From: a virus | DNA: 43,012 bases | Direction: 5' to 3' (one strand) | Virus record (IMG/VR): IMGVR_UViG_3300020463_001602 | Coordinates: 1 to 43,012 of that record | In this document: positions 1-43,012 of the stretch, piece after piece | Layout of the letters: each line of letters opens with the position of its first letter | Numbering within the stretch: position 1 is the stretch's first letter | Program-made: the position numbers and the translations under genes | Notes under the pieces: generated by a model | What the model saw: the letters and a program-made list of their open reading frames with translations, nothing else | Database searches by the model: none | Told to the model about the DNA's origin: nothing

Positions 1-56
1 TAGCTGATAATGGTATTCTTAAAAAGAACGTTGCTATGTTTGGTGGTGCTTTAAAC

Positions 57-503
57 TTATTCATTCATAGTCTCCTCAATGAATCGTCCAATTGTTTCTA
101 TATCTTGTGTTGTTAACATACCAGCTTGTGCCCACATTGTAGAACTCATATTACCTACTGTTTCTCTGTTCTTGTAGGCATATAGTTTTTGAGTAATATA
201 TTCAGAGTTTTGTCCAGCAAGTTTTGGAAAGACTGCCATTCCTTGTCCTTCTTGTCCATGGCATGCTGCGCACCCTCCCCATAATCCTCTAATAGCACTA
301 AACTCATCTGCATTTGCTATCTCTCTTTTCTTTTCCATCTGCTCAGCGAGTGTTCCGTTTATTCTTATATACTCTTCATAGCATTCGCCATAACACGTAC
401 TGTTACCACTATATCCAGTATATTCTAACTCCGGATATATCTTAATATAGAAAAAGCCCAGTATCACAAAGGTACCTAAAAGGGCCATTCCTAATTCTCG
501 CAT
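57..503 (-). CDS. Membrane-anchored class I cytochrome c
   Basis: Predicted monoheme c-type cytochrome, an electron carrier on the periplasmic side of the inner membrane. One CxxCH heme motif is visible (Cys78-Ala-Ala-Cys81-His82), followed by a Pro-Lys-Leu-Ala-Gly segment and a C-terminal helix as in the c4/c5/c553 families. Met119 or Met123 is the likely second axial ligand. Residues 5-22 form one hydrophobic helix without an obvious signal-peptidase site, so it is probably a membrane anchor. An extra cysteine pair (Cys37, Cys41) follows the anchor. The start codon overlaps the pseudoazurin stop by one base, so the two are translationally coupled and last in an early operon. Heme attachment would need the host Ccm machinery. 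The redox partner cannot be read from sequence. Confidence 0.88.
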   Translation of the reverse strand: MRELGMALLGTFVILGFFYIKIYPELEYTGYSGNSTCYGECYEEYIRINGTLAEQMEKKREIANADEFSAIRGLWGGCAACHGQEGQGMAVFPKLAGQNSEYITQKLYAYKNRETVGNMSSTMWAQAGMLTTQDIETIGRFIEETMNE

Positions 504-934
504 TATAGCTCGTTTAAGTAATTATCCAATCTATCTTTATTCATTACAAACGCAGATTTTAAACTTGCTGCTTGCTGTTTAATTGTATCTAAGTTAGTTG
601 CATTTCCAACTGTTATAACACCTACCATAGCCATCATTTTATGTGGAGTACATTCATATACATACACTCCTTCAGTATTTAATGTTACTGAAATGTCTCT
701 ACTCATTCCACCTTTCCAAGGTTTAGCACCTACAGGTATTAATGTCGAAGCAGAATTGTGTGCCATGTCTGTTGCTACAAAATTCACAGTATCTCCTACT
801 GCAACTTGTAAGACAGCCGGCTCAAATATCATTACTCCGCCTGGTCCGTTGTTTAACATTTTTACTTCATGCTCTGCCGAAAAGGCCGGAACTGTTAGTA
901 AAAGTAAACCCATTGCTATTAATATATTTTTCAT
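503..934 (-). CDS. Pseudoazurin-like blue copper protein
   Basis: Predicted periplasmic type 1 copper electron carrier of the cupredoxin fold. Residues 1-20 are a classical signal peptide (Lys near the start, Leu-rich core, Ala-Phe-Ser-Ala end). The four copper ligands sit with pseudoazurin spacing: His59, then Cys95, His98 and Met103 (Cys-Thr-Pro-His, with Met eight residues after Cys). The segment with Phe-Glu-Pro-Ala is also typical. A C-terminal helix of about 30 residues follows the core, as in pseudoazurins. In bacteria these proteins pass electrons to nitrite or nitrous oxide reductase, or act with cytochromes c. The gene sits between a glutaredoxin and a cytochrome c gene in one early operon. 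Plastocyanin is the main alternative, but the CTPH loop and C-terminal extension favour pseudoazurin. Confidence 0.9.
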   Translation of the reverse strand: MKNILIAMGLLLLTVPAFSAEHEVKMLNNGPGGVMIFEPAVLQVAVGDTVNFVATDMAHNSASTLIPVGAKPWKGGMSRDISVTLNTEGVYVYECTPHKMMAMVGVITVGNATNLDTIKQQAASLKSAFVMNKDRLDNYLNEL

Positions 935-948
935 CTTTTCTCCTTTAA

Positions 949-1170
949 TTAAAAATCTATTATTTCTTTTAGCTCCATGAAGCCACCGATTGATTCTTCA
1001 TCAATTGTAATTTGAGGGAAAGTTCTTGCTGTTGGAAACTTTCCAAAAAACTCTTCTTGTGTATAATCAACGTCAAGCTGAAGATATTTAAAATCTTTCT
1101 TTTTGACTTCACATAACGATTTTGCCATATTACAATATGCGCAGTTGTCTTTTCCGTATATCGTAATCAT
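949..1170 (-). CDS. Glutaredoxin
   Basis: Small cytoplasmic thiol-disulfide oxidoreductase of 73 residues, slightly shorter than most glutaredoxins. The dithiol site is Cys10-Ala-Tyr-Cys13 after a short beta strand, and a Thr-Phe-Pro-Gln segment supplies the cis-proline of the thioredoxin fold. Glutaredoxins are common in T4-like phages, where they reduce ribonucleotide reductase. Here no reductase gene is in view and the next genes downstream encode periplasmic redox proteins. The protein has no signal peptide, so it should stay in the cytoplasm. Its start codon overlaps the stop of the upstream Lsm-like gene. Confidence 0.88.
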   Translation of the reverse strand: MITIYGKDNCAYCNMAKSLCEVKKKDFKYLQLDVDYTQEEFFGKFPTARTFPQITIDEESIGGFMELKEIIDF

Positions 1171-1457
1171 TATACTATATGTAAACCGCCGCTTTCTGGC
1201 ATTGCGATTCCCGTTGTTGCTTCAATTACTTGTTTCTTCAGTTCTTCTGCTGGTTCAACAATAAACATAACATGTTGTTCACCGATAGTAACTGGCTTTC
1301 TTTTTGCGTAAGGTACGAAAGGAACCATTCCAATTTTACCTTCACCTGCTGGTACTAATAAGATTCCATCTGTTAATGTATAGAAACCCTTATCATATAC
1401 CACTTTAGCTACAACCTCTTCACCGGTTGATAGTCTTACGATTTGTACATCGCTCAT
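1170..1457 (-). CDS. Lsm/Sm-like small phage protein
   Basis: A 95-residue protein, first gene after an early promoter. The N-terminal half (Ile-Val-Arg-Leu-Ser-Thr-Gly-Glu-Glu, then a central Pro-rich strand with Pro-Phe-Val-Pro-Tyr) resembles the Sm-fold small proteins found widely in marine T4-like phages. That assignment rests on pattern recognition only. If correct, it would form a ring and might bind RNA, but no function is proven for the phage members. A good ribosome binding site (aggaga) precedes the ATG. It is cotranscribed with glutaredoxin, pseudoazurin and cytochrome c. Confidence 0.65.
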   Translation of the reverse strand: MSDVQIVRLSTGEEVVAKVVYDKGFYTLTDGILLVPAGEGKIGMVPFVPYAKRKPVTIGEQHVMFIVEPAEELKKQVIEATTGIAMPESGGLHIV

Positions 1458-1481
1458 AGTATTTCTCCTTTAATGTGGTCT

Positions 1482-1510
1482 ATTATACCACAGTTTAATA
1501 TAAATGTCAA
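1482..1510 (-). promoter_or_regulatory. Early sigma70-type promoter (Lsm-Grx-pseudoazurin-cytochrome operon)
   Basis: On the minus strand TTGACA (1510-1505) and TATAAT (1487-1482) are separated by exactly 17 bases. Both hexamers are perfect host sigma70 consensus. It lies about 25 bases ahead of the Lsm-like start codon and would drive the four-gene redox operon early in infection. Confidence 0.85.
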
Positions 1511-1514
1511 TAGT

Positions 1515-4067
1515 TTAACTGAAAAAGTCTTCAATCGTATTTACCTTTTCGGCTGACCAACCAACCGCATCTAGGATTGATTGAATAGGATTCAAGAATA
1601 CTTTGTCAAATTGTAACTCATAATCAATGTATTGGTGAAGACCAAGTTGCTTTGGTAATAAACCAGGAACCGATATTACGTTTTCACGAATTGGATTCGG
1701 AACCTTTAAGTATAAAAACTTGACCTTATCTCCACCTTGTATTGTTTCAAACTTCTTATCAAGACCTTTTTCTTTTAGGAAATGATTATACATAATCGCG
1801 CCGCGAACATGCATTGGACAACCTTTTCTGTATAACGAAGACTTGTCTTGATACTTTTTAATATTATCAGTACCTGAAGTCTTTGCTATCGCAACTGGAT
1901 CCAACTTTTTAAATTCTTTCTTGAAATCAGAAATAAAGCTTTGTGTTGTTTGTTCATCGTTATTCATAATAACTTCAAAACATTCTTTAAGTTTAGTACG
2001 ACATATTTCAGGAGTTGAAGATCTTACTGATTCTAATCCTGTGACCGATACTTTAGGTTTGTCGTAATGAACACCTTCAGAGTTCAATGTATTAAGTATG
2101 TATCTTTTCTTAGCTACAAATATTCCACGGTGAGCAATCTTTTCACGTTTCATTACCATTGCATTACGATATGTACCCATATCAGCTGCAAGCTTTTCGT
2201 AACCATCTTCGATGATTTTCTCAATCTTTGTTGAACATACTCTATCAAGAAACTCTTCACCTTTGTCTTTGTCAATATCAGTTGTTCCAAACACTTCAGT
2301 AATTAAAGGACCGAAGTCAACATAGACAGAGTCAGTATCAATATAAATGATATAGTCAACATCGTCAGATCCAAGAATCTTATTTAAATAATCATTGACT
2401 GACTTTTGTGCATAACGAATAGATAACTGACCGCTTGTTGTAATTGCTTCAGCCATTTCATTAATATAATATAAAAAGTATACATTAGCAGTTGCACCAT
2501 ATAAACTGTTCATGGCAATCTTAATTGACATTTGCGAATTGTGGAGTTGATTAATTTCACGCTTAAGTCTTTTGAGTTCAGCAGTATCTTTTTCAACTTC
2601 AAACTGTTGTTCAGCAGCAATCATTTGATTTTTAATAACAGAACGATTACTATAGTATTCATCAATGATCTCAGGAATAATACCTAATTTTTTATTCGAG
2701 AAACAAACACCGTTAGCTGCAACTGAAACACCTTTACGATCATTTTGATATTCGCCTTTAAGTACCATATCTTGAGTTACGTATTCACGATCATCTGGCA
2801 TATATGTTTCAGGCGACATATTGTATTGTAACATTAGGTGAGGATATAGAGAGTTAAGGTCAAAAGATACAACCCAAGGATGCATTCCAACTTTTGGATC
2901 TTTTACATAACCACCTACAAGATCTCCACCTCTCATTCCTGGACCACCTTTAAGTGGAGGAACAATCTTATCTTTAATTAATCTACGATAAATGGTTGCT
3001 TCCCAAATACCAACAGTTCCGAAGGCATCTCTGTAATTAACTCCACCGTCATAAGCAACAGTCATAACCAAAGCAAGCAATCCTGTTTCTTCTTCAAGAC
3101 GAGCAATCAGTTGAGTATCTTTAAGGTTATAGTCCAAATATAATTGTGGATTCTCATCATATAATCCAGTAAGAGAACCGTATTCAGAATAATCAATTTT
3201 CTTTTCACCAAGAACAACATAAGCAATATGATCCAATCTATACGATTCTTGAGGACCGTACTTGTAACCAAATTTCTTGAAGCAATCCATATAGTCAATT
3301 ACAGCAACACCCATAATAGAATATGTTGAGTTGACTTTACCAAATATTTCTCGACTTTGCTTTTTGATTGATTTGTGTGGAGATAAACGCTTAGCGGTTT
3401 CTTCTCCAAGCAAACGAATAATCCTCGTAACAATATACATTATGTCAAAGTACTCAACGTTCCAACCTGTTACAATGTCAGGATAGTCAGTTGTCCATAA
3501 TTTAACAAAGTACTGAAGTAATTGAACTTCAGAATCAAATTTGACATATTGAATCTTGTCTTGAGGAATGTCCGTTACTGTTTGTGTCTTGTCGTAATCT
3601 TTTTGACCAAGAAGATAGTAAATATCATTTCTTGAACTATGATAGGCAATTGATGTAATAGGATTGTCTGCTTCTTCAATATTAGCAAAGCCATCACGAA
3701 TGTCAACCTCAATATCAAACGAAACAATATTTACATGACTTACGTCATACGCAACCTTTTCAGGATATTCTTCTTGTATGAATTGTGTAAGATAATTTGT
3801 TGAACCAAATATCTTCATACCGTGAACACCTTTATATTCTTCAATAAAGTTTTTAGATTCACGCATATCGCCGAACTTGTGTGGAGATAATGGTAGGTTA
3901 CCTTCTGTTAAAGAGCGATAGCCTTCTTCTCCTGATTTCGGTGTATGAACATATAGTGTTGGTTGAAACGGTACACGATACGAGAAACGTTTACCGTTGT
4001 CGTATCCACGATGTAAAATATTATTTCCGTATCTTTCAACAGATGTATAGAATTTAGTCAATGCCAT
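1515..4067 (-). CDS. 43: T4-like DNA polymerase gp43 (family B)
   Basis: Replicative family B DNA polymerase of 850 residues, close to T4 gp43 (898). The N-terminal exonuclease domain has the Asp-Ile-Glu acidic motif near residue 118. The polymerase motifs follow in order: motif A (Asp-x-x-Ser-Leu-Tyr-Pro), motif B (Lys-x-x-x-Asn-Ser-Leu-Tyr-Gly) and motif C (Tyr-x-Asp-Thr-Asp-Ser). It acts with the sliding clamp, gp32 and the gp41 helicase; the clamp and clamp-loader genes are not in this window. It has its own early promoter at 4088-4116. The reading frame is intact, with no intein. Confidence 0.98.
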   Translation of the reverse strand: MALTKFYTSVERYGNNILHRGYDNGKRFSYRVPFQPTLYVHTPKSGEEGYRSLTEGNLPLSPHKFGDMRESKNFIEEYKGVHGMKIFGSTNYLTQFIQEEYPEKVAYDVSHVNIVSFDIEVDIRDGFANIEEADNPITSIAYHSSRNDIYYLLGQKDYDKTQTVTDIPQDKIQYVKFDSEVQLLQYFVKLWTTDYPDIVTGWNVEYFDIMYIVTRIIRLLGEETAKRLSPHKSIKKQSREIFGKVNSTYSIMGVAVIDYMDCFKKFGYKYGPQESYRLDHIAYVVLGEKKIDYSEYGSLTGLYDENPQLYLDYNLKDTQLIARLEEETGLLALVMTVAYDGGVNYRDAFGTVGIWEATIYRRLIKDKIVPPLKGGPGMRGGDLVGGYVKDPKVGMHPWVVSFDLNSLYPHLMLQYNMSPETYMPDDREYVTQDMVLKGEYQNDRKGVSVAANGVCFSNKKLGIIPEIIDEYYSNRSVIKNQMIAAEQQFEVEKDTAELKRLKREINQLHNSQMSIKIAMNSLYGATANVYFLYYINEMAEAITTSGQLSIRYAQKSVNDYLNKILGSDDVDYIIYIDTDSVYVDFGPLITEVFGTTDIDKDKGEEFLDRVCSTKIEKIIEDGYEKLAADMGTYRNAMVMKREKIAHRGIFVAKKRYILNTLNSEGVHYDKPKVSVTGLESVRSSTPEICRTKLKECFEVIMNNDEQTTQSFISDFKKEFKKLDPVAIAKTSGTDNIKKYQDKSSLYRKGCPMHVRGAIMYNHFLKEKGLDKKFETIQGGDKVKFLYLKVPNPIRENVISVPGLLPKQLGLHQYIDYELQFDKVFLNPIQSILDAVGWSAEKVNTIEDFFS

Positions 4068-4087
4068 ATTGCCTTTTAGTTTGTACC

Positions 4088-4116
4088 ATTATATACTAGT
4101 TGACTCGCAATGTCAA
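4088..4116 (-). promoter_or_regulatory. Early sigma70-type promoter for gene 43
   Basis: On the minus strand TTGACA (4116-4111), a 17-base spacer and TATAAT (4093-4088) lie directly ahead of the polymerase gene, in the short gap after gene 46. Both hexamers are perfect. Confidence 0.85.
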
Positions 4117-4119
4117 TAG

Positions 4120-5832
4120 TTATTGTGCAAGCTCTGAAAAGTTTTTGATTTTCTCGAACTTCAGATTGTTTTCAAATTTTTCTGCAAACTGATCTCCACG
4201 ATGTGATATCACAAAGATATTATCATCGGAGTTCAATCCATGTAGAGTCTCAATTAAACTCTCAATACCTACGCCATCCAAAGCGCCATCAAGAGTTTCA
4301 TCAAGTATCAACAGATTAGTAGATACTGAAGATCTTAATTTCGCAACTGATCTCCAAGCTAACATAATTGATAATGTGATACGTAGTTTCTCACCTTCGG
4401 AAAAACTAGCATAAGTAAATTTATCTCTGAACCTTGAACGAATTACTTCGTCAAAGTTTTCATCAAGTTGAAAGTCAACGAATAAGTCAAACGCAGCAAG
4501 ATACTTGTTGATAAGTTTATTAATAACCGGTATGTATTGAGATATGATCTTTGCTTTGATACCACCGTCTCGTAAAATAGTTTGAACGATATTCAGTACT
4601 TCATGTTCATCAAGTAGTTTTGTTCGTATCTCAGTTTGTTTATTAAGTTTCTTTTGAAGATTCTCAAGTTTAGTTGTATCAACTTCATCAACTTCTTTTT
4701 GAGCATTGTCTAAATCTTTCTTATACGAAACTAACGCGTTCTTAGACATTTTGATTTCAGCTCTTATCTCTGAGATCTTAAAGTTAACTTCTTGTATTTG
4801 ATCTTCAATTTTTGATATAGAACCCAAACGATCTTGATGCTTCTTAATTATCTTTGCGACATCAATTAGATTTTTTTCAATATGGGCCTTTTGTTGATTC
4901 TTGTCCATAATCTGTTCTTCTTTAAAGTCGCAGTCAATATCTTGCTTACAGGTTGGGCATTCATCATTATGTTCATAGAAAGCTAATTCTTTATCAAACT
5001 GAACACGATTTCTTTCAAGCTCTGCTCTCTTTTCAGTAGCATCACCAAACTTTTGTTTTTCATCAGGTTTGTCTGATATATCATTGTATAGTGTTTTAAT
5101 TATTTCGTCTTGTGTGTCAATTGAATTATTCTTTGTCTCAACAGCTTCGATATGATCATTCATCTTATCTTTAATTTTGTCAACTTCAACTGTTTTAAGT
5201 TTACGAATCTCTTCGTTGTTTTCTTCTGCTGATTGTATATTGTTTTCTATAATTTCAATATCATACTTATTATCTGTAATTTCAGCTTTAGTACTCGACA
5301 TGCGATCTTTTGCCAATGTACCCATAACAGAGAACACTTGAATATCCAATAAGTCTTCAATAATTTCACGTCGTTGATATGCTCGTAATTCCATGAAAGG
5401 AATATATGTAGCAGATCCAAGAACAACGATTTGATTAAAAGCTTTGAAGTTAATACCTAATATAGATTCTTCAAGAAACGCTTGATAGTCTCGAACTGAT
5501 GCATCTTGATTTATCATACCGCCGTTCTTCCATATCTCAAATAGATTAGGTTTGATACCACGACGAATCATATACTTATCACCGCCTGCACTAAAATATA
5601 GTTCAACAATAAGTTCTTTATTATTAATAGAATTTACAAGTTGTGCTTTGTTAATATTTCTAAAGGGACGACCGTATAGACCAAATACAATTGCATCAAG
5701 TAGTGTACTTTTACCTGAACCGTTTGACCCAGCGATTAATGTACTAGGTACTTCGCTCAATTCAATTGTGGTATATATGTTGCCTGTGGATAGTATGTTT
5801 TTATATTTTACTTTTTCAAAATTAATTCGCAT
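4120..5832 (-). CDS. 46: Recombination endonuclease subunit gp46 (Rad50/SbcC-like)
   Basis: ATPase subunit of the gp46/gp47 complex, which resects DNA ends for recombination-dependent replication and helps degrade host DNA. The Walker A motif (Gly-Ser-Asn-Gly-Ser-Gly-Lys-Ser) is at residues 35-42. Long coiled-coil arms flank a zinc hook, Cys292-Pro-Thr-Cys295. The C-terminal half has an ABC signature (Ser-Glu-Gly-Glu) and Walker B (Leu-Leu-Ile-Leu-Asp-Glu-Thr). Its 570 residues match T4 gp46 (560). It follows gene 47 with a one-base stop/start overlap. Confidence 0.97.
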   Translation of the reverse strand: MRINFEKVKYKNILSTGNIYTTIELSEVPSTLIAGSNGSGKSTLLDAIVFGLYGRPFRNINKAQLVNSINNKELIVELYFSAGGDKYMIRRGIKPNLFEIWKNGGMINQDASVRDYQAFLEESILGINFKAFNQIVVLGSATYIPFMELRAYQRREIIEDLLDIQVFSVMGTLAKDRMSSTKAEITDNKYDIEIIENNIQSAEENNEEIRKLKTVEVDKIKDKMNDHIEAVETKNNSIDTQDEIIKTLYNDISDKPDEKQKFGDATEKRAELERNRVQFDKELAFYEHNDECPTCKQDIDCDFKEEQIMDKNQQKAHIEKNLIDVAKIIKKHQDRLGSISKIEDQIQEVNFKISEIRAEIKMSKNALVSYKKDLDNAQKEVDEVDTTKLENLQKKLNKQTEIRTKLLDEHEVLNIVQTILRDGGIKAKIISQYIPVINKLINKYLAAFDLFVDFQLDENFDEVIRSRFRDKFTYASFSEGEKLRITLSIMLAWRSVAKLRSSVSTNLLILDETLDGALDGVGIESLIETLHGLNSDDNIFVISHRGDQFAEKFENNLKFEKIKNFSELAQ

Positions 5833-6893
5833 TATAAACTAAGTGCCTCATGGTATAATTCATCAACTAAAGACTTGACCTTTGTTTTATCAACATTGGT
5901 TTCTAACGAGTCTATATATTGACTTAATATCTCTGTTGTATCTTTTGTTTCATCGAGTATTTCTTCAACGCCTTCTGCGTCCAAATTCATATGATCATCA
6001 ACAGCTCGAACGTCAACAGCACCACACTCAGACATACGACCCATAAACATATCATAAAGATAAGCATTGGTTCTGTTTTGAACAATAACTTTTACATAAG
6101 TATCTTTATATTGACTGACATCATAATTCGCAACGGTATCAACTGTCCACTCTGCATCATCGTAAAATACTTTATAGAATACACGATTTGGATTCTCGAT
6201 CTTAGTCATCTCTCGAGTTTCAGTATCAAATATATGAAAACCTCTACTACCTTTATAATCAGACCAAGTCATTTCGTATGGTGCTCCAAGATATTCAACA
6301 TTACCATATCTTGAAGGATGGTGAAAATGCCCAGAGTATGTTGACTCAAAGTGTTTAAATACATTCATGTCAATACCATGAGTACACAAAGCACCTCTCA
6401 TCATCTCAAAACCTTTTACTTCAAGGTGTCCCATTAATATATTAGCATCAGAGTTTTTAACAATCTCAAGATTCTTTTCGCTATTCTCTTTGTTTAACCA
6501 AGGCAGCATAAGAAATTTTGTAGAACCAATCTCAAGTTCTTTTGCTGTATCTTGATATAAAGTAAACTGCGGATAAGCACCTGTTAATAGATTCATACTA
6601 TTGATTTCATTAGTACTTGCATAATATGTATCATGATTGCCAATAAGACAATGAAAATCAATATCACGCTTTGCTAATTCTTCAAATAGAAATTCTTTAC
6701 CTTTTTGTAAAGACGAATAGTTAATATACTTTCGACGATCAAAAGTATCTCCAAGGTCAAACACAGTATCAATACCATGTTCGTCAATATATGGAAAGAA
6801 GACCTCTTGAAAGAATTTTCTTTGGACTTCGTGGAATACTTTGGAATCGCCTCTTACACCGATGTGTATATCGGTTACGATAGCTATCTTCAT
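5832..6893 (-). CDS. 47: Recombination endonuclease subunit gp47 (Mre11/SbcD-like)
   Basis: Nuclease partner of gp46. The metallophosphoesterase motifs are all present in order: Asp-Ile-His near residue 8, Gly-Asp-x-Phe-Asp near 47, Gly-Asn-His-Asp near 101, and Gly-His-Phe-His-His near 194. These build the two-metal active site. The length of 353 residues is close to T4 gp47. It lies two bases after the deformylase gene and overlaps gene 46, so the pair should be made in equal amounts. Confidence 0.97.
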   Translation of the reverse strand: MKIAIVTDIHIGVRGDSKVFHEVQRKFFQEVFFPYIDEHGIDTVFDLGDTFDRRKYINYSSLQKGKEFLFEELAKRDIDFHCLIGNHDTYYASTNEINSMNLLTGAYPQFTLYQDTAKELEIGSTKFLMLPWLNKENSEKNLEIVKNSDANILMGHLEVKGFEMMRGALCTHGIDMNVFKHFESTYSGHFHHPSRYGNVEYLGAPYEMTWSDYKGSRGFHIFDTETREMTKIENPNRVFYKVFYDDAEWTVDTVANYDVSQYKDTYVKVIVQNRTNAYLYDMFMGRMSECGAVDVRAVDDHMNLDAEGVEEILDETKDTTEILSQYIDSLETNVDKTKVKSLVDELYHEALSL

Positions 6894-6895
6894 AT

Positions 6896-7468
6896 TTAAT
6901 TTACGGCTGCTTCTGTTTCAGCCGGCTCTTTGGGTAACTTGTTTTGTAAATGTTTAAGGTAAGCCATAGCAGCAGATCGCTGTTTTGTAATTTTACCTTT
7001 CTTCTTTAATGCTCGATCCCATTTTAGTCGAGACACCTTATCTTTAAATACCACTCCGTATAGGTGGTCAAACTCGTGTAAAAAACATCTTGCGGTATAA
7101 CCTTCAAAAGTACCAGTTTGTTCCTTAAGTTCTTCGTCATACCATTTTGCGTCAACTGAACTTGGTCTTTTCATTTTAATAAACACATCAGGATAACTTA
7201 AGCATCCTTCAACATCCAACTCTGTTTGTTCTGATACACCAATCACTTCAGGATTAATAAACATCATCGAGTTTTCTTTGTTTTCTCCAATAACAAAAAC
7301 CTTATGATCCAACCCTACCTGGCATGCTGAGAGACCTAGACCTCTTAGCGATACCATTAGATCAACCATTGATTCTTTAAGTTCCTTTGGATCAAACCCA
7401 GGATTCTTTAAATCAACATCAGCCGATTCTTTATGCAGAATTGGGTCAGTGTTATTTACTAGTTTCAT
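6896..7468 (-). CDS. def: Peptide deformylase
   Basis: Metalloenzyme that removes the N-formyl group from new proteins. All three motifs are present: GLGLSACQ (43-50), EGCLS (87-91) and HEFDH (131-135). Cys89, His131 and His135 are the metal ligands and Glu132 the catalytic base. At 190 residues it keeps a C-terminal extension of about 45 residues, which many phage deformylases lack. Viral deformylases are known in marine phages and may help process viral or host membrane proteins. The gene overlaps the upstream nucleotidyltransferase by four bases. Confidence 0.95.
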   Translation of the reverse strand: MKLVNNTDPILHKESADVDLKNPGFDPKELKESMVDLMVSLRGLGLSACQVGLDHKVFVIGENKENSMMFINPEVIGVSEQTELDVEGCLSYPDVFIKMKRPSSVDAKWYDEELKEQTGTFEGYTARCFLHEFDHLYGVVFKDKVSRLKWDRALKKKGKITKQRSAAMAYLKHLQNKLPKEPAETEAAVN

Positions 7469-7872
7469 AATTTACCTTCGTCTCTCATTTGTTTACGAAT
7501 CTTTGTTGCTGATATTGCATGAACATCTTTACCAAGATCGTGTTCTGTAAAAGTATAACCAACACCACGTCCATAACTAATGTCAACAATATTAGGTACT
7601 TCTAAAATAAGATACTCTCTACCATTTTCAAAGCCGTGTTCTCTTAGACCGTTTTCAATACCCTCTATGGTTTGTATCATACCAAAAGGATTATCATCTT
7701 GTACTGCGGTACGTCCAGCACCTGCATCACCATCAAATTTATACACGTCTCGAACCATTATAACAACTTGTCCTGTCAATGTCAAGGACTTTTTAAATAA
7801 TTCTGTATGTCCGTCATGCCAAGGCTGCCATCGGCCTAACATTTGAACAGAAGGTTTCTTATAGTCAAACAT
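7465..7872 (-). CDS. Cytidylyltransferase-like nucleotidyltransferase
   Basis: Small nucleotidyltransferase of the HxGH superfamily (NMN adenylyltransferase, phosphopantetheine adenylyltransferase and relatives). The nucleotide-binding motif is His19-Asp-Gly-His22 after a Gly-Arg-Trp-Gln-Pro strand. The second signature, Ile-Ser-Ala-Thr-Lys-Ile-Arg, is near the C terminus. I start it at the ATG at 7872, which has GGAG nine bases upstream, rather than at a TTG five codons earlier. NAD synthesis is a possibility, but the substrate cannot be fixed from sequence. It lies in the gp55-to-gp46 operon. Confidence 0.8.
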   Translation of the reverse strand: MFDYKKPSVQMLGRWQPWHDGHTELFKKSLTLTGQVVIMVRDVYKFDGDAGAGRTAVQDDNPFGMIQTIEGIENGLREHGFENGREYLILEVPNIVDISYGRGVGYTFTEHDLGKDVHAISATKIRKQMRDEGKL

Positions 7873-7873
7873 A

Positions 7874-8083
7874 TTACTTAACTCCAAATTTTATATAGTT
7901 ATACCACAGTCTTTCATGACCATAATATAAAACAAACTTAATTACTAGATCCGCTAGGAACACGGCTCCAACTGCTTTCTGAGGCAGGCCAAAATATAAC
8001 GCGATAGCTGCAGTAGTACAAGATGCAATGAGTCTCCATGTAACTGCCTTACCTAAGTGCCTGAGCTTTGTGACTTCTGCCAT
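7874..8083 (-). CDS. DUF2061 family membrane protein
   Basis: Membrane protein of 69 residues matching the DUF2061 pattern: Lys-Ala-Val-Thr-Trp-Arg-Leu-Ile-Ala-Ser at the first helix and His-Glu-Arg-Leu-Trp near the end, with two hydrophobic helices. I start it at the ATG at 8083, which has GGAG nine bases upstream. The family's function is unknown. In bacteria I recall DUF2061 genes near sulfate-activation genes, and here it overlaps an APS-kinase-like gene by 31 bases. That association is a clue, not proof. Confidence 0.8.
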   Translation of the reverse strand: MAEVTKLRHLGKAVTWRLIASCTTAAIALYFGLPQKAVGAVFLADLVIKFVLYYGHERLWYNYIKFGVK

Positions 8084-8496
8084 TTTGTGAACTCCATTTG
8101 AATAACTGGAGCAAGCATAAGATCTTCTCGATCTCTCCACTCTGTTATAATATAATCTGCCTTACTAGGTTTCTCAAAGATTTTATTTGTATCTTCAAAT
8201 CTGCCTTCTTCAATTGTGTCCATCCAAACTGTAAAGTCAGCATTAAAGCCAACTCTTGCTGCTCGAAACGGACAAACGAAATCAGTGATAGCAATTTTAC
8301 CTGCCATAGATACTCCGTCTGCAAGATGTCTCATGCGATTTGCCTGTCTCATTCGGCCTTCGTCTGAAAAATCCCAATCGTTGTATTCCTTTCTTACTGC
8401 GTCTGCGTTTATCCAAACACCTTCTAACTGCTCTGCGAGCGGTTGTGATAACGTACTCTTGCCACTACCTGGCAATCCAAATACTAATACTTTCAT
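8053..8496 (-). CDS. Adenylylsulfate (APS) kinase-like protein
   Basis: P-loop kinase of 147 residues resembling APS kinase, which phosphorylates adenylyl sulfate to PAPS. The Walker A motif is Gly-Leu-Pro-Gly-Ser-Gly-Lys-Ser (7-14). The family pattern continues with Asn30-Ala-Asp-Ala-Val-Arg35, Phe-Ser-Asp-Glu-Gly-Arg (43-48) and Cys-Pro-Phe-Arg-Ala-Ala-Arg (75-81), matching the APS kinase motifs GDNVR, FSxxDR and SPFRxxR. It is shorter than cellular enzymes (about 180-200), so the exact substrate is uncertain. The window also encodes a sulfotransferase at 38864-39517, which would use PAPS. It lies just after gene 55. Confidence 0.75.
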   Translation of the reverse strand: MKVLVFGLPGSGKSTLSQPLAEQLEGVWINADAVRKEYNDWDFSDEGRMRQANRMRHLADGVSMAGKIAITDFVCPFRAARVGFNADFTVWMDTIEEGRFEDTNKIFEKPSKADYIITEWRDREDLMLAPVIQMEFTKWQKSQSSGT

Positions 8497-8503
8497 AAAC
8501 TCC

Positions 8504-8986
8504 TTACTTCTTCTTTAGTTTATTTTCAAAGTCACTAATAAAATCATTGATATAGTCAGGCAACTGGTTTCCAGTTATTTGTTCACCTGCTGAATCATAT
8601 ACTTCATTTTCATGCATCTGTCTTTGTGATGCTTTAAATTTAATATACATCTGCTTTTTCTCTTTTGATATTCTTCTTAGGAAGGCATACCAAATGATTT
8701 GCGTAAAATATGCAAATGGATTTTTTGATTTGTCTGGGTTGAAGTTATGTATATATTGAAGGCAGTTCTCAATTCCATCTGAGATCATTTCTTCTTTATA
8801 CATATATCCGCTAAAGTTTGGACGAGTTGCTAATCTTTGAGCAATCATCATAATACATTTACCTATGTAATCTGGTACTTGCGGACTAGGATCTCCACAT
8901 TCCTCAGCTTCTGCAACTCTTTCTCGAAAATCGATGAGTGCTGCAAGAAGATCTTTATTGTTTACGTAATTTCTTTTCTTAGCCAT
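8504..8986 (-). CDS. 55: Late-promoter sigma factor gp55
   Basis: Phage sigma factor that directs host RNA polymerase to late promoters (TATAAATA) together with gp33 and the sliding clamp. The 160-residue protein has the conserved central block of T4-like gp55 (Met-Ile-Ser-Asp-Gly-Ile-Glu-Asn, then Asn-Pro-Phe-Ala-Tyr-Phe-Thr-Gln-Ile-Ile-Trp), which corresponds to sigma region 2. It is the first gene behind an early promoter at 9025-9053. TATAAATA motifs elsewhere in this window are its expected targets. Confidence 0.93.
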   Translation of the reverse strand: MAKKRNYVNNKDLLAALIDFRERVAEAEECGDPSPQVPDYIGKCIMMIAQRLATRPNFSGYMYKEEMISDGIENCLQYIHNFNPDKSKNPFAYFTQIIWYAFLRRISKEKKQMYIKFKASQRQMHENEVYDSAGEQITGNQLPDYINDFISDFENKLKKK

Positions 8987-9024
8987 TTCAAACTAATACT
9001 CCTTATGTTTAAAATATTGTGGTT

Positions 9025-9053
9025 ATTATAATCTATTTGTGATCATTTGTCAA
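9025..9053 (-). promoter_or_regulatory. Early sigma70-type promoter for gene 55 operon
   Basis: On the minus strand TTGACA (9053-9048), 17 bases, TATAAT (9030-9025). It starts the operon gp55, APS kinase, DUF2061, nucleotidyltransferase, deformylase, gp47, gp46. Confidence 0.85.
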
Positions 9054-9101
9054 TAGAAAACTTGTTTTGAAAAATTATTTTCATTTTTTCTTAAAAAACT
9101 A

Positions 9102-9129
9102 TTGACATTTATTTTTTTCCTTGTATAAT
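9102..9129 (+). promoter_or_regulatory. Promoter pointing antisense into uvsW
   Basis: On the plus strand TTGACA (9102-9107) and TATAAT (9124-9129) are both perfect, with a 16-base spacer. No plus-strand gene follows; transcription would enter the 3' end of uvsW in antisense. It stands back to back with the gene 55 promoter. The gap 8987-9160 holds only these two promoters. Confidence 0.55.
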
Positions 9130-9160
9130 AGACTTATCAGGCTTTAAGGTATATCTTAAG

Positions 9161-10651
9161 TTAGATATCAATATTATAAATTTTAAATGGAAATTCTTCC
9201 GAAGAGTAAATTTCAATTCTCGATTTAAAATGTTTTAAAGTATAGTTCTCATACGACCCCACACTCAAATCATCAGCGATATCATAGAGGACCGCCTTGC
9301 GCGAGTCCTCCGCTTTACGAAGACTCCTTCCAATTGATTGTAATACTTTAATTTCTGATTTGCCGCTTGAAGCAAAGATTACATTATCCAACCTTTTTAT
9401 ATTCACGCCTGTACTAAATACTCCATAGGATGCAAGTATGTCGTGTTGTTTGACTGGATCGTTTTCAACAAGATGACGAATTCTTTCGCGTTCGTCTCCT
9501 TTTGTTGCTCCGTATATAAAATGTAGTTCTCTTCCTTCTTTTCTTAACATTGGTTCAAGTATCTTTCCATGTTTCTCAACAAGGTCAAATAGAACCAAAT
9601 TATTCTGATCCTTTAGAGACCATAATAAATTCTTTATAAAATTGTTTCTCTTTTCGTGATTAACAATAAACTCTCTTTCGGCAGGCCAACGTCTAACTGA
9701 TTCTTTGACCGTCGACATTGCTTTTTTAAATGCTGCCTTTTGTTCGTTACTATGATTTAATACAATTGCCTTTACTTCAAAATCAGCAACTGTTCCTTCG
9801 TCCATTAACTTCTTGGTTGATACAATTCTTTTTACTTCTCCAAAGCAACCTTCTAATACTAACCTGTGTGTTTTACTTTCTGAAGATTTAAGAGTACCTG
9901 TGAATCCATGTCTGAATTCGCATTTGTTTAATTTGTGCATTATTGTTGTTAATGACTTTGCTTGAAAGGTATGGGCCTCATCTCCCATGACAACACCGAA
10001 CTGTTGAAACCAATCTTTTGATTGTTTAACTAAAGACTGCCAGGTTGATATAACAATTGGAGCTTTAGTGTTTTTATCAACTCCACCTTGTATTGTATAG
10101 ATCTCATCTTTACAACCATAATCTGCAAAGTCTCCTGCCATTTGATGTACTAAAGAAATCGTAGGCACAATAATTAATGTTCTAAGACCTAAAGCATCGT
10201 AATAGTGTTGTTGTAAAAGGTAAATAATTAAAGACTTACCAGATGATGTCGGTGATAGAGATAAAGATCTACGGTTACGTAAAGCGTTTTCGATGTATTC
10301 AATCTGGTAATCTCGTGGTTTGAATTTACAAGAAATTCTTTCAGCAAGTTCTTCAACATAACCATCTTCAATATACTCCTCTTCTCCAATCTCTCTTGGT
10401 GATTCTAAAATATAATCGCGATCTTCACAGAACTTTTTTAAATGGGGATATAGACCAACATATAGAACAGGCTTCATTGGTTGAAACAGTCGAATCGTAC
10501 CATCCCATACTCTTGCTTTATACTTAGGACTAAATTGATATCCTTCAGGCCTAAAAGCAAAGAATTCAGACAGTTCTTGTTTGATACCAGAATCGCAAAC
10601 GACTCTCATATAAACTGAATCCAAATATTCTATTGTTATCTTTTCACTCAT
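9161..10651 (-). CDS. uvsW: DNA helicase UvsW
   Basis: Superfamily 2 helicase that remodels branched DNA, removes R-loops at origins and helps switch replication to the recombination-dependent mode. Walker A is Pro-Thr-Ser-Ser-Gly-Lys-Ser (134-140) and the DEAH box is at 224-227. A C-terminal helicase domain with a Gln-x-x-Gly-Arg-x-x-Arg type motif VI is present. Its 496 residues match T4 UvsW. It is last in the uvsY operon. Expression in T4 is late; here it appears to depend on the promoter at 11635-11663, and an antisense promoter lies just past its stop. Confidence 0.97.
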   Translation of the reverse strand: MSEKITIEYLDSVYMRVVCDSGIKQELSEFFAFRPEGYQFSPKYKARVWDGTIRLFQPMKPVLYVGLYPHLKKFCEDRDYILESPREIGEEEYIEDGYVEELAERISCKFKPRDYQIEYIENALRNRRSLSLSPTSSGKSLIIYLLQQHYYDALGLRTLIIVPTISLVHQMAGDFADYGCKDEIYTIQGGVDKNTKAPIVISTWQSLVKQSKDWFQQFGVVMGDEAHTFQAKSLTTIMHKLNKCEFRHGFTGTLKSSESKTHRLVLEGCFGEVKRIVSTKKLMDEGTVADFEVKAIVLNHSNEQKAAFKKAMSTVKESVRRWPAEREFIVNHEKRNNFIKNLLWSLKDQNNLVLFDLVEKHGKILEPMLRKEGRELHFIYGATKGDERERIRHLVENDPVKQHDILASYGVFSTGVNIKRLDNVIFASSGKSEIKVLQSIGRSLRKAEDSRKAVLYDIADDLSVGSYENYTLKHFKSRIEIYSSEEFPFKIYNIDI

Positions 10652-10723
10652 TTATAATACACTTGAAATTATTGCTAGACATAGCACAATTACTATAAGG
10701 TCTAATATTCTATGATCTTTCAT
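10652..10723 (-). CDS. 23-residue single-helix membrane peptide
   Basis: Tiny ORF: a charged start (Met-Lys-Asp-His-Arg) followed by a hydrophobic helix of about 17 residues. Its ATG overlaps the stop of the upstream gene (ATGA), and its TAA directly abuts the uvsW ATG, so it fits the operon exactly. It is too short for homology-based naming. Its exact fit at both ends is the main support for its being translated. Confidence 0.5.
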   Translation of the reverse strand: MKDHRILDLIVIVLCLAIISSVL

Positions 10724-10935
10724 TCATTCTCCTCATCATTATCAGGATCAATATACTCTATATCCCATGCACCTTTATTCATATTATTTTTTTTAAAATA
10801 ATCAGAAACGTCTTTGGCAAGAGTCTTTGCATACTCATCAGTTATATGAGGGAGATTTGTGCCTGATCCTGCACCAACTTTTCTTAAATATTCTCTTGCG
10901 TCATATACTTTGTAAGTCAATTTATTCTCCTTCAT
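10720..10935 (-). CDS. Small conserved-looking phage protein (unknown)
   Basis: A 71-residue acidic, soluble protein. A central block (Val-Tyr-Asp-Ala-Arg-Glu-Tyr-Leu-Arg, then Gly-Ala-Gly-Ser-Gly-Thr and His-Ile-Thr-Asp-Glu-Tyr-Ala) looks like a small protein seen in other marine T4-like phages, but I cannot assign a function. The C-terminal tail is Asp/Glu-rich. It overlaps the genes on both sides by four bases within the uvsY-uvsW operon. Confidence 0.7.
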   Translation of the reverse strand: MKENKLTYKVYDAREYLRKVGAGSGTNLPHITDEYAKTLAKDVSDYFKKNNMNKGAWDIEYIDPDNDEENE

Positions 10936-11162
10936 AATTTAATTGCCAATAATAAAAAGATTGCGACAAGTAAGATGTTTGTAAAAAAGATACCTATTGC
11001 TAAAATAGTATGATACCAAATCCATCTTGTTTTATATGCGTTCTCAATTGTAATTGATTCAGGGTCTACATCGTCTGCCATCATATCAATTTTCTTTTGA
11101 GTTGCTTCATTTTGTTTATTAGCTTCTCTCCTCCAACCCCATTCTAAAATTTTATCCCACAT
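10932..11162 (-). CDS. Small membrane protein, uvsY operon
   Basis: A 76-residue protein of unknown function. Its first half is charged and soluble; its second half is hydrophobic and aromatic-rich (from Trp47 on), giving one long or two short membrane helices at the C terminus. It lies five bases after uvsY and overlaps the next gene by four bases. I see no recognisable domain. Confidence 0.7.
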   Translation of the reverse strand: MWDKILEWGWRREANKQNEATQKKIDMMADDVDPESITIENAYKTRWIWYHTILAIGIFFTNILLVAIFLLLAIKL

Positions 11163-11167
11163 CTTTA

Positions 11168-11605
11168 TTAATAGTCTCCTGCTTGGAACTTTAATATGTC
11201 AATCATATTCTTAACAACAAAATTCCTACTGTGTATTGTTTTAATTATATCTTCTAAATAGTTTGCATTAGCTGTATGAAAGTCAACTGTTAGGCTTAAT
11301 TTAATAATATCTTTATCAGATTGAATGTGCTTATCTAAATCCTGTCTCATTACTTTTCGTTGAAACGGTCTCCACCCTTTCTCTCTTAATGTTACTTCAT
11401 CCATAGAACCGTCGTAATAATTACGTTTCTCCATTTCAAGTTCTTTGTATTCAGCCTTAAGTTTCTTTACACGCAATACTTCCCTATAATAAAGATTATA
11501 GTACTTGCTATGTAATTCAGGAATTCTTTTGCTTTCACCAACAAGGTTTGTTTCGTCTATTGGTGAATCTTTTGCCCAGAGGGCTGCTATATCATTTGTG
11601 TCCAT
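11168..11605 (-). CDS. uvsY: Recombination mediator UvsY
   Basis: Mediator that loads UvsX recombinase onto gp32-coated single-stranded DNA. The 145-residue helical protein matches T4 UvsY in size and in its basic central region (Tyr-Tyr-Arg-Glu-Val-Leu-Arg-Val-Lys-Lys, then Gly-Trp-Arg-Pro-Phe), with the C-terminal hexamerisation helices. It is first in an operon ending in uvsW, and it has its own early promoter. Its partners gp32 and UvsX are at 29452-31787. Confidence 0.88.
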   Translation of the reverse strand: MDTNDIAALWAKDSPIDETNLVGESKRIPELHSKYYNLYYREVLRVKKLKAEYKELEMEKRNYYDGSMDEVTLREKGWRPFQRKVMRQDLDKHIQSDKDIIKLSLTVDFHTANANYLEDIIKTIHSRNFVVKNMIDILKFQAGDY

Positions 11606-11634
11606 ATTATATCCAAACTTTTAATTACATTGCT

Positions 11635-11663
11635 ATTATACCACAAAATGCAACGAATGTCAA
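11635..11663 (-). promoter_or_regulatory. Early sigma70-type promoter for uvsY operon
   Basis: On the minus strand TTGACA (11663-11658), 17 bases, TATAAT (11640-11635), about 30 bases ahead of the uvsY ATG. Confidence 0.85.
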
Positions 11664-11670
11664 TAGTTTA

Positions 11671-12165
11671 TTATAGTTGTTCCATTTTCATAGAATCATA
11701 TCTCAACGTTACACTGCAGGTTGCATATGATACTTCGCTTACGTCAACACTTAAATCAACTTGTCCTAAAGATACAGGAAAGCAGTTCGTAAAAGTAAAT
11801 CTTAAATGTGGATTCTTATGACTGTTTGTAACGGTCGCAATAATATCTGAGTACAAACCATCTTGGCTCTTCTTAAGTGTTTCGTATTGCTTATGGTTAT
11901 CCGGGAAACCAATACCTTCCATCCAATTTAGTATTTCCTTATAGTTATTCATGTCTTCATCAATGATAAAACTTATTTCTAAATCGTTATAGACAAGCTT
12001 ATCGTTTTGTTGATAGATTGCCTTTAATGGATTGTCTACCGCGACAGGAGTTCCTGCGATTGATGGGATCGTCATTTTCTGCGTAAAGAACTCAACATGC
12101 GGTATACGCTGTATGCTAATCGTAAAATTAGTTGGTGAAAGATAGTTGTTTATAATATTTGCCAT
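11671..12165 (-). CDS. gp19-like tail tube family virion protein
   Basis: A 164-residue protein, the size of T4 tail tube gp19 (163). The order of strands resembles the tail-tube fold: an N-terminal Phe-x-Ile-x-Ile strand, an Ile-Pro-Ser segment, a Lys-Leu-Val-Tyr-Asn-Asp-Leu-x-Ile-Ser-Phe strand, then Asn-Trp-Met-x-Gly-Ile-Gly-Phe-Pro. Marine T4-like phages carry several such tube or tube-cap paralogues, so whether this is the main tube protein or a minor one is unclear. A late-promoter-like AATAAATA lies 37 bases upstream on the same strand. It ends eight bases before the early promoter of uvsY. Confidence 0.65.
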   Translation of the reverse strand: MANIINNYLSPTNFTISIQRIPHVEFFTQKMTIPSIAGTPVAVDNPLKAIYQQNDKLVYNDLEISFIIDEDMNNYKEILNWMEGIGFPDNHKQYETLKKSQDGLYSDIIATVTNSHKNPHLRFTFTNCFPVSLGQVDLSVDVSEVSYATCSVTLRYDSMKMEQL

Positions 12166-12174
12166 TTCATTTCC

Positions 12175-12182
12175 TATAAATA
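12175..12182 (+). promoter_or_regulatory. T4-type late promoter (TATAAATA)
   Basis: Perfect TATAAATA on the plus strand, 43 bases before the FkbM methyltransferase ATG at 12225. It matches the gp55-dependent late promoter consensus of T4. Confidence 0.75.
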
Positions 12183-12201
12183 AATTAGTAATGGTTTATA
12201 T

Positions 12202-12209
12202 TATTTATT
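12202..12209 (-). promoter_or_regulatory. Probable late promoter, one mismatch (AATAAATA)
   Basis: Minus-strand AATAAATA, seven of eight bases matching the late consensus, 37 bases ahead of the tail-tube-like gene. It faces the plus-strand late promoter at 12175-12182, so the two transcripts would overlap by some 25 bases. Confidence 0.5.
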
Positions 12210-12224
12210 AGATTGGAGTACATC

Positions 12225-12941
12225 ATGTTCAAACCCAAAGCTTTAAACTACGAAATTGATACCGGTGGGCTATCAATGAATCAGGTAGTTGAACTTCACA
12301 ATAGTTTATTCGTTCGCAAAGACTACGATTGGTGGTATGAAATTCTACCAGGAGATACCGTAGTTGATATCGGTGCAGGCATTGGAGCCTTTTCTGCAAA
12401 AGCATTAGATGCAGGTGCAGATAGAGTCTATATGATTGAACCAAACCGCAGATTACTTAAAACAGCAATTAAGAATGTTGCTGATTATATGATGGACGGT
12501 TTAAGTCCAAAAGTAATTCCTATTAATGCTGCTATGGGAAAGACTGATATTGATTTAAGTAATGTTCATAAGTCTTCAATTTATAAAGATCCTGAAGAAG
12601 AACCTAAGTTAATGTCATTAGCAGAATTAATCGAATATCACGATTTACAGACAATTGATTATTTAAGAGTCGATGCTGATGGTTCAGAGTATAATATTCT
12701 TGCTCATGAACATCGAGATTATTTACTGGCTCAAGTTAGATTTATTGCTGTGAAGGTTAATCTTAGTTCGCAATATGGTGGGAATGAAAAGTTTATTGAT
12801 TGGAAACAACAATTCTTAAAGTGTTGTAGAGATCAGAATAGATTATTTTTTCAAGATTCTAAAATGGAAGAAAAACTATTTCATCCAAGATGGTGGGAAC
12901 ATGTTCCTATGAGCTTTATGGTTTATATTAAGAATTGGTAA
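12225..12941 (+). CDS. FkbM-family methyltransferase (late copy)
   Basis: SAM-dependent methyltransferase of 238 residues. The SAM-binding motif is Gly-Asp-Thr-Val-Val-Asp-Ile-Gly-Ala-Gly-Ile-Gly, followed by Ile-Glu-Pro-Asn. FkbM enzymes O-methylate sugars or small molecules. It is a clear paralogue of the minus-strand gene at 13243-13947. Here the later motif is Val-Asp-Ala-Asp-Gly-Ser-Glu-Tyr rather than the usual Ile-Asp-Ile-Glu-Gly. The ATG at 12225 has GGAG seven bases upstream; an in-frame upstream start is less likely. A perfect late promoter precedes it. Confidence 0.85.
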   Translation: MFKPKALNYEIDTGGLSMNQVVELHNSLFVRKDYDWWYEILPGDTVVDIGAGIGAFSAKALDAGADRVYMIEPNRRLLKTAIKNVADYMMDGLSPKVIPINAAMGKTDIDLSNVHKSSIYKDPEEEPKLMSLAELIEYHDLQTIDYLRVDADGSEYNILAHEHRDYLLAQVRFIAVKVNLSSQYGGNEKFIDWKQQFLKCCRDQNRLFFQDSKMEEKLFHPRWWEHVPMSFMVYIKNW

Positions 12942-12945
12942 TATA

Positions 12946-13161
12946 TTACTTCTTATTGTTTTTCTCGTACTCTTCCCATTCGTAAGGTGTGGCTACTTTA
13001 GGTCTTTTATTTTCTACCGCTCTCTTCCATGCTTGTTCTTGAAGTGTGTTAGGAATTTTAATAGTTTTATTTTTAGCATCACTTCTCTGACTGGCCGCAA
13101 GCGGGTCCATTAATACTTTTTCGCGTTGTGTTAACTCTTTGTCTTTTTTATCAAATTTCAT
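12946..13161 (-). CDS. Small charged protein (unknown)
   Basis: A 71-residue, highly charged soluble protein, rich in Lys and Glu with one Trp-Lys-Arg-Ala segment. I recognise no domain. I start it at the ATG at 13161, which follows an aagga ribosome binding site and overlaps the TGA of the upstream 30-residue ORF. It ends five bases from the convergent FkbM gene. Confidence 0.65.
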   Translation of the reverse strand: MKFDKKDKELTQREKVLMDPLAASQRSDAKNKTIKIPNTLQEQAWKRAVENKRPKVATPYEWEEYEKNNKK

Positions 13162-13250
13162 AATCTCGGTGTCCTTATATAATCCCGTATGACAATAAAC
13201 CCATAAGAGAACCATGCGAGGATAAAAGCCCCAAACAATAACTCAATCAT
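13158..13250 (-). CDS. 30-residue membrane peptide
   Basis: Small ORF encoding a hydrophobic N-terminal helix (about residues 3-20) and a short basic tail. It overlaps the stop of the upstream FkbM gene and its own TGA overlaps the next ATG, as expected for a coupled operon member. No clear ribosome binding site is seen, so translation would rely on coupling. Function unknown. Confidence 0.5.
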   Translation of the reverse strand: MIELLFGAFILAWFSYGFIVIRDYIRTPRL

Positions 13251-13947
13251 TTGTAATATACAACATAAACGAACACCAATCGCTGAAATCACCAGCCTTT
13301 AGAAAATCATCGTCATAAGCTTTTTCACGATCTTCATGTTCGAGGAATCTTACTTGGTCCGTATCAAATTTTTGTAATAGTCCATCTCTGAACTTTTGCC
13401 ATTGTCCAACACATCCTTTATATGCGTTCATATGAAACTCTACTGCGATATGTTTTACGTTGTTTCTTAAGTAAGGAAAGTTCATTTCGGTAAAGATTCC
13501 GTATTCACCACCTTCAATATCAATCTTAAGATAATCAATCTCAGGAATATTATAATCTACAACAAGATCCAAGAATGACATCTTTTTGAAATCAGTGTCT
13601 TTAGAGAATACGTTATTAAAATGATTTGCGGTAGAACCTATTGCTGCATGAATTGGCTGAACAGGAATAGTACCTTTATCAATATAAGAATCAGATATAT
13701 TTCTTACAAGCGTCTTAAGATGTTGTCTGCTTGGTTCAACACTGATGATACGACCAGCATCGCGGTCCAAAGCGTGGCAAGTAAAGAACCCAACACAAGC
13801 ACCGAGATCAACCACAGTATCGCCCTTATTAACGTCACGCCACCAAGTATAATCTTTCCTATAAAAGAATTCGTGATATAGTGTTTGAACATCGGTTAGC
13901 TCCAATCCTTCTGTAAGCAGGTTTAAGTTTAAATTTTTATTATCCAT
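13243..13947 (-). CDS. FkbM-family methyltransferase (early copy)
   Basis: SAM-dependent methyltransferase of 234 residues with Gly-Asp-Thr-Val-Val-Asp-Leu-Gly-Ala-Cys-Val-Gly as motif I, Val-Glu-Pro-Ser, and the FkbM block Lys-Ile-Asp-Ile-Glu-Gly-Gly-Glu-Tyr. It shares the same N-terminal layout (Arg-Lys-Asp-Tyr-x-Trp-Trp) with the plus-strand paralogue at 12225-12941. Likely substrate is a sugar of a surface glycan or glycosylated phage component; that is inferred. It belongs to the topoisomerase operon, hence early expression. Confidence 0.87.
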   Translation of the reverse strand: MDNKNLNLNLLTEGLELTDVQTLYHEFFYRKDYTWWRDVNKGDTVVDLGACVGFFTCHALDRDAGRIISVEPSRQHLKTLVRNISDSYIDKGTIPVQPIHAAIGSTANHFNNVFSKDTDFKKMSFLDLVVDYNIPEIDYLKIDIEGGEYGIFTEMNFPYLRNNVKHIAVEFHMNAYKGCVGQWQKFRDGLLQKFDTDQVRFLEHEDREKAYDDDFLKAGDFSDWCSFMLYITND

Positions 13948-13951
13948 AACA

Positions 13952-14119
13952 TTACCAATTGTGTATTATATTTGCCATAATAAAGAACGCACATAGAACA
14001 TTGATTCCAACAATAAATGTTCTTACGATCGCAACTATGTCATCATACTCTTCTGTTTGTTCGTCTGAAAAACTACCTACTGCGTATTTCCAAGTCGTCC
14101 ACAACTTTCTGATCTTCAT
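13952..14119 (-). CDS. Small single-helix membrane protein
   Basis: A 55-residue protein: a basic start, an acidic middle and a C-terminal hydrophobic helix of about 20 residues. Several ATG codons are in frame. I choose 14119 because GGAG lies seven bases upstream; starts at 14131 or 14149 are possible. It overlaps the upstream ORF by 47 bases in another frame. It resembles small membrane proteins of marine T4-like phages, function unknown. Confidence 0.6.
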   Translation of the reverse strand: MKIRKLWTTWKYAVGSFSDEQTEEYDDIVAIVRTFIVGINVLCAFFIMANIIHNW

Positions 14120-14285
14120 CGTTTTCTCCATACCAATTCCATCTTCCATCTGGCATTTTATCAAGCATTTGCTTTCTTTCTTTTAGTTTATTATCAATTT
14201 CTTTTAGCACCTTACCTTGCGCAACAACAATTTCTTTAAGTTCAGTAATCATATTTGCGATTTGTGCTTGTGTTGGATATCCCAT
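14073..14285 (-). CDS. Small coiled-coil protein (unknown)
   Basis: A 70-residue protein whose residues 8-45 form a predicted amphipathic coiled coil, followed by a Trp-containing acidic tail. No domain is recognised. Its start overlaps the gene 52 stop by one base, in the topoisomerase operon. Confidence 0.65.
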   Translation of the reverse strand: MGYPTQAQIANMITELKEIVVAQGKVLKEIDNKLKERKQMLDKMPDGRWNWYGENDEDQKVVDDLEIRSR

Positions 14286-15631
14286 TATAAACTCTCCAAG
14301 TCAGTTGTAAATTGTTCAGTAGGAGTTGTATCTTTCCAAAACTCCAATGTCTTACTTACTTCAATAATTTCCTTTTCTAACTCTTTGACCATTTCGTCTG
14401 TAAGACTTAACATATTTATTCGAAGTAACCTATCAACATCATTCTTTGTTGCTTCGGTATGTTCAAGAATCATTTTACTTACATCAACTTTCTTTTGATT
14501 CTTAAACGTAATTTTATTATCAAGTACCGCCTGTATAAACTGCATCTTAACATTTAACCATCGTATGACTTCTGTATATTCTAATAGTCGAGCATCAATT
14601 CTCTGCTGTAGTATCCCAAGGCGGTAGTCACAAAAGTCCTTTACAAGATGTTTTGCATCGTCATATTCGCGTAACTTACCATCAAAATCAATCACTGTAA
14701 GGTTTTGTGCAAATGGCTTGCTTAATTTAAATTTGCTAATGACCTTAGAATCATTCCATTTTGCAGAAGCAAGTTTAAGTTTAACCTCGAACCTAAATCC
14801 ATTCTTATCACAAAGATCCTCGTAAGATACAATATCTCCTTCCTCTTCTAACTTATCAAGTACCTTAACATAACCTTCTCGGTCAAAGCCGTATGGTACC
14901 TCTGTGATGGAGACCGCAGTTTTACCACGGCGTGTAAAGGCACCATACGAAATATACTTAGTTGAGTCTTCTTCTGATTGAATTACATCTCCTGTGTAAT
15001 CAGGAAACTTAACTCTGATTGGTGTTCGTATTGCGTTGTTCTTAATGTACTGTAGACAAGCCTTAGCAAGGTCTGATGGATCATGCGGTAATATGTTTGT
15101 AGCAAACCCAGTCGCAATACCTTTAGTTCCATTTACAAGTACCATAGGAATGATAGGTAAATAGAATGAAGGTGGCTGATGCTCAGGATCCTCGTGAATA
15201 GGACTTAAATCAATATCCTTTATGTACTTATTGAAATTATCATGTACTCTCGAATAGACATAACGAGGAGCACCTGCTTCTTGAACGAGTCGAGTACCAA
15301 ACGATCCTCTACCTTCAATTAAGCAAATGTTGTTATTCCAAGTAGCAGCCATTAATTGACCAGCACCTGCGGCCGAAGCTTCTCCGTGGTTATATCCATA
15401 ATCAGAAATAATACCTGAGACTGCAGATACCTTTTTAAAATCTTTCTTGCTATTTAATAATGAAGAATAGAGATAGAACCTTTGAACAGGTTTTAGTCCG
15501 TCAATCATATTTGGAATTGCTCGACTCTCAACGGTATACATTGCGAACGATTTCCATTCGTTAGCAGCAACTTTACTAATTGGATATTCAGTACCTTTTA
15601 ATTCTTCAGCAAACATTGTTAGATCTGTCAT
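14285..15631 (-). CDS. 52: DNA topoisomerase II medium subunit gp52
   Basis: DNA breakage-reunion subunit of the phage type II topoisomerase, equivalent to GyrA/ParC. The expected catalytic tyrosine is Tyr124 in Ala-Pro-Arg-Tyr-Val-Tyr. Before it comes the conserved Asp-Gly-Leu-Lys-Pro-Val-Gln-Arg block and a Glu-Gly-Arg-Gly-Ser-Phe-Gly segment. Its 448 residues match T4 gp52 (442). It overlaps gene 39 by four bases, so the two subunits are coupled. Confidence 0.97.
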   Translation of the reverse strand: MTDLTMFAEELKGTEYPISKVAANEWKSFAMYTVESRAIPNMIDGLKPVQRFYLYSSLLNSKKDFKKVSAVSGIISDYGYNHGEASAAGAGQLMAATWNNNICLIEGRGSFGTRLVQEAGAPRYVYSRVHDNFNKYIKDIDLSPIHEDPEHQPPSFYLPIIPMVLVNGTKGIATGFATNILPHDPSDLAKACLQYIKNNAIRTPIRVKFPDYTGDVIQSEEDSTKYISYGAFTRRGKTAVSITEVPYGFDREGYVKVLDKLEEEGDIVSYEDLCDKNGFRFEVKLKLASAKWNDSKVISKFKLSKPFAQNLTVIDFDGKLREYDDAKHLVKDFCDYRLGILQQRIDARLLEYTEVIRWLNVKMQFIQAVLDNKITFKNQKKVDVSKMILEHTEATKNDVDRLLRINMLSLTDEMVKELEKEIIEVSKTLEFWKDTTPTEQFTTDLESL

Positions 15632-17454
15632 GCGAACATATACTCCTTTCTTAAACCTGAATCTTTTCCGAACATCATTTGAAATACTGAAGCATCGTCA
15701 ACAGTAACAACATCATACTTCGGACAATTAATAATAGTACTATACTCATCTTCAGTTAATGAACCTAGACCTTTAATGTATCTGTGCTTATAAGCAGATT
15801 GCTTTTTAAAACTAGATGCATCTTCATATGTATAGAACCATTCTATTTCATCGCCTTTTGAACTAATCATAATCGGCGTTCTTGTAATCATAACTCTTCG
15901 TTCAGTTAATAAACGCGGCCAGAATTTATATAAGAATGCAATTAACAATGGTGATATATGTCCTATACCGTCATGGTCAGCATCAGTTAATGTAGCAATA
16001 TATTTGTATGTCATATGATCCACGCTGTCTGGATCGTTAATATCAAGTCCTAGAACTGCTACTAATTCTGATAGTTCCTTGTTCTTTAATACCTCAGCCG
16101 GTTTCATATCCCAAGTATTCATAATAACACCACGAAGTGGAAATGCTCCAACCTTATCTGGGTCTCTGACCTTTAATAGGAATCCCATTGCAGAATCTCC
16201 TTCGACAATTTTTAGTGTAGCATCATCTTTATTTGCAGAGATATGTTTAGCAACTTTTACCTTGCGTAGTTTCTTTTGTGCCAGAGTAGCAGCTCTTTTA
16301 TCGGCTGCTAGCTTCTTCGCAAGTTGTGCTTCAATGATTGGGTCAATTATATCAGGTGTATTTAAAATCTTCTGCGCAAGCCACTCAGCATCACGTACCT
16401 GACAGATATCTAGGTGTTCCTTAATATTACCAATTGGATTTGTTAGACGTTCTTTTGTTTGAGAATCAAATTTAGGATTCACAAAGTTACGAGCAAACAT
16501 AACAAAGGTAATACCACTCTTAATTGTAGTCTTAAGAACTTCGACCTTATGACGTCTTTTAATTTTAACAGTTAACGAATCAATAATAGTATTCATAAAG
16601 TGGTCAACATATGTACCACCTTGTCTTGTATTGACACCATTTATATAACTGTTAGTTCGAAAGCCATCTTCTGAAGGTGCTATAAAGTAAGATAGATTAT
16701 TTGTTTTCTCAAAGATCACAGTCTCGTTAAACATTTCAGCATACTTCTTGAAATTGTTTATCATCACCTTCTTTTTATTAAAGGAAAACTGAATCTCAGG
16801 AAATGCCATTTGTAAACTGATAAGACGATCTTCAATTAATGTAATTGTATCAAGTTCTTCTAATGAGTTGACCTCAAATAAATCAAAGTCAGGAACAAAC
16901 GATACCTCAGTACCATTTCCTGCTTTATTACCTTTTTTGATTTTCATTGAGTCAGCACCGTCTTTACAACTAAGTTGAACTGACTTTTTATTAGACCATG
17001 TTTTTCCTACGAAACAACTTGATAAGAAATTCGTTGCTGCTGAACCAACACCGTTAGTTCCTATCGTAACTCTTTCATCATCAAAAGAAGTACCTGCATT
17101 TACTTTTGTCCAAGCAGCAACAGGTCTTAATATGTTTTCTTTAGATGTTTCATCAAATATTTTGTCTTGAGGAATACCACGACCGTTATCTGTGACCGTG
17201 ACCGTGTTCTCATGGACTGATACATTTATTTTATTTGCGTATTTAAAATTAGTACGAATCGCTTCGTCGATTGCATTATCGAGAATCTCATCAACCATTT
17301 TAGATAAGGCAGGAACGTATGTGGCCTTTTTCCATTCTCCAAGAACAAATCTTTCAATCTCTTCTTTTGAACTTGAACCCATATACATTCCAATCCTCTC
17401 TCGAACATGCTGTCGAGCAGTAAGGATTCTAAACTGTTCTGTATTTTTTGTCAA
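15628..17454 (-). CDS. 39: DNA topoisomerase II large subunit gp39 (39/60 fused)
   Basis: ATPase and TOPRIM subunit of the phage topoisomerase. The GHKL ATPase signature (Glu-x-x-x-Asn, then Asp-Asn-Gly-Arg-Gly-Ile-Pro) is in the first 120 residues. TOPRIM motifs Val-Glu-Gly-Asp-Ser-Ala and Thr-Asp-Ala-Asp-His-Asp-Gly are in the C-terminal third. At 608 residues it contains both parts that T4 splits into gp39 and gp60. The start is a TTG at 17454 with GGAG eight bases upstream; an in-frame TAA just above rules out a longer form. Two tandem early promoters lie upstream. Confidence 0.95.
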   Translation of the reverse strand: MTKNTEQFRILTARQHVRERIGMYMGSSSKEEIERFVLGEWKKATYVPALSKMVDEILDNAIDEAIRTNFKYANKINVSVHENTVTVTDNGRGIPQDKIFDETSKENILRPVAAWTKVNAGTSFDDERVTIGTNGVGSAATNFLSSCFVGKTWSNKKSVQLSCKDGADSMKIKKGNKAGNGTEVSFVPDFDLFEVNSLEELDTITLIEDRLISLQMAFPEIQFSFNKKKVMINNFKKYAEMFNETVIFEKTNNLSYFIAPSEDGFRTNSYINGVNTRQGGTYVDHFMNTIIDSLTVKIKRRHKVEVLKTTIKSGITFVMFARNFVNPKFDSQTKERLTNPIGNIKEHLDICQVRDAEWLAQKILNTPDIIDPIIEAQLAKKLAADKRAATLAQKKLRKVKVAKHISANKDDATLKIVEGDSAMGFLLKVRDPDKVGAFPLRGVIMNTWDMKPAEVLKNKELSELVAVLGLDINDPDSVDHMTYKYIATLTDADHDGIGHISPLLIAFLYKFWPRLLTERRVMITRTPIMISSKGDEIEWFYTYEDASSFKKQSAYKHRYIKGLGSLTEDEYSTIINCPKYDVVTVDDASVFQMMFGKDSGLRKEYMFA

Positions 17455-17479
17455 ACCTTAATCTCCATCATCAACCACC

Positions 17480-17508
17480 ATTATACCACACTTGAGGATC
17501 AATGTCAA
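17480..17508 (-). promoter_or_regulatory. Early sigma70-type promoter, topoisomerase operon (proximal)
   Basis: On the minus strand TTGACA (17508-17503), 17 bases, TATAAT (17485-17480), 26 bases before the gene 39 TTG start. Confidence 0.85.
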
Positions 17509-17587
17509 TAGTTAATTGTATTGTCGTCAGAGCTACGTCCTTCGGAATCACGCTTTATTACTCTCTCAAACAATTCATTATGATACC

Positions 17588-17616
17588 ATTCTACAATAGT
17601 TCTTTGTGAATGTCAA
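17588..17616 (-). promoter_or_regulatory. Early sigma70-type promoter, topoisomerase operon (distal)
   Basis: On the minus strand TTGACA (17616-17611), 17 bases, TAGAAT (17593-17588). It lies upstream of the proximal promoter, giving a tandem pair. The region 17461-17762 holds only these and the plus-strand promoter; I see no gene in it. Confidence 0.7.
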
Positions 17617-17690
17617 TAGTTTTTTTCATATCATGTAAATTCTATATATTGTATAAGGAGCTGTCTAGTGAAAATAATTTCATAAAGTGG

Positions 17691-17719
17691 TTGACATCTG
17701 CCTTTCATCCTGTTAGAAT
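17691..17719 (+). promoter_or_regulatory. Early sigma70-type promoter, rightward
   Basis: TTGACA (17691-17696), 17 bases, TAGAAT (17714-17719) on the plus strand, ahead of the small gene at 17763. With the tandem leftward promoters it forms a divergent control region. Confidence 0.75.
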
Positions 17720-17762
17720 AGATTTATCAAATCGTAACCAATAAAAGAAAAAGGAGTACATT

Positions 17763-17954
17763 ATGGGATTAACAGAAAAACAAATTAGATTACTTGCAGA
17801 GCAGTCTTTTCGTGGTGGTAAACAAAAATATACAGAAGCTGAGATCAGAGATATGGTCGGAGCTCCTAGTATTGATGAAGACGATATCTGCGGTTGCGGA
17901 GAAAAGCTCGAAGAATGTCCTGAAGCATATTCACATATGACAATGGGCTATTGA
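17763..17954 (+). CDS. Small cysteine-motif protein (unknown)
   Basis: A 63-residue acidic protein, first gene after a rightward early promoter, with a strong aaggag ribosome binding site. Residues 43-52 hold three cysteines (Cys-Gly-Cys then Cys seven residues later), which could bind a metal, though no fourth ligand is obvious. Its position suggests an early host-takeover factor. I do not recognise the family. Confidence 0.7.
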   Translation: MGLTEKQIRLLAEQSFRGGKQKYTEAEIRDMVGAPSIDEDDICGCGEKLEECPEAYSHMTMGY

Positions 17955-18020
17955 TTATAACTATATAACGAAAAGTTCTAAACAAATATGAAAATAACTG
18001 AACTTTTTCTCACAAAACTA

Positions 18021-18049
18021 TTGACAAGATAGTGCAAATAGGGTATAAT
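18021..18049 (+). promoter_or_regulatory. Early sigma70-type promoter, rightward (second)
   Basis: TTGACA (18021-18026), 17 bases, TATAAT (18044-18049) on the plus strand, 36 bases ahead of the gene at 18085. Both hexamers are perfect. Confidence 0.85.
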
Positions 18050-18084
18050 ATAATCTGTAATTTAAAAAAACAATGGGAGTTGTT

Positions 18085-18417
18085 ATGAATATAGAAATCG
18101 AACCAAGGAGCAATTTTGTCTCCACATCTTTACAAGGCTATATCGAAGCCTCTTACGCAGACCTAGTTAAGGTCTTTGGACATCCACAATGTACTGAATC
18201 TTCCGGTGACGGTAAGGTCGACCTTGAGTGGGAAATGAATATTCTTGATAAAGACTTCAACGCTATCCGTCCTTTTACAATATATAATTGGAAAGATTAT
18301 GACGGTGGACACGCTGCAATGTCTTCTGACAAATACAATTGGCATATCGGCGGATCTTCAATGATTGTATCTCTTGAAGTTAAAGAATACTTTGATGCAA
18401 TGATGGAGGCAGCGTAA
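18085..18417 (+). CDS. Small early protein (unknown)
   Basis: A 110-residue soluble protein without a recognised domain. It has aromatic-rich strands (Tyr-Asn-Trp-Lys-Asp-Tyr-Asp-Gly-Gly-His, Tyr-Asn-Trp-His-Ile-Gly-Gly) and looks globular. The ATG at 18085 has a gggag site seven bases upstream; another ATG four codons earlier is possible. Its stop overlaps the next start by one base. It directly follows an early promoter. Confidence 0.72.
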   Translation: MNIEIEPRSNFVSTSLQGYIEASYADLVKVFGHPQCTESSGDGKVDLEWEMNILDKDFNAIRPFTIYNWKDYDGGHAAMSSDKYNWHIGGSSMIVSLEVKEYFDAMMEAA

Positions 18418-18656
18418 TGTCTAAGAAACAATCTTTTGAACAAATTAAAAAATTCTTATTAAAGGAAAAGAAGAAATACGACAAGCAAATGTTAAGTGCA
18501 TCTGCTAAGGAAGAAGCTAAAAACGAAAGAGCTGCTGCCAAGCTTGCAAAAATGAAAGACTTCAGTTTGTATTCAGACGATAAGTTTGATGCTGCATCTG
18601 AATTAGGTTTAACGCAATCGTATAACGAAGGCAGTTGGGATTCCAATTGGAATTAA
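18417..18656 (+). CDS. Small Lys/Ala-rich helical protein (unknown)
   Basis: A 79-residue protein whose first 45 residues are strongly basic and helical, followed by a Ser/Asn/Trp-rich tail. It may bind nucleic acid, but that is only suggested by charge. It is coupled to the upstream gene (overlapping stop and start) and overlaps a TTG-started membrane ORF downstream. Confidence 0.65.
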   Translation: MSKKQSFEQIKKFLLKEKKKYDKQMLSASAKEEAKNERAAAKLAKMKDFSLYSDDKFDAASELGLTQSYNEGSWDSNWN

Positions 18657-18796
18657 TTGTAACGGTTCTAGTACTGTTTGGAATAATAGCAGGTTTCTTT
18701 GCTTTATTGAAAATGTTATTTGGAACTTTAGAATTTGTTTGGGATAACACTTGGTTAGTACTAGGTGTGTTCTTATTACTTTTATTTGTTATTTAA
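18647..18796 (+). CDS. 49-residue two-helix membrane protein
   Basis: Hydrophobic small ORF filling the gap before the metallopeptidase gene. Two membrane helices (about residues 3-22 and 32-48) are separated by a short Glu-Phe-Val-Trp-Asp loop. The likely start is a TTG at 18647 that overlaps the upstream stop region. The start is uncertain, but no other gene explains this stretch. Confidence 0.5.
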   Translation: MELIVTVLVLFGIIAGFFALLKMLFGTLEFVWDNTWLVLGVFLLLLFVI

Positions 18797-18814
18797 TTAG
18801 GAAGTATATTAAAT

Positions 18815-19237
18815 ATGAAAGTTATTTTCTCGGGTCCTCGTGACGGACAACTTGACATGAATTTACAGGCATCGGCACTTATGGCAATCAACTTCTTTTC
18901 AGAAGAGCTTGGTATTCATAGACTCCATACCAATATTCACGTTAAATTCCATCACAAGCTCTTTGTAGACAACTCCCACAGTGAAGGATTATGCGAGTCA
19001 CTGGATCCGAGAAATTTTATTTTAGATATCGCGTTGTATGGGAACTGGATATCAACACTAGCACATGAGTTAGTTCATGTAAAACAGTTTGCTCGAAAAG
19101 AATTAGATGTTGCTTTACAATATTGGAAAGGTAAAAATCACATTGATACAGAGTATTGGAAACAGCCTTGGGAAAAAGAAGCTCGAAAGCTACAGCAAAA
19201 ATTAATGAAGGCCTATATGGTCAAATACGAAAGTTAA
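18815..19237 (+). CDS. SprT-like zinc metallopeptidase-like protein
   Basis: A 140-residue protein with a His-Glu-Leu-Val-His motif (HExxH, near residues 91-95) followed by Val-Lys-Gln and, later, Trp-Glu-Lys-Glu-Ala, the arrangement of small phage zinc peptidases of the SprT type. The two His and the downstream Glu would bind zinc. No signal peptide is seen, so it should act in the cytoplasm or virion. The target is unknown. It lies in the early small-gene run, just before the tRNA. Confidence 0.75.
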   Translation: MKVIFSGPRDGQLDMNLQASALMAINFFSEELGIHRLHTNIHVKFHHKLFVDNSHSEGLCESLDPRNFILDIALYGNWISTLAHELVHVKQFARKELDVALQYWKGKNHIDTEYWKQPWEKEARKLQQKLMKAYMVKYES

Positions 19238-19245
19238 AGTTAATT

Positions 19246-19322
19246 GCGCTTATAGCTCAACTGGATAGAGCAACAGCCTTCTAAGCTGTAGGTTCCAGGT
19301 TCGACTCCTGGTAGGCGCGCCA
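19246..19322 (+). tRNA. tRNA-Arg (anticodon UCU)
   Basis: A 77-base cloverleaf with a 7-bp acceptor stem (GCGCTTA with TAGGCGC), a 5-bp anticodon stem ACAGC/GCTGT around loop CTTCTAA, and a GGTTCGACTCC T-arm. The anticodon TCT reads AGA/AGG. The CCA tail is encoded (19320-19322). AGA is common in this AT-rich genome, so the tRNA should boost phage translation. Confidence 0.96.
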
Positions 19323-19335
19323 AATAGAAAAAGTT

Positions 19336-19467
19336 ATGAAGAAAAGAAATAAAACAAACCCAGTCGCAAAGAACATAAATAAGTTCAATAAACCTGCGAC
19401 ACATAAAGATCGTAAGAAGGCTGCGAATCGTAGACCTGCGAAGTATAAACAATTTGAGAAGGAGTGA
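19336..19467 (+). CDS. Small very basic protein
   Basis: A 43-residue protein made mostly of Lys, Arg, Asn and Ala, beginning Met-Lys-Lys-Arg-Asn and containing Asn-Pro-Val-Ala-Lys-Asn and Lys-Phe-Asn-Lys-Pro. Very similar short basic proteins occur in marine T4-like phages, function unknown. The charge suggests nucleic acid or ribosome binding. It follows the tRNA by 13 bases. Confidence 0.65.
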   Translation: MKKRNKTNPVAKNINKFNKPATHKDRKKAANRRPAKYKQFEKE

Positions 19468-19468
19468 A

Positions 19469-19645
19469 ATGGTAAATACTTTAGAGACTGAAATTATAAT
19501 GTTGCGTCAAGCAGTCGCTGACGAACAAAAACAGAAGTACGAAGCATATAAAAAAATATCTGCTTTGAACACTAAGATAACACAACTTGAAAAGGAAATC
19601 GCAAATGGACATACTAGAGTACTTTCAGGAACTGGAAAGGCATGA
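19469..19645 (+). CDS. Small coiled-coil protein (unknown)
   Basis: A 58-residue protein with heptad-like Leu/Ile spacing from about residue 5 to 45, predicted to form a coiled coil. I start it at the ATG at 19469, preceded by aaggag that lies in the end of the upstream gene; an in-frame TTG earlier is less likely. It overlaps the next ORF by 41 bases. Function unknown. Confidence 0.65.
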   Translation: MVNTLETEIIMLRQAVADEQKQKYEAYKKISALNTKITQLEKEIANGHTRVLSGTGKA

Positions 19646-19838
19646 TTGGTATTACAATTATTCAGACGATCATACAGTATGGGAACGCGGTAATCGCAAT
19701 GCCCATAGGCTTCAAGCAATTGCTGCTGAGGATCAACTCTTAGGTCGTATGTATGCTGATTATTCAAAATGGGTATTTCTCGACGTTAGTGAAAGAGAAA
19801 GAACAAACAAGCCAACGGCCAAATCTTATTTGATATGA
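19605..19838 (+). CDS. Small protein (unknown)
   Basis: A 77-residue protein rich in aromatic and charged residues (Trp-Tyr-Tyr-Asn-Tyr, Trp-Glu-Arg-Gly-Asn-Arg). I use the ATG at 19605, with aaagga upstream, rather than an earlier in-frame TTG. It overlaps its neighbours on both sides. No domain recognised. Confidence 0.65.
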   Translation: MDILEYFQELERHDWYYNYSDDHTVWERGNRNAHRLQAIAAEDQLLGRMYADYSKWVFLDVSERERTNKPTAKSYLI

Positions 19839-20002
19839 GATTGTTAGAAGATACTGTGGGAGACATCAGAATTTTTTCTGAACGTCCTTATGGTTATAAA
19901 AGATATATCGTTAACTATCCTGACGGTAGAGAAACCATGTATAGTGGTTTATGGTACAAGTTGGATAGAATAAAAGAACTTATTACAAAAGAAGTTAAAT
20001 GA
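19835..20002 (+). CDS. Small protein (unknown)
   Basis: A 55-residue soluble protein with two beta-like stretches and a C-terminal helix. The ATG overlaps the upstream stop (ATGA), and its TGA overlaps the next ATG, so it is well embedded in the operon. No family recognised. Confidence 0.6.
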   Translation: MRLLEDTVGDIRIFSERPYGYKRYIVNYPDGRETMYSGLWYKLDRIKELITKEVK

Positions 20003-20235
20003 AAACGATAGCACAAGGAGAAAAGTTTAGAGTATTAGAACACAGAGTGTTTGGACTAAACATAAATCCATTTCGTTATTATATCTTAGAGGATAGCCGT
20101 GAGGCAACAAGATCCCAAGGTGTGGATTATAACGTTAAGCTTACTTACTTCTATTGGTTTACTGAACCGCAAATGAAATTATATTGTCATGATATATTTG
20201 ATGATGTTTTTAAACAAGGAGTATGGCCTAAGTGA
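19999..20235 (+). CDS. Small protein (unknown)
   Basis: A 78-residue protein rich in Phe and Tyr. It overlaps its neighbours by four bases at each end (ATGA upstream, GTGA downstream). I recognise no domain. It may act with the following phosphomannomutase-like enzyme because the two are coupled, but this is only positional. Confidence 0.65.
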   Translation: MKTIAQGEKFRVLEHRVFGLNINPFRYYILEDSREATRSQGVDYNVKLTYFYWFTEPQMKLYCHDIFDDVFKQGVWPK

Positions 20236-20942
20236 AAGAAGAAGTTTTTGTATTTGATATAGACGGAACGTTAACAGATTCTCGTCAACTTATAGATAAA
20301 GATTTTGAAACGTTTATGCTTGAATTCTGTAAGGACAACGATGTATACCTCGTAACAGGATCCGACAGATCAAAGACCTTTGAACAAATAGGACCTATTC
20401 TATATGAGTCTGTAAAAGGAGTCTGGCATTGTAACGGTAATGAATATTGGGAAAAGAGTCGCAGAGTAGATCAAAACGAAATGAAGGTCAGCTATGAATT
20501 CAGAAATTATCTTGAGCAGCTTGTAAATAAAACTCGTTATCCAATTAAGACAGGTAATCATATTGAACAAAGAACAGGTATGGTTAACTTTTCAATTGTA
20601 GGAAGAGATTGTAACGATATACAAAGACAGCAATACTTTGATTGGGATTCGCAGAATCATGAAAGATCTTGTATTGTAAAACAGATTAATGAAGACTATC
20701 CAAAGCTGCATGCTTCAATAGGTGGTCAAATAAGTATTGATATTGCTCCTCGTGGAAATAATAAGTCACAGGTCGCGAAGATCCTAAATAAAGAATACAA
20801 GTTCATTCATTTCTTTGGAGATAGAATGGAATATGGTGGAAACGATTATCCACTTGCACTTACAATTGACTTAGGTAAGATGGGATGGAATTATCCTGTT
20901 GAATCTTGGCAAGAAACCTGGGAGAGGTTAAAAAAATTATGA
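20232..20942 (+). CDS. Phosphomannomutase-like HAD phosphatase (eukaryotic PMM type)
   Basis: HAD-superfamily protein of 236 residues. The catalytic motif is Asp9-Ile-Asp11-Gly-Thr. The middle carries the eukaryotic-type phosphomannomutase pattern: an Arg-Thr-Gly-Met-Val-Asn-Phe-Ser-Ile-Val-Gly-Arg-Asp-Cys block, then Ser-Ile-Gly-Gly-Gln-Ile-Ser-Ile-Asp, and a Phe-Gly-Asp-Arg motif near the C terminus. PMMs convert mannose-6-phosphate to mannose-1-phosphate for GDP-sugars. It starts at GTG, overlapping the previous stop. Together with the glycosyltransferases near 38-40 kb it suggests viral sugar metabolism; a plain sugar phosphatase is the alternative. Confidence 0.78.
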   Translation: MKEEVFVFDIDGTLTDSRQLIDKDFETFMLEFCKDNDVYLVTGSDRSKTFEQIGPILYESVKGVWHCNGNEYWEKSRRVDQNEMKVSYEFRNYLEQLVNKTRYPIKTGNHIEQRTGMVNFSIVGRDCNDIQRQQYFDWDSQNHERSCIVKQINEDYPKLHASIGGQISIDIAPRGNNKSQVAKILNKEYKFIHFFGDRMEYGGNDYPLALTIDLGKMGWNYPVESWQETWERLKKL

Positions 20943-21106
20943 AAAGAATAACATACACACATCCAATGAAAGAAGGAGTATCCTTAGAAGTAGTTGGCAA
21001 TGTCGAAAAGGTAGAAGGTGATACAACATACATTCGTAGAATAGACGGATATATTGTAGACTTTCCAACAGCAAATATAACCGAAGAGGTTGACCTGGGA
21101 GAATAA
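20939..21106 (+). CDS. Small protein (unknown)
   Basis: A 55-residue protein with alternating beta-like segments (Leu-Glu-Val-Val-Gly-Asn-Val-Glu and a later Tyr-Ile-Val-Asp-Phe-Pro). The ATG at 20939 overlaps the previous TGA; a longer frame beginning upstream is unlikely. No family recognised. Confidence 0.6.
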   Translation: MKRITYTHPMKEGVSLEVVGNVEKVEGDTTYIRRIDGYIVDFPTANITEEVDLGE

Positions 21107-21399
21107 TGATCCGTAGCGAACGTGGTGAGAAAAAGATAGATTGGTACGTTAAGTGGGCGGCATCTATGTTAGTTATGTTGGCAATCTGTGCAAGAGCCGC
21201 AGGTCCTGAGTTTAGAGATATTGATTTAATAGCAGGTACGGTTGGCATTGCCTTATGGTTATGGGTATCATTACTTTGGGAAGATAGAGCGTTAATATTA
21301 TTAAATGGAGTTTCTTTCTTTGTGTTATGTATGGGAGTTATGCGCGAGTTTGGTCCTCTCATTACAAAATTTAATTTACTCGCATGGCTAATTAATTAA
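21106..21399 (+). CDS. Three-helix membrane protein (unknown)
   Basis: A 97-residue inner-membrane protein with three hydrophobic helices, roughly residues 16-32, 40-59 and 62-80. The start Tyr-Val-Lys-Trp-Ala-Ala-Ser and the loop Leu-Leu-Trp-Glu-Asp-Arg-Ala resemble small membrane proteins found in other marine T4-like phages. Function unknown. The start overlaps the previous stop by one base. Confidence 0.7.
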   Translation: MIRSERGEKKIDWYVKWAASMLVMLAICARAAGPEFRDIDLIAGTVGIALWLWVSLLWEDRALILLNGVSFFVLCMGVMREFGPLITKFNLLAWLIN

Positions 21400-21426
21400 C
21401 TCTTAAGGTACTAATAGGAATATATA

Positions 21427-21711
21427 ATGAATAATAGTGAAACAAAAAAACTAGTTGACGCTTTATTGAAAGGCGTTGTAACAGTATCATTTAAGAAGAT
21501 CAATACAGAAGAGGTACGTATTATGCCTTGTACATTGAATGTTGATGTTCTTAAAGAAAATAAAATTGAAACAGTGATTAAGAATTTCTCTGCTGATTCA
21601 GAACACATTGCTGCTTGGGCAATGGATAAGAAAGCATGGAGATCGTTTCGATTAAATACAGTAATATCATGGGAAGAAGGTTATCCTTCTCAGGGAGCAA
21701 ATAATGAGTAA
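21427..21711 (+). CDS. DUF2693-like phage protein
   Basis: A 94-residue soluble protein. The central strand Phe-Lys-Lys-Ile-Asn-Thr-Glu-Glu-Val-Arg-Ile-Met-Pro-Cys-Thr-Leu and the later Ala-Met-Asp-Lys-Lys-Ala-Trp-Arg-Ser-Phe-Arg match the pattern I recall for DUF2693 (T4-like SH3-type small proteins). Function unknown. It overlaps the next gene by eight bases. Confidence 0.62.
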   Translation: MNNSETKKLVDALLKGVVTVSFKKINTEEVRIMPCTLNVDVLKENKIETVIKNFSADSEHIAAWAMDKKAWRSFRLNTVISWEEGYPSQGANNE

Positions 21712-21997
21712 TTGGCCAGAGTCAACAGAGTGGCATGACGGAGAACGTAAAGAATTTATATTTGATAATTACATTGTGTCTTTAGTTAGATTTACAGGTT
21801 CATACGGATATAAAGATAATTTATGGGAGCTTGCTATTATAGAAAAAGATACTCAAGATTTTGTGGACTTGCCTATTGATGTATTAAACGAGTACCCAGC
21901 AGCCGATACTGGAATATATGGTTATTTAAATGATCCTGAGGCTGATAGGATTATTGAAGAAGTAAGGAGATACGATGCCAATGAAGTTCAAACCTAG
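21704..21997 (+). CDS. Small acidic protein (unknown)
   Basis: A 97-residue acidic soluble protein with several aromatic residues (Trp-Pro-Glu-Ser-Thr-Glu-Trp near the start). It overlaps both neighbours by short stretches. No domain recognised. Confidence 0.65.
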   Translation: MSNWPESTEWHDGERKEFIFDNYIVSLVRFTGSYGYKDNLWELAIIEKDTQDFVDLPIDVLNEYPAADTGIYGYLNDPEADRIIEEVRRYDANEVQT

Positions 21998-22166
21998 TCA
22001 GGTTGTTAAAGATAGACAAACAGGAAAACTAACAACACAGCATTTTTATATGAAGTCAACTTCAACAAAAGAATTGCTTGAGGCGTTAGAAAAATCAAAT
22101 ACACAACCGAAGTTAAAACAAAAAGTTCGCAATGAACTTGTTAGACGAAAGGTTACACATGCCTAA
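21975..22166 (+). CDS. Small basic conserved phage protein
   Basis: A 63-residue basic protein with the layout Met-Lys-Phe-Lys-Pro-Ser, Asp-Arg-Gln-Thr, Phe-Tyr-Met-Lys, Arg-Asn-Glu-Leu-Val-Arg-Arg. I recognise the same layout from marine T4-like phages, where it has no known function. The start has aaggag five bases upstream. Confidence 0.7.
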   Translation: MPMKFKPSQVVKDRQTGKLTTQHFYMKSTSTKELLEALEKSNTQPKLKQKVRNELVRRKVTHA

Positions 22167-22356
22167 GTTTGAAGATAAGCTCGAAAATTTATCCTTTCGT
22201 GCAATGCAATTACTTATTATTATGGGTCTTGCACTTTGGATAGTAATAGGAGCTGTTTTTTTGAGAGATTTGTTTACTGATGATATAGTTGGTTATACAG
22301 ATCATGGTATTATTATTCGCGAAAGCGATTTGGAGAAAGATGATGAGCAGAAATAG
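22159..22356 (+). CDS. Single-helix membrane protein (unknown)
   Basis: A 65-residue protein with a hydrophobic helix at about residues 19-38 and an acidic C-terminal tail. I choose the ATG at 22159, with cgaaagg upstream; an in-frame ATG nine codons earlier would lengthen the cytoplasmic end. Function unknown. Confidence 0.62.
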   Translation: MPKFEDKLENLSFRAMQLLIIMGLALWIVIGAVFLRDLFTDDIVGYTDHGIIIRESDLEKDDEQK

Positions 22357-22555
22357 AACTGCACTAATTAGAAGTGAAACATTAAACGGAACAAACGATT
22401 CGGGTTCAGGTGGCCCAGATTCTATGTTTGTTGTTGACCTACTTGAAAATGGACAAGTCGTTGAAACACGCAGGCTGCCAGGAAAGAGTAGATCTTATGC
22501 AAATGATGTTGTAGAGAATTGGGAATCTGGTCTTATACAACTTCTCGTAGATTAA
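22343..22555 (+). CDS. Small protein (unknown)
   Basis: A 70-residue soluble protein with a Gly/Ser-rich loop then a Met-Phe-Val-Val-Asp-Leu-Leu-Glu strand and Trp near the end. Two adjacent ATGs (22340 and 22343) are possible; GGAG spacing favours the second. It overlaps the upstream gene by 14 bases. No family recognised. Confidence 0.58.
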   Translation: MSRNRTALIRSETLNGTNDSGSGGPDSMFVVDLLENGQVVETRRLPGKSRSYANDVVENWESGLIQLLVD

Positions 22556-22566
22556 TAAATAATTGT

Positions 22567-23109
22567 ATGCAATACTTTTCAGCAAACACAATCTCAGGTA
22601 GAATTCAATATAATCTTGAAAATCTAACCGACGACAATATCGACTCTTTTGGTGATTGGGCTATTGCTAACACTGATTTTTATGTTGTTAGAGTAGCAGA
22701 TGGTGATGAGCTTACCAACGAAACAAAGTGGTGGGACTTTTCCGCTAATACAGTAATGGATAAAACTGAAATTAGTTTGACATATTCGCATTCACATACA
22801 GAAGCTGACTTCTTTTCCAATACAACCTTTGCCGATATTATAGACCCAGAAAGTGGATTGCCTGCAACTATTGGAAGAGTTGATGTGCCTGAAGAAACAA
22901 CACAAGTTGTGTTTAACGATTATGATATAATAGAAACTGCCGCCAATACTTCAGTGACCATTTCAGACATACCAACAGAAGATACTTATATATGGGTTAA
23001 TGCTCAAGTAGTTAATACTGCATCATCAATTACAGTTACGTGCCCTTCAGTTGTAGAGATTGATACCCCTAAATATTATCGTAAAGATATAGATATCAGG
23101 ATAAGTTAA
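22567..23109 (+). CDS. Putative tail-fibre-associated structural protein
   Basis: A 180-residue acidic, beta-rich protein full of Asn, Thr, Ser and Asp, as in fibre or adhesin modules. Its stop abuts the start of the S74-domain fibre gene. The ATG at 22567 fits best; the longer frame upstream is inside the previous gene. Similarity is structural in style only. It could be a short fibre, a fibre hinge or an attachment protein. Confidence 0.55.
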   Translation: MQYFSANTISGRIQYNLENLTDDNIDSFGDWAIANTDFYVVRVADGDELTNETKWWDFSANTVMDKTEISLTYSHSHTEADFFSNTTFADIIDPESGLPATIGRVDVPEETTQVVFNDYDIIETAANTSVTISDIPTEDTYIWVNAQVVNTASSITVTCPSVVEIDTPKYYRKDIDIRIS

Positions 23110-23841
23110 ATGCCATCAACAAGATCAGGAAACCCACAATATTATTCGGAGCTCCGACTGCGTTATCAAGGAACCTCGTCGGGAGCAGCTTATGCTTCAA
23201 ATTATCGAAACCGTGATGGTTCATGGAATTGGAGTGCAATGACAGGTTCAAGTGATACCCATAGAGTTCGTGGAAGACCAGTATTTACACCTCGGCCAGG
23301 TACAGAGCGTCTTCAGTTTTGGTTCTATTCTTCTGGATGGTATATACGTTTCAATCCAACACCAACGCAAGTGGCTACTACAGACTATGGTGCAGCAATA
23401 GGAACAGATATGTATTATTATGGTAATAGTACAAGTGCAAGTTATCCAGCATATAATTCTGGCGTATGGTCAACAGGAAACATTATGAGGTGGTTTGGCG
23501 GATTAAGATATTATATGTTACAAGCACATAATAATGTTAATGGGTATCGAGCAACTCTTGGGTACGTTTGGAATATCAATTCAGATGAAAGATTAAAAAC
23601 GGATATTAAATACATCGGTGATAGAAGCGGACATAGAATATATACTTGGAAATGGAATAAGATTGGAAACTCCCTTGGCGAAAAAGGACTTTCATCCGGA
23701 GTAATTGCACAAGAAGTAAAAGAATATATGCCGGAAGCAGTAACTATGAATCCGAATGGTTATTACCAAGTAAATTACAAAATGCTAGGATTAAATAAAA
23801 GAAGAGGAATGGAAATTCATGAAGGAGGCATCTATTCATGA
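23110..23841 (+). CDS. Tail fibre with S74 intramolecular chaperone domain
   Basis: A 243-residue fibre tip protein. The C-terminal part is a peptidase S74 (endosialidase chaperone) domain: Ser158-Asp-Glu-Arg-Leu-Lys163 is the Ser-Lys self-cleavage motif, followed by Ile-Ala-Gln-Glu-Val-Lys and Tyr-Gln-Val-Asn-Tyr. S74 domains help a beta-helical trimer fold and then cut themselves off, leaving about 157 residues as the mature tip. The N-terminal part is Gly/Tyr/Ser-rich, as in receptor-binding tips. This is a host-range determinant. It is short, so the shaft is likely another gene. Confidence 0.85.
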   Translation: MPSTRSGNPQYYSELRLRYQGTSSGAAYASNYRNRDGSWNWSAMTGSSDTHRVRGRPVFTPRPGTERLQFWFYSSGWYIRFNPTPTQVATTDYGAAIGTDMYYYGNSTSASYPAYNSGVWSTGNIMRWFGGLRYYMLQAHNNVNGYRATLGYVWNINSDERLKTDIKYIGDRSGHRIYTWKWNKIGNSLGEKGLSSGVIAQEVKEYMPEAVTMNPNGYYQVNYKMLGLNKRRGMEIHEGGIYS

Positions 23842-24104
23842 GCGATGAAATTTGGACACCTAATTTAGTTACAATGTCATCAGGACTTCAAGTACAGCCT
23901 TTAACGGATGGAGACGAAAACGAAAATTCAGTTTTAGAATGTATTGAATTAGCTAAGCAAGCTTGGCTGTCTGATAACCCAGGTTCCACTACATTAGGTT
24001 GGGAGCTGATTTCAGATTTGGAACGCGATGAGTATTTGGAAGAACAAATGCGAAACGCTGGATACACAAAATCATTAGTAAATGGTTACACACACTACGA
24101 GTAA
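23838..24104 (+). CDS. Small acidic protein downstream of tail fibre
   Basis: An 88-residue acidic protein of unknown function, overlapping the fibre gene by four bases. The coupling and position suggest a fibre-assembly factor or fibre-tip accessory protein, but nothing in the sequence proves this. Confidence 0.6.
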   Translation: MSDEIWTPNLVTMSSGLQVQPLTDGDENENSVLECIELAKQAWLSDNPGSTTLGWELISDLERDEYLEEQMRNAGYTKSLVNGYTHYE

Positions 24105-24109
24105 AAAAC

Positions 24110-24376
24110 ATGACAAAATACAAAGGACACAACGTCGAAGTAATAACACCACTCAAGAAAAAGATTATTGATGAGGCAACTAAGCCTTTCGATTGTTACA
24201 ATGAAGGTCCATTTAAAACTTCATTAAGTAAAATGGATGGTGTATTTAGAAAAGAAGTTGTTTCATATAGAGTTAAAGACGGTTATCTTTTCAAAGAAAC
24301 TGCTATACGAGACTTTTCCGATGGTGATTATCACGACACCGTTAAAATCGAAACTTTGCACTCAGTAGAAAAATAA
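24110..24376 (+). CDS. Small protein (unknown)
   Basis: An 88-residue mixed-charge protein with alternating Lys/Asp-rich strands. It is last in the rightward run and ends three bases from the convergent minus-strand gene. No domain recognised. Confidence 0.65.
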   Translation: MTKYKGHNVEVITPLKKKIIDEATKPFDCYNEGPFKTSLSKMDGVFRKEVVSYRVKDGYLFKETAIRDFSDGDYHDTVKIETLHSVEK

Positions 24377-24378
24377 AC

Positions 24379-24558
24379 TTATCTTCTACCGCCGTAAGAG
24401 CTTGCCATTCCTTTTGCCCATACTGCTTTGGATGCACACCTCGGACAAAGGGTGGTATTATATATAAATGCAAAGTGTAATACAGGTCCTGTATATTTAC
24501 AATTCTTTGTTCTACAAGTCAAGTAATTATTCGCCTGATATACTACTTTTTCGTCCAT
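24379..24558 (-). CDS. Small zinc-ribbon-like protein
   Basis: A 59-residue protein. Two cysteine pairs (Cys-x4-Cys at residues 15 and 20, Cys-x2-Cys at about 38 and 41) are spaced as in zinc ribbons. It ends in a Ser-Tyr-Gly-Gly-Arg-Arg tail. It overlaps the upstream EF-hand gene by 16 bases and is last in the leftward late operon. It may bind nucleic acid or protein. Confidence 0.65.
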   Translation of the reverse strand: MDEKVVYQANNYLTCRTKNCKYTGPVLHFAFIYNTTLCPRCASKAVWAKGMASSYGGRR

Positions 24559-24869
24559 GCCTGCGCACCAAAGAACGCAGCGACGATTCCGGCAACAGCA
24601 ATAAAATATACTCCTGCCATATCTCCTAAAATGTCGGCTGCCTTTTCGTACCCAACAACGTTAGATCCTATTACTAAAGCAGGATAAGCTAACATTCCAT
24701 ATAATGAGAACCACGCCATCTTACGTTGTGCATCTCTCATAGCATCTTGATCTTCAAGTTCTTTTCGTTTGAACTCTAAATACATTCCTTCTTCCGCCTT
24801 GGAAACTTTACCGTCTCCATTGGTATCAGCAGGATGATGCCCACTTGCTTTTATTTCTTCTTCGCCCAT
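24543..24869 (-). CDS. EF-hand membrane protein
   Basis: A 108-residue protein. The N-terminal half has one EF-hand calcium loop, Asp15-Thr-Asn-Gly-Asp-Gly-Lys-Val-Ser-Lys-Ala-Glu26, with Asp/Asn/Asp at positions 1, 3 and 5 and Glu at 12. The C-terminal half has two hydrophobic helices (about 50-68 and 85-103). It is probably an inner-membrane protein with a calcium-sensing domain. It sits among late membrane and metal-related genes, so a role in late membrane events or virion release is possible. Confidence 0.75.
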   Translation of the reverse strand: MGEEEIKASGHHPADTNGDGKVSKAEEGMYLEFKRKELEDQDAMRDAQRKMAWFSLYGMLAYPALVIGSNVVGYEKAADILGDMAGVYFIAVAGIVAAFFGAQAWTKK

Positions 24870-25033
24870 TATGATTCCTTTTTAATCAAAGTCCATATGC
24901 CCCAGCCTAGACCAAGCCAAGCTGCGATTTTTACTATTCCACCGAATAATATAATAGATCCACAAATTGCGATTAGCACACCTCCATCTAATGAAGTTCT
25001 TTCGCCTAATCTACCTTTAATCCAATCTAACAT
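24869..25033 (-). CDS. Small two-helix membrane protein
   Basis: A 54-residue protein beginning Met-Leu-Asp-Trp-Ile-Lys-Gly-Arg, then Glu-Arg-Thr-Ser-Leu-Asp-Gly-Gly, and two hydrophobic stretches (17-31 and 33-47). The same layout occurs in small membrane proteins of marine T4-like phages. A good aggag ribosome binding site precedes it, and its stop overlaps the EF-hand gene start by one base. Function unknown; a holin-like role cannot be excluded. Confidence 0.68.
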   Translation of the reverse strand: MLDWIKGRLGERTSLDGGVLIAICGSIILFGGIVKIAAWLGLGWGIWTLIKKES

Positions 25034-25057
25034 ATATTTCTCCTTTTTTGTTTTTCA

Positions 25058-25219
25058 CTAAACTATATAATCAATACGTTCTTTTCGAGCAGTATGTTTT
25101 ATACCGTCTTTAGTTACGTAAGGTTTAGTGATACCTTTACTTCCTTCCTTTTTGTATAATAATGTTACCATACAATAGGTCACCGAAGTTAGCATAATTG
25201 CTAATAATATAAATTCCAT
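25058..25219 (-). CDS. Small single-helix membrane protein
   Basis: A 53-residue protein with an N-terminal hydrophobic helix (2-19) and a basic soluble tail. Its ATG lies just past the stop of the IscA-like gene, and it fits the operon spacing. No family recognised. Confidence 0.6.
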   Translation of the reverse strand: MEFILLAIMLTSVTYCMVTLLYKKEGSKGITKPYVTKDGIKHTARKERIDYIV

Positions 25220-25220
25220 T

Positions 25221-25535
25221 TTAAAATCCTATTGATTCACCACACCCACACGAGTTGGTTTCTTTTGGATTGATAATTCTAAATGATTCATTCAATCCTT
25301 CTTTAATATAATCTAATGTCGCACCTTCTAAGAAAGGCTTTGACACTTCGTTTACAACTAACTTAAACTTTCCGTAATCTGTTATATTATCATCGTTGCC
25401 GATTACATCAGCATACTCAATAACATACTCATACCCAACACAGCCGCCAGCAGTAACGCCAACCCTAATAAAGCTAGGTTGCGATCCTGACGTTCTTTTA
25501 ATCGCCTGAGATATTGCTGCATCGGTTAGTTCCAT
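25221..25535 (-). CDS. A-type iron-sulfur carrier (IscA/ErpA/HesB-like)
   Basis: A 104-residue protein of the HesB/IscA family, which carries Fe-S clusters or iron to target apoproteins. The three conserved cysteines are Cys32 (Gly-Gly-Cys-Val-Gly-Tyr), Cys96 and Cys98 (Ser-Cys-Gly-Cys-Gly). HesB-like genes are known in marine phages. It is immediately preceded by the 8-cysteine peptide ORF. Its likely clients could include host ferredoxin, which would also feed the heme oxygenase and bilin reductase encoded nearby. Confidence 0.92.
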   Translation of the reverse strand: MELTDAAISQAIKRTSGSQPSFIRVGVTAGGCVGYEYVIEYADVIGNDDNITDYGKFKLVVNEVSKPFLEGATLDYIKEGLNESFRIINPKETNSCGCGESIGF

Positions 25536-25538
25536 ATC

Positions 25539-25586
25539 TTAACAGCAAGTACAAGTGCAACATTTACAACAACTACATTTGCGCAT
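25539..25586 (-). CDS. 15-residue cysteine-rich micropeptide (metallothionein-like)
   Basis: Micro-ORF with ATG at 25586 and TAA ending at 25539. Eight of fifteen residues are Cys (positions 4, 6, 7, 9, 10, 12, 14, 15), in Cys-x-Cys and Cys-Cys patterns like a minimal metallothionein. A strong GGAGAA ribosome binding site is four bases upstream. The stop is three bases before the IscA-like start, so the two are likely coupled. It could bind copper, zinc or iron, or act as a regulatory leader peptide that senses cysteine. No protein data are available, but the composition is very unlikely by chance. Confidence 0.6.
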   Translation of the reverse strand: MRKCSCCKCCTCTCC

Positions 25587-25596
25587 GTCTTTCTCC

Positions 25597-25965
25597 TTAT
25601 TTTTTCTTTTCGAGTTTATCGAGACGTTTATTAATAACGTCTATATGTCCTAGGAGTTCTGTTGTTCCACCGAGAGCAACTGGAGGATGACTATCAATTT
25701 CAAGATCTTGTAATCTATCTTCGAGTTCATCAATCTTTGTTGTTATGTGCGGATACTTTTTTCTCCAAGCAAGCGGATCTGATTCTAACCAAGTCCAACC
25801 CCATCTCCATACTAAATATTCTAATAATGAATCAAATTTACCAACAGCCCATAGAGCCATTTTTGTATCTTTGAACCAAAATAGAAATCCAGCACCTGCG
25901 ATGGAACCAAGAATTGCTGTATAGATCCACAATGTATCAGTTAGTAATCTTTCTATAATGTCCAT
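25597..25965 (-). CDS. Membrane-anchored coiled-coil protein (unknown)
   Basis: A 122-residue protein with an N-terminal membrane helix (about 11-29), a Trp-rich middle (Trp-Arg-Trp-Gly-Trp-Thr-Trp) and a C-terminal coiled coil (about 75-120). No enzyme motif is seen. It overlaps the lipase stop by one base and precedes the Cys-rich peptide. It may scaffold a late membrane complex; function unknown. Confidence 0.7.
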   Translation of the reverse strand: MDIIERLLTDTLWIYTAILGSIAGAGFLFWFKDTKMALWAVGKFDSLLEYLVWRWGWTWLESDPLAWRKKYPHITTKIDELEDRLQDLEIDSHPPVALGGTTELLGHIDVINKRLDKLEKKK

Positions 25966-26711
25966 TAATTGTCCTTAGTATGTTTTGTATAATTATCCAT
26001 ACTATGATCTGCAAGGCCGTCAAACGGCTTTAGGTTAATCCACGAGGTAACTATACCGCGCAGTTTATCTTTTAACTTTCTCCACCAAGCTAAGTTCTTG
26101 ATGATACCACTGTAATTAAAATACATAACTTGGCCATGATGACGATACCCCATAATCCAAGGTGGTATGACAGCAACTAGGTCGTTGTTATTTACAAAAC
26201 GATAATGCTCTACTTCAGCCATGTTTCTTACAAACTCTGCGTTACCTACTCTTGGTGATCCAAAGGTATATAATACAGGTTTATGTACTTTTAATCTTGA
26301 AGCTGCAATTGTTGCCATTGCTCCACCGAGTGAATGTCCACAAATTGAAATCTTCTTACCGCCATGTTTTCCAAATTCTTTTAATACGTCTTTCCAAATA
26401 TCATCTATTTCGGTTTGAAATCCGTTATGTACCCAACCACCAACTTGAGCTTTATCAGGCCAAATATTTAAATCTGCTTTAAGATCGTTGAGTTCGGTTG
26501 GTTCTGTTCCACGGCAGCATAAAACAAATTCTTCTTTATTCCATACACAATGTGCTTGTGCGCCGTCTTTGTCGATAAACTTATGGCCTGTATATCCTAA
26601 GGCCTTAAATAATGGTTTGGCTTCTTTACCATCTTCATAAGCAATCTTTGCCATTTCTGCTTTTTTCGTAGCTTCACTTTTTACATCACTAAATTGTACT
26701 TTATGTTTCAT
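25965..26711 (-). CDS. Class 3 lipase
   Basis: Alpha/beta-hydrolase of the class 3 lipase family, 248 residues. The nucleophile elbow is Gly125-His-Ser127-Leu-Gly, followed by the family segment Thr-Phe-Gly-Ser-Pro-Arg-Val-Gly. Asp177 and His236 (Asp-His-Ser-Met-Asp-Asn-Tyr) complete the catalytic triad. No signal peptide is present, so it would reach lipids from the cytoplasm, at lysis or as a virion part. It is first in a leftward late operon behind a palindromic late promoter. Possible roles are lipid recycling or membrane weakening at release; both are inference. Confidence 0.88.
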   Translation of the reverse strand: MKHKVQFSDVKSEATKKAEMAKIAYEDGKEAKPLFKALGYTGHKFIDKDGAQAHCVWNKEEFVLCCRGTEPTELNDLKADLNIWPDKAQVGGWVHNGFQTEIDDIWKDVLKEFGKHGGKKISICGHSLGGAMATIAASRLKVHKPVLYTFGSPRVGNAEFVRNMAEVEHYRFVNNNDLVAVIPPWIMGYRHHGQVMYFNYSGIIKNLAWWRKLKDKLRGIVTSWINLKPFDGLADHSMDNYTKHTKDN

Positions 26712-26751
26712 ACTTTCTCCTATTGAGATATATACAATTATGTTCAGTAAT

Positions 26752-26763
26752 TATTTATAAATA
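26752..26763. promoter_or_regulatory. Bidirectional late promoter (TATTTATAAATA)
   Basis: A 12-base palindrome. Read on the plus strand it contains TATAAATA (26756-26763), 41 bases ahead of heme oxygenase; on the minus strand it contains the same motif (26759-26752), 40 bases ahead of the lipase. One site could therefore fire both late operons. Confidence 0.72.
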
Positions 26764-26804
26764 GTTACATATACAATTTTAAAATATTTAATAAGGTGAA
26801 ATGA

Positions 26805-27425
26805 ATGGCAAACAATCTAAAAGAACTTACACGACAACATCACGATAACGCAGAAAGAACTGAATTCGCAGATATGTTACTAGGCGGAGGAATCGCTCCA
26901 AAGCTTTATCAAGAATACTTACACGCACAGCTTCAAAATTATATGGTATTAGAATCAGCGGTAGAAATACCAATGGAACTTGAACCTATATTTAGATCAA
27001 CTCAAATGGAAGAAGATCTTCAAGAGTTAGAATCATTATATGATTTAGACGAAATAGAAGATAACTTTCAATCAACTATAGAATACAGCAAACATATTGA
27101 AACTCTTCGAGAAAAAGATGATAACGATGCTCTATTAGCGCATTTATATGTTCGTCACTTTGGAGATGCTCACGGTGGACAAATTATCAAAAAGCACGTT
27201 CCTGGAACTGGACTTATGTATGAGTTTGAAAACAGAAGAGAACTAATCATGGGTGTTCGAGAACTGTTACACGATGAAATGGCTGAAGAAGCAAAGATAT
27301 GTTTTGAATATGCAGAAAGACTATTCCACGAATTAATAGATAACTTCCATAACAACTCTGAAGACTATCTTTCAGAAGGAAGCGCATTAGCAAAAACTAT
27401 GAATCCGTGGAAAGATGATGATTGA
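26805..27425 (+). CDS. ho: Heme oxygenase (HO-1 type)
   Basis: Opens heme to biliverdin IX-alpha, CO and iron using a reductant such as ferredoxin. The proximal ligand is His13, in the family pattern His-x-x-Ala-Glu. The distal helix motif is Gly-Asp-Ala-His-Gly-Gly-Gln (120-126), matching the usual GDLSGGQ. Its 206 residues are slightly short. It overlaps the bilin reductase gene by 11 bases, so the product would go straight to the next enzyme. It has a late promoter 41 bases upstream. Viral heme oxygenases are known in cyanophages and in other marine phages. Confidence 0.95.
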   Translation: MANNLKELTRQHHDNAERTEFADMLLGGGIAPKLYQEYLHAQLQNYMVLESAVEIPMELEPIFRSTQMEEDLQELESLYDLDEIEDNFQSTIEYSKHIETLREKDDNDALLAHLYVRHFGDAHGGQIIKKHVPGTGLMYEFENRRELIMGVRELLHDEMAEEAKICFEYAERLFHELIDNFHNNSEDYLSEGSALAKTMNPWKDDD

Positions 27426-28104
27426 GTCCGAACTATTTACAAAACTTAGAGAACTATCAGGAGATCTAATATCTTTATTTGACTCTAAGATGACAAGAGT
27501 CAAAAACGATAAACATATTGAAGACCTTGAAGGATGGTCTGATTGGTTCTGGGAATCTGATTCAATTCGCAAAGGACATTTAAAAATAATTGAACCTGTA
27601 GGAAAAAATAAATTATGGCTTATGCATGTTAATTTATTTCCTTCGTTTGATTCTGATCTTCCAATCTTTGGTTTGGATATTGTAGCAAATTCTAAAAAGA
27701 TTTCTGGTTGCTTTTGCGACTATTCTCCACTTACAGAACATCGTCATATATTCCTAGACAAGTTTGTATTAGAAACAAAGGACTTATCTTGGACAAGAGC
27801 AAGAGAAATGCCAGACTGGGCTAAGGAAATATTTTCCGAACATATTGTAGGTGCAGGTAGTATTCGAGAAGGAGAAGAAACCGAGCAGCTTTGTAACATG
27901 GCTTGGAAGCTTGCACAATTCTATACAATGGAAATGAATAATCCTATTCATTCAAAATTAGATCTTAATACAAAAGATGCACAAAACAAATACTGTAAAT
28001 ATCAAAAGCAGAATAAAATGCTTCATACCTCAATACTCGCAATGGGTATAACAGAGGAACGTAAGAATCAATATGTAGAAAATGTTCTGTTTGAGGAATG
28101 TTAA
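27415..28104 (+). CDS. pcyX: Ferredoxin-dependent bilin reductase, PcyX-like
   Basis: Reduces biliverdin with ferredoxin electrons. The core block is Pro-Ile-Phe-Gly-Leu-Asp-Ile-Val-Ala followed by Cys-Asp102-Tyr-Ser-Pro, where Asp102 fits the catalytic Asp. The C-terminal block Tyr-Cys-Lys-Tyr-Gln-Lys-Gln-Asn-Lys-Met-Leu is typical of the family. Of the FDBR types (PebS, PcyA, PcyX), PcyX, which makes phycoerythrobilin, is described from uncultured marine phages next to a heme oxygenase; this layout fits, but subtype is inferred. The likely start is one of two adjacent ATGs at 27415. Role in a non-photosynthetic host is unknown. Confidence 0.85.
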   Translation: MMIESELFTKLRELSGDLISLFDSKMTRVKNDKHIEDLEGWSDWFWESDSIRKGHLKIIEPVGKNKLWLMHVNLFPSFDSDLPIFGLDIVANSKKISGCFCDYSPLTEHRHIFLDKFVLETKDLSWTRAREMPDWAKEIFSEHIVGAGSIREGEETEQLCNMAWKLAQFYTMEMNNPIHSKLDLNTKDAQNKYCKYQKQNKMLHTSILAMGITEERKNQYVENVLFEEC

Positions 28105-28242
28105 ATTATTCAGATTCGTTATATATTGTATAACAAAAAAAGTTCTTAATTCGGTTTAGATCTTTTATATATAGTATCGTAAGATAACAGTATATGTTAC
28201 TTTACGAAACAAATCTAACCCAATACAAGGAGAACTTTTTCC
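28105..28242. other. Noncoding leader after pcyX
   Basis: About 140 bases without a gene. It holds a short inverted repeat, GTTATA/TATAAC (28118-28134), followed by an A-run, which is too weak to call a terminator. No clear sigma70 or late promoter is seen here. Confidence 0.4.
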
Positions 28243-28308
28243 ATGAAGAAGTTAATTATGGTCGGCCTAGCAATGGAGCAGGAGGACAATGAACACCGTA
28301 CTGCATAA
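28243..28308 (+). CDS. Possible 21-residue leader peptide
   Basis: Short ORF beginning Met-Lys-Lys-Leu-Ile with aaggag ten bases upstream. It overlaps the better supported 41-residue ORF in another frame, and its sequence contains that ORF's ribosome binding site (ggagga). It may be a translated leader that controls the next ORF, or it may not be translated. Confidence 0.3.
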   Translation: MKKLIMVGLAMEQEDNEHRTA

Positions 28309-28414
28309 CCTTAAAGATAACGGCAAGTTATGTCATTTCTGTGACTGGACATATCTTATTACTATAGCCGCTTTCTCAGTCTCACTTCCTTTCATCATCA
28401 TTCTCTTAGCTTAA
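28289..28414 (+). CDS. 41-residue single-helix membrane protein
   Basis: Small ORF with a strong ggagga ribosome binding site three bases upstream. Residues 1-20 are polar and include His16-Phe-Cys-Asp with two cysteines (Cys15, Cys18); residues 22-41 form a membrane helix. Function unknown. It lies between pcyX and the promoter of gene 33. Confidence 0.5.
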   Translation: MNTVLHNLKDNGKLCHFCDWTYLITIAAFSVSLPFIIILLA

Positions 28415-28431
28415 ATTTGTTAATAAATAGT

Positions 28432-28460
28432 TTGACATTAGTTAAGCAATAGATTATAAT
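28432..28460 (+). promoter_or_regulatory. Early sigma70-type promoter (distal) for gene 33 operon
   Basis: TTGACA (28432-28437), 17 bases, TATAAT (28455-28460), both perfect, on the plus strand. It is followed 63 bases later by a second such promoter. Confidence 0.82.
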
Positions 28461-28522
28461 AGACTAGTTCAGTGGATTAATTCTGCTGAATTAGTTTATT
28501 TTACATATTTAAAAAATAACCA

Positions 28523-28551
28523 TTGACATATCGTCCTAACTAGTATATAAT
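28523..28551 (+). promoter_or_regulatory. Early sigma70-type promoter (proximal) for gene 33 operon
   Basis: TTGACA (28523-28528), 17 bases, TATAAT (28546-28551), twelve bases ahead of the gene 33 ATG. A transcript starting about seven bases after the -10 would have almost no leader, so the distal promoter may supply most gene 33 mRNA. Confidence 0.8.
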
Positions 28552-28562
28552 ACAAGGTATAC

Positions 28563-28838
28563 ATGACAAAAAAAGAATCTAAGGAAAATACTGATATGTC
28601 CGTTGTTGCTTTAACACCAGATAAAATTCACCACGAGATTAGTAGACACATTTCAAAAGGAGTACCATATATTGATGCTCTTGTTCACTTTGCAGATAAG
28701 AATGGAATTGAGATTGAAACTATTGCTCAAATTGTAAAAAAGAGTTCTGTGCTCAAAGAAAAGATACGAACCGAAGCAGTTGATCTCAAGATGGTGAAAA
28801 AAGAAAATGAACAAGATATCACAAACTTTAGTAAGTGA
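28563..28838 (+). CDS. 33: Late transcription coactivator gp33-like
   Basis: A 91-residue helical protein matching the size and layout of marine T4-like gp33, which bridges RNA polymerase and the sliding clamp to activate late promoters. Recognisable parts are Tyr-Ile-Asp-Ala-Leu-Val-His-Phe then Lys-Asn-Gly-Ile-Glu-Ile-Glu-Thr and an acidic/basic C terminus. It precedes and overlaps gene 59, the usual neighbour. It works with gp55 (8504-8986). Assignment rests on pattern and position, not on a conserved motif. Confidence 0.75.
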   Translation: MTKKESKENTDMSVVALTPDKIHHEISRHISKGVPYIDALVHFADKNGIEIETIAQIVKKSSVLKEKIRTEAVDLKMVKKENEQDITNFSK

Positions 28839-29412
28839 TGATCCGTTTAACGCTTACGTAAAATTTCTGGCATTAAGAAAACATTTTACAACGGACAATT
28901 ACGATTACTTTAAATATAATGGAAAAGTACGTGCAAACAGAGAAACATTTATGTCTCGAAACGACGCGTACTCATTCGCAAAATTAGCGAAAAAAGATGA
29001 CCCACAAGGACTTATTTTAAGTAATATTTTAATAAATAAAAACATCTGGATTAGAGACTTGCTTGACAGCGAAGCCGAAGCCAGATATACGAATTGGAGG
29101 AAGAGGATAGAATCATTAGGTTATATCTTTAAATCCGAGCTTGCTCATCTTAACGATGAATACAAGCGAAACTTTATATCGAGAGATGGACAACATCCTC
29201 TTGTGATGACATTGTTGTTACAAAAGAAGATTAGTTTGGAAACTTTTACTATTCTTTCTCACAGTGCGAATATATTTTCATACTGGAGTGAAAAAGTAGT
29301 TGACAAACACGTATCTTTTGATATAATAAACAAATCGCGAAAGTATAAACCCTTTCTCGATTATGATACGAATCGTTTCAATGCAATTGTAAAGGAACGG
29401 TTTGAATTTTAA
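28807..29412 (+). CDS. 59: Helicase loader gp59
   Basis: Loads gp41 helicase onto gp32-coated forked DNA. The 201-residue protein matches T4 gp59 (217) and its marine relatives: an N-terminal Pro-Phe-Asn-Ala-Tyr-Val-Lys-Phe-Leu-Ala-Leu block, Tyr-Asp-Tyr-Phe-Lys-Tyr, and a C-terminal Phe-Xaa-Ile-Leu block. It overlaps gene 33 by 32 bases and lies upstream of genes 32 and 41, its partners. Confidence 0.88.
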   Translation: MNKISQTLVSDDPFNAYVKFLALRKHFTTDNYDYFKYNGKVRANRETFMSRNDAYSFAKLAKKDDPQGLILSNILINKNIWIRDLLDSEAEARYTNWRKRIESLGYIFKSELAHLNDEYKRNFISRDGQHPLVMTLLLQKKISLETFTILSHSANIFSYWSEKVVDKHVSFDIINKSRKYKPFLDYDTNRFNAIVKERFEF

Positions 29413-29451
29413 TACGACGCTATATAACGCTATACATAAAAGGAGAAAATT

Positions 29452-30387
29452 ATGGCACTAACAGACTTCTCTTCATTGAAGAAGAATCGCTCGAAGACCT
29501 TGGATAAGTTGAACTCTCAGCTTGAAAAGATATCTTCAAAATCATACCAAGATCCTAACGCAGGAAAATTTTGGAAACCAACGAGAGACAAAGCCGGTAA
29601 TGGATTCGCAGTAATCCGTTTCTTGCCTGCACCTCAAGGTGAAGAAATGCCTTTCGTTAGAATTTGGGACCATGGGTTCCAAGGACCAACAGGTCTATGG
29701 TATATCGAAAACTCTCTAACCACTTTAAATCAGGATGATCCTGTATCAGAGTTTAACTCTAAACTTTGGAACAGTGGTGTTGAGGCAGACAAGGAACAAG
29801 CACGTAAACAGAAGCGTAGGCTGAAGTATACTGCTAATGTATATATTGTTAAGGACCCAGGCAATCCTGAGAACGAAGGCAAGGTATTCATGTATCAGTT
29901 TGGTAAAAAAATCTTTGATAAGTTGAATGATTTAATGAATCCAACTTTTGAGGATGAAGAACCAACAAATCCATTTGATCTATGGGAAGGTGCAAACTTT
30001 CGTCTAAAGATCAGACAGTTTGAAGGTTACCCAAACTATGACAAGTCTGAGTTCGATCCAGCTTCTGCATTATCTGATGACGATGCCGAGTTGGAAAGAA
30101 TTTGGGGTGAACAACATTCTCTACAAGAATTAGTTGGACCTAGTAATTTCAAAACATACGCCGAGCTTAAAACAAAGCTGTACCGTGTACTTGATTTACA
30201 ATCGGAAGAACCAGTTGCAGCTGCTCCAGCAGTTGAAGCGGCTGATTCAGATTTGGATCTATCAAATATGTCCAATGATACTGCTGCGGCAGAACCGAAA
30301 ATGGCAAGCGCTGAACCTGATGCAGGATCAACCGCTAGTGATGATGATGATGACCTTAGTATTTTTAAGGAATTGGCACGTAGTTAA
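29452..30387 (+). CDS. 32: Single-stranded DNA binding protein gp32 (zinc-free)
   Basis: Coats single-stranded DNA and organises replication and recombination proteins. The 311-residue protein has an N-terminal basic domain, the core with Asp-His-Gly-Phe-Gln-Gly-Pro and Tyr-Ile-Glu-Asn blocks, and an acidic C-terminal tail (Asp-rich then Ile-Phe-Lys-Glu-Leu) that recruits partners. There is no cysteine in the whole protein, so the T4 zinc site (three Cys and one His) is lost. Good aggaga ribosome binding site. It ends in a strong terminator. Confidence 0.96.
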   Translation: MALTDFSSLKKNRSKTLDKLNSQLEKISSKSYQDPNAGKFWKPTRDKAGNGFAVIRFLPAPQGEEMPFVRIWDHGFQGPTGLWYIENSLTTLNQDDPVSEFNSKLWNSGVEADKEQARKQKRRLKYTANVYIVKDPGNPENEGKVFMYQFGKKIFDKLNDLMNPTFEDEEPTNPFDLWEGANFRLKIRQFEGYPNYDKSEFDPASALSDDDAELERIWGEQHSLQELVGPSNFKTYAELKTKLYRVLDLQSEEPVAAAPAVEAADSDLDLSNMSNDTAAAEPKMASAEPDAGSTASDDDDDLSIFKELARS

Positions 30388-30396
30388 TATCGGCAC

Positions 30397-30424
30397 GGAG
30401 GGATCTTTTGGTCCCTCCCTTTTT
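30397..30424 (+). terminator. Rho-independent terminator after gene 32
   Basis: Nine-bp hairpin GGAGGGATC/GGTCCCTCC (one G-T pair) with a TTTT loop, followed by CTTTTT. It would end most gene 32 transcripts and separate gp32 dosage from uvsX. Confidence 0.92.
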
Positions 30425-30435
30425 AAGGAGGACAT

Positions 30436-30720
30436 ATGTCTATAGAAAAAGAAACCACAATATTAGATTTTGATTTTGGGTTTACTGCCGTTGATGCTGA
30501 TGAATTAGAAGTAGTTCGAGAAGCAAGAGAGCAGGTTGAAACAACATCTGCGTCTGCGGAATCAAACGCTGCTAAGGCTCAATTAATATATGATGCGGTT
30601 GTACCGCTATTGAATAACTTAAAAGCTAACCCAGAAAAGGATTATATATATTGGCCAAACCGATATGAGAAACTTGATGCGTTTGCTGATAAGTTACATT
30701 CTATTTTAAGTGGAGAATAA
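30436..30720 (+). CDS. Conserved-looking small phage protein between genes 32 and uvsX
   Basis: A 94-residue acidic helical protein. The end block Pro-Leu-Leu-Asn-Asn-Leu-Lys-x-Asn-Pro-Glu-Lys-Asp-Tyr-Ile-Tyr-Trp-Pro-Asn-Arg is one I recall from many marine T4-like phages, in the same position next to uvsX. Function unknown; association with replication or recombination is positional. It has a strong aaggagg ribosome binding site just after the gene 32 terminator. Confidence 0.72.
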   Translation: MSIEKETTILDFDFGFTAVDADELEVVREAREQVETTSASAESNAAKAQLIYDAVVPLLNNLKANPEKDYIYWPNRYEKLDAFADKLHSILSGE

Positions 30721-30722
30721 TT

Positions 30723-31787
30723 ATGAGTTTACTCGATAAAATGTTGAAGGCAGGATCAATCAAGCAGGCATCTGCTCTGAATAATTCAGCTTTCTTTAAG
30801 GATAAGGATCCTATTCAAACAGAACTACCAATTGTAAATATTGCATTTAGTGGTTCGTTGAAAGGTGGTCTTATTCCAGGTCTAACAGTTGTAGCAGGAG
30901 AATCTAAAAGTTTCAAAACTTTACTCGGCTTATATTGTATGAAGGCTTATTTGAAAAAGTACCCGAAAGGTGTTGCTTTGTTATACGATTCTGAATATGG
31001 TATTACACCAGAGTATTTAGAATCTTTTGATATTGATACTAGCAGAGTACTTCACATTCCAATTGAAGATGTTGAACAATTAAAGTTTGATATTGTAAAC
31101 AGATTGGATGAAGTATCAACAGGTGACAATGTAATGGTAATGATTGATTCAATCGGTAACCTTGCTTCGAAGAAAGAAGTTGAGGATGCAATGAATGAGA
31201 AATCAGTTGCTGATATGTCGAGAGCAAAAGCTCTTAAGTCATTGTTCAGAATCATTACACCTAGATTGACGACAAAGGATATTCCTTGTATCGCAGTCAA
31301 CCATACATATAAAGAGATTGGGTTATTTCCTAAGAACATTATATCAGGTGGTACAGGTATTTACTATTCTGCTAATCAGATTTTTATTATATCAAAGGCT
31401 CAAGAGAAAGAAGGTACCGACCTCGCAGGTTGGAAGTTTACCATCAATATTGAAAAGTCAAGATATGTAAAAGAAAAAGCTAAGTTGCCGTTTAAGGTAT
31501 TATATGACAAAGGTATTCAAAAGAACAGTTCCTTAATGGATCTTGCGATTGAGTCCGGTCATATCTCAAAGGCAACACAAGGTTGGTATAATCTTACTGA
31601 TCTTGAGACAGGTGAAGTTATTGAACCAAAGCGTAGAGGAAAAGATATTGAGGAAGACGATGTATTCTTCAAGTCTTTAATCAAAAACGAAATGTTTAAT
31701 AAATTCATCGAAAGAAAATACAAGCTAACCAATGTGGAGGGACACGATGCTCGAGAAGACGATCTTATCGAATCTGATACTGAATGA
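30723..31787 (+). CDS. uvsX: Recombinase UvsX (RecA-like)
   Basis: Strand-exchange ATPase that drives recombination-dependent replication. Walker A is Gly59-Glu-Ser-Lys-Ser-Phe-Lys-Thr66, the same unusual form as T4 UvsX. Walker B follows as Met-Val-Met-Ile-Asp-Ser. Its 354 residues are slightly shorter than T4 UvsX (390). It overlaps gene 41 by 41 bases; UvsY (11168-11605) is its loader. Confidence 0.96.
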   Translation: MSLLDKMLKAGSIKQASALNNSAFFKDKDPIQTELPIVNIAFSGSLKGGLIPGLTVVAGESKSFKTLLGLYCMKAYLKKYPKGVALLYDSEYGITPEYLESFDIDTSRVLHIPIEDVEQLKFDIVNRLDEVSTGDNVMVMIDSIGNLASKKEVEDAMNEKSVADMSRAKALKSLFRIITPRLTTKDIPCIAVNHTYKEIGLFPKNIISGGTGIYYSANQIFIISKAQEKEGTDLAGWKFTINIEKSRYVKEKAKLPFKVLYDKGIQKNSSLMDLAIESGHISKATQGWYNLTDLETGEVIEPKRRGKDIEEDDVFFKSLIKNEMFNKFIERKYKLTNVEGHDAREDDLIESDTE

Positions 31788-33186
31788 GGACTTTTGCCGA
31801 AAGGTATATCCTTATCTAAAACCAGATTACTTCGATGATAACGTACTTCGTAAGGTATTTGAAACGGCTTCAGAGTATTTAGAAAAATACAAGGAGCCGC
31901 CTTCAATTGAAGCTTTAAAGATTGCAGTTGATAAAAGAAAAGATTTAACTGAGGATACATATCAAGGAGTTCATTCATTAGTAAGTGAACTCTCAATTGA
32001 TAAAGATACACAAATTGATTTCTTAATTGATGAAACCGAAAAGTTCTGTCAAGACAAAGATTTGTATAATAGTATTCGTAAATCAATTCTTATTCTTGAT
32101 GGCCAAGATACTGAACAAGGTAAAGGCGAAATACCAAGGTTGTTATCCGACAGCTTAGGTATCAGCTTTGACCAATCTGTAGGTCATGACTTTCTTGAAG
32201 ATGTTGATGATCGTTATGAACACTATCATCGTAAAGAAGAAAGGATTCCATTTGATATTGATATCCTAAACAAAATTACAAAAGGTGGCATACCTCGTAA
32301 ATCTATGACTGTCTTGTTGGCAACGACAGGTGGTGGTAAATCTTTGATTAAATGTCACATGGCAGCAAATCATTTGATGTATGGCAAAAATGTATTATAC
32401 ATTACGATGGAAATGGCTGCTGAAGAAATCGGCCGTCGTATCGACGCAAACATTATGGATATTACTTTGGACGAAGTTGCTGAAGTTCCTCGTGATGTAT
32501 TTGAAAAAAGAATGGCTCGATATAAAACAAAGACAACAGGTAAGCTTGTCATTAAAGAGTTTCCTACAGGTTCAGCGCACAGCGGACACTTCCGTCATTT
32601 GCTGAATGAACTCAAACTTAAAAAGAACTTCAGTCCTGATGTTATCTTTTTAGATTACCTGAATATTTGTTCTTCATCTCGAGTTCGTGGTGCGGCTGCC
32701 GCAAACAGTTATACTTTAGTTAAATCAATTGCAGAAGAAGTTCGTGGATTGGCAATGGAATATAATTGTGCAATCGTTACTTCATCTCAATATAACAGAG
32801 ATGCTTATGGTAACTCTGATGTTGATTTAACAAATACTTCTGAATCTATGGGTATCACTCATACAGCAGATGCAATATTTGGTCTTGTAAGTTCTGAGTA
32901 TCTTGATGAAATGAATCAGCTAATGATAAAGCAGTTGAAGAATCGTTGGGGAGATATCAGTTACTATCGAAGATTCCTAGTTGGTATTGAAAGAGCAAAG
33001 ATGAAAATCTATGAGCTTGAAGAATCAGCTCAGCAGAATATTAATCTTGATGGTCCTGGAGGTGGTCAAGCCGCGGGAAAGAATCAGAGCTCTGATGGTC
33101 CTGTTTTTGACAAGACCGATATAGGAATGCGATTAAACAAAAGAAATCCAAGCAAGAACGTATTTGGAGATGTACAACTCAGGTAG
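31747..33186 (+). CDS. 41: Replicative helicase gp41 (DnaB-like)
   Basis: Hexameric 5'-3' helicase of the replisome. Walker A is Ala192-Thr-Thr-Gly-Gly-Gly-Lys-Ser199, and the DnaB-type Walker B (Val-Ile-Phe-Leu-Asp-Tyr) and a later Ser-Ser-Gln-Tyr-Asn-Arg motif are present. It has 479 residues, close to T4 gp41. I start it at the ATG at 31747, which has ggaggga five bases upstream, rather than at the ATG 15 bases earlier. The primase (gp61) gene is not in this window. Confidence 0.96.
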   Translation: MLEKTILSNLILNEDFCRKVYPYLKPDYFDDNVLRKVFETASEYLEKYKEPPSIEALKIAVDKRKDLTEDTYQGVHSLVSELSIDKDTQIDFLIDETEKFCQDKDLYNSIRKSILILDGQDTEQGKGEIPRLLSDSLGISFDQSVGHDFLEDVDDRYEHYHRKEERIPFDIDILNKITKGGIPRKSMTVLLATTGGGKSLIKCHMAANHLMYGKNVLYITMEMAAEEIGRRIDANIMDITLDEVAEVPRDVFEKRMARYKTKTTGKLVIKEFPTGSAHSGHFRHLLNELKLKKNFSPDVIFLDYLNICSSSRVRGAAAANSYTLVKSIAEEVRGLAMEYNCAIVTSSQYNRDAYGNSDVDLTNTSESMGITHTADAIFGLVSSEYLDEMNQLMIKQLKNRWGDISYYRRFLVGIERAKMKIYELEESAQQNINLDGPGGGQAAGKNQSSDGPVFDKTDIGMRLNKRNPSKNVFGDVQLR

Positions 33187-33194
33187 GTTATCTG

Positions 33195-33202
33195 TATAAA
33201 TA
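33195..33202 (+). promoter_or_regulatory. T4-type late promoter (TATAAATA)
   Basis: Perfect TATAAATA on the plus strand, 34 bases before the ATG of the predicted capsid-packaged protein at 33236. Confidence 0.78.
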
Positions 33203-33235
33203 AACTCTAGATATATACATAATATAGGGTAAGTA

Positions 33236-34663
33236 ATGAAACGATTTAGTTCATTTATTGCAGAAGCTAGTTTTTTAAAGCCTGACTATGTTATAGGACA
33301 TAAAGTTGCTTATAACGGAAAAGGCTTCAAAGAATTGTCTGCATTGGGTTATAAGGCAGGAGATCACTTTGAAATTATAGCAGCGACCAAAGCTGACTAT
33401 ACTTATGGTGATGGTCCTGAAGAAAAATACCTAAAAGCTCCAAATGGAAAAGTCATTCATATGAAAGGAAGTACTTCTTTCAAGTCAAGTTCTTTTACTC
33501 ATGTTAAGACTTCAGGTTCTCCACCTACTGGTGCTGAATGGGAAGATGTAATTGTTTATGCTTATAATAAACGTAACAATAAACCAACAGATCCTGAAAC
33601 AATCGCAGTAGCAGAGAAGTTCAGTAACTATATGGATGTTGCTGATAAAATCGCAGGCAACTTTAATAGTCAATTAAAAGCAAAACAATTAGTACAAACT
33701 GGTCGAGGTATGGGTGCTGTTAGTTTAGGACCTATATGGAAAGAAACAGGTGCTAAGAATAAAACACCAAAGACCGATATTGCTTCTTCTGATTTTAAAG
33801 AAAAGATATCATTAAAGAAAGCAGGTGGTTCTCAACTTGCTTCACCAACCAAAGCAGAAGCTATCGCAATCGTTAAAGCAGCAATGTCTGAAATGGGCGA
33901 AGATAGAGGAATGGCAACCAAGCTTGTTCAAACAATGGAAACAAATATGTCTTCGTTAGTATCAAGAGTTGCCGCTGGTGATTTGCGTAAACAATCAAAA
34001 GCTGGTGTAAAGACAGATGCAGTAATTGATTTTCAAAAGAAAGATAAAGGTAATAGAGAATTAACTAAAATGCTCGAAGACCTTATTAATCAAGATACAG
34101 CAGTTAATGCTTTGTTTAGTAAACATGTTGTACTTGAGGCAGCAACTGGTAATCATAAGTTCGGTACCGCATCTTCTCCAGCTGCAGCTAATCTTTTAGG
34201 TAAGTTTACATTAACAGGTGATATTGAAGTACAACCTATTAACAGTATTAAAGATTCTATTATTATTAAATATGCACAAACAGTTAAACCTGTCGTTTCA
34301 TTTAAATCAGGTGGTGGCGGTGCTCCTGCTTATTCAGCATTACGATTAGGCATTAAAGAATCAGAAACATTAAAAGGTATTGTACTATCTGAAATGGAAC
34401 AACTTGACGGTTTAATGTTAACCGAAGATTTTCTATCAGAAGGTCCACTTGATATGTTAAAGAATGCAAGTGATTGGGCAAAAGATAAAGGTGCTGCATT
34501 TGTTAATAAAGTTAAAGCCGCAGTTAAAAATGTTCTTTCTAAAGTAACTGCAGTACTTAAAAAGATCGCAAAGATGGGTAAGAAAATGTTTGCTTCTCTA
34601 ATGAAGTTTTTAGGAGTTGATGTTAAATCGGCAATAGGAATACCAGGAAATATTTCTTTATGA
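33236..34663 (+). CDS. Predicted internal virion protein with amphipathic C-terminal peptide
   Basis: A 475-residue late protein. The first ten residues, Met-Lys-Arg-Phe-Ser-Ser-Phe-Ile-Ala-Glu, then Ala, copy the T4 internal-protein targeting peptide (IPIII starts Met-Lys-Thr-Tyr-Gln-Glu-Phe-Ile-Ala-Glu-Ala), with a gp21-type Ile-x-Glu cleavage site. A second Leu400-Ser-Glu402 site before Gly403 would release a 73-residue C-terminal, Lys-rich, strongly amphipathic helical segment. The middle has no domain I recognise. Related proteins in marine T4-like phages are called virion structural. Packaging is inferred from the motif only. Confidence 0.72.
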   Translation: MKRFSSFIAEASFLKPDYVIGHKVAYNGKGFKELSALGYKAGDHFEIIAATKADYTYGDGPEEKYLKAPNGKVIHMKGSTSFKSSSFTHVKTSGSPPTGAEWEDVIVYAYNKRNNKPTDPETIAVAEKFSNYMDVADKIAGNFNSQLKAKQLVQTGRGMGAVSLGPIWKETGAKNKTPKTDIASSDFKEKISLKKAGGSQLASPTKAEAIAIVKAAMSEMGEDRGMATKLVQTMETNMSSLVSRVAAGDLRKQSKAGVKTDAVIDFQKKDKGNRELTKMLEDLINQDTAVNALFSKHVVLEAATGNHKFGTASSPAAANLLGKFTLTGDIEVQPINSIKDSIIIKYAQTVKPVVSFKSGGGGAPAYSALRLGIKESETLKGIVLSEMEQLDGLMLTEDFLSEGPLDMLKNASDWAKDKGAAFVNKVKAAVKNVLSKVTAVLKKIAKMGKKMFASLMKFLGVDVKSAIGIPGNISL

Positions 34664-35520
34664 AAAATTATAAACAATTTATAGATGAAGGACCAAACGA
34701 TCCTGCGATATTTAAAGCTATCTTTTTAGCAGGCGGTCCCGGTTCAGGTAAATCTTTTATGGTCGGTAATACATCTTTAACCTCTCATGGATTTAAAGTT
34801 GTTAATTCAGATGATATATTTGAAAAAGCAATGGTTAAGGCAGGTGTTACAATGGATGCTGAAGGTATCTTTTCTGCTCAAGGTCAAGCATTAAGAGACA
34901 AAGCAAAAAAGATAACAGGTGCTCGCATGGAGCGATGGATCGAAGGTCGTCTAGGATTGGTCATTGATGGTACAGGTAAAGACGAAGCAAAGATAAAGTC
35001 ACAAGCAGAAAAGTTAAAGTCTATAGGTTATGAAGTCGCAATGATTTTTGTAAATACAGATTTAGATACTGCGATTAAACGTAATGACTTAAGACCAAGA
35101 TCATTACCAACTCCAACTGTTGTAACAATGTGGAAATCAGTTCAAAAAAATATTGGTAGATTTCAAGGATTATTTAAATCAAACATGTTAATTCTCGATA
35201 ATTCACAAGGGGAAGATTTTCAATCTGCTATTCGTGTAGGTTATAAATTTGGTAAAGCGTTTGCAGAAAAACGAGTTGCTCATGCCAAAGCAATTAAATG
35301 GCTTGCTTCATTTAAAGAAGGTATGATAGAGGCAACATTAGCATCAACTCATGCAGCTGTACTTGACGCATTATGGACCGATGTTAAAAAGAAATTAGAA
35401 ACAGATTTAAGACGCGGTGGTAACTTAAAGGACCTTGACGATATAGCAAAATTAGTTAATAAACGAATCGAGCTTGATACAAAGCATAAAGGATATTCAA
35501 GGTTGAAGAAAAGAAAATGA
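34660..35520 (+). CDS. P-loop (zeta-toxin-like) kinase, predicted capsid-packaged
   Basis: A 286-residue P-loop protein. Walker A is Gly25-Gly-Pro-Gly-Ser-Gly-Lys-Ser32, and Val-Asn-Ser-Asp-Asp and Asp-Gly-Thr-Gly-Lys follow as in zeta-toxin/nucleoside-kinase folds. Similar proteins occur in marine T4-like phages. The N terminus (Met-Lys-Asn-Tyr-Lys-Gln-Phe-Ile-Asp-Glu, then Gly) is again the targeting peptide with an Ile-x-Glu site. The substrate is unknown; UDP-sugars or nucleotides are possible. It overlaps its neighbours by four bases. Confidence 0.82.
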   Translation: MKNYKQFIDEGPNDPAIFKAIFLAGGPGSGKSFMVGNTSLTSHGFKVVNSDDIFEKAMVKAGVTMDAEGIFSAQGQALRDKAKKITGARMERWIEGRLGLVIDGTGKDEAKIKSQAEKLKSIGYEVAMIFVNTDLDTAIKRNDLRPRSLPTPTVVTMWKSVQKNIGRFQGLFKSNMLILDNSQGEDFQSAIRVGYKFGKAFAEKRVAHAKAIKWLASFKEGMIEATLASTHAAVLDALWTDVKKKLETDLRRGGNLKDLDDIAKLVNKRIELDTKHKGYSRLKKRK

Positions 35521-36749
35521 AGTCATATAAAACATACATAGCAGAAGCAGACGCAAATCTACATATGACACACCTTGAGGATGCTGTAATAGACGGCGGA
35601 GTAAAAGGTACAAGGAATGTAATTAATTATATTCGTCATATTCGAGATATGTTATCTGGTAATACAAAAGCTCCTGTTAGTTTAACAACTAAATGGGACG
35701 GCGCGCCTGCGATCTTTGCTGGAACTGATCCTGCTGATGGAAAGTTTTTTGTGGCAAAGAAAGGAGTCTTTAATAAGAATCCTAAATTATATAAATCAAA
35801 TACAGAAATAGATAATGATCTGAGTGGTGAACTCAATAGCAAATTTAAAGTTGCTCTTGCAGAGTTTTCCAAGCTCGGAATTGAAGGAGTAGTACAAGGT
35901 GATTTCTTATATACGAATGACGATCTTAAAACGGAAAATATTGATGGAGAACCGTGTGTTACTTTCCATCCTAATACCATTGTTTACGCGGTACCTAAAG
36001 CATCAAGCCTCGGTCAGAAAATATCAGGATCGAAAATCGGTGTGGTCTGGCATACAACATACGGAGGATCAAGTCTTGAATCAATGTCTGCAAGTTTTGG
36101 AAAGGCGATATCAACAAAACTTAATAACATTACGTCAGTCTGGCACGTAGATGCAACTTTTGAAGACAAGTCAGGTAATGCAACATTTACCGCAGCAGAA
36201 ACAAAAGCATTAACTGCTTCGCTATCAAAGGCAGGCAAGTTATTTAATACAATAGATGCAAAAACATTAAATGAACTTGGAACAAACGAAGAACTTAATG
36301 TAAGAATCAACGCATATATTAATTCAAAAGTACGTCAGGGTCAACGTATTGGTTCAATTAAACCTTTTGTATCAAACCTACAAAAATACATACAAGAATA
36401 TTATCAGAAAGAAGCAGATAAGCGTAAGACTCCTGCTGGTAAGAAAACACAAATGGATAAAGCAACGGCTGTATTGGCAATCTTTGATAAAAAGAACACA
36501 AGAAAGCTCGAAGCAATCTTTACTCTATATGACTCTTTAGTTGATATGAAATACATTATCATAGCAAAACTAAATCAAGTAGGTGGATTGAAAACTTTAT
36601 TAAAAACAAAAAATGGATTTGAAGTTACAGGACAAGAAGGATTCGTTGCGATTGACCATTACGGCAAAAACGCATTGAAGATTGTGGATCGTTTAGGATT
36701 CAGCCTTGCTAACTTCTCAGACAAATATATTAAAGGGTGGCAAAAATAA
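35517..36749 (+). CDS. DUF6267-like ligase-fold nucleotidyltransferase, predicted capsid-packaged
   Basis: A 410-residue protein of a family common in marine T4-like phages. The KxDG nucleotidyltransferase motif is Lys59-Trp-Asp-Gly62, followed by Phe-Val-Ala-Lys-Lys-Gly, Gly-Val-Val-Gln-Gly-Asp (motif III-like) and Val-Val-Trp-His-Thr-Thr (motif IV-like), an order like ATP/NAD-dependent nucleic acid ligases. Whether it ligates RNA or DNA is unproven. The N terminus, Met-Lys-Ser-Tyr-Lys-Thr-Tyr-Ile-Ala-Glu, then Ala, fits the targeting and cleavage pattern. It is coupled to the kinase gene. Confidence 0.78.
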   Translation: MKSYKTYIAEADANLHMTHLEDAVIDGGVKGTRNVINYIRHIRDMLSGNTKAPVSLTTKWDGAPAIFAGTDPADGKFFVAKKGVFNKNPKLYKSNTEIDNDLSGELNSKFKVALAEFSKLGIEGVVQGDFLYTNDDLKTENIDGEPCVTFHPNTIVYAVPKASSLGQKISGSKIGVVWHTTYGGSSLESMSASFGKAISTKLNNITSVWHVDATFEDKSGNATFTAAETKALTASLSKAGKLFNTIDAKTLNELGTNEELNVRINAYINSKVRQGQRIGSIKPFVSNLQKYIQEYYQKEADKRKTPAGKKTQMDKATAVLAIFDKKNTRKLEAIFTLYDSLVDMKYIIIAKLNQVGGLKTLLKTKNGFEVTGQEGFVAIDHYGKNALKIVDRLGFSLANFSDKYIKGWQK

Positions 36750-36988
36750 TGGCATTCGTAACAGTACCAGGAAGTAACGGAACATGGGAATATGACAACG
36801 CAGCTACAGCAGCTGATACATATTCTGATAGTCCAGGAACAGTAACCGCAGGTGTAAGATCATTTACAACACCAGGCGGAGTAACAACACAAACTTATAT
36901 TAAATGTAGAAAACCAGGAAAGACTCTAATCAATGGCGAAATTAATAAAGATTTCTATGATAACAGATTTTCAAACGGTACACCATAA
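36749..36988 (+). CDS. Small conserved-looking virion-type protein
   Basis: A 79-residue Gly/Thr/Ser-rich protein with Gly-Ser-Asn-Gly-Thr-Trp-Glu-Tyr near the start. Similar short proteins occur in marine T4-like phages near capsid genes; function unknown. I use the ATG at 36749 overlapping the upstream stop; an in-frame GTG four codons earlier is possible. It has no targeting peptide. Confidence 0.65.
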   Translation: MAFVTVPGSNGTWEYDNAATAADTYSDSPGTVTAGVRSFTTPGGVTTQTYIKCRKPGKTLINGEINKDFYDNRFSNGTP

Positions 36989-36991
36989 TAG

Positions 36992-37020
36992 TTGACACAA
37001 GTCTTAAAGTTTGTTATAAT
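36992..37020 (+). promoter_or_regulatory. Early sigma70-type promoter, surface-modification cassette
   Basis: TTGACA (36992-36997), 17 bases, TATAAT (37015-37020), both perfect, between late capsid genes and the methyltransferase at 37106. It marks the cassette as early although its neighbours are late. Confidence 0.84.
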
Positions 37021-37105
37021 ATATAAAATTATGGTTCGTAATGTGTAAGTGATCTAAGCGCTACTCGGCGCAGCACTCCGAATCAGTATAATAGGAGTAA
37101 TTAAA

Positions 37106-37672
37106 TTGGGAAGAATTAACGACAGAGGCCACGACGGTGGCAATATATGGCGATGGCAAACAATTGAAAAATACGTACGAAAGAATGGATGGACAAAAGG
37201 CGCTGAACTCGGAGTATGGCTCGGAGAAACCTTTAAGCACTTGGTTAAAACTTGTCACCATCTTCACCTTATTGGTGTTGACTTATACGAAGCTCAGCCC
37301 GGATATGACGGACCAGAACAATGGACGCGGGGCGAAAATGGCCATTCTTGGGACCACGAGGCTTACTATCAAGACTTAGTTAGATTCTGTCAAGGATATC
37401 CAGGCAGAGCAGAAATTATTAAAGACTATACAACAGAAGCAGCAAAAGAAGTTGCAGACGAATCATTAGACTTTGTTTTTATTGATGCTGACCATAGTTA
37501 TAATGGAGTAATGCGAGATGTACAAGCTTGGGCTCCAAAGGTCAGAAAAGGTGGAATGATTATTGGGCATGATATACATTTTCCAACTGTGAAAGAAGCA
37601 GTTGTTGAATTATATGGTGAAGACGGTTATATAGTTGAGGATGATTTCCTATGGCTTGTCGAAAAGACGTAG
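37106..37672 (+). CDS. Class I SAM-dependent methyltransferase
   Basis: A 188-residue methyltransferase with Gly-Ala-Glu-Leu-Gly-Val-Trp-Leu-Gly-Glu-Thr as motif I and Phe-Val-Phe-Ile-Asp-Ala-Asp-His-Ser-Tyr as the acidic motif, matching the Methyltransf_24 group. The start is a TTG with taggag eight bases upstream; no ATG fits better. First gene of the glycan-modification cassette. The substrate is likely a sugar or O-antigen intermediate. Confidence 0.82.
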   Translation: MGRINDRGHDGGNIWRWQTIEKYVRKNGWTKGAELGVWLGETFKHLVKTCHHLHLIGVDLYEAQPGYDGPEQWTRGENGHSWDHEAYYQDLVRFCQGYPGRAEIIKDYTTEAAKEVADESLDFVFIDADHSYNGVMRDVQAWAPKVRKGGMIIGHDIHFPTVKEAVVELYGEDGYIVEDDFLWLVEKT

Positions 37673-38193
37673 TAGTAATAAATTTTTACGGAGGACCTGG
37701 GTCAGGTAAATCAACCGCAGCTGCAGGTCTATTTTATAATATGAAGATGGCAGGCTATAATGTCGAACTGACAGATGAGTTTGCTAAAGAATGTGTTTGG
37801 GAAGGTAATATCCCAATGCTGCAAGATCAACTTTGGGTATTAGGACATCAACATAGAAAGATATTAAGACTATCTGATAAGGTTGATTATATCATAACTG
37901 ATAGTCCTGTATTATTAAGTCCTATATACCGCGAAAGATATGGTGGAAGCATATATACAGACCTTATTGACAAAATGGCATTAGAGTGTTATAATTTGTA
38001 TGAACACAATATAAACTTTATGCTAACAAGACCTGATGATTTTGAACAAAACGGTAGAGCACAAGATGAAACAGAGTGTCGTGAAATCGATGAAGCAATT
38101 ATAAAACAATTTGAACTATTGGATATTGCATATATAAAATTAGAATCAAACGATAACGCAAAGGCAGCATTGTTTCATATCGCAGGCTTTTAA
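37651..38193 (+). CDS. P-loop ATPase/kinase (unknown substrate)
   Basis: A 180-residue P-loop protein with Walker A Gly-Gly-Pro-Gly-Ser-Gly-Lys-Ser near residue 15 and a Tyr-Ile-Ile-Thr-Asp-Ser-Pro Walker B region near 82. The pattern fits small AAA/kinase proteins seen in phages (nucleoside or NMN kinase-like). Its position among glycan genes suggests a sugar or nucleotide activation role, but the substrate is unknown. It overlaps the methyltransferase by 22 bases. Confidence 0.78.
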   Translation: MACRKDVVVINFYGGPGSGKSTAAAGLFYNMKMAGYNVELTDEFAKECVWEGNIPMLQDQLWVLGHQHRKILRLSDKVDYIITDSPVLLSPIYRERYGGSIYTDLIDKMALECYNLYEHNINFMLTRPDDFEQNGRAQDETECREIDEAIIKQFELLDIAYIKLESNDNAKAALFHIAGF

Positions 38194-38204
38194 GAGGTTG
38201 ATAA

Positions 38205-38864
38205 ATGAATGTACATATTGAAAAAAAGTTAAGACATATTTGGGTTGGTCCAAAACCAGCTCCCTTAACATGGATGTATACTTGGAGAGATAAACACCCT
38301 GATTGGGAATATAGTATTTTTACAGATGCAATGTTAAAAAATCGTAACTGGTATAATCAACATTTAATTGAAGAGTATTACAAACAAAAAGCATGGTGTG
38401 GTGTTTCCGATTTAATTCGTTATGAGTTGCTATATGAAGAAGGTGGATTTATTGCTGAAGCAGATATGATCTGTTTAGAAAACACCGATGAATTATTTAC
38501 AAGTCCTAGAGATCACGCGTATTCATGTTTTGAAAATGAAAGAGGTCGTGGTAATAACATCCAACCTATATTTGCTTGTAATCCAGGCAATCAATTTCTG
38601 AGACACTTAATTGATACACTGCACACTCTGCAACCAAATCAATTACACCCTCAACCATTTATGTCAACTGGTAATGCCTTTCTATCAAAATATGTAGAAG
38701 CATTCAGAGACAAGTTAACAATTTGGCCGAGTCATTATTTCATACCACAATTTTATATGAACGGTTCACAAAGATATGATGGCCCAGAAAAAGTATATGC
38801 AGATCACAAATGGGGATCTACAGGTATGGGCCTTAATTGTGTAGATTATTCACAGGGAGTGTAA
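38205..38864 (+). CDS. Glycosyltransferase (DXD/OCH1-like)
   Basis: A 219-residue glycosyltransferase of the sugar-binding DXD type. The core block is Gly-Val-Ser-Asp-Leu-Ile-Arg-Tyr-Glu-Leu-Leu-Tyr, then Gly-Gly-Phe-Ile-Ala-Glu-Ala-Asp, where the usual Asp-x-Asp is Glu-x-Asp. It would transfer a sugar from a nucleotide donor. It is next to a sulfotransferase and GT25-like enzyme. The acceptor is unknown; host or virion surface glycans are likely. Confidence 0.84.
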   Translation: MNVHIEKKLRHIWVGPKPAPLTWMYTWRDKHPDWEYSIFTDAMLKNRNWYNQHLIEEYYKQKAWCGVSDLIRYELLYEEGGFIAEADMICLENTDELFTSPRDHAYSCFENERGRGNNIQPIFACNPGNQFLRHLIDTLHTLQPNQLHPQPFMSTGNAFLSKYVEAFRDKLTIWPSHYFIPQFYMNGSQRYDGPEKVYADHKWGSTGMGLNCVDYSQGV

Positions 38865-39517
38865 TGTACCTTTCGCACAAATATAAATTTCTGTTTTTAC
38901 GCACGCCGAAAACTGCAAGTAGTAGTTTATCGGATTTCTTTATTCGTAACATCGATGACAAAGATGCTGTTTATACTGAAGTAGAAGATTCAGGTCTCCC
39001 TGGGACATTGAGTGAGTCTATAGTAGGTAAATATAGACCGTATGCCTTTTATCATTTTACCTTACAACAATTAGTAGATGAAAAGGTATTAACATATGAA
39101 CAGGCTTCAACATATAAATGTTTTGCATTATTGAGAAACCCTTTAGATAGAGCAAAGAGTTTTTATTACTTTTACAAAAAATTCAAAAACCCGCATTCAC
39201 CTGCATCTTTAGAAGAATACCGACAATGGACAAAGAATGGTGTATTCTATGGAGAAGCAAACTCAGCAATTGTTCAAACGAGTTTATTAAAACTTCGTGG
39301 TCAGCCTATTGGTGAATATTGGTTATATGAAAACCTTAACGAAGAATTACAAAAGTTTATGGAAAGTTTAGATTTAGAATGTCCACCTTTGCCACAACAC
39401 AAAACAGATTCAAGAAAGAATAGAGATAACGAAATAGAATTTGAAGAACAAGACATACAAGCAATGAATGTTCAATTCAAAGAAGATTTTCAAATGTATA
39501 AAGAATTAGCAAAGTGA
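38864..39517 (+). CDS. PAPS-dependent sulfotransferase-like protein
   Basis: A 217-residue protein of the Sulfotransfer_2 type. The 5' phosphosulfate-binding loop is Arg13-Thr-Pro-Lys-Thr-Ala-Ser-Ser-Ser-Leu22, and the 3' phosphate motif is Leu-Leu-Arg-Asn-Pro-Leu-Asp-Arg-Ala-Lys-Ser (89-99). It would add sulfate from PAPS to a carbohydrate. The phage also encodes an APS-kinase-like protein that would make PAPS. Its start codon overlaps the upstream stop; the longer frame above is unlikely. Confidence 0.85.
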   Translation: MYLSHKYKFLFLRTPKTASSSLSDFFIRNIDDKDAVYTEVEDSGLPGTLSESIVGKYRPYAFYHFTLQQLVDEKVLTYEQASTYKCFALLRNPLDRAKSFYYFYKKFKNPHSPASLEEYRQWTKNGVFYGEANSAIVQTSLLKLRGQPIGEYWLYENLNEELQKFMESLDLECPPLPQHKTDSRKNRDNEIEFEEQDIQAMNVQFKEDFQMYKELAK

Positions 39518-40203
39518 AAGCATATATCCTAAGACACGACGATCCTACATCGCATGAATATGCAAAGATATGTGCTGAAACTTGTGATGTGATTGATTTG
39601 AATTGGGAATACTTTGACGGTTGGTCAAACTGTACTGGTCGTATGGCCTGGTGTGAAACTGGTATACAAATGAAGTTTTATGAACCAATGCTTGAAGTTG
39701 ATAATCCAACACCTGCACAAAAGGCAAATGTTTGTTCTGCAGGCCATGGAGCAATATGGAAAAAGATTGCTGATGGAGACGATGAGGTAGGTATTGTATT
39801 AGAACACGATGCATTAATGTATTATAAACCAGATATAAAAATACCAGAAAATGTAATTGTCACATTAGGATATAAAGTAACAGATCCTGAAAATTATAAC
39901 TTTATGGATGCAAGAGATAAAGAACCACATACATTAAAATTTATTGATGGACATGAAGGTGCTCATGCATATATGATGACAAAAAGAACTGCAGAAAATC
40001 TTGTATGGGAAATTGAACAAAAAGGAATACTAGGTGCTGTAGATAATGCATATTTTATTCGAGGACAACGGAGAACGTCCATACCATTGGCAATTATGTC
40101 TCCAACTCCTGCGATTGGATATTTGAGAAAATCCACTATTTGGAGTGAATCGGCACATGTGAATTATAAATTTATTGAGTCCTTTGCTAAATATTATAAA
40201 TAA
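39514..40203 (+). CDS. GT25-like glycosyltransferase
   Basis: A 229-residue protein with the pattern of glycosyltransferase family 25 (LPS sugar transferases): Gly-His-Gly-Ala-Ile-Trp-Lys-Lys-Ile, then Gly-Ile-Val-Leu-Glu-His-Asp-Ala, and a later His-Ala-Tyr-Met-Met-Thr. It is the last gene in the surface-modification cassette. It overlaps the sulfotransferase gene by four bases, and a late promoter overlaps its final codons. Acceptor unknown. Confidence 0.75.
   Translation: MKAYILRHDDPTSHEYAKICAETCDVIDLNWEYFDGWSNCTGRMAWCETGIQMKFYEPMLEVDNPTPAQKANVCSAGHGAIWKKIADGDDEVGIVLEHDALMYYKPDIKIPENVIVTLGYKVTDPENYNFMDARDKEPHTLKFIDGHEGAHAYMMTKRTAENLVWEIEQKGILGAVDNAYFIRGQRRTSIPLAIMSPTPAIGYLRKSTIWSESAHVNYKFIESFAKYYK
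40195..40202 (+). promoter_or_regulatory. T4-type late promoter (TATAAATA)
   Basis: Perfect TATAAATA on the plus strand inside the end of the GT25-like gene, 33 bases ahead of the large nucleotidyltransferase at 40235. Confidence 0.77.
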
Positions 40204-40234
40204 ACATACTAGCAAACGAAATATAGGAAAACTT

Positions 40235-42022
40235 ATGAATCCTCTTAACGAAAAAGATTCTACAGCTATGGGGGCAGCGTCTATTGATGACTATCGCGAT
40301 GATGGTCAAATTGATAAAGCCAAGCAAGCTGATAATAAGGATATCAAAAAGCGTAAAGATAAAAAGAAAGACCAAGACACTGGTAAAGGAATCGTCAAAA
40401 AGGATTCCAAGGCTTCATTTGATGCAAATAAATTTGTAGATACAGAACCAAGAATCAACGAAGCAGTACAAAATAAGGCAGTAATTACGTTTGGAAGAAT
40501 GAATCCTCCAACGGTTGGCCATGAAAAGCTTGTTAATAAAATAATTGCTACGGCAGTCGCTGAAAAAGGTACTCCATTAGTATACCTATCAAAAACTCAA
40601 GATGCTAAAAAGAATCCGTTAACATATGATCAGAAAATCAAATATGCTCAAACATTTTTTGGTAGAAAATTAATTGTTAAATCAAATGCAAGAACAATTA
40701 TTGAAGTAGCAAAAGAATTACAAAAGTCTGGATATAAGGATCTTTTAGTTGTTGTAGGTTCAGATCGCGTTAAAGAGTTTGACACCTTACTTCAAAAATA
40801 TAATGGAAAGGATTATACGTTCAATACTATTAAGGTTATATCAGCAGGAGATAGAGATCCTGATGCTGATGATGTCTCAGGTATGTCCGCAAGTAAGATA
40901 AGAGCTGCAGCAGCAGATGGTGATCTTGATTTATTTACAAAAGGAATTCCAACAAGAAACGATAGAATGAGAATGGACTTATATCGAGATGTTCGCAAAG
41001 GACTAGGCATTTCAGAAGAACTTAATTACGCAGTAGATTTATTCCTTGCTGAAAGAGTTAAGGATGGTAAAGTAGATCCTTTATCTGCAATGGGTAAGCA
41101 AAAGTTAACAGGTGCAGAGGTTGCTCAATATTATAAAAACAATCCTCGAGCAAAGCAAGCCGCAAATCGTGATAAGAATGTAAAGCTTGCGATTGAATTG
41201 GCATTAGATTTAGCAGGTAATATGAATTACGCAGTTAAAGAAATTGATAAGTTGAAGCGTAATTTATCAAAGCACCCTGAAGTTCAAAAGGCATTAAAAA
41301 CAGCTAACGAAGATGTTAATAAAGATTTATATAAGGCAGCTTCAATTCAAGAAAGATTACAAAAAGAAGGTGATAAAGAATCAAAACAACAAAAACAACA
41401 GCCTGGGTATTATAAAGGTCTAGGTGGTTCTACAAAAGATAAACGTCAAGCTCATTTTAATAAAAAGACTAAAATGGACGATGACGATCCAAAAGCATAT
41501 GATAAAGCTCCAGGCGATGCAGAAGCAAAAACAAAACCATCTAAACATTCAAACAAATTCAAGAAAATGTTTGGTGAAGCAGTTCAAGGCAATTTAGAAC
41601 GTGCAGGTTTGAAAAGACCTCATCAATTATTAAGACAAGATAATACAGTTAATTTTGATTATAGATTTAAATTGTATTCCAAGGCAAGAGAACAAGAAAA
41701 GTTAGAAAAGCAACGAGCCGAAGTACAAGCAGAAATGGTTCAGCAAAAGATACAAGAAATAGAAACATTAATTGAACAAGTAGAATTTGTAAGTGAAAAA
41801 TCAAATCCTGAAAAATCTTTAAAAGATAAAGCTGAAAAGTCAGGAATGCCTTATGCAATATTAAAGAAAGTATTTGATAGAGGTGTTGCTGCTTGGAGAA
41901 CAGGTCATAGACCTGGAACAACTCCAGTACAATGGGGATTAGCAAGAGTTAATAGTTTTGCTACTAAATCGCCAGGTACATGGGGTAAAGCTGATAAGGA
42001 TTTAGCTGATAAAGTTAAATAA
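40235..42022 (+). CDS. Large nucleotidyltransferase-domain virion-type protein
   Basis: A 595-residue protein. The start is the ATG at 40235 behind the late promoter. Residues 1-76 are a Lys/Asp-rich, low-complexity stretch ending in Ile74-Asn-Glu76, then Ala, a gp21-type cleavage site. Residues 82-250 are a cytidylyltransferase-like domain: Phe-Gly-Arg-Met-Asn-Pro-Pro-Thr-Val-Gly-His, where the first His of HxGH is Thr, and Met-Ser-Ala-Ser-Lys-Ile-Arg later. The C-terminal half is Lys/Gln-rich and helical. Marine T4-like phages have similar proteins. Packaging is inferred. Confidence 0.78.
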   Translation: MNPLNEKDSTAMGAASIDDYRDDGQIDKAKQADNKDIKKRKDKKKDQDTGKGIVKKDSKASFDANKFVDTEPRINEAVQNKAVITFGRMNPPTVGHEKLVNKIIATAVAEKGTPLVYLSKTQDAKKNPLTYDQKIKYAQTFFGRKLIVKSNARTIIEVAKELQKSGYKDLLVVVGSDRVKEFDTLLQKYNGKDYTFNTIKVISAGDRDPDADDVSGMSASKIRAAAADGDLDLFTKGIPTRNDRMRMDLYRDVRKGLGISEELNYAVDLFLAERVKDGKVDPLSAMGKQKLTGAEVAQYYKNNPRAKQAANRDKNVKLAIELALDLAGNMNYAVKEIDKLKRNLSKHPEVQKALKTANEDVNKDLYKAASIQERLQKEGDKESKQQKQQPGYYKGLGGSTKDKRQAHFNKKTKMDDDDPKAYDKAPGDAEAKTKPSKHSNKFKKMFGEAVQGNLERAGLKRPHQLLRQDNTVNFDYRFKLYSKAREQEKLEKQRAEVQAEMVQQKIQEIETLIEQVEFVSEKSNPEKSLKDKAEKSGMPYAILKKVFDRGVAAWRTGHRPGTTPVQWGLARVNSFATKSPGTWGKADKDLADKVK

Positions 42023-42180
42023 TGGATCGTATAAATAAAATTATGGAGGAAGGCGGAGCAGGCGATTGGGGAACTGACAAAGCTCGCGCAAAACTTCAAA
42101 ACGATACCCCTAACGTAAAAGTTAAAAGAAAGAATAAATTAAAAACCTTCAAAGAGTTTAAGGACCAAAAAAACAAATGA
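42022..42180 (+). CDS. Small basic protein (unknown)
   Basis: A 52-residue basic protein with Gly-Gly-Ala-Gly-Asp-Trp-Gly-Thr-Asp-Lys, a layout I recall from marine T4-like phages. Its start region contains TATAAATA, so the true start could be the later ATG at 42043. It overlaps the next gene's start by four bases. No function known. Confidence 0.6.
   Translation: MDRINKIMEEGGAGDWGTDKARAKLQNDTPNVKVKRKNKLKTFKEFKDQKNK
42030..42037 (+). promoter_or_regulatory. Possible late promoter (TATAAATA)
   Basis: Perfect TATAAATA on the plus strand, but within the start of the 52-residue ORF. It could serve dihydroorotate dehydrogenase (140 bases downstream) or be chance. The spacing is unlike the other late promoters. 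Confidence 0.4.
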
Positions 42181-43012
42181 AAAATTTTATAGTCGGCATA
42201 CGAAATAAAATTATGTGGCTTGGATTTAGAGCCATTAGACCATTAATATTTTTAATGGAACCAGAACAAGCACACTATTCGCTAAAAAGAATGGGTGTGT
42301 TATTAGGTAGCAATCCGGTTACAAGATGGTTAACCAGCCTACTTATGGATTATAACCACAAAAGTCTAGCAATCACAGTAGATGGTATTGACTATAGAAA
42401 CCCTGTAGGACTATCGGCTGGTTTCGATAAGGACGGAGAACTAACAAAAATATATCCGTCAATTGGATTTGGACTTGCTGAACTAGGATCCTTCACAGGC
42501 GAAATTTGTCCAGGTAATCCTGGTAAAAGATTATTTAGAATGATTAAATCAAAAGCAATCGTTGTATGGTATGGACTTAACAACGAAGGCTCAGAAACAA
42601 TATCGAAAAGATTAGCCGGAGAAGACTTTGGCAGATTAAGAGTAGGTATCAATGCGGCAAACTCTAACTTAACACCTGAGTTTGACCTAGAGATGTCTAT
42701 TAAAGATTACTTGAAAACAATGAAACTGTTTAAAGATATTGGTGACTATTATGATGTAAACATCAGTTGTCCTAATACACAAGACGGTGAACCATTTGTA
42801 GATAAGAAAAACTTAGACGCACTTTTAACAAGGATTAATAAAGAAATTAGACCTATAAGCGACAAGCCTATATATGTTAAATTAGCGGCTGACATGACAT
42901 TAGACGAAATAAATATAATTGTAGATGGTTGTATGGAGCATGGCATGGACGGTGTAGTATGTACTAACCTTGCTAAACCTCAACACAATACAGAACATAG
43001 ACCAGAAGAATA
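42177..43012 (+). CDS. pyrD: Dihydroorotate dehydrogenase, class 2-like (cut by window end)
   Basis: Catalyses dihydroorotate to orotate in pyrimidine synthesis. The first 278 residues are visible; the gene runs off the end. The N-terminal segment with Glu-Pro-Glu-Gln-Ala-His matches the membrane-binding helix of class 2 (quinone-linked) enzymes. FMN-binding motifs follow: Asn-Pro-Val-Gly-Leu-Ser-Ala-Gly-Phe-Asp-Lys-Asp-Gly, Gly-Leu-Asn-Asn-Glu-Gly, and Asn195-Ile-Ser-Cys198-Pro-Asn-Thr. In class 2 enzymes residue 198 is the catalytic Ser; here it is Cys, as in class 1. It overlaps the previous ORF by four bases. Confidence 0.9.
   Translation, partial: MKNFIVGIRNKIMWLGFRAIRPLIFLMEPEQAHYSLKRMGVLLGSNPVTRWLTSLLMDYNHKSLAITVDGIDYRNPVGLSAGFDKDGELTKIYPSIGFGLAELGSFTGEICPGNPGKRLFRMIKSKAIVVWYGLNNEGSETISKRLAGEDFGRLRVGINAANSNLTPEFDLEMSIKDYLKTMKLFKDIGDYYDVNISCPNTQDGEPFVDKKNLDALLTRINKEIRPISDKPIYVKLAADMTLDEINIIVDGCMEHGMDGVVCTNLAKPQHNTEHRPEE

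Follow-up and report, generated by a model that had tools for sequence, protein, structure and literature searches.

Adjacent pseudoazurin and cytochrome c genes in a T4-like marine phage: a probable auxiliary respiratory module

At the left end of the window (the whole stretch of DNA analysed here, a full IMG/VR entry of 43,012 bases, linear, a fragment), a pseudoazurin gene and a gene for a membrane-anchored cytochrome c lie side by side. Both belong to a genuine phage genome and are kept across related phages. We propose that they serve this T4-like marine phage as an auxiliary respiratory module, in which the two proteins would act as carriers from the bc1 complex to the oxidase in aerobic respiration. 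We estimate the probability of this reading at about 0.6. The carriers are placed between bc1 and a terminal oxidase because of their families and their neighbouring genes. The main features of the window are the following.

1..64, minus strand: initial 21 codons of a DoxX-like membrane protein, truncated at the contig end and overlapping the end of the cytochrome c gene
57..503, minus strand: membrane-anchored mono-heme cytochrome c, 148 aa, with a CxGEC motif (PF00034, CAACH, distal Met123)
503..934, minus strand: pseudoazurin, 143 aa, with a signal peptide (TIGR02375, PF00127, copper ligands, fold)
949..1170, minus strand: glutaredoxin (PF00462, 37.5 bits)
1170..1457, minus strand: phrog_527 protein, the first gene 3' of the promoter
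1482..1510, minus strand: perfect sigma-70/early-type promoter sequence, TTGACA-17-TATAAT with TG before the -10, ending 25 nt before the phrog_527 gene
1515..4067, minus strand: T4-type DNA polymerase gp43 (nearest record in the gp43 search: Phage C48C1, Kyanoviridae, about 45% identical)
26805..27425, plus strand: heme oxygenase (PF01126, 71.6 bits), possibly a related iron/heme function
42177..43010, plus strand: quinone-dependent dihydroorotate dehydrogenase PyrD, truncated at the contig end, a possible functional partner

Judged by its gene content, the contig is that of a T4-like phage. Open reading frames for gp43, gp46, gp47, gp55, UvsW, UvsY, gp52, gp39, gp32, UvsX and gp41 were identified from sequence. 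No photosynthesis genes were seen within the window, and it contains neither an alternative oxidase nor any oxidase subunit. The hosts of this marine virus are probably non-photosynthetic bacteria. The location of both carrier genes at the contig end could mean that this end is bacterial DNA and that the contig is chimeric. However, the identical gene order occurs in independent viral contigs, a phage glutaredoxin gene and gp43 adjoin the pair, and the bacterial homologues are unlinked. On the other side, the left-edge translation MNKFKAPPNIATFFLRIPLSA matches MIPKPPANIATFFLRIPLSA of the phage contig L087 (L087:7345-7794), which is the gene following cytC there. This relative passes the DoxX model PF07681 narrowly (24.4 bits against 23.6), and the window holds only 21 codons of the gene. 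In view of the independent contigs and of the phage genes flanking the pair on either side, we rejected the chimera, whose probability is practically nil. Thus, the viral context assumed in the sequence-only reading of this DNA was borne out.

The pseudoazurin exceeds the cut-off of the equivalog model TIGR02375 over residues 26-142 (126.6 bits against 109.85) and matches PF00127 with 53.2 bits. It does not reach the plastocyanin equivalog cut-off (40.3 against 87.85 bits) or that of the amicyanin model. Eight viral pseudoazurin copies all have the type 1 copper ligands H59, C95, H98 and M103. By eye, the signal peptide ends between FSA and EHEV. The model of the protein has a cupredoxin fold with C-terminal helices at moderate confidence (pLDDT 73). 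Its PDB matches, both by sequence and by fold, are pseudoazurins, with TM scores of at most 0.83 by target length. Among the phage homologues in INPHARED, only plastocyanins were found.

The cytochrome c matches PF00034 with 32.7 bits at a gathering threshold of 21.3. Its heme motif CAACH occupies residues 78-82. The distal methionine is M123, which stands before a tryptophan and, unlike M119, is kept in divergent viral and bacterial copies. Thus, the copper and heme ligands of both proteins are intact, as had been stated from the sequence. An N-terminal helix (residues 2-26) is present in the model at moderate confidence (pLDDT 72), and the CxGxC motif ahead of the heme domain is invariant in 20 aligned viral cytochrome copies. 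No specific NCBIfam equivalog scored above its cut-off; the scores were 18.3 against 179.95 bits for CcoP, 19.2 against 61 for SoxX and 20 against 125 for cytochrome c550. The nearest solved relatives are of the c554, c4 and c552 types, including the c4 of the bc1-cbb3 supercomplex, to which both the E-values and the fold matches are weak. Among the known phages in INPHARED, no homologue of the cytochrome was found.

Past gp43, a run of five minus-strand genes extends to the left end: phrog_527, glutaredoxin, pseudoazurin, cytochrome c and the start of the DoxX-like gene. TAATG stop/start overlaps are present at the phrog_527/glutaredoxin and pseudoazurin/cytochrome junctions (a one-base overlap for the latter), and the pseudoazurin gene has its own AAAGGAG ribosome site. 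The phrog_527 gene follows gp43 in L397 and L406 as well, and glutaredoxin also precedes pseudoazurin in L002, L210, L211 and L214. Perfect TTGACA-N16/17-TATAAT sites occur 13 times in the window, with about 0.07 expected, and most of them stand just 5' of phage genes (gp43, gp55, gp39, uvsY, gp32 and others). By its sequence, the promoter at 1510-1482 supports the assignment to the early class. In the relatives checked, a perfect promoter directly upstream of the pseudoazurin genes was not found. An early operon of two genes had been proposed before. The coupled pair and the early-type promoter sequence stand, but the unit is larger, with phrog_527 and glutaredoxin upstream and the truncated DoxX-like gene downstream.

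The order glutaredoxin-pseudoazurin-cytochrome c, followed by a second glutaredoxin of the monothiol type (Grx4), recurs in independent contigs (L002, L005/L210 and L211). The cytochrome c family is present in at least 270 IMG/VR contigs. Those inspected show two main settings of the gene, uvsW-cytC-gp55 and nrdA-nrdB-cytC-glutaredoxin. Pseudoazurin was found in ten viral contigs, and a 33% relative lies near a DoxX-like gene in L403. In the 250-kb contig L212, the order is nrdA, nrdB, cytC, pseudoazurin, a small membrane protein, ferredoxin and an alternative oxidase (PF01786, 228 bits). Another repeated neighbourhood, nrdAB-cytC-grx-AOX, is found in differently organised phages. At least 82 viral contigs (L006, L012, L021, L091, L255-L334), some longer than 200 kb, encode relatives of the alternative oxidase (PF01786), and in several of them cytochrome c and nrdAB adjoin it. 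The cytochrome c gene is present in 12 of 85 alternative-oxidase loci, some of these loci being repeats of one contig. DoxX-like relatives were found in 45 viral contigs (listed as L042, L087 and L363-L407); where enough upstream sequence was available, cytochrome c stands directly before the DoxX-like gene in 12 of 38 loci. A PyrD similar to the one in the window is encoded in 16 viral contigs, and in L213 the quinone-linked PyrD gene and the beginning of the pseudoazurin gene overlap. Many viral contigs carry pseudoazurin, cytochrome or PyrD each without the others, and fragments hide partners. Small one-helix membrane proteins are encoded right after pseudoazurin at L212:10396-10587 and L213:10442-10726; for the L213 protein, a match to the Ctr copper transporter stays below the threshold (17.4 against 25.3 bits).

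Purifying selection acts on both phage genes: wherever dS can be measured, dN/dS mostly lies at about 0.15-0.25. In the trees, the phage cytochromes form one clade (support 100/99, stem 0.72), and so do the phage pseudoazurins (96/94). The sisters differ between the trees: the pseudoazurin of the window groups with that of L002 and the cytochrome with that of L087. Thus, the histories of the two genes are in part separate, which suggests that their pairing is favoured and not merely inherited.

In the order to which G001 belongs (Pseudomonadales, Gammaproteobacteria), 27 of 391 genomes encode a cellular relative that matches the cytochrome over its full length and has a CxGEC-type motif. In a phylum draw of 398 genomes, a good match to the cytochrome that extended past the heme domain was seen only in G001 itself. 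Among cellular pseudoazurins, those of G836, G806 and G753 scored highest, and all three genomes carry the cytochrome too; scores were lower in the phylum-wide draw, the comparison being one of chosen or drawn genomes only. It turned out that the two genes are unlinked in all three genomes carrying both: they lie about 89 kb apart on one contig in G753 and on different contigs in G836 and G806. Thus, a bacterial operon with conserved synteny, which the earlier reading had raised as a possibility, was rejected. Across 22 bacterial cytochrome loci, no general conserved neighbour was found that could serve as a clue to the partner. In two genomes, but not elsewhere, the cytochrome adjoins a GMC oxidoreductase and its small subunit. 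The gammaproteobacterial ancestry of the genes does not prove the host. PyrD was also tried as a guide to the host. Its best bacterial match is only 47% and comes from a genome of 1.1 Mb in the same class, where it sits on a contig of 3.3 kb. Since relatives of this genome lack the cytochrome, no host was called. Two small gammaproteobacterial genomes (L124:1261-1872 and L225:1219-1815) encode a pseudoazurin with an extra N-terminal stretch (for example, MRERLKPAGTLV) that recalls cytochrome c5 N-termini, without the heme motif. Five apparent cellular matches in the genome collection (L089, L090, L091, L092 and L093) were rejected. They are T4-like phage contigs binned into unrelated metagenome-assembled genomes named Synechococcus, Sphingobacteriales, Planctomycetaceae and Verrucomicrobiales.

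The genes found beside the carriers in related phages, namely those for alternative oxidase, ferredoxin, quinone-linked PyrD, the DoxX-like protein and ribonucleotide reductase with glutaredoxin, point to aerobic respiration and nucleotide synthesis. We infer the following course of events. Host RNA polymerase would read the consensus promoter early in infection and produce a single transcript for the phrog_527 protein, glutaredoxin, pseudoazurin, cytochrome c and the DoxX-like protein. The pseudoazurin would be exported, loaded with copper and mobile in the periplasm. The cytochrome c would receive its heme from the host maturation system and remain bound to the membrane. Both carriers, presumably redox-active, would pass electrons from the host bc1 complex (from quinol) to the host cytochrome oxidase. 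This would keep the quinone pool oxidised and ATP production running past the shut-off of host genes. Phage nucleotide synthesis by quinone-linked PyrD and ribonucleotide reductase would add to the load, and in related phages the alternative oxidase may be a second outlet. A broader and more tentative idea is that the T4-like phages infecting marine heterotrophs include a large group with a modular respiratory island of quinone-linked PyrD, alternative oxidase, DoxX-like protein, membrane cytochrome c, pseudoazurin and ferredoxin. Such an island could seize both outlets of the quinone pool and tie phage nucleotide synthesis to oxygen consumption. We consider it possible, with the odds somewhat against it.

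The sequence-only reading had pointed to a respiratory or denitrifying chain. The respiratory part is supported, the proteins being probable periplasmic carriers of respiration and not of photosynthesis; the denitrifying part finds no support in the neighbouring genes seen. Feeding of a host denitrification enzyme (NirK, NirS or NosZ) would have a parallel in Paracoccus. The pseudoazurin gene of Paracoccus denitrificans is clustered with nosZ and co-regulated with denitrification (PMC9409073), and the available text of PMC8115048 describes a viral contig with nirK and norB from oxygen-depleted water. However, the neighbours here include an oxygen-using alternative oxidase, PyrD, DoxX-like and ribonucleotide reductase genes, and a non-exhaustive scan saw no Nir, Nor or Nos genes beside the inspected viral copies. 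We regard this role as very improbable. It is also unlikely that the carriers supply peroxide defence or thiol/redox balance, through a cytochrome c peroxidase or a glutaredoxin circuit, and do not serve energy. Glutaredoxin genes do flank the carriers in several phages, and L087 encodes an AhpC/TSA peroxiredoxin. Nevertheless, glutaredoxins are cytoplasmic and the carriers periplasmic, no protein resembling a CxxCH cytochrome c peroxidase was seen in the loci, and glutaredoxin also adjoins nrdAB, where nucleotide reduction accounts for it.

A small but appreciable chance is left to a role of the module chiefly in quinone-linked biosynthesis. Here the carriers would be an electron sink for the phage PyrD and for a DoxX-like partner; pyrimidines would be the product and ATP a side effect. 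The presence of PyrD in the window and in 16 viral contigs, its overlap with the pseudoazurin start in L213 and the position of cytC after nrdAB in many phages fit this role. However, the carriers are out of view in 15 of 17 PyrD loci, which are fragments, and the host bc1 complex and oxidase may already suffice for PyrD. Transfer of electrons from bc1 to the oxidase in aerobic respiration is the reading we prefer.

T4-like cyanomyoviruses carry plastocyanin (PetE, phrog_515), PTOX and ferredoxin (PetF), which are thought to keep electrons flowing during infection (PMC3037559, PMC5082946). Our set resembles theirs in that T4-like phages again carry a cupredoxin, a di-iron quinol oxidase and a ferredoxin. 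In contrast to PetE, the cupredoxin here is a pseudoazurin and shares only about 35% identity with cyanophage plastocyanin. It is accompanied by genes for cytochrome c and a DoxX-like protein, to which relatives add alternative oxidase and PyrD. By analogy, we may speak of a respiratory instead of a photosynthetic set of phage electron-transport genes. With the bacterial pseudoazurins of Paracoccus, Alcaligenes, Sinorhizobium and Hyphomicrobium, the phage protein shares the sequence family, the copper ligands and the fold. It differs from them in being phage-encoded and adjoining cytochrome c and glutaredoxin, with no denitrification genes seen nearby. The stand-alone membrane cytochrome c of Pseudomonadales (CxGECY) is homologous to the phage protein over the full length, with the N-terminal anchor, CxGEC, CxxCH and the distal Met, whereas the phage copies form one long-stemmed clade and lie in phage gene clusters.

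Viral cbb3 oxidase reads are described for marine viral sequence in the available text of PMC3474794. Like viral nirK/norB, they are respiratory genes of marine viruses for which heterotrophic hosts are suggested; they are other genes than ours, and the available text of the two papers mentions neither pseudoazurin nor the present cytochrome. The earlier statement that no described phage with this pair is known agrees with our search of the open literature, which yielded no report of phage pseudoazurin (subscription journals and preprints lay outside its scope). There, "pseudoazurin" and "phage" occur together only in bacterial papers, judged by title and abstract, and "viral cytochrome C" means an oxidase. 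Cyanophages are well-documented examples of phages that rewire electron transport, there in photosynthesis; for phages of heterotrophs, the evidence we found consists of sparse reads and single contigs. Our data suggest, by analogy, that related ocean viruses may keep the oxygen respiration of the infected cell running, as cyanobacterial viruses prop up photosynthesis. With conserved, selected and early-promoted carriers in hundreds of ocean viral contigs, viral control of heterotroph oxygen respiration becomes directly testable. Models of how carbon and oxygen turn over in the ocean lack such a term.

In addition to heme oxygenase, the window encodes an Fe-S assembly protein (PF01521) at 25221-25535, and the phage may manage heme and iron too. 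Late-type sites TATAAATA precede heme oxygenase, fkbM1 and other genes of the window. A pair of FkbM-type methyltransferase genes (12213-12941 and 13243-13947) lies on opposite strands, on either side of a small gene.
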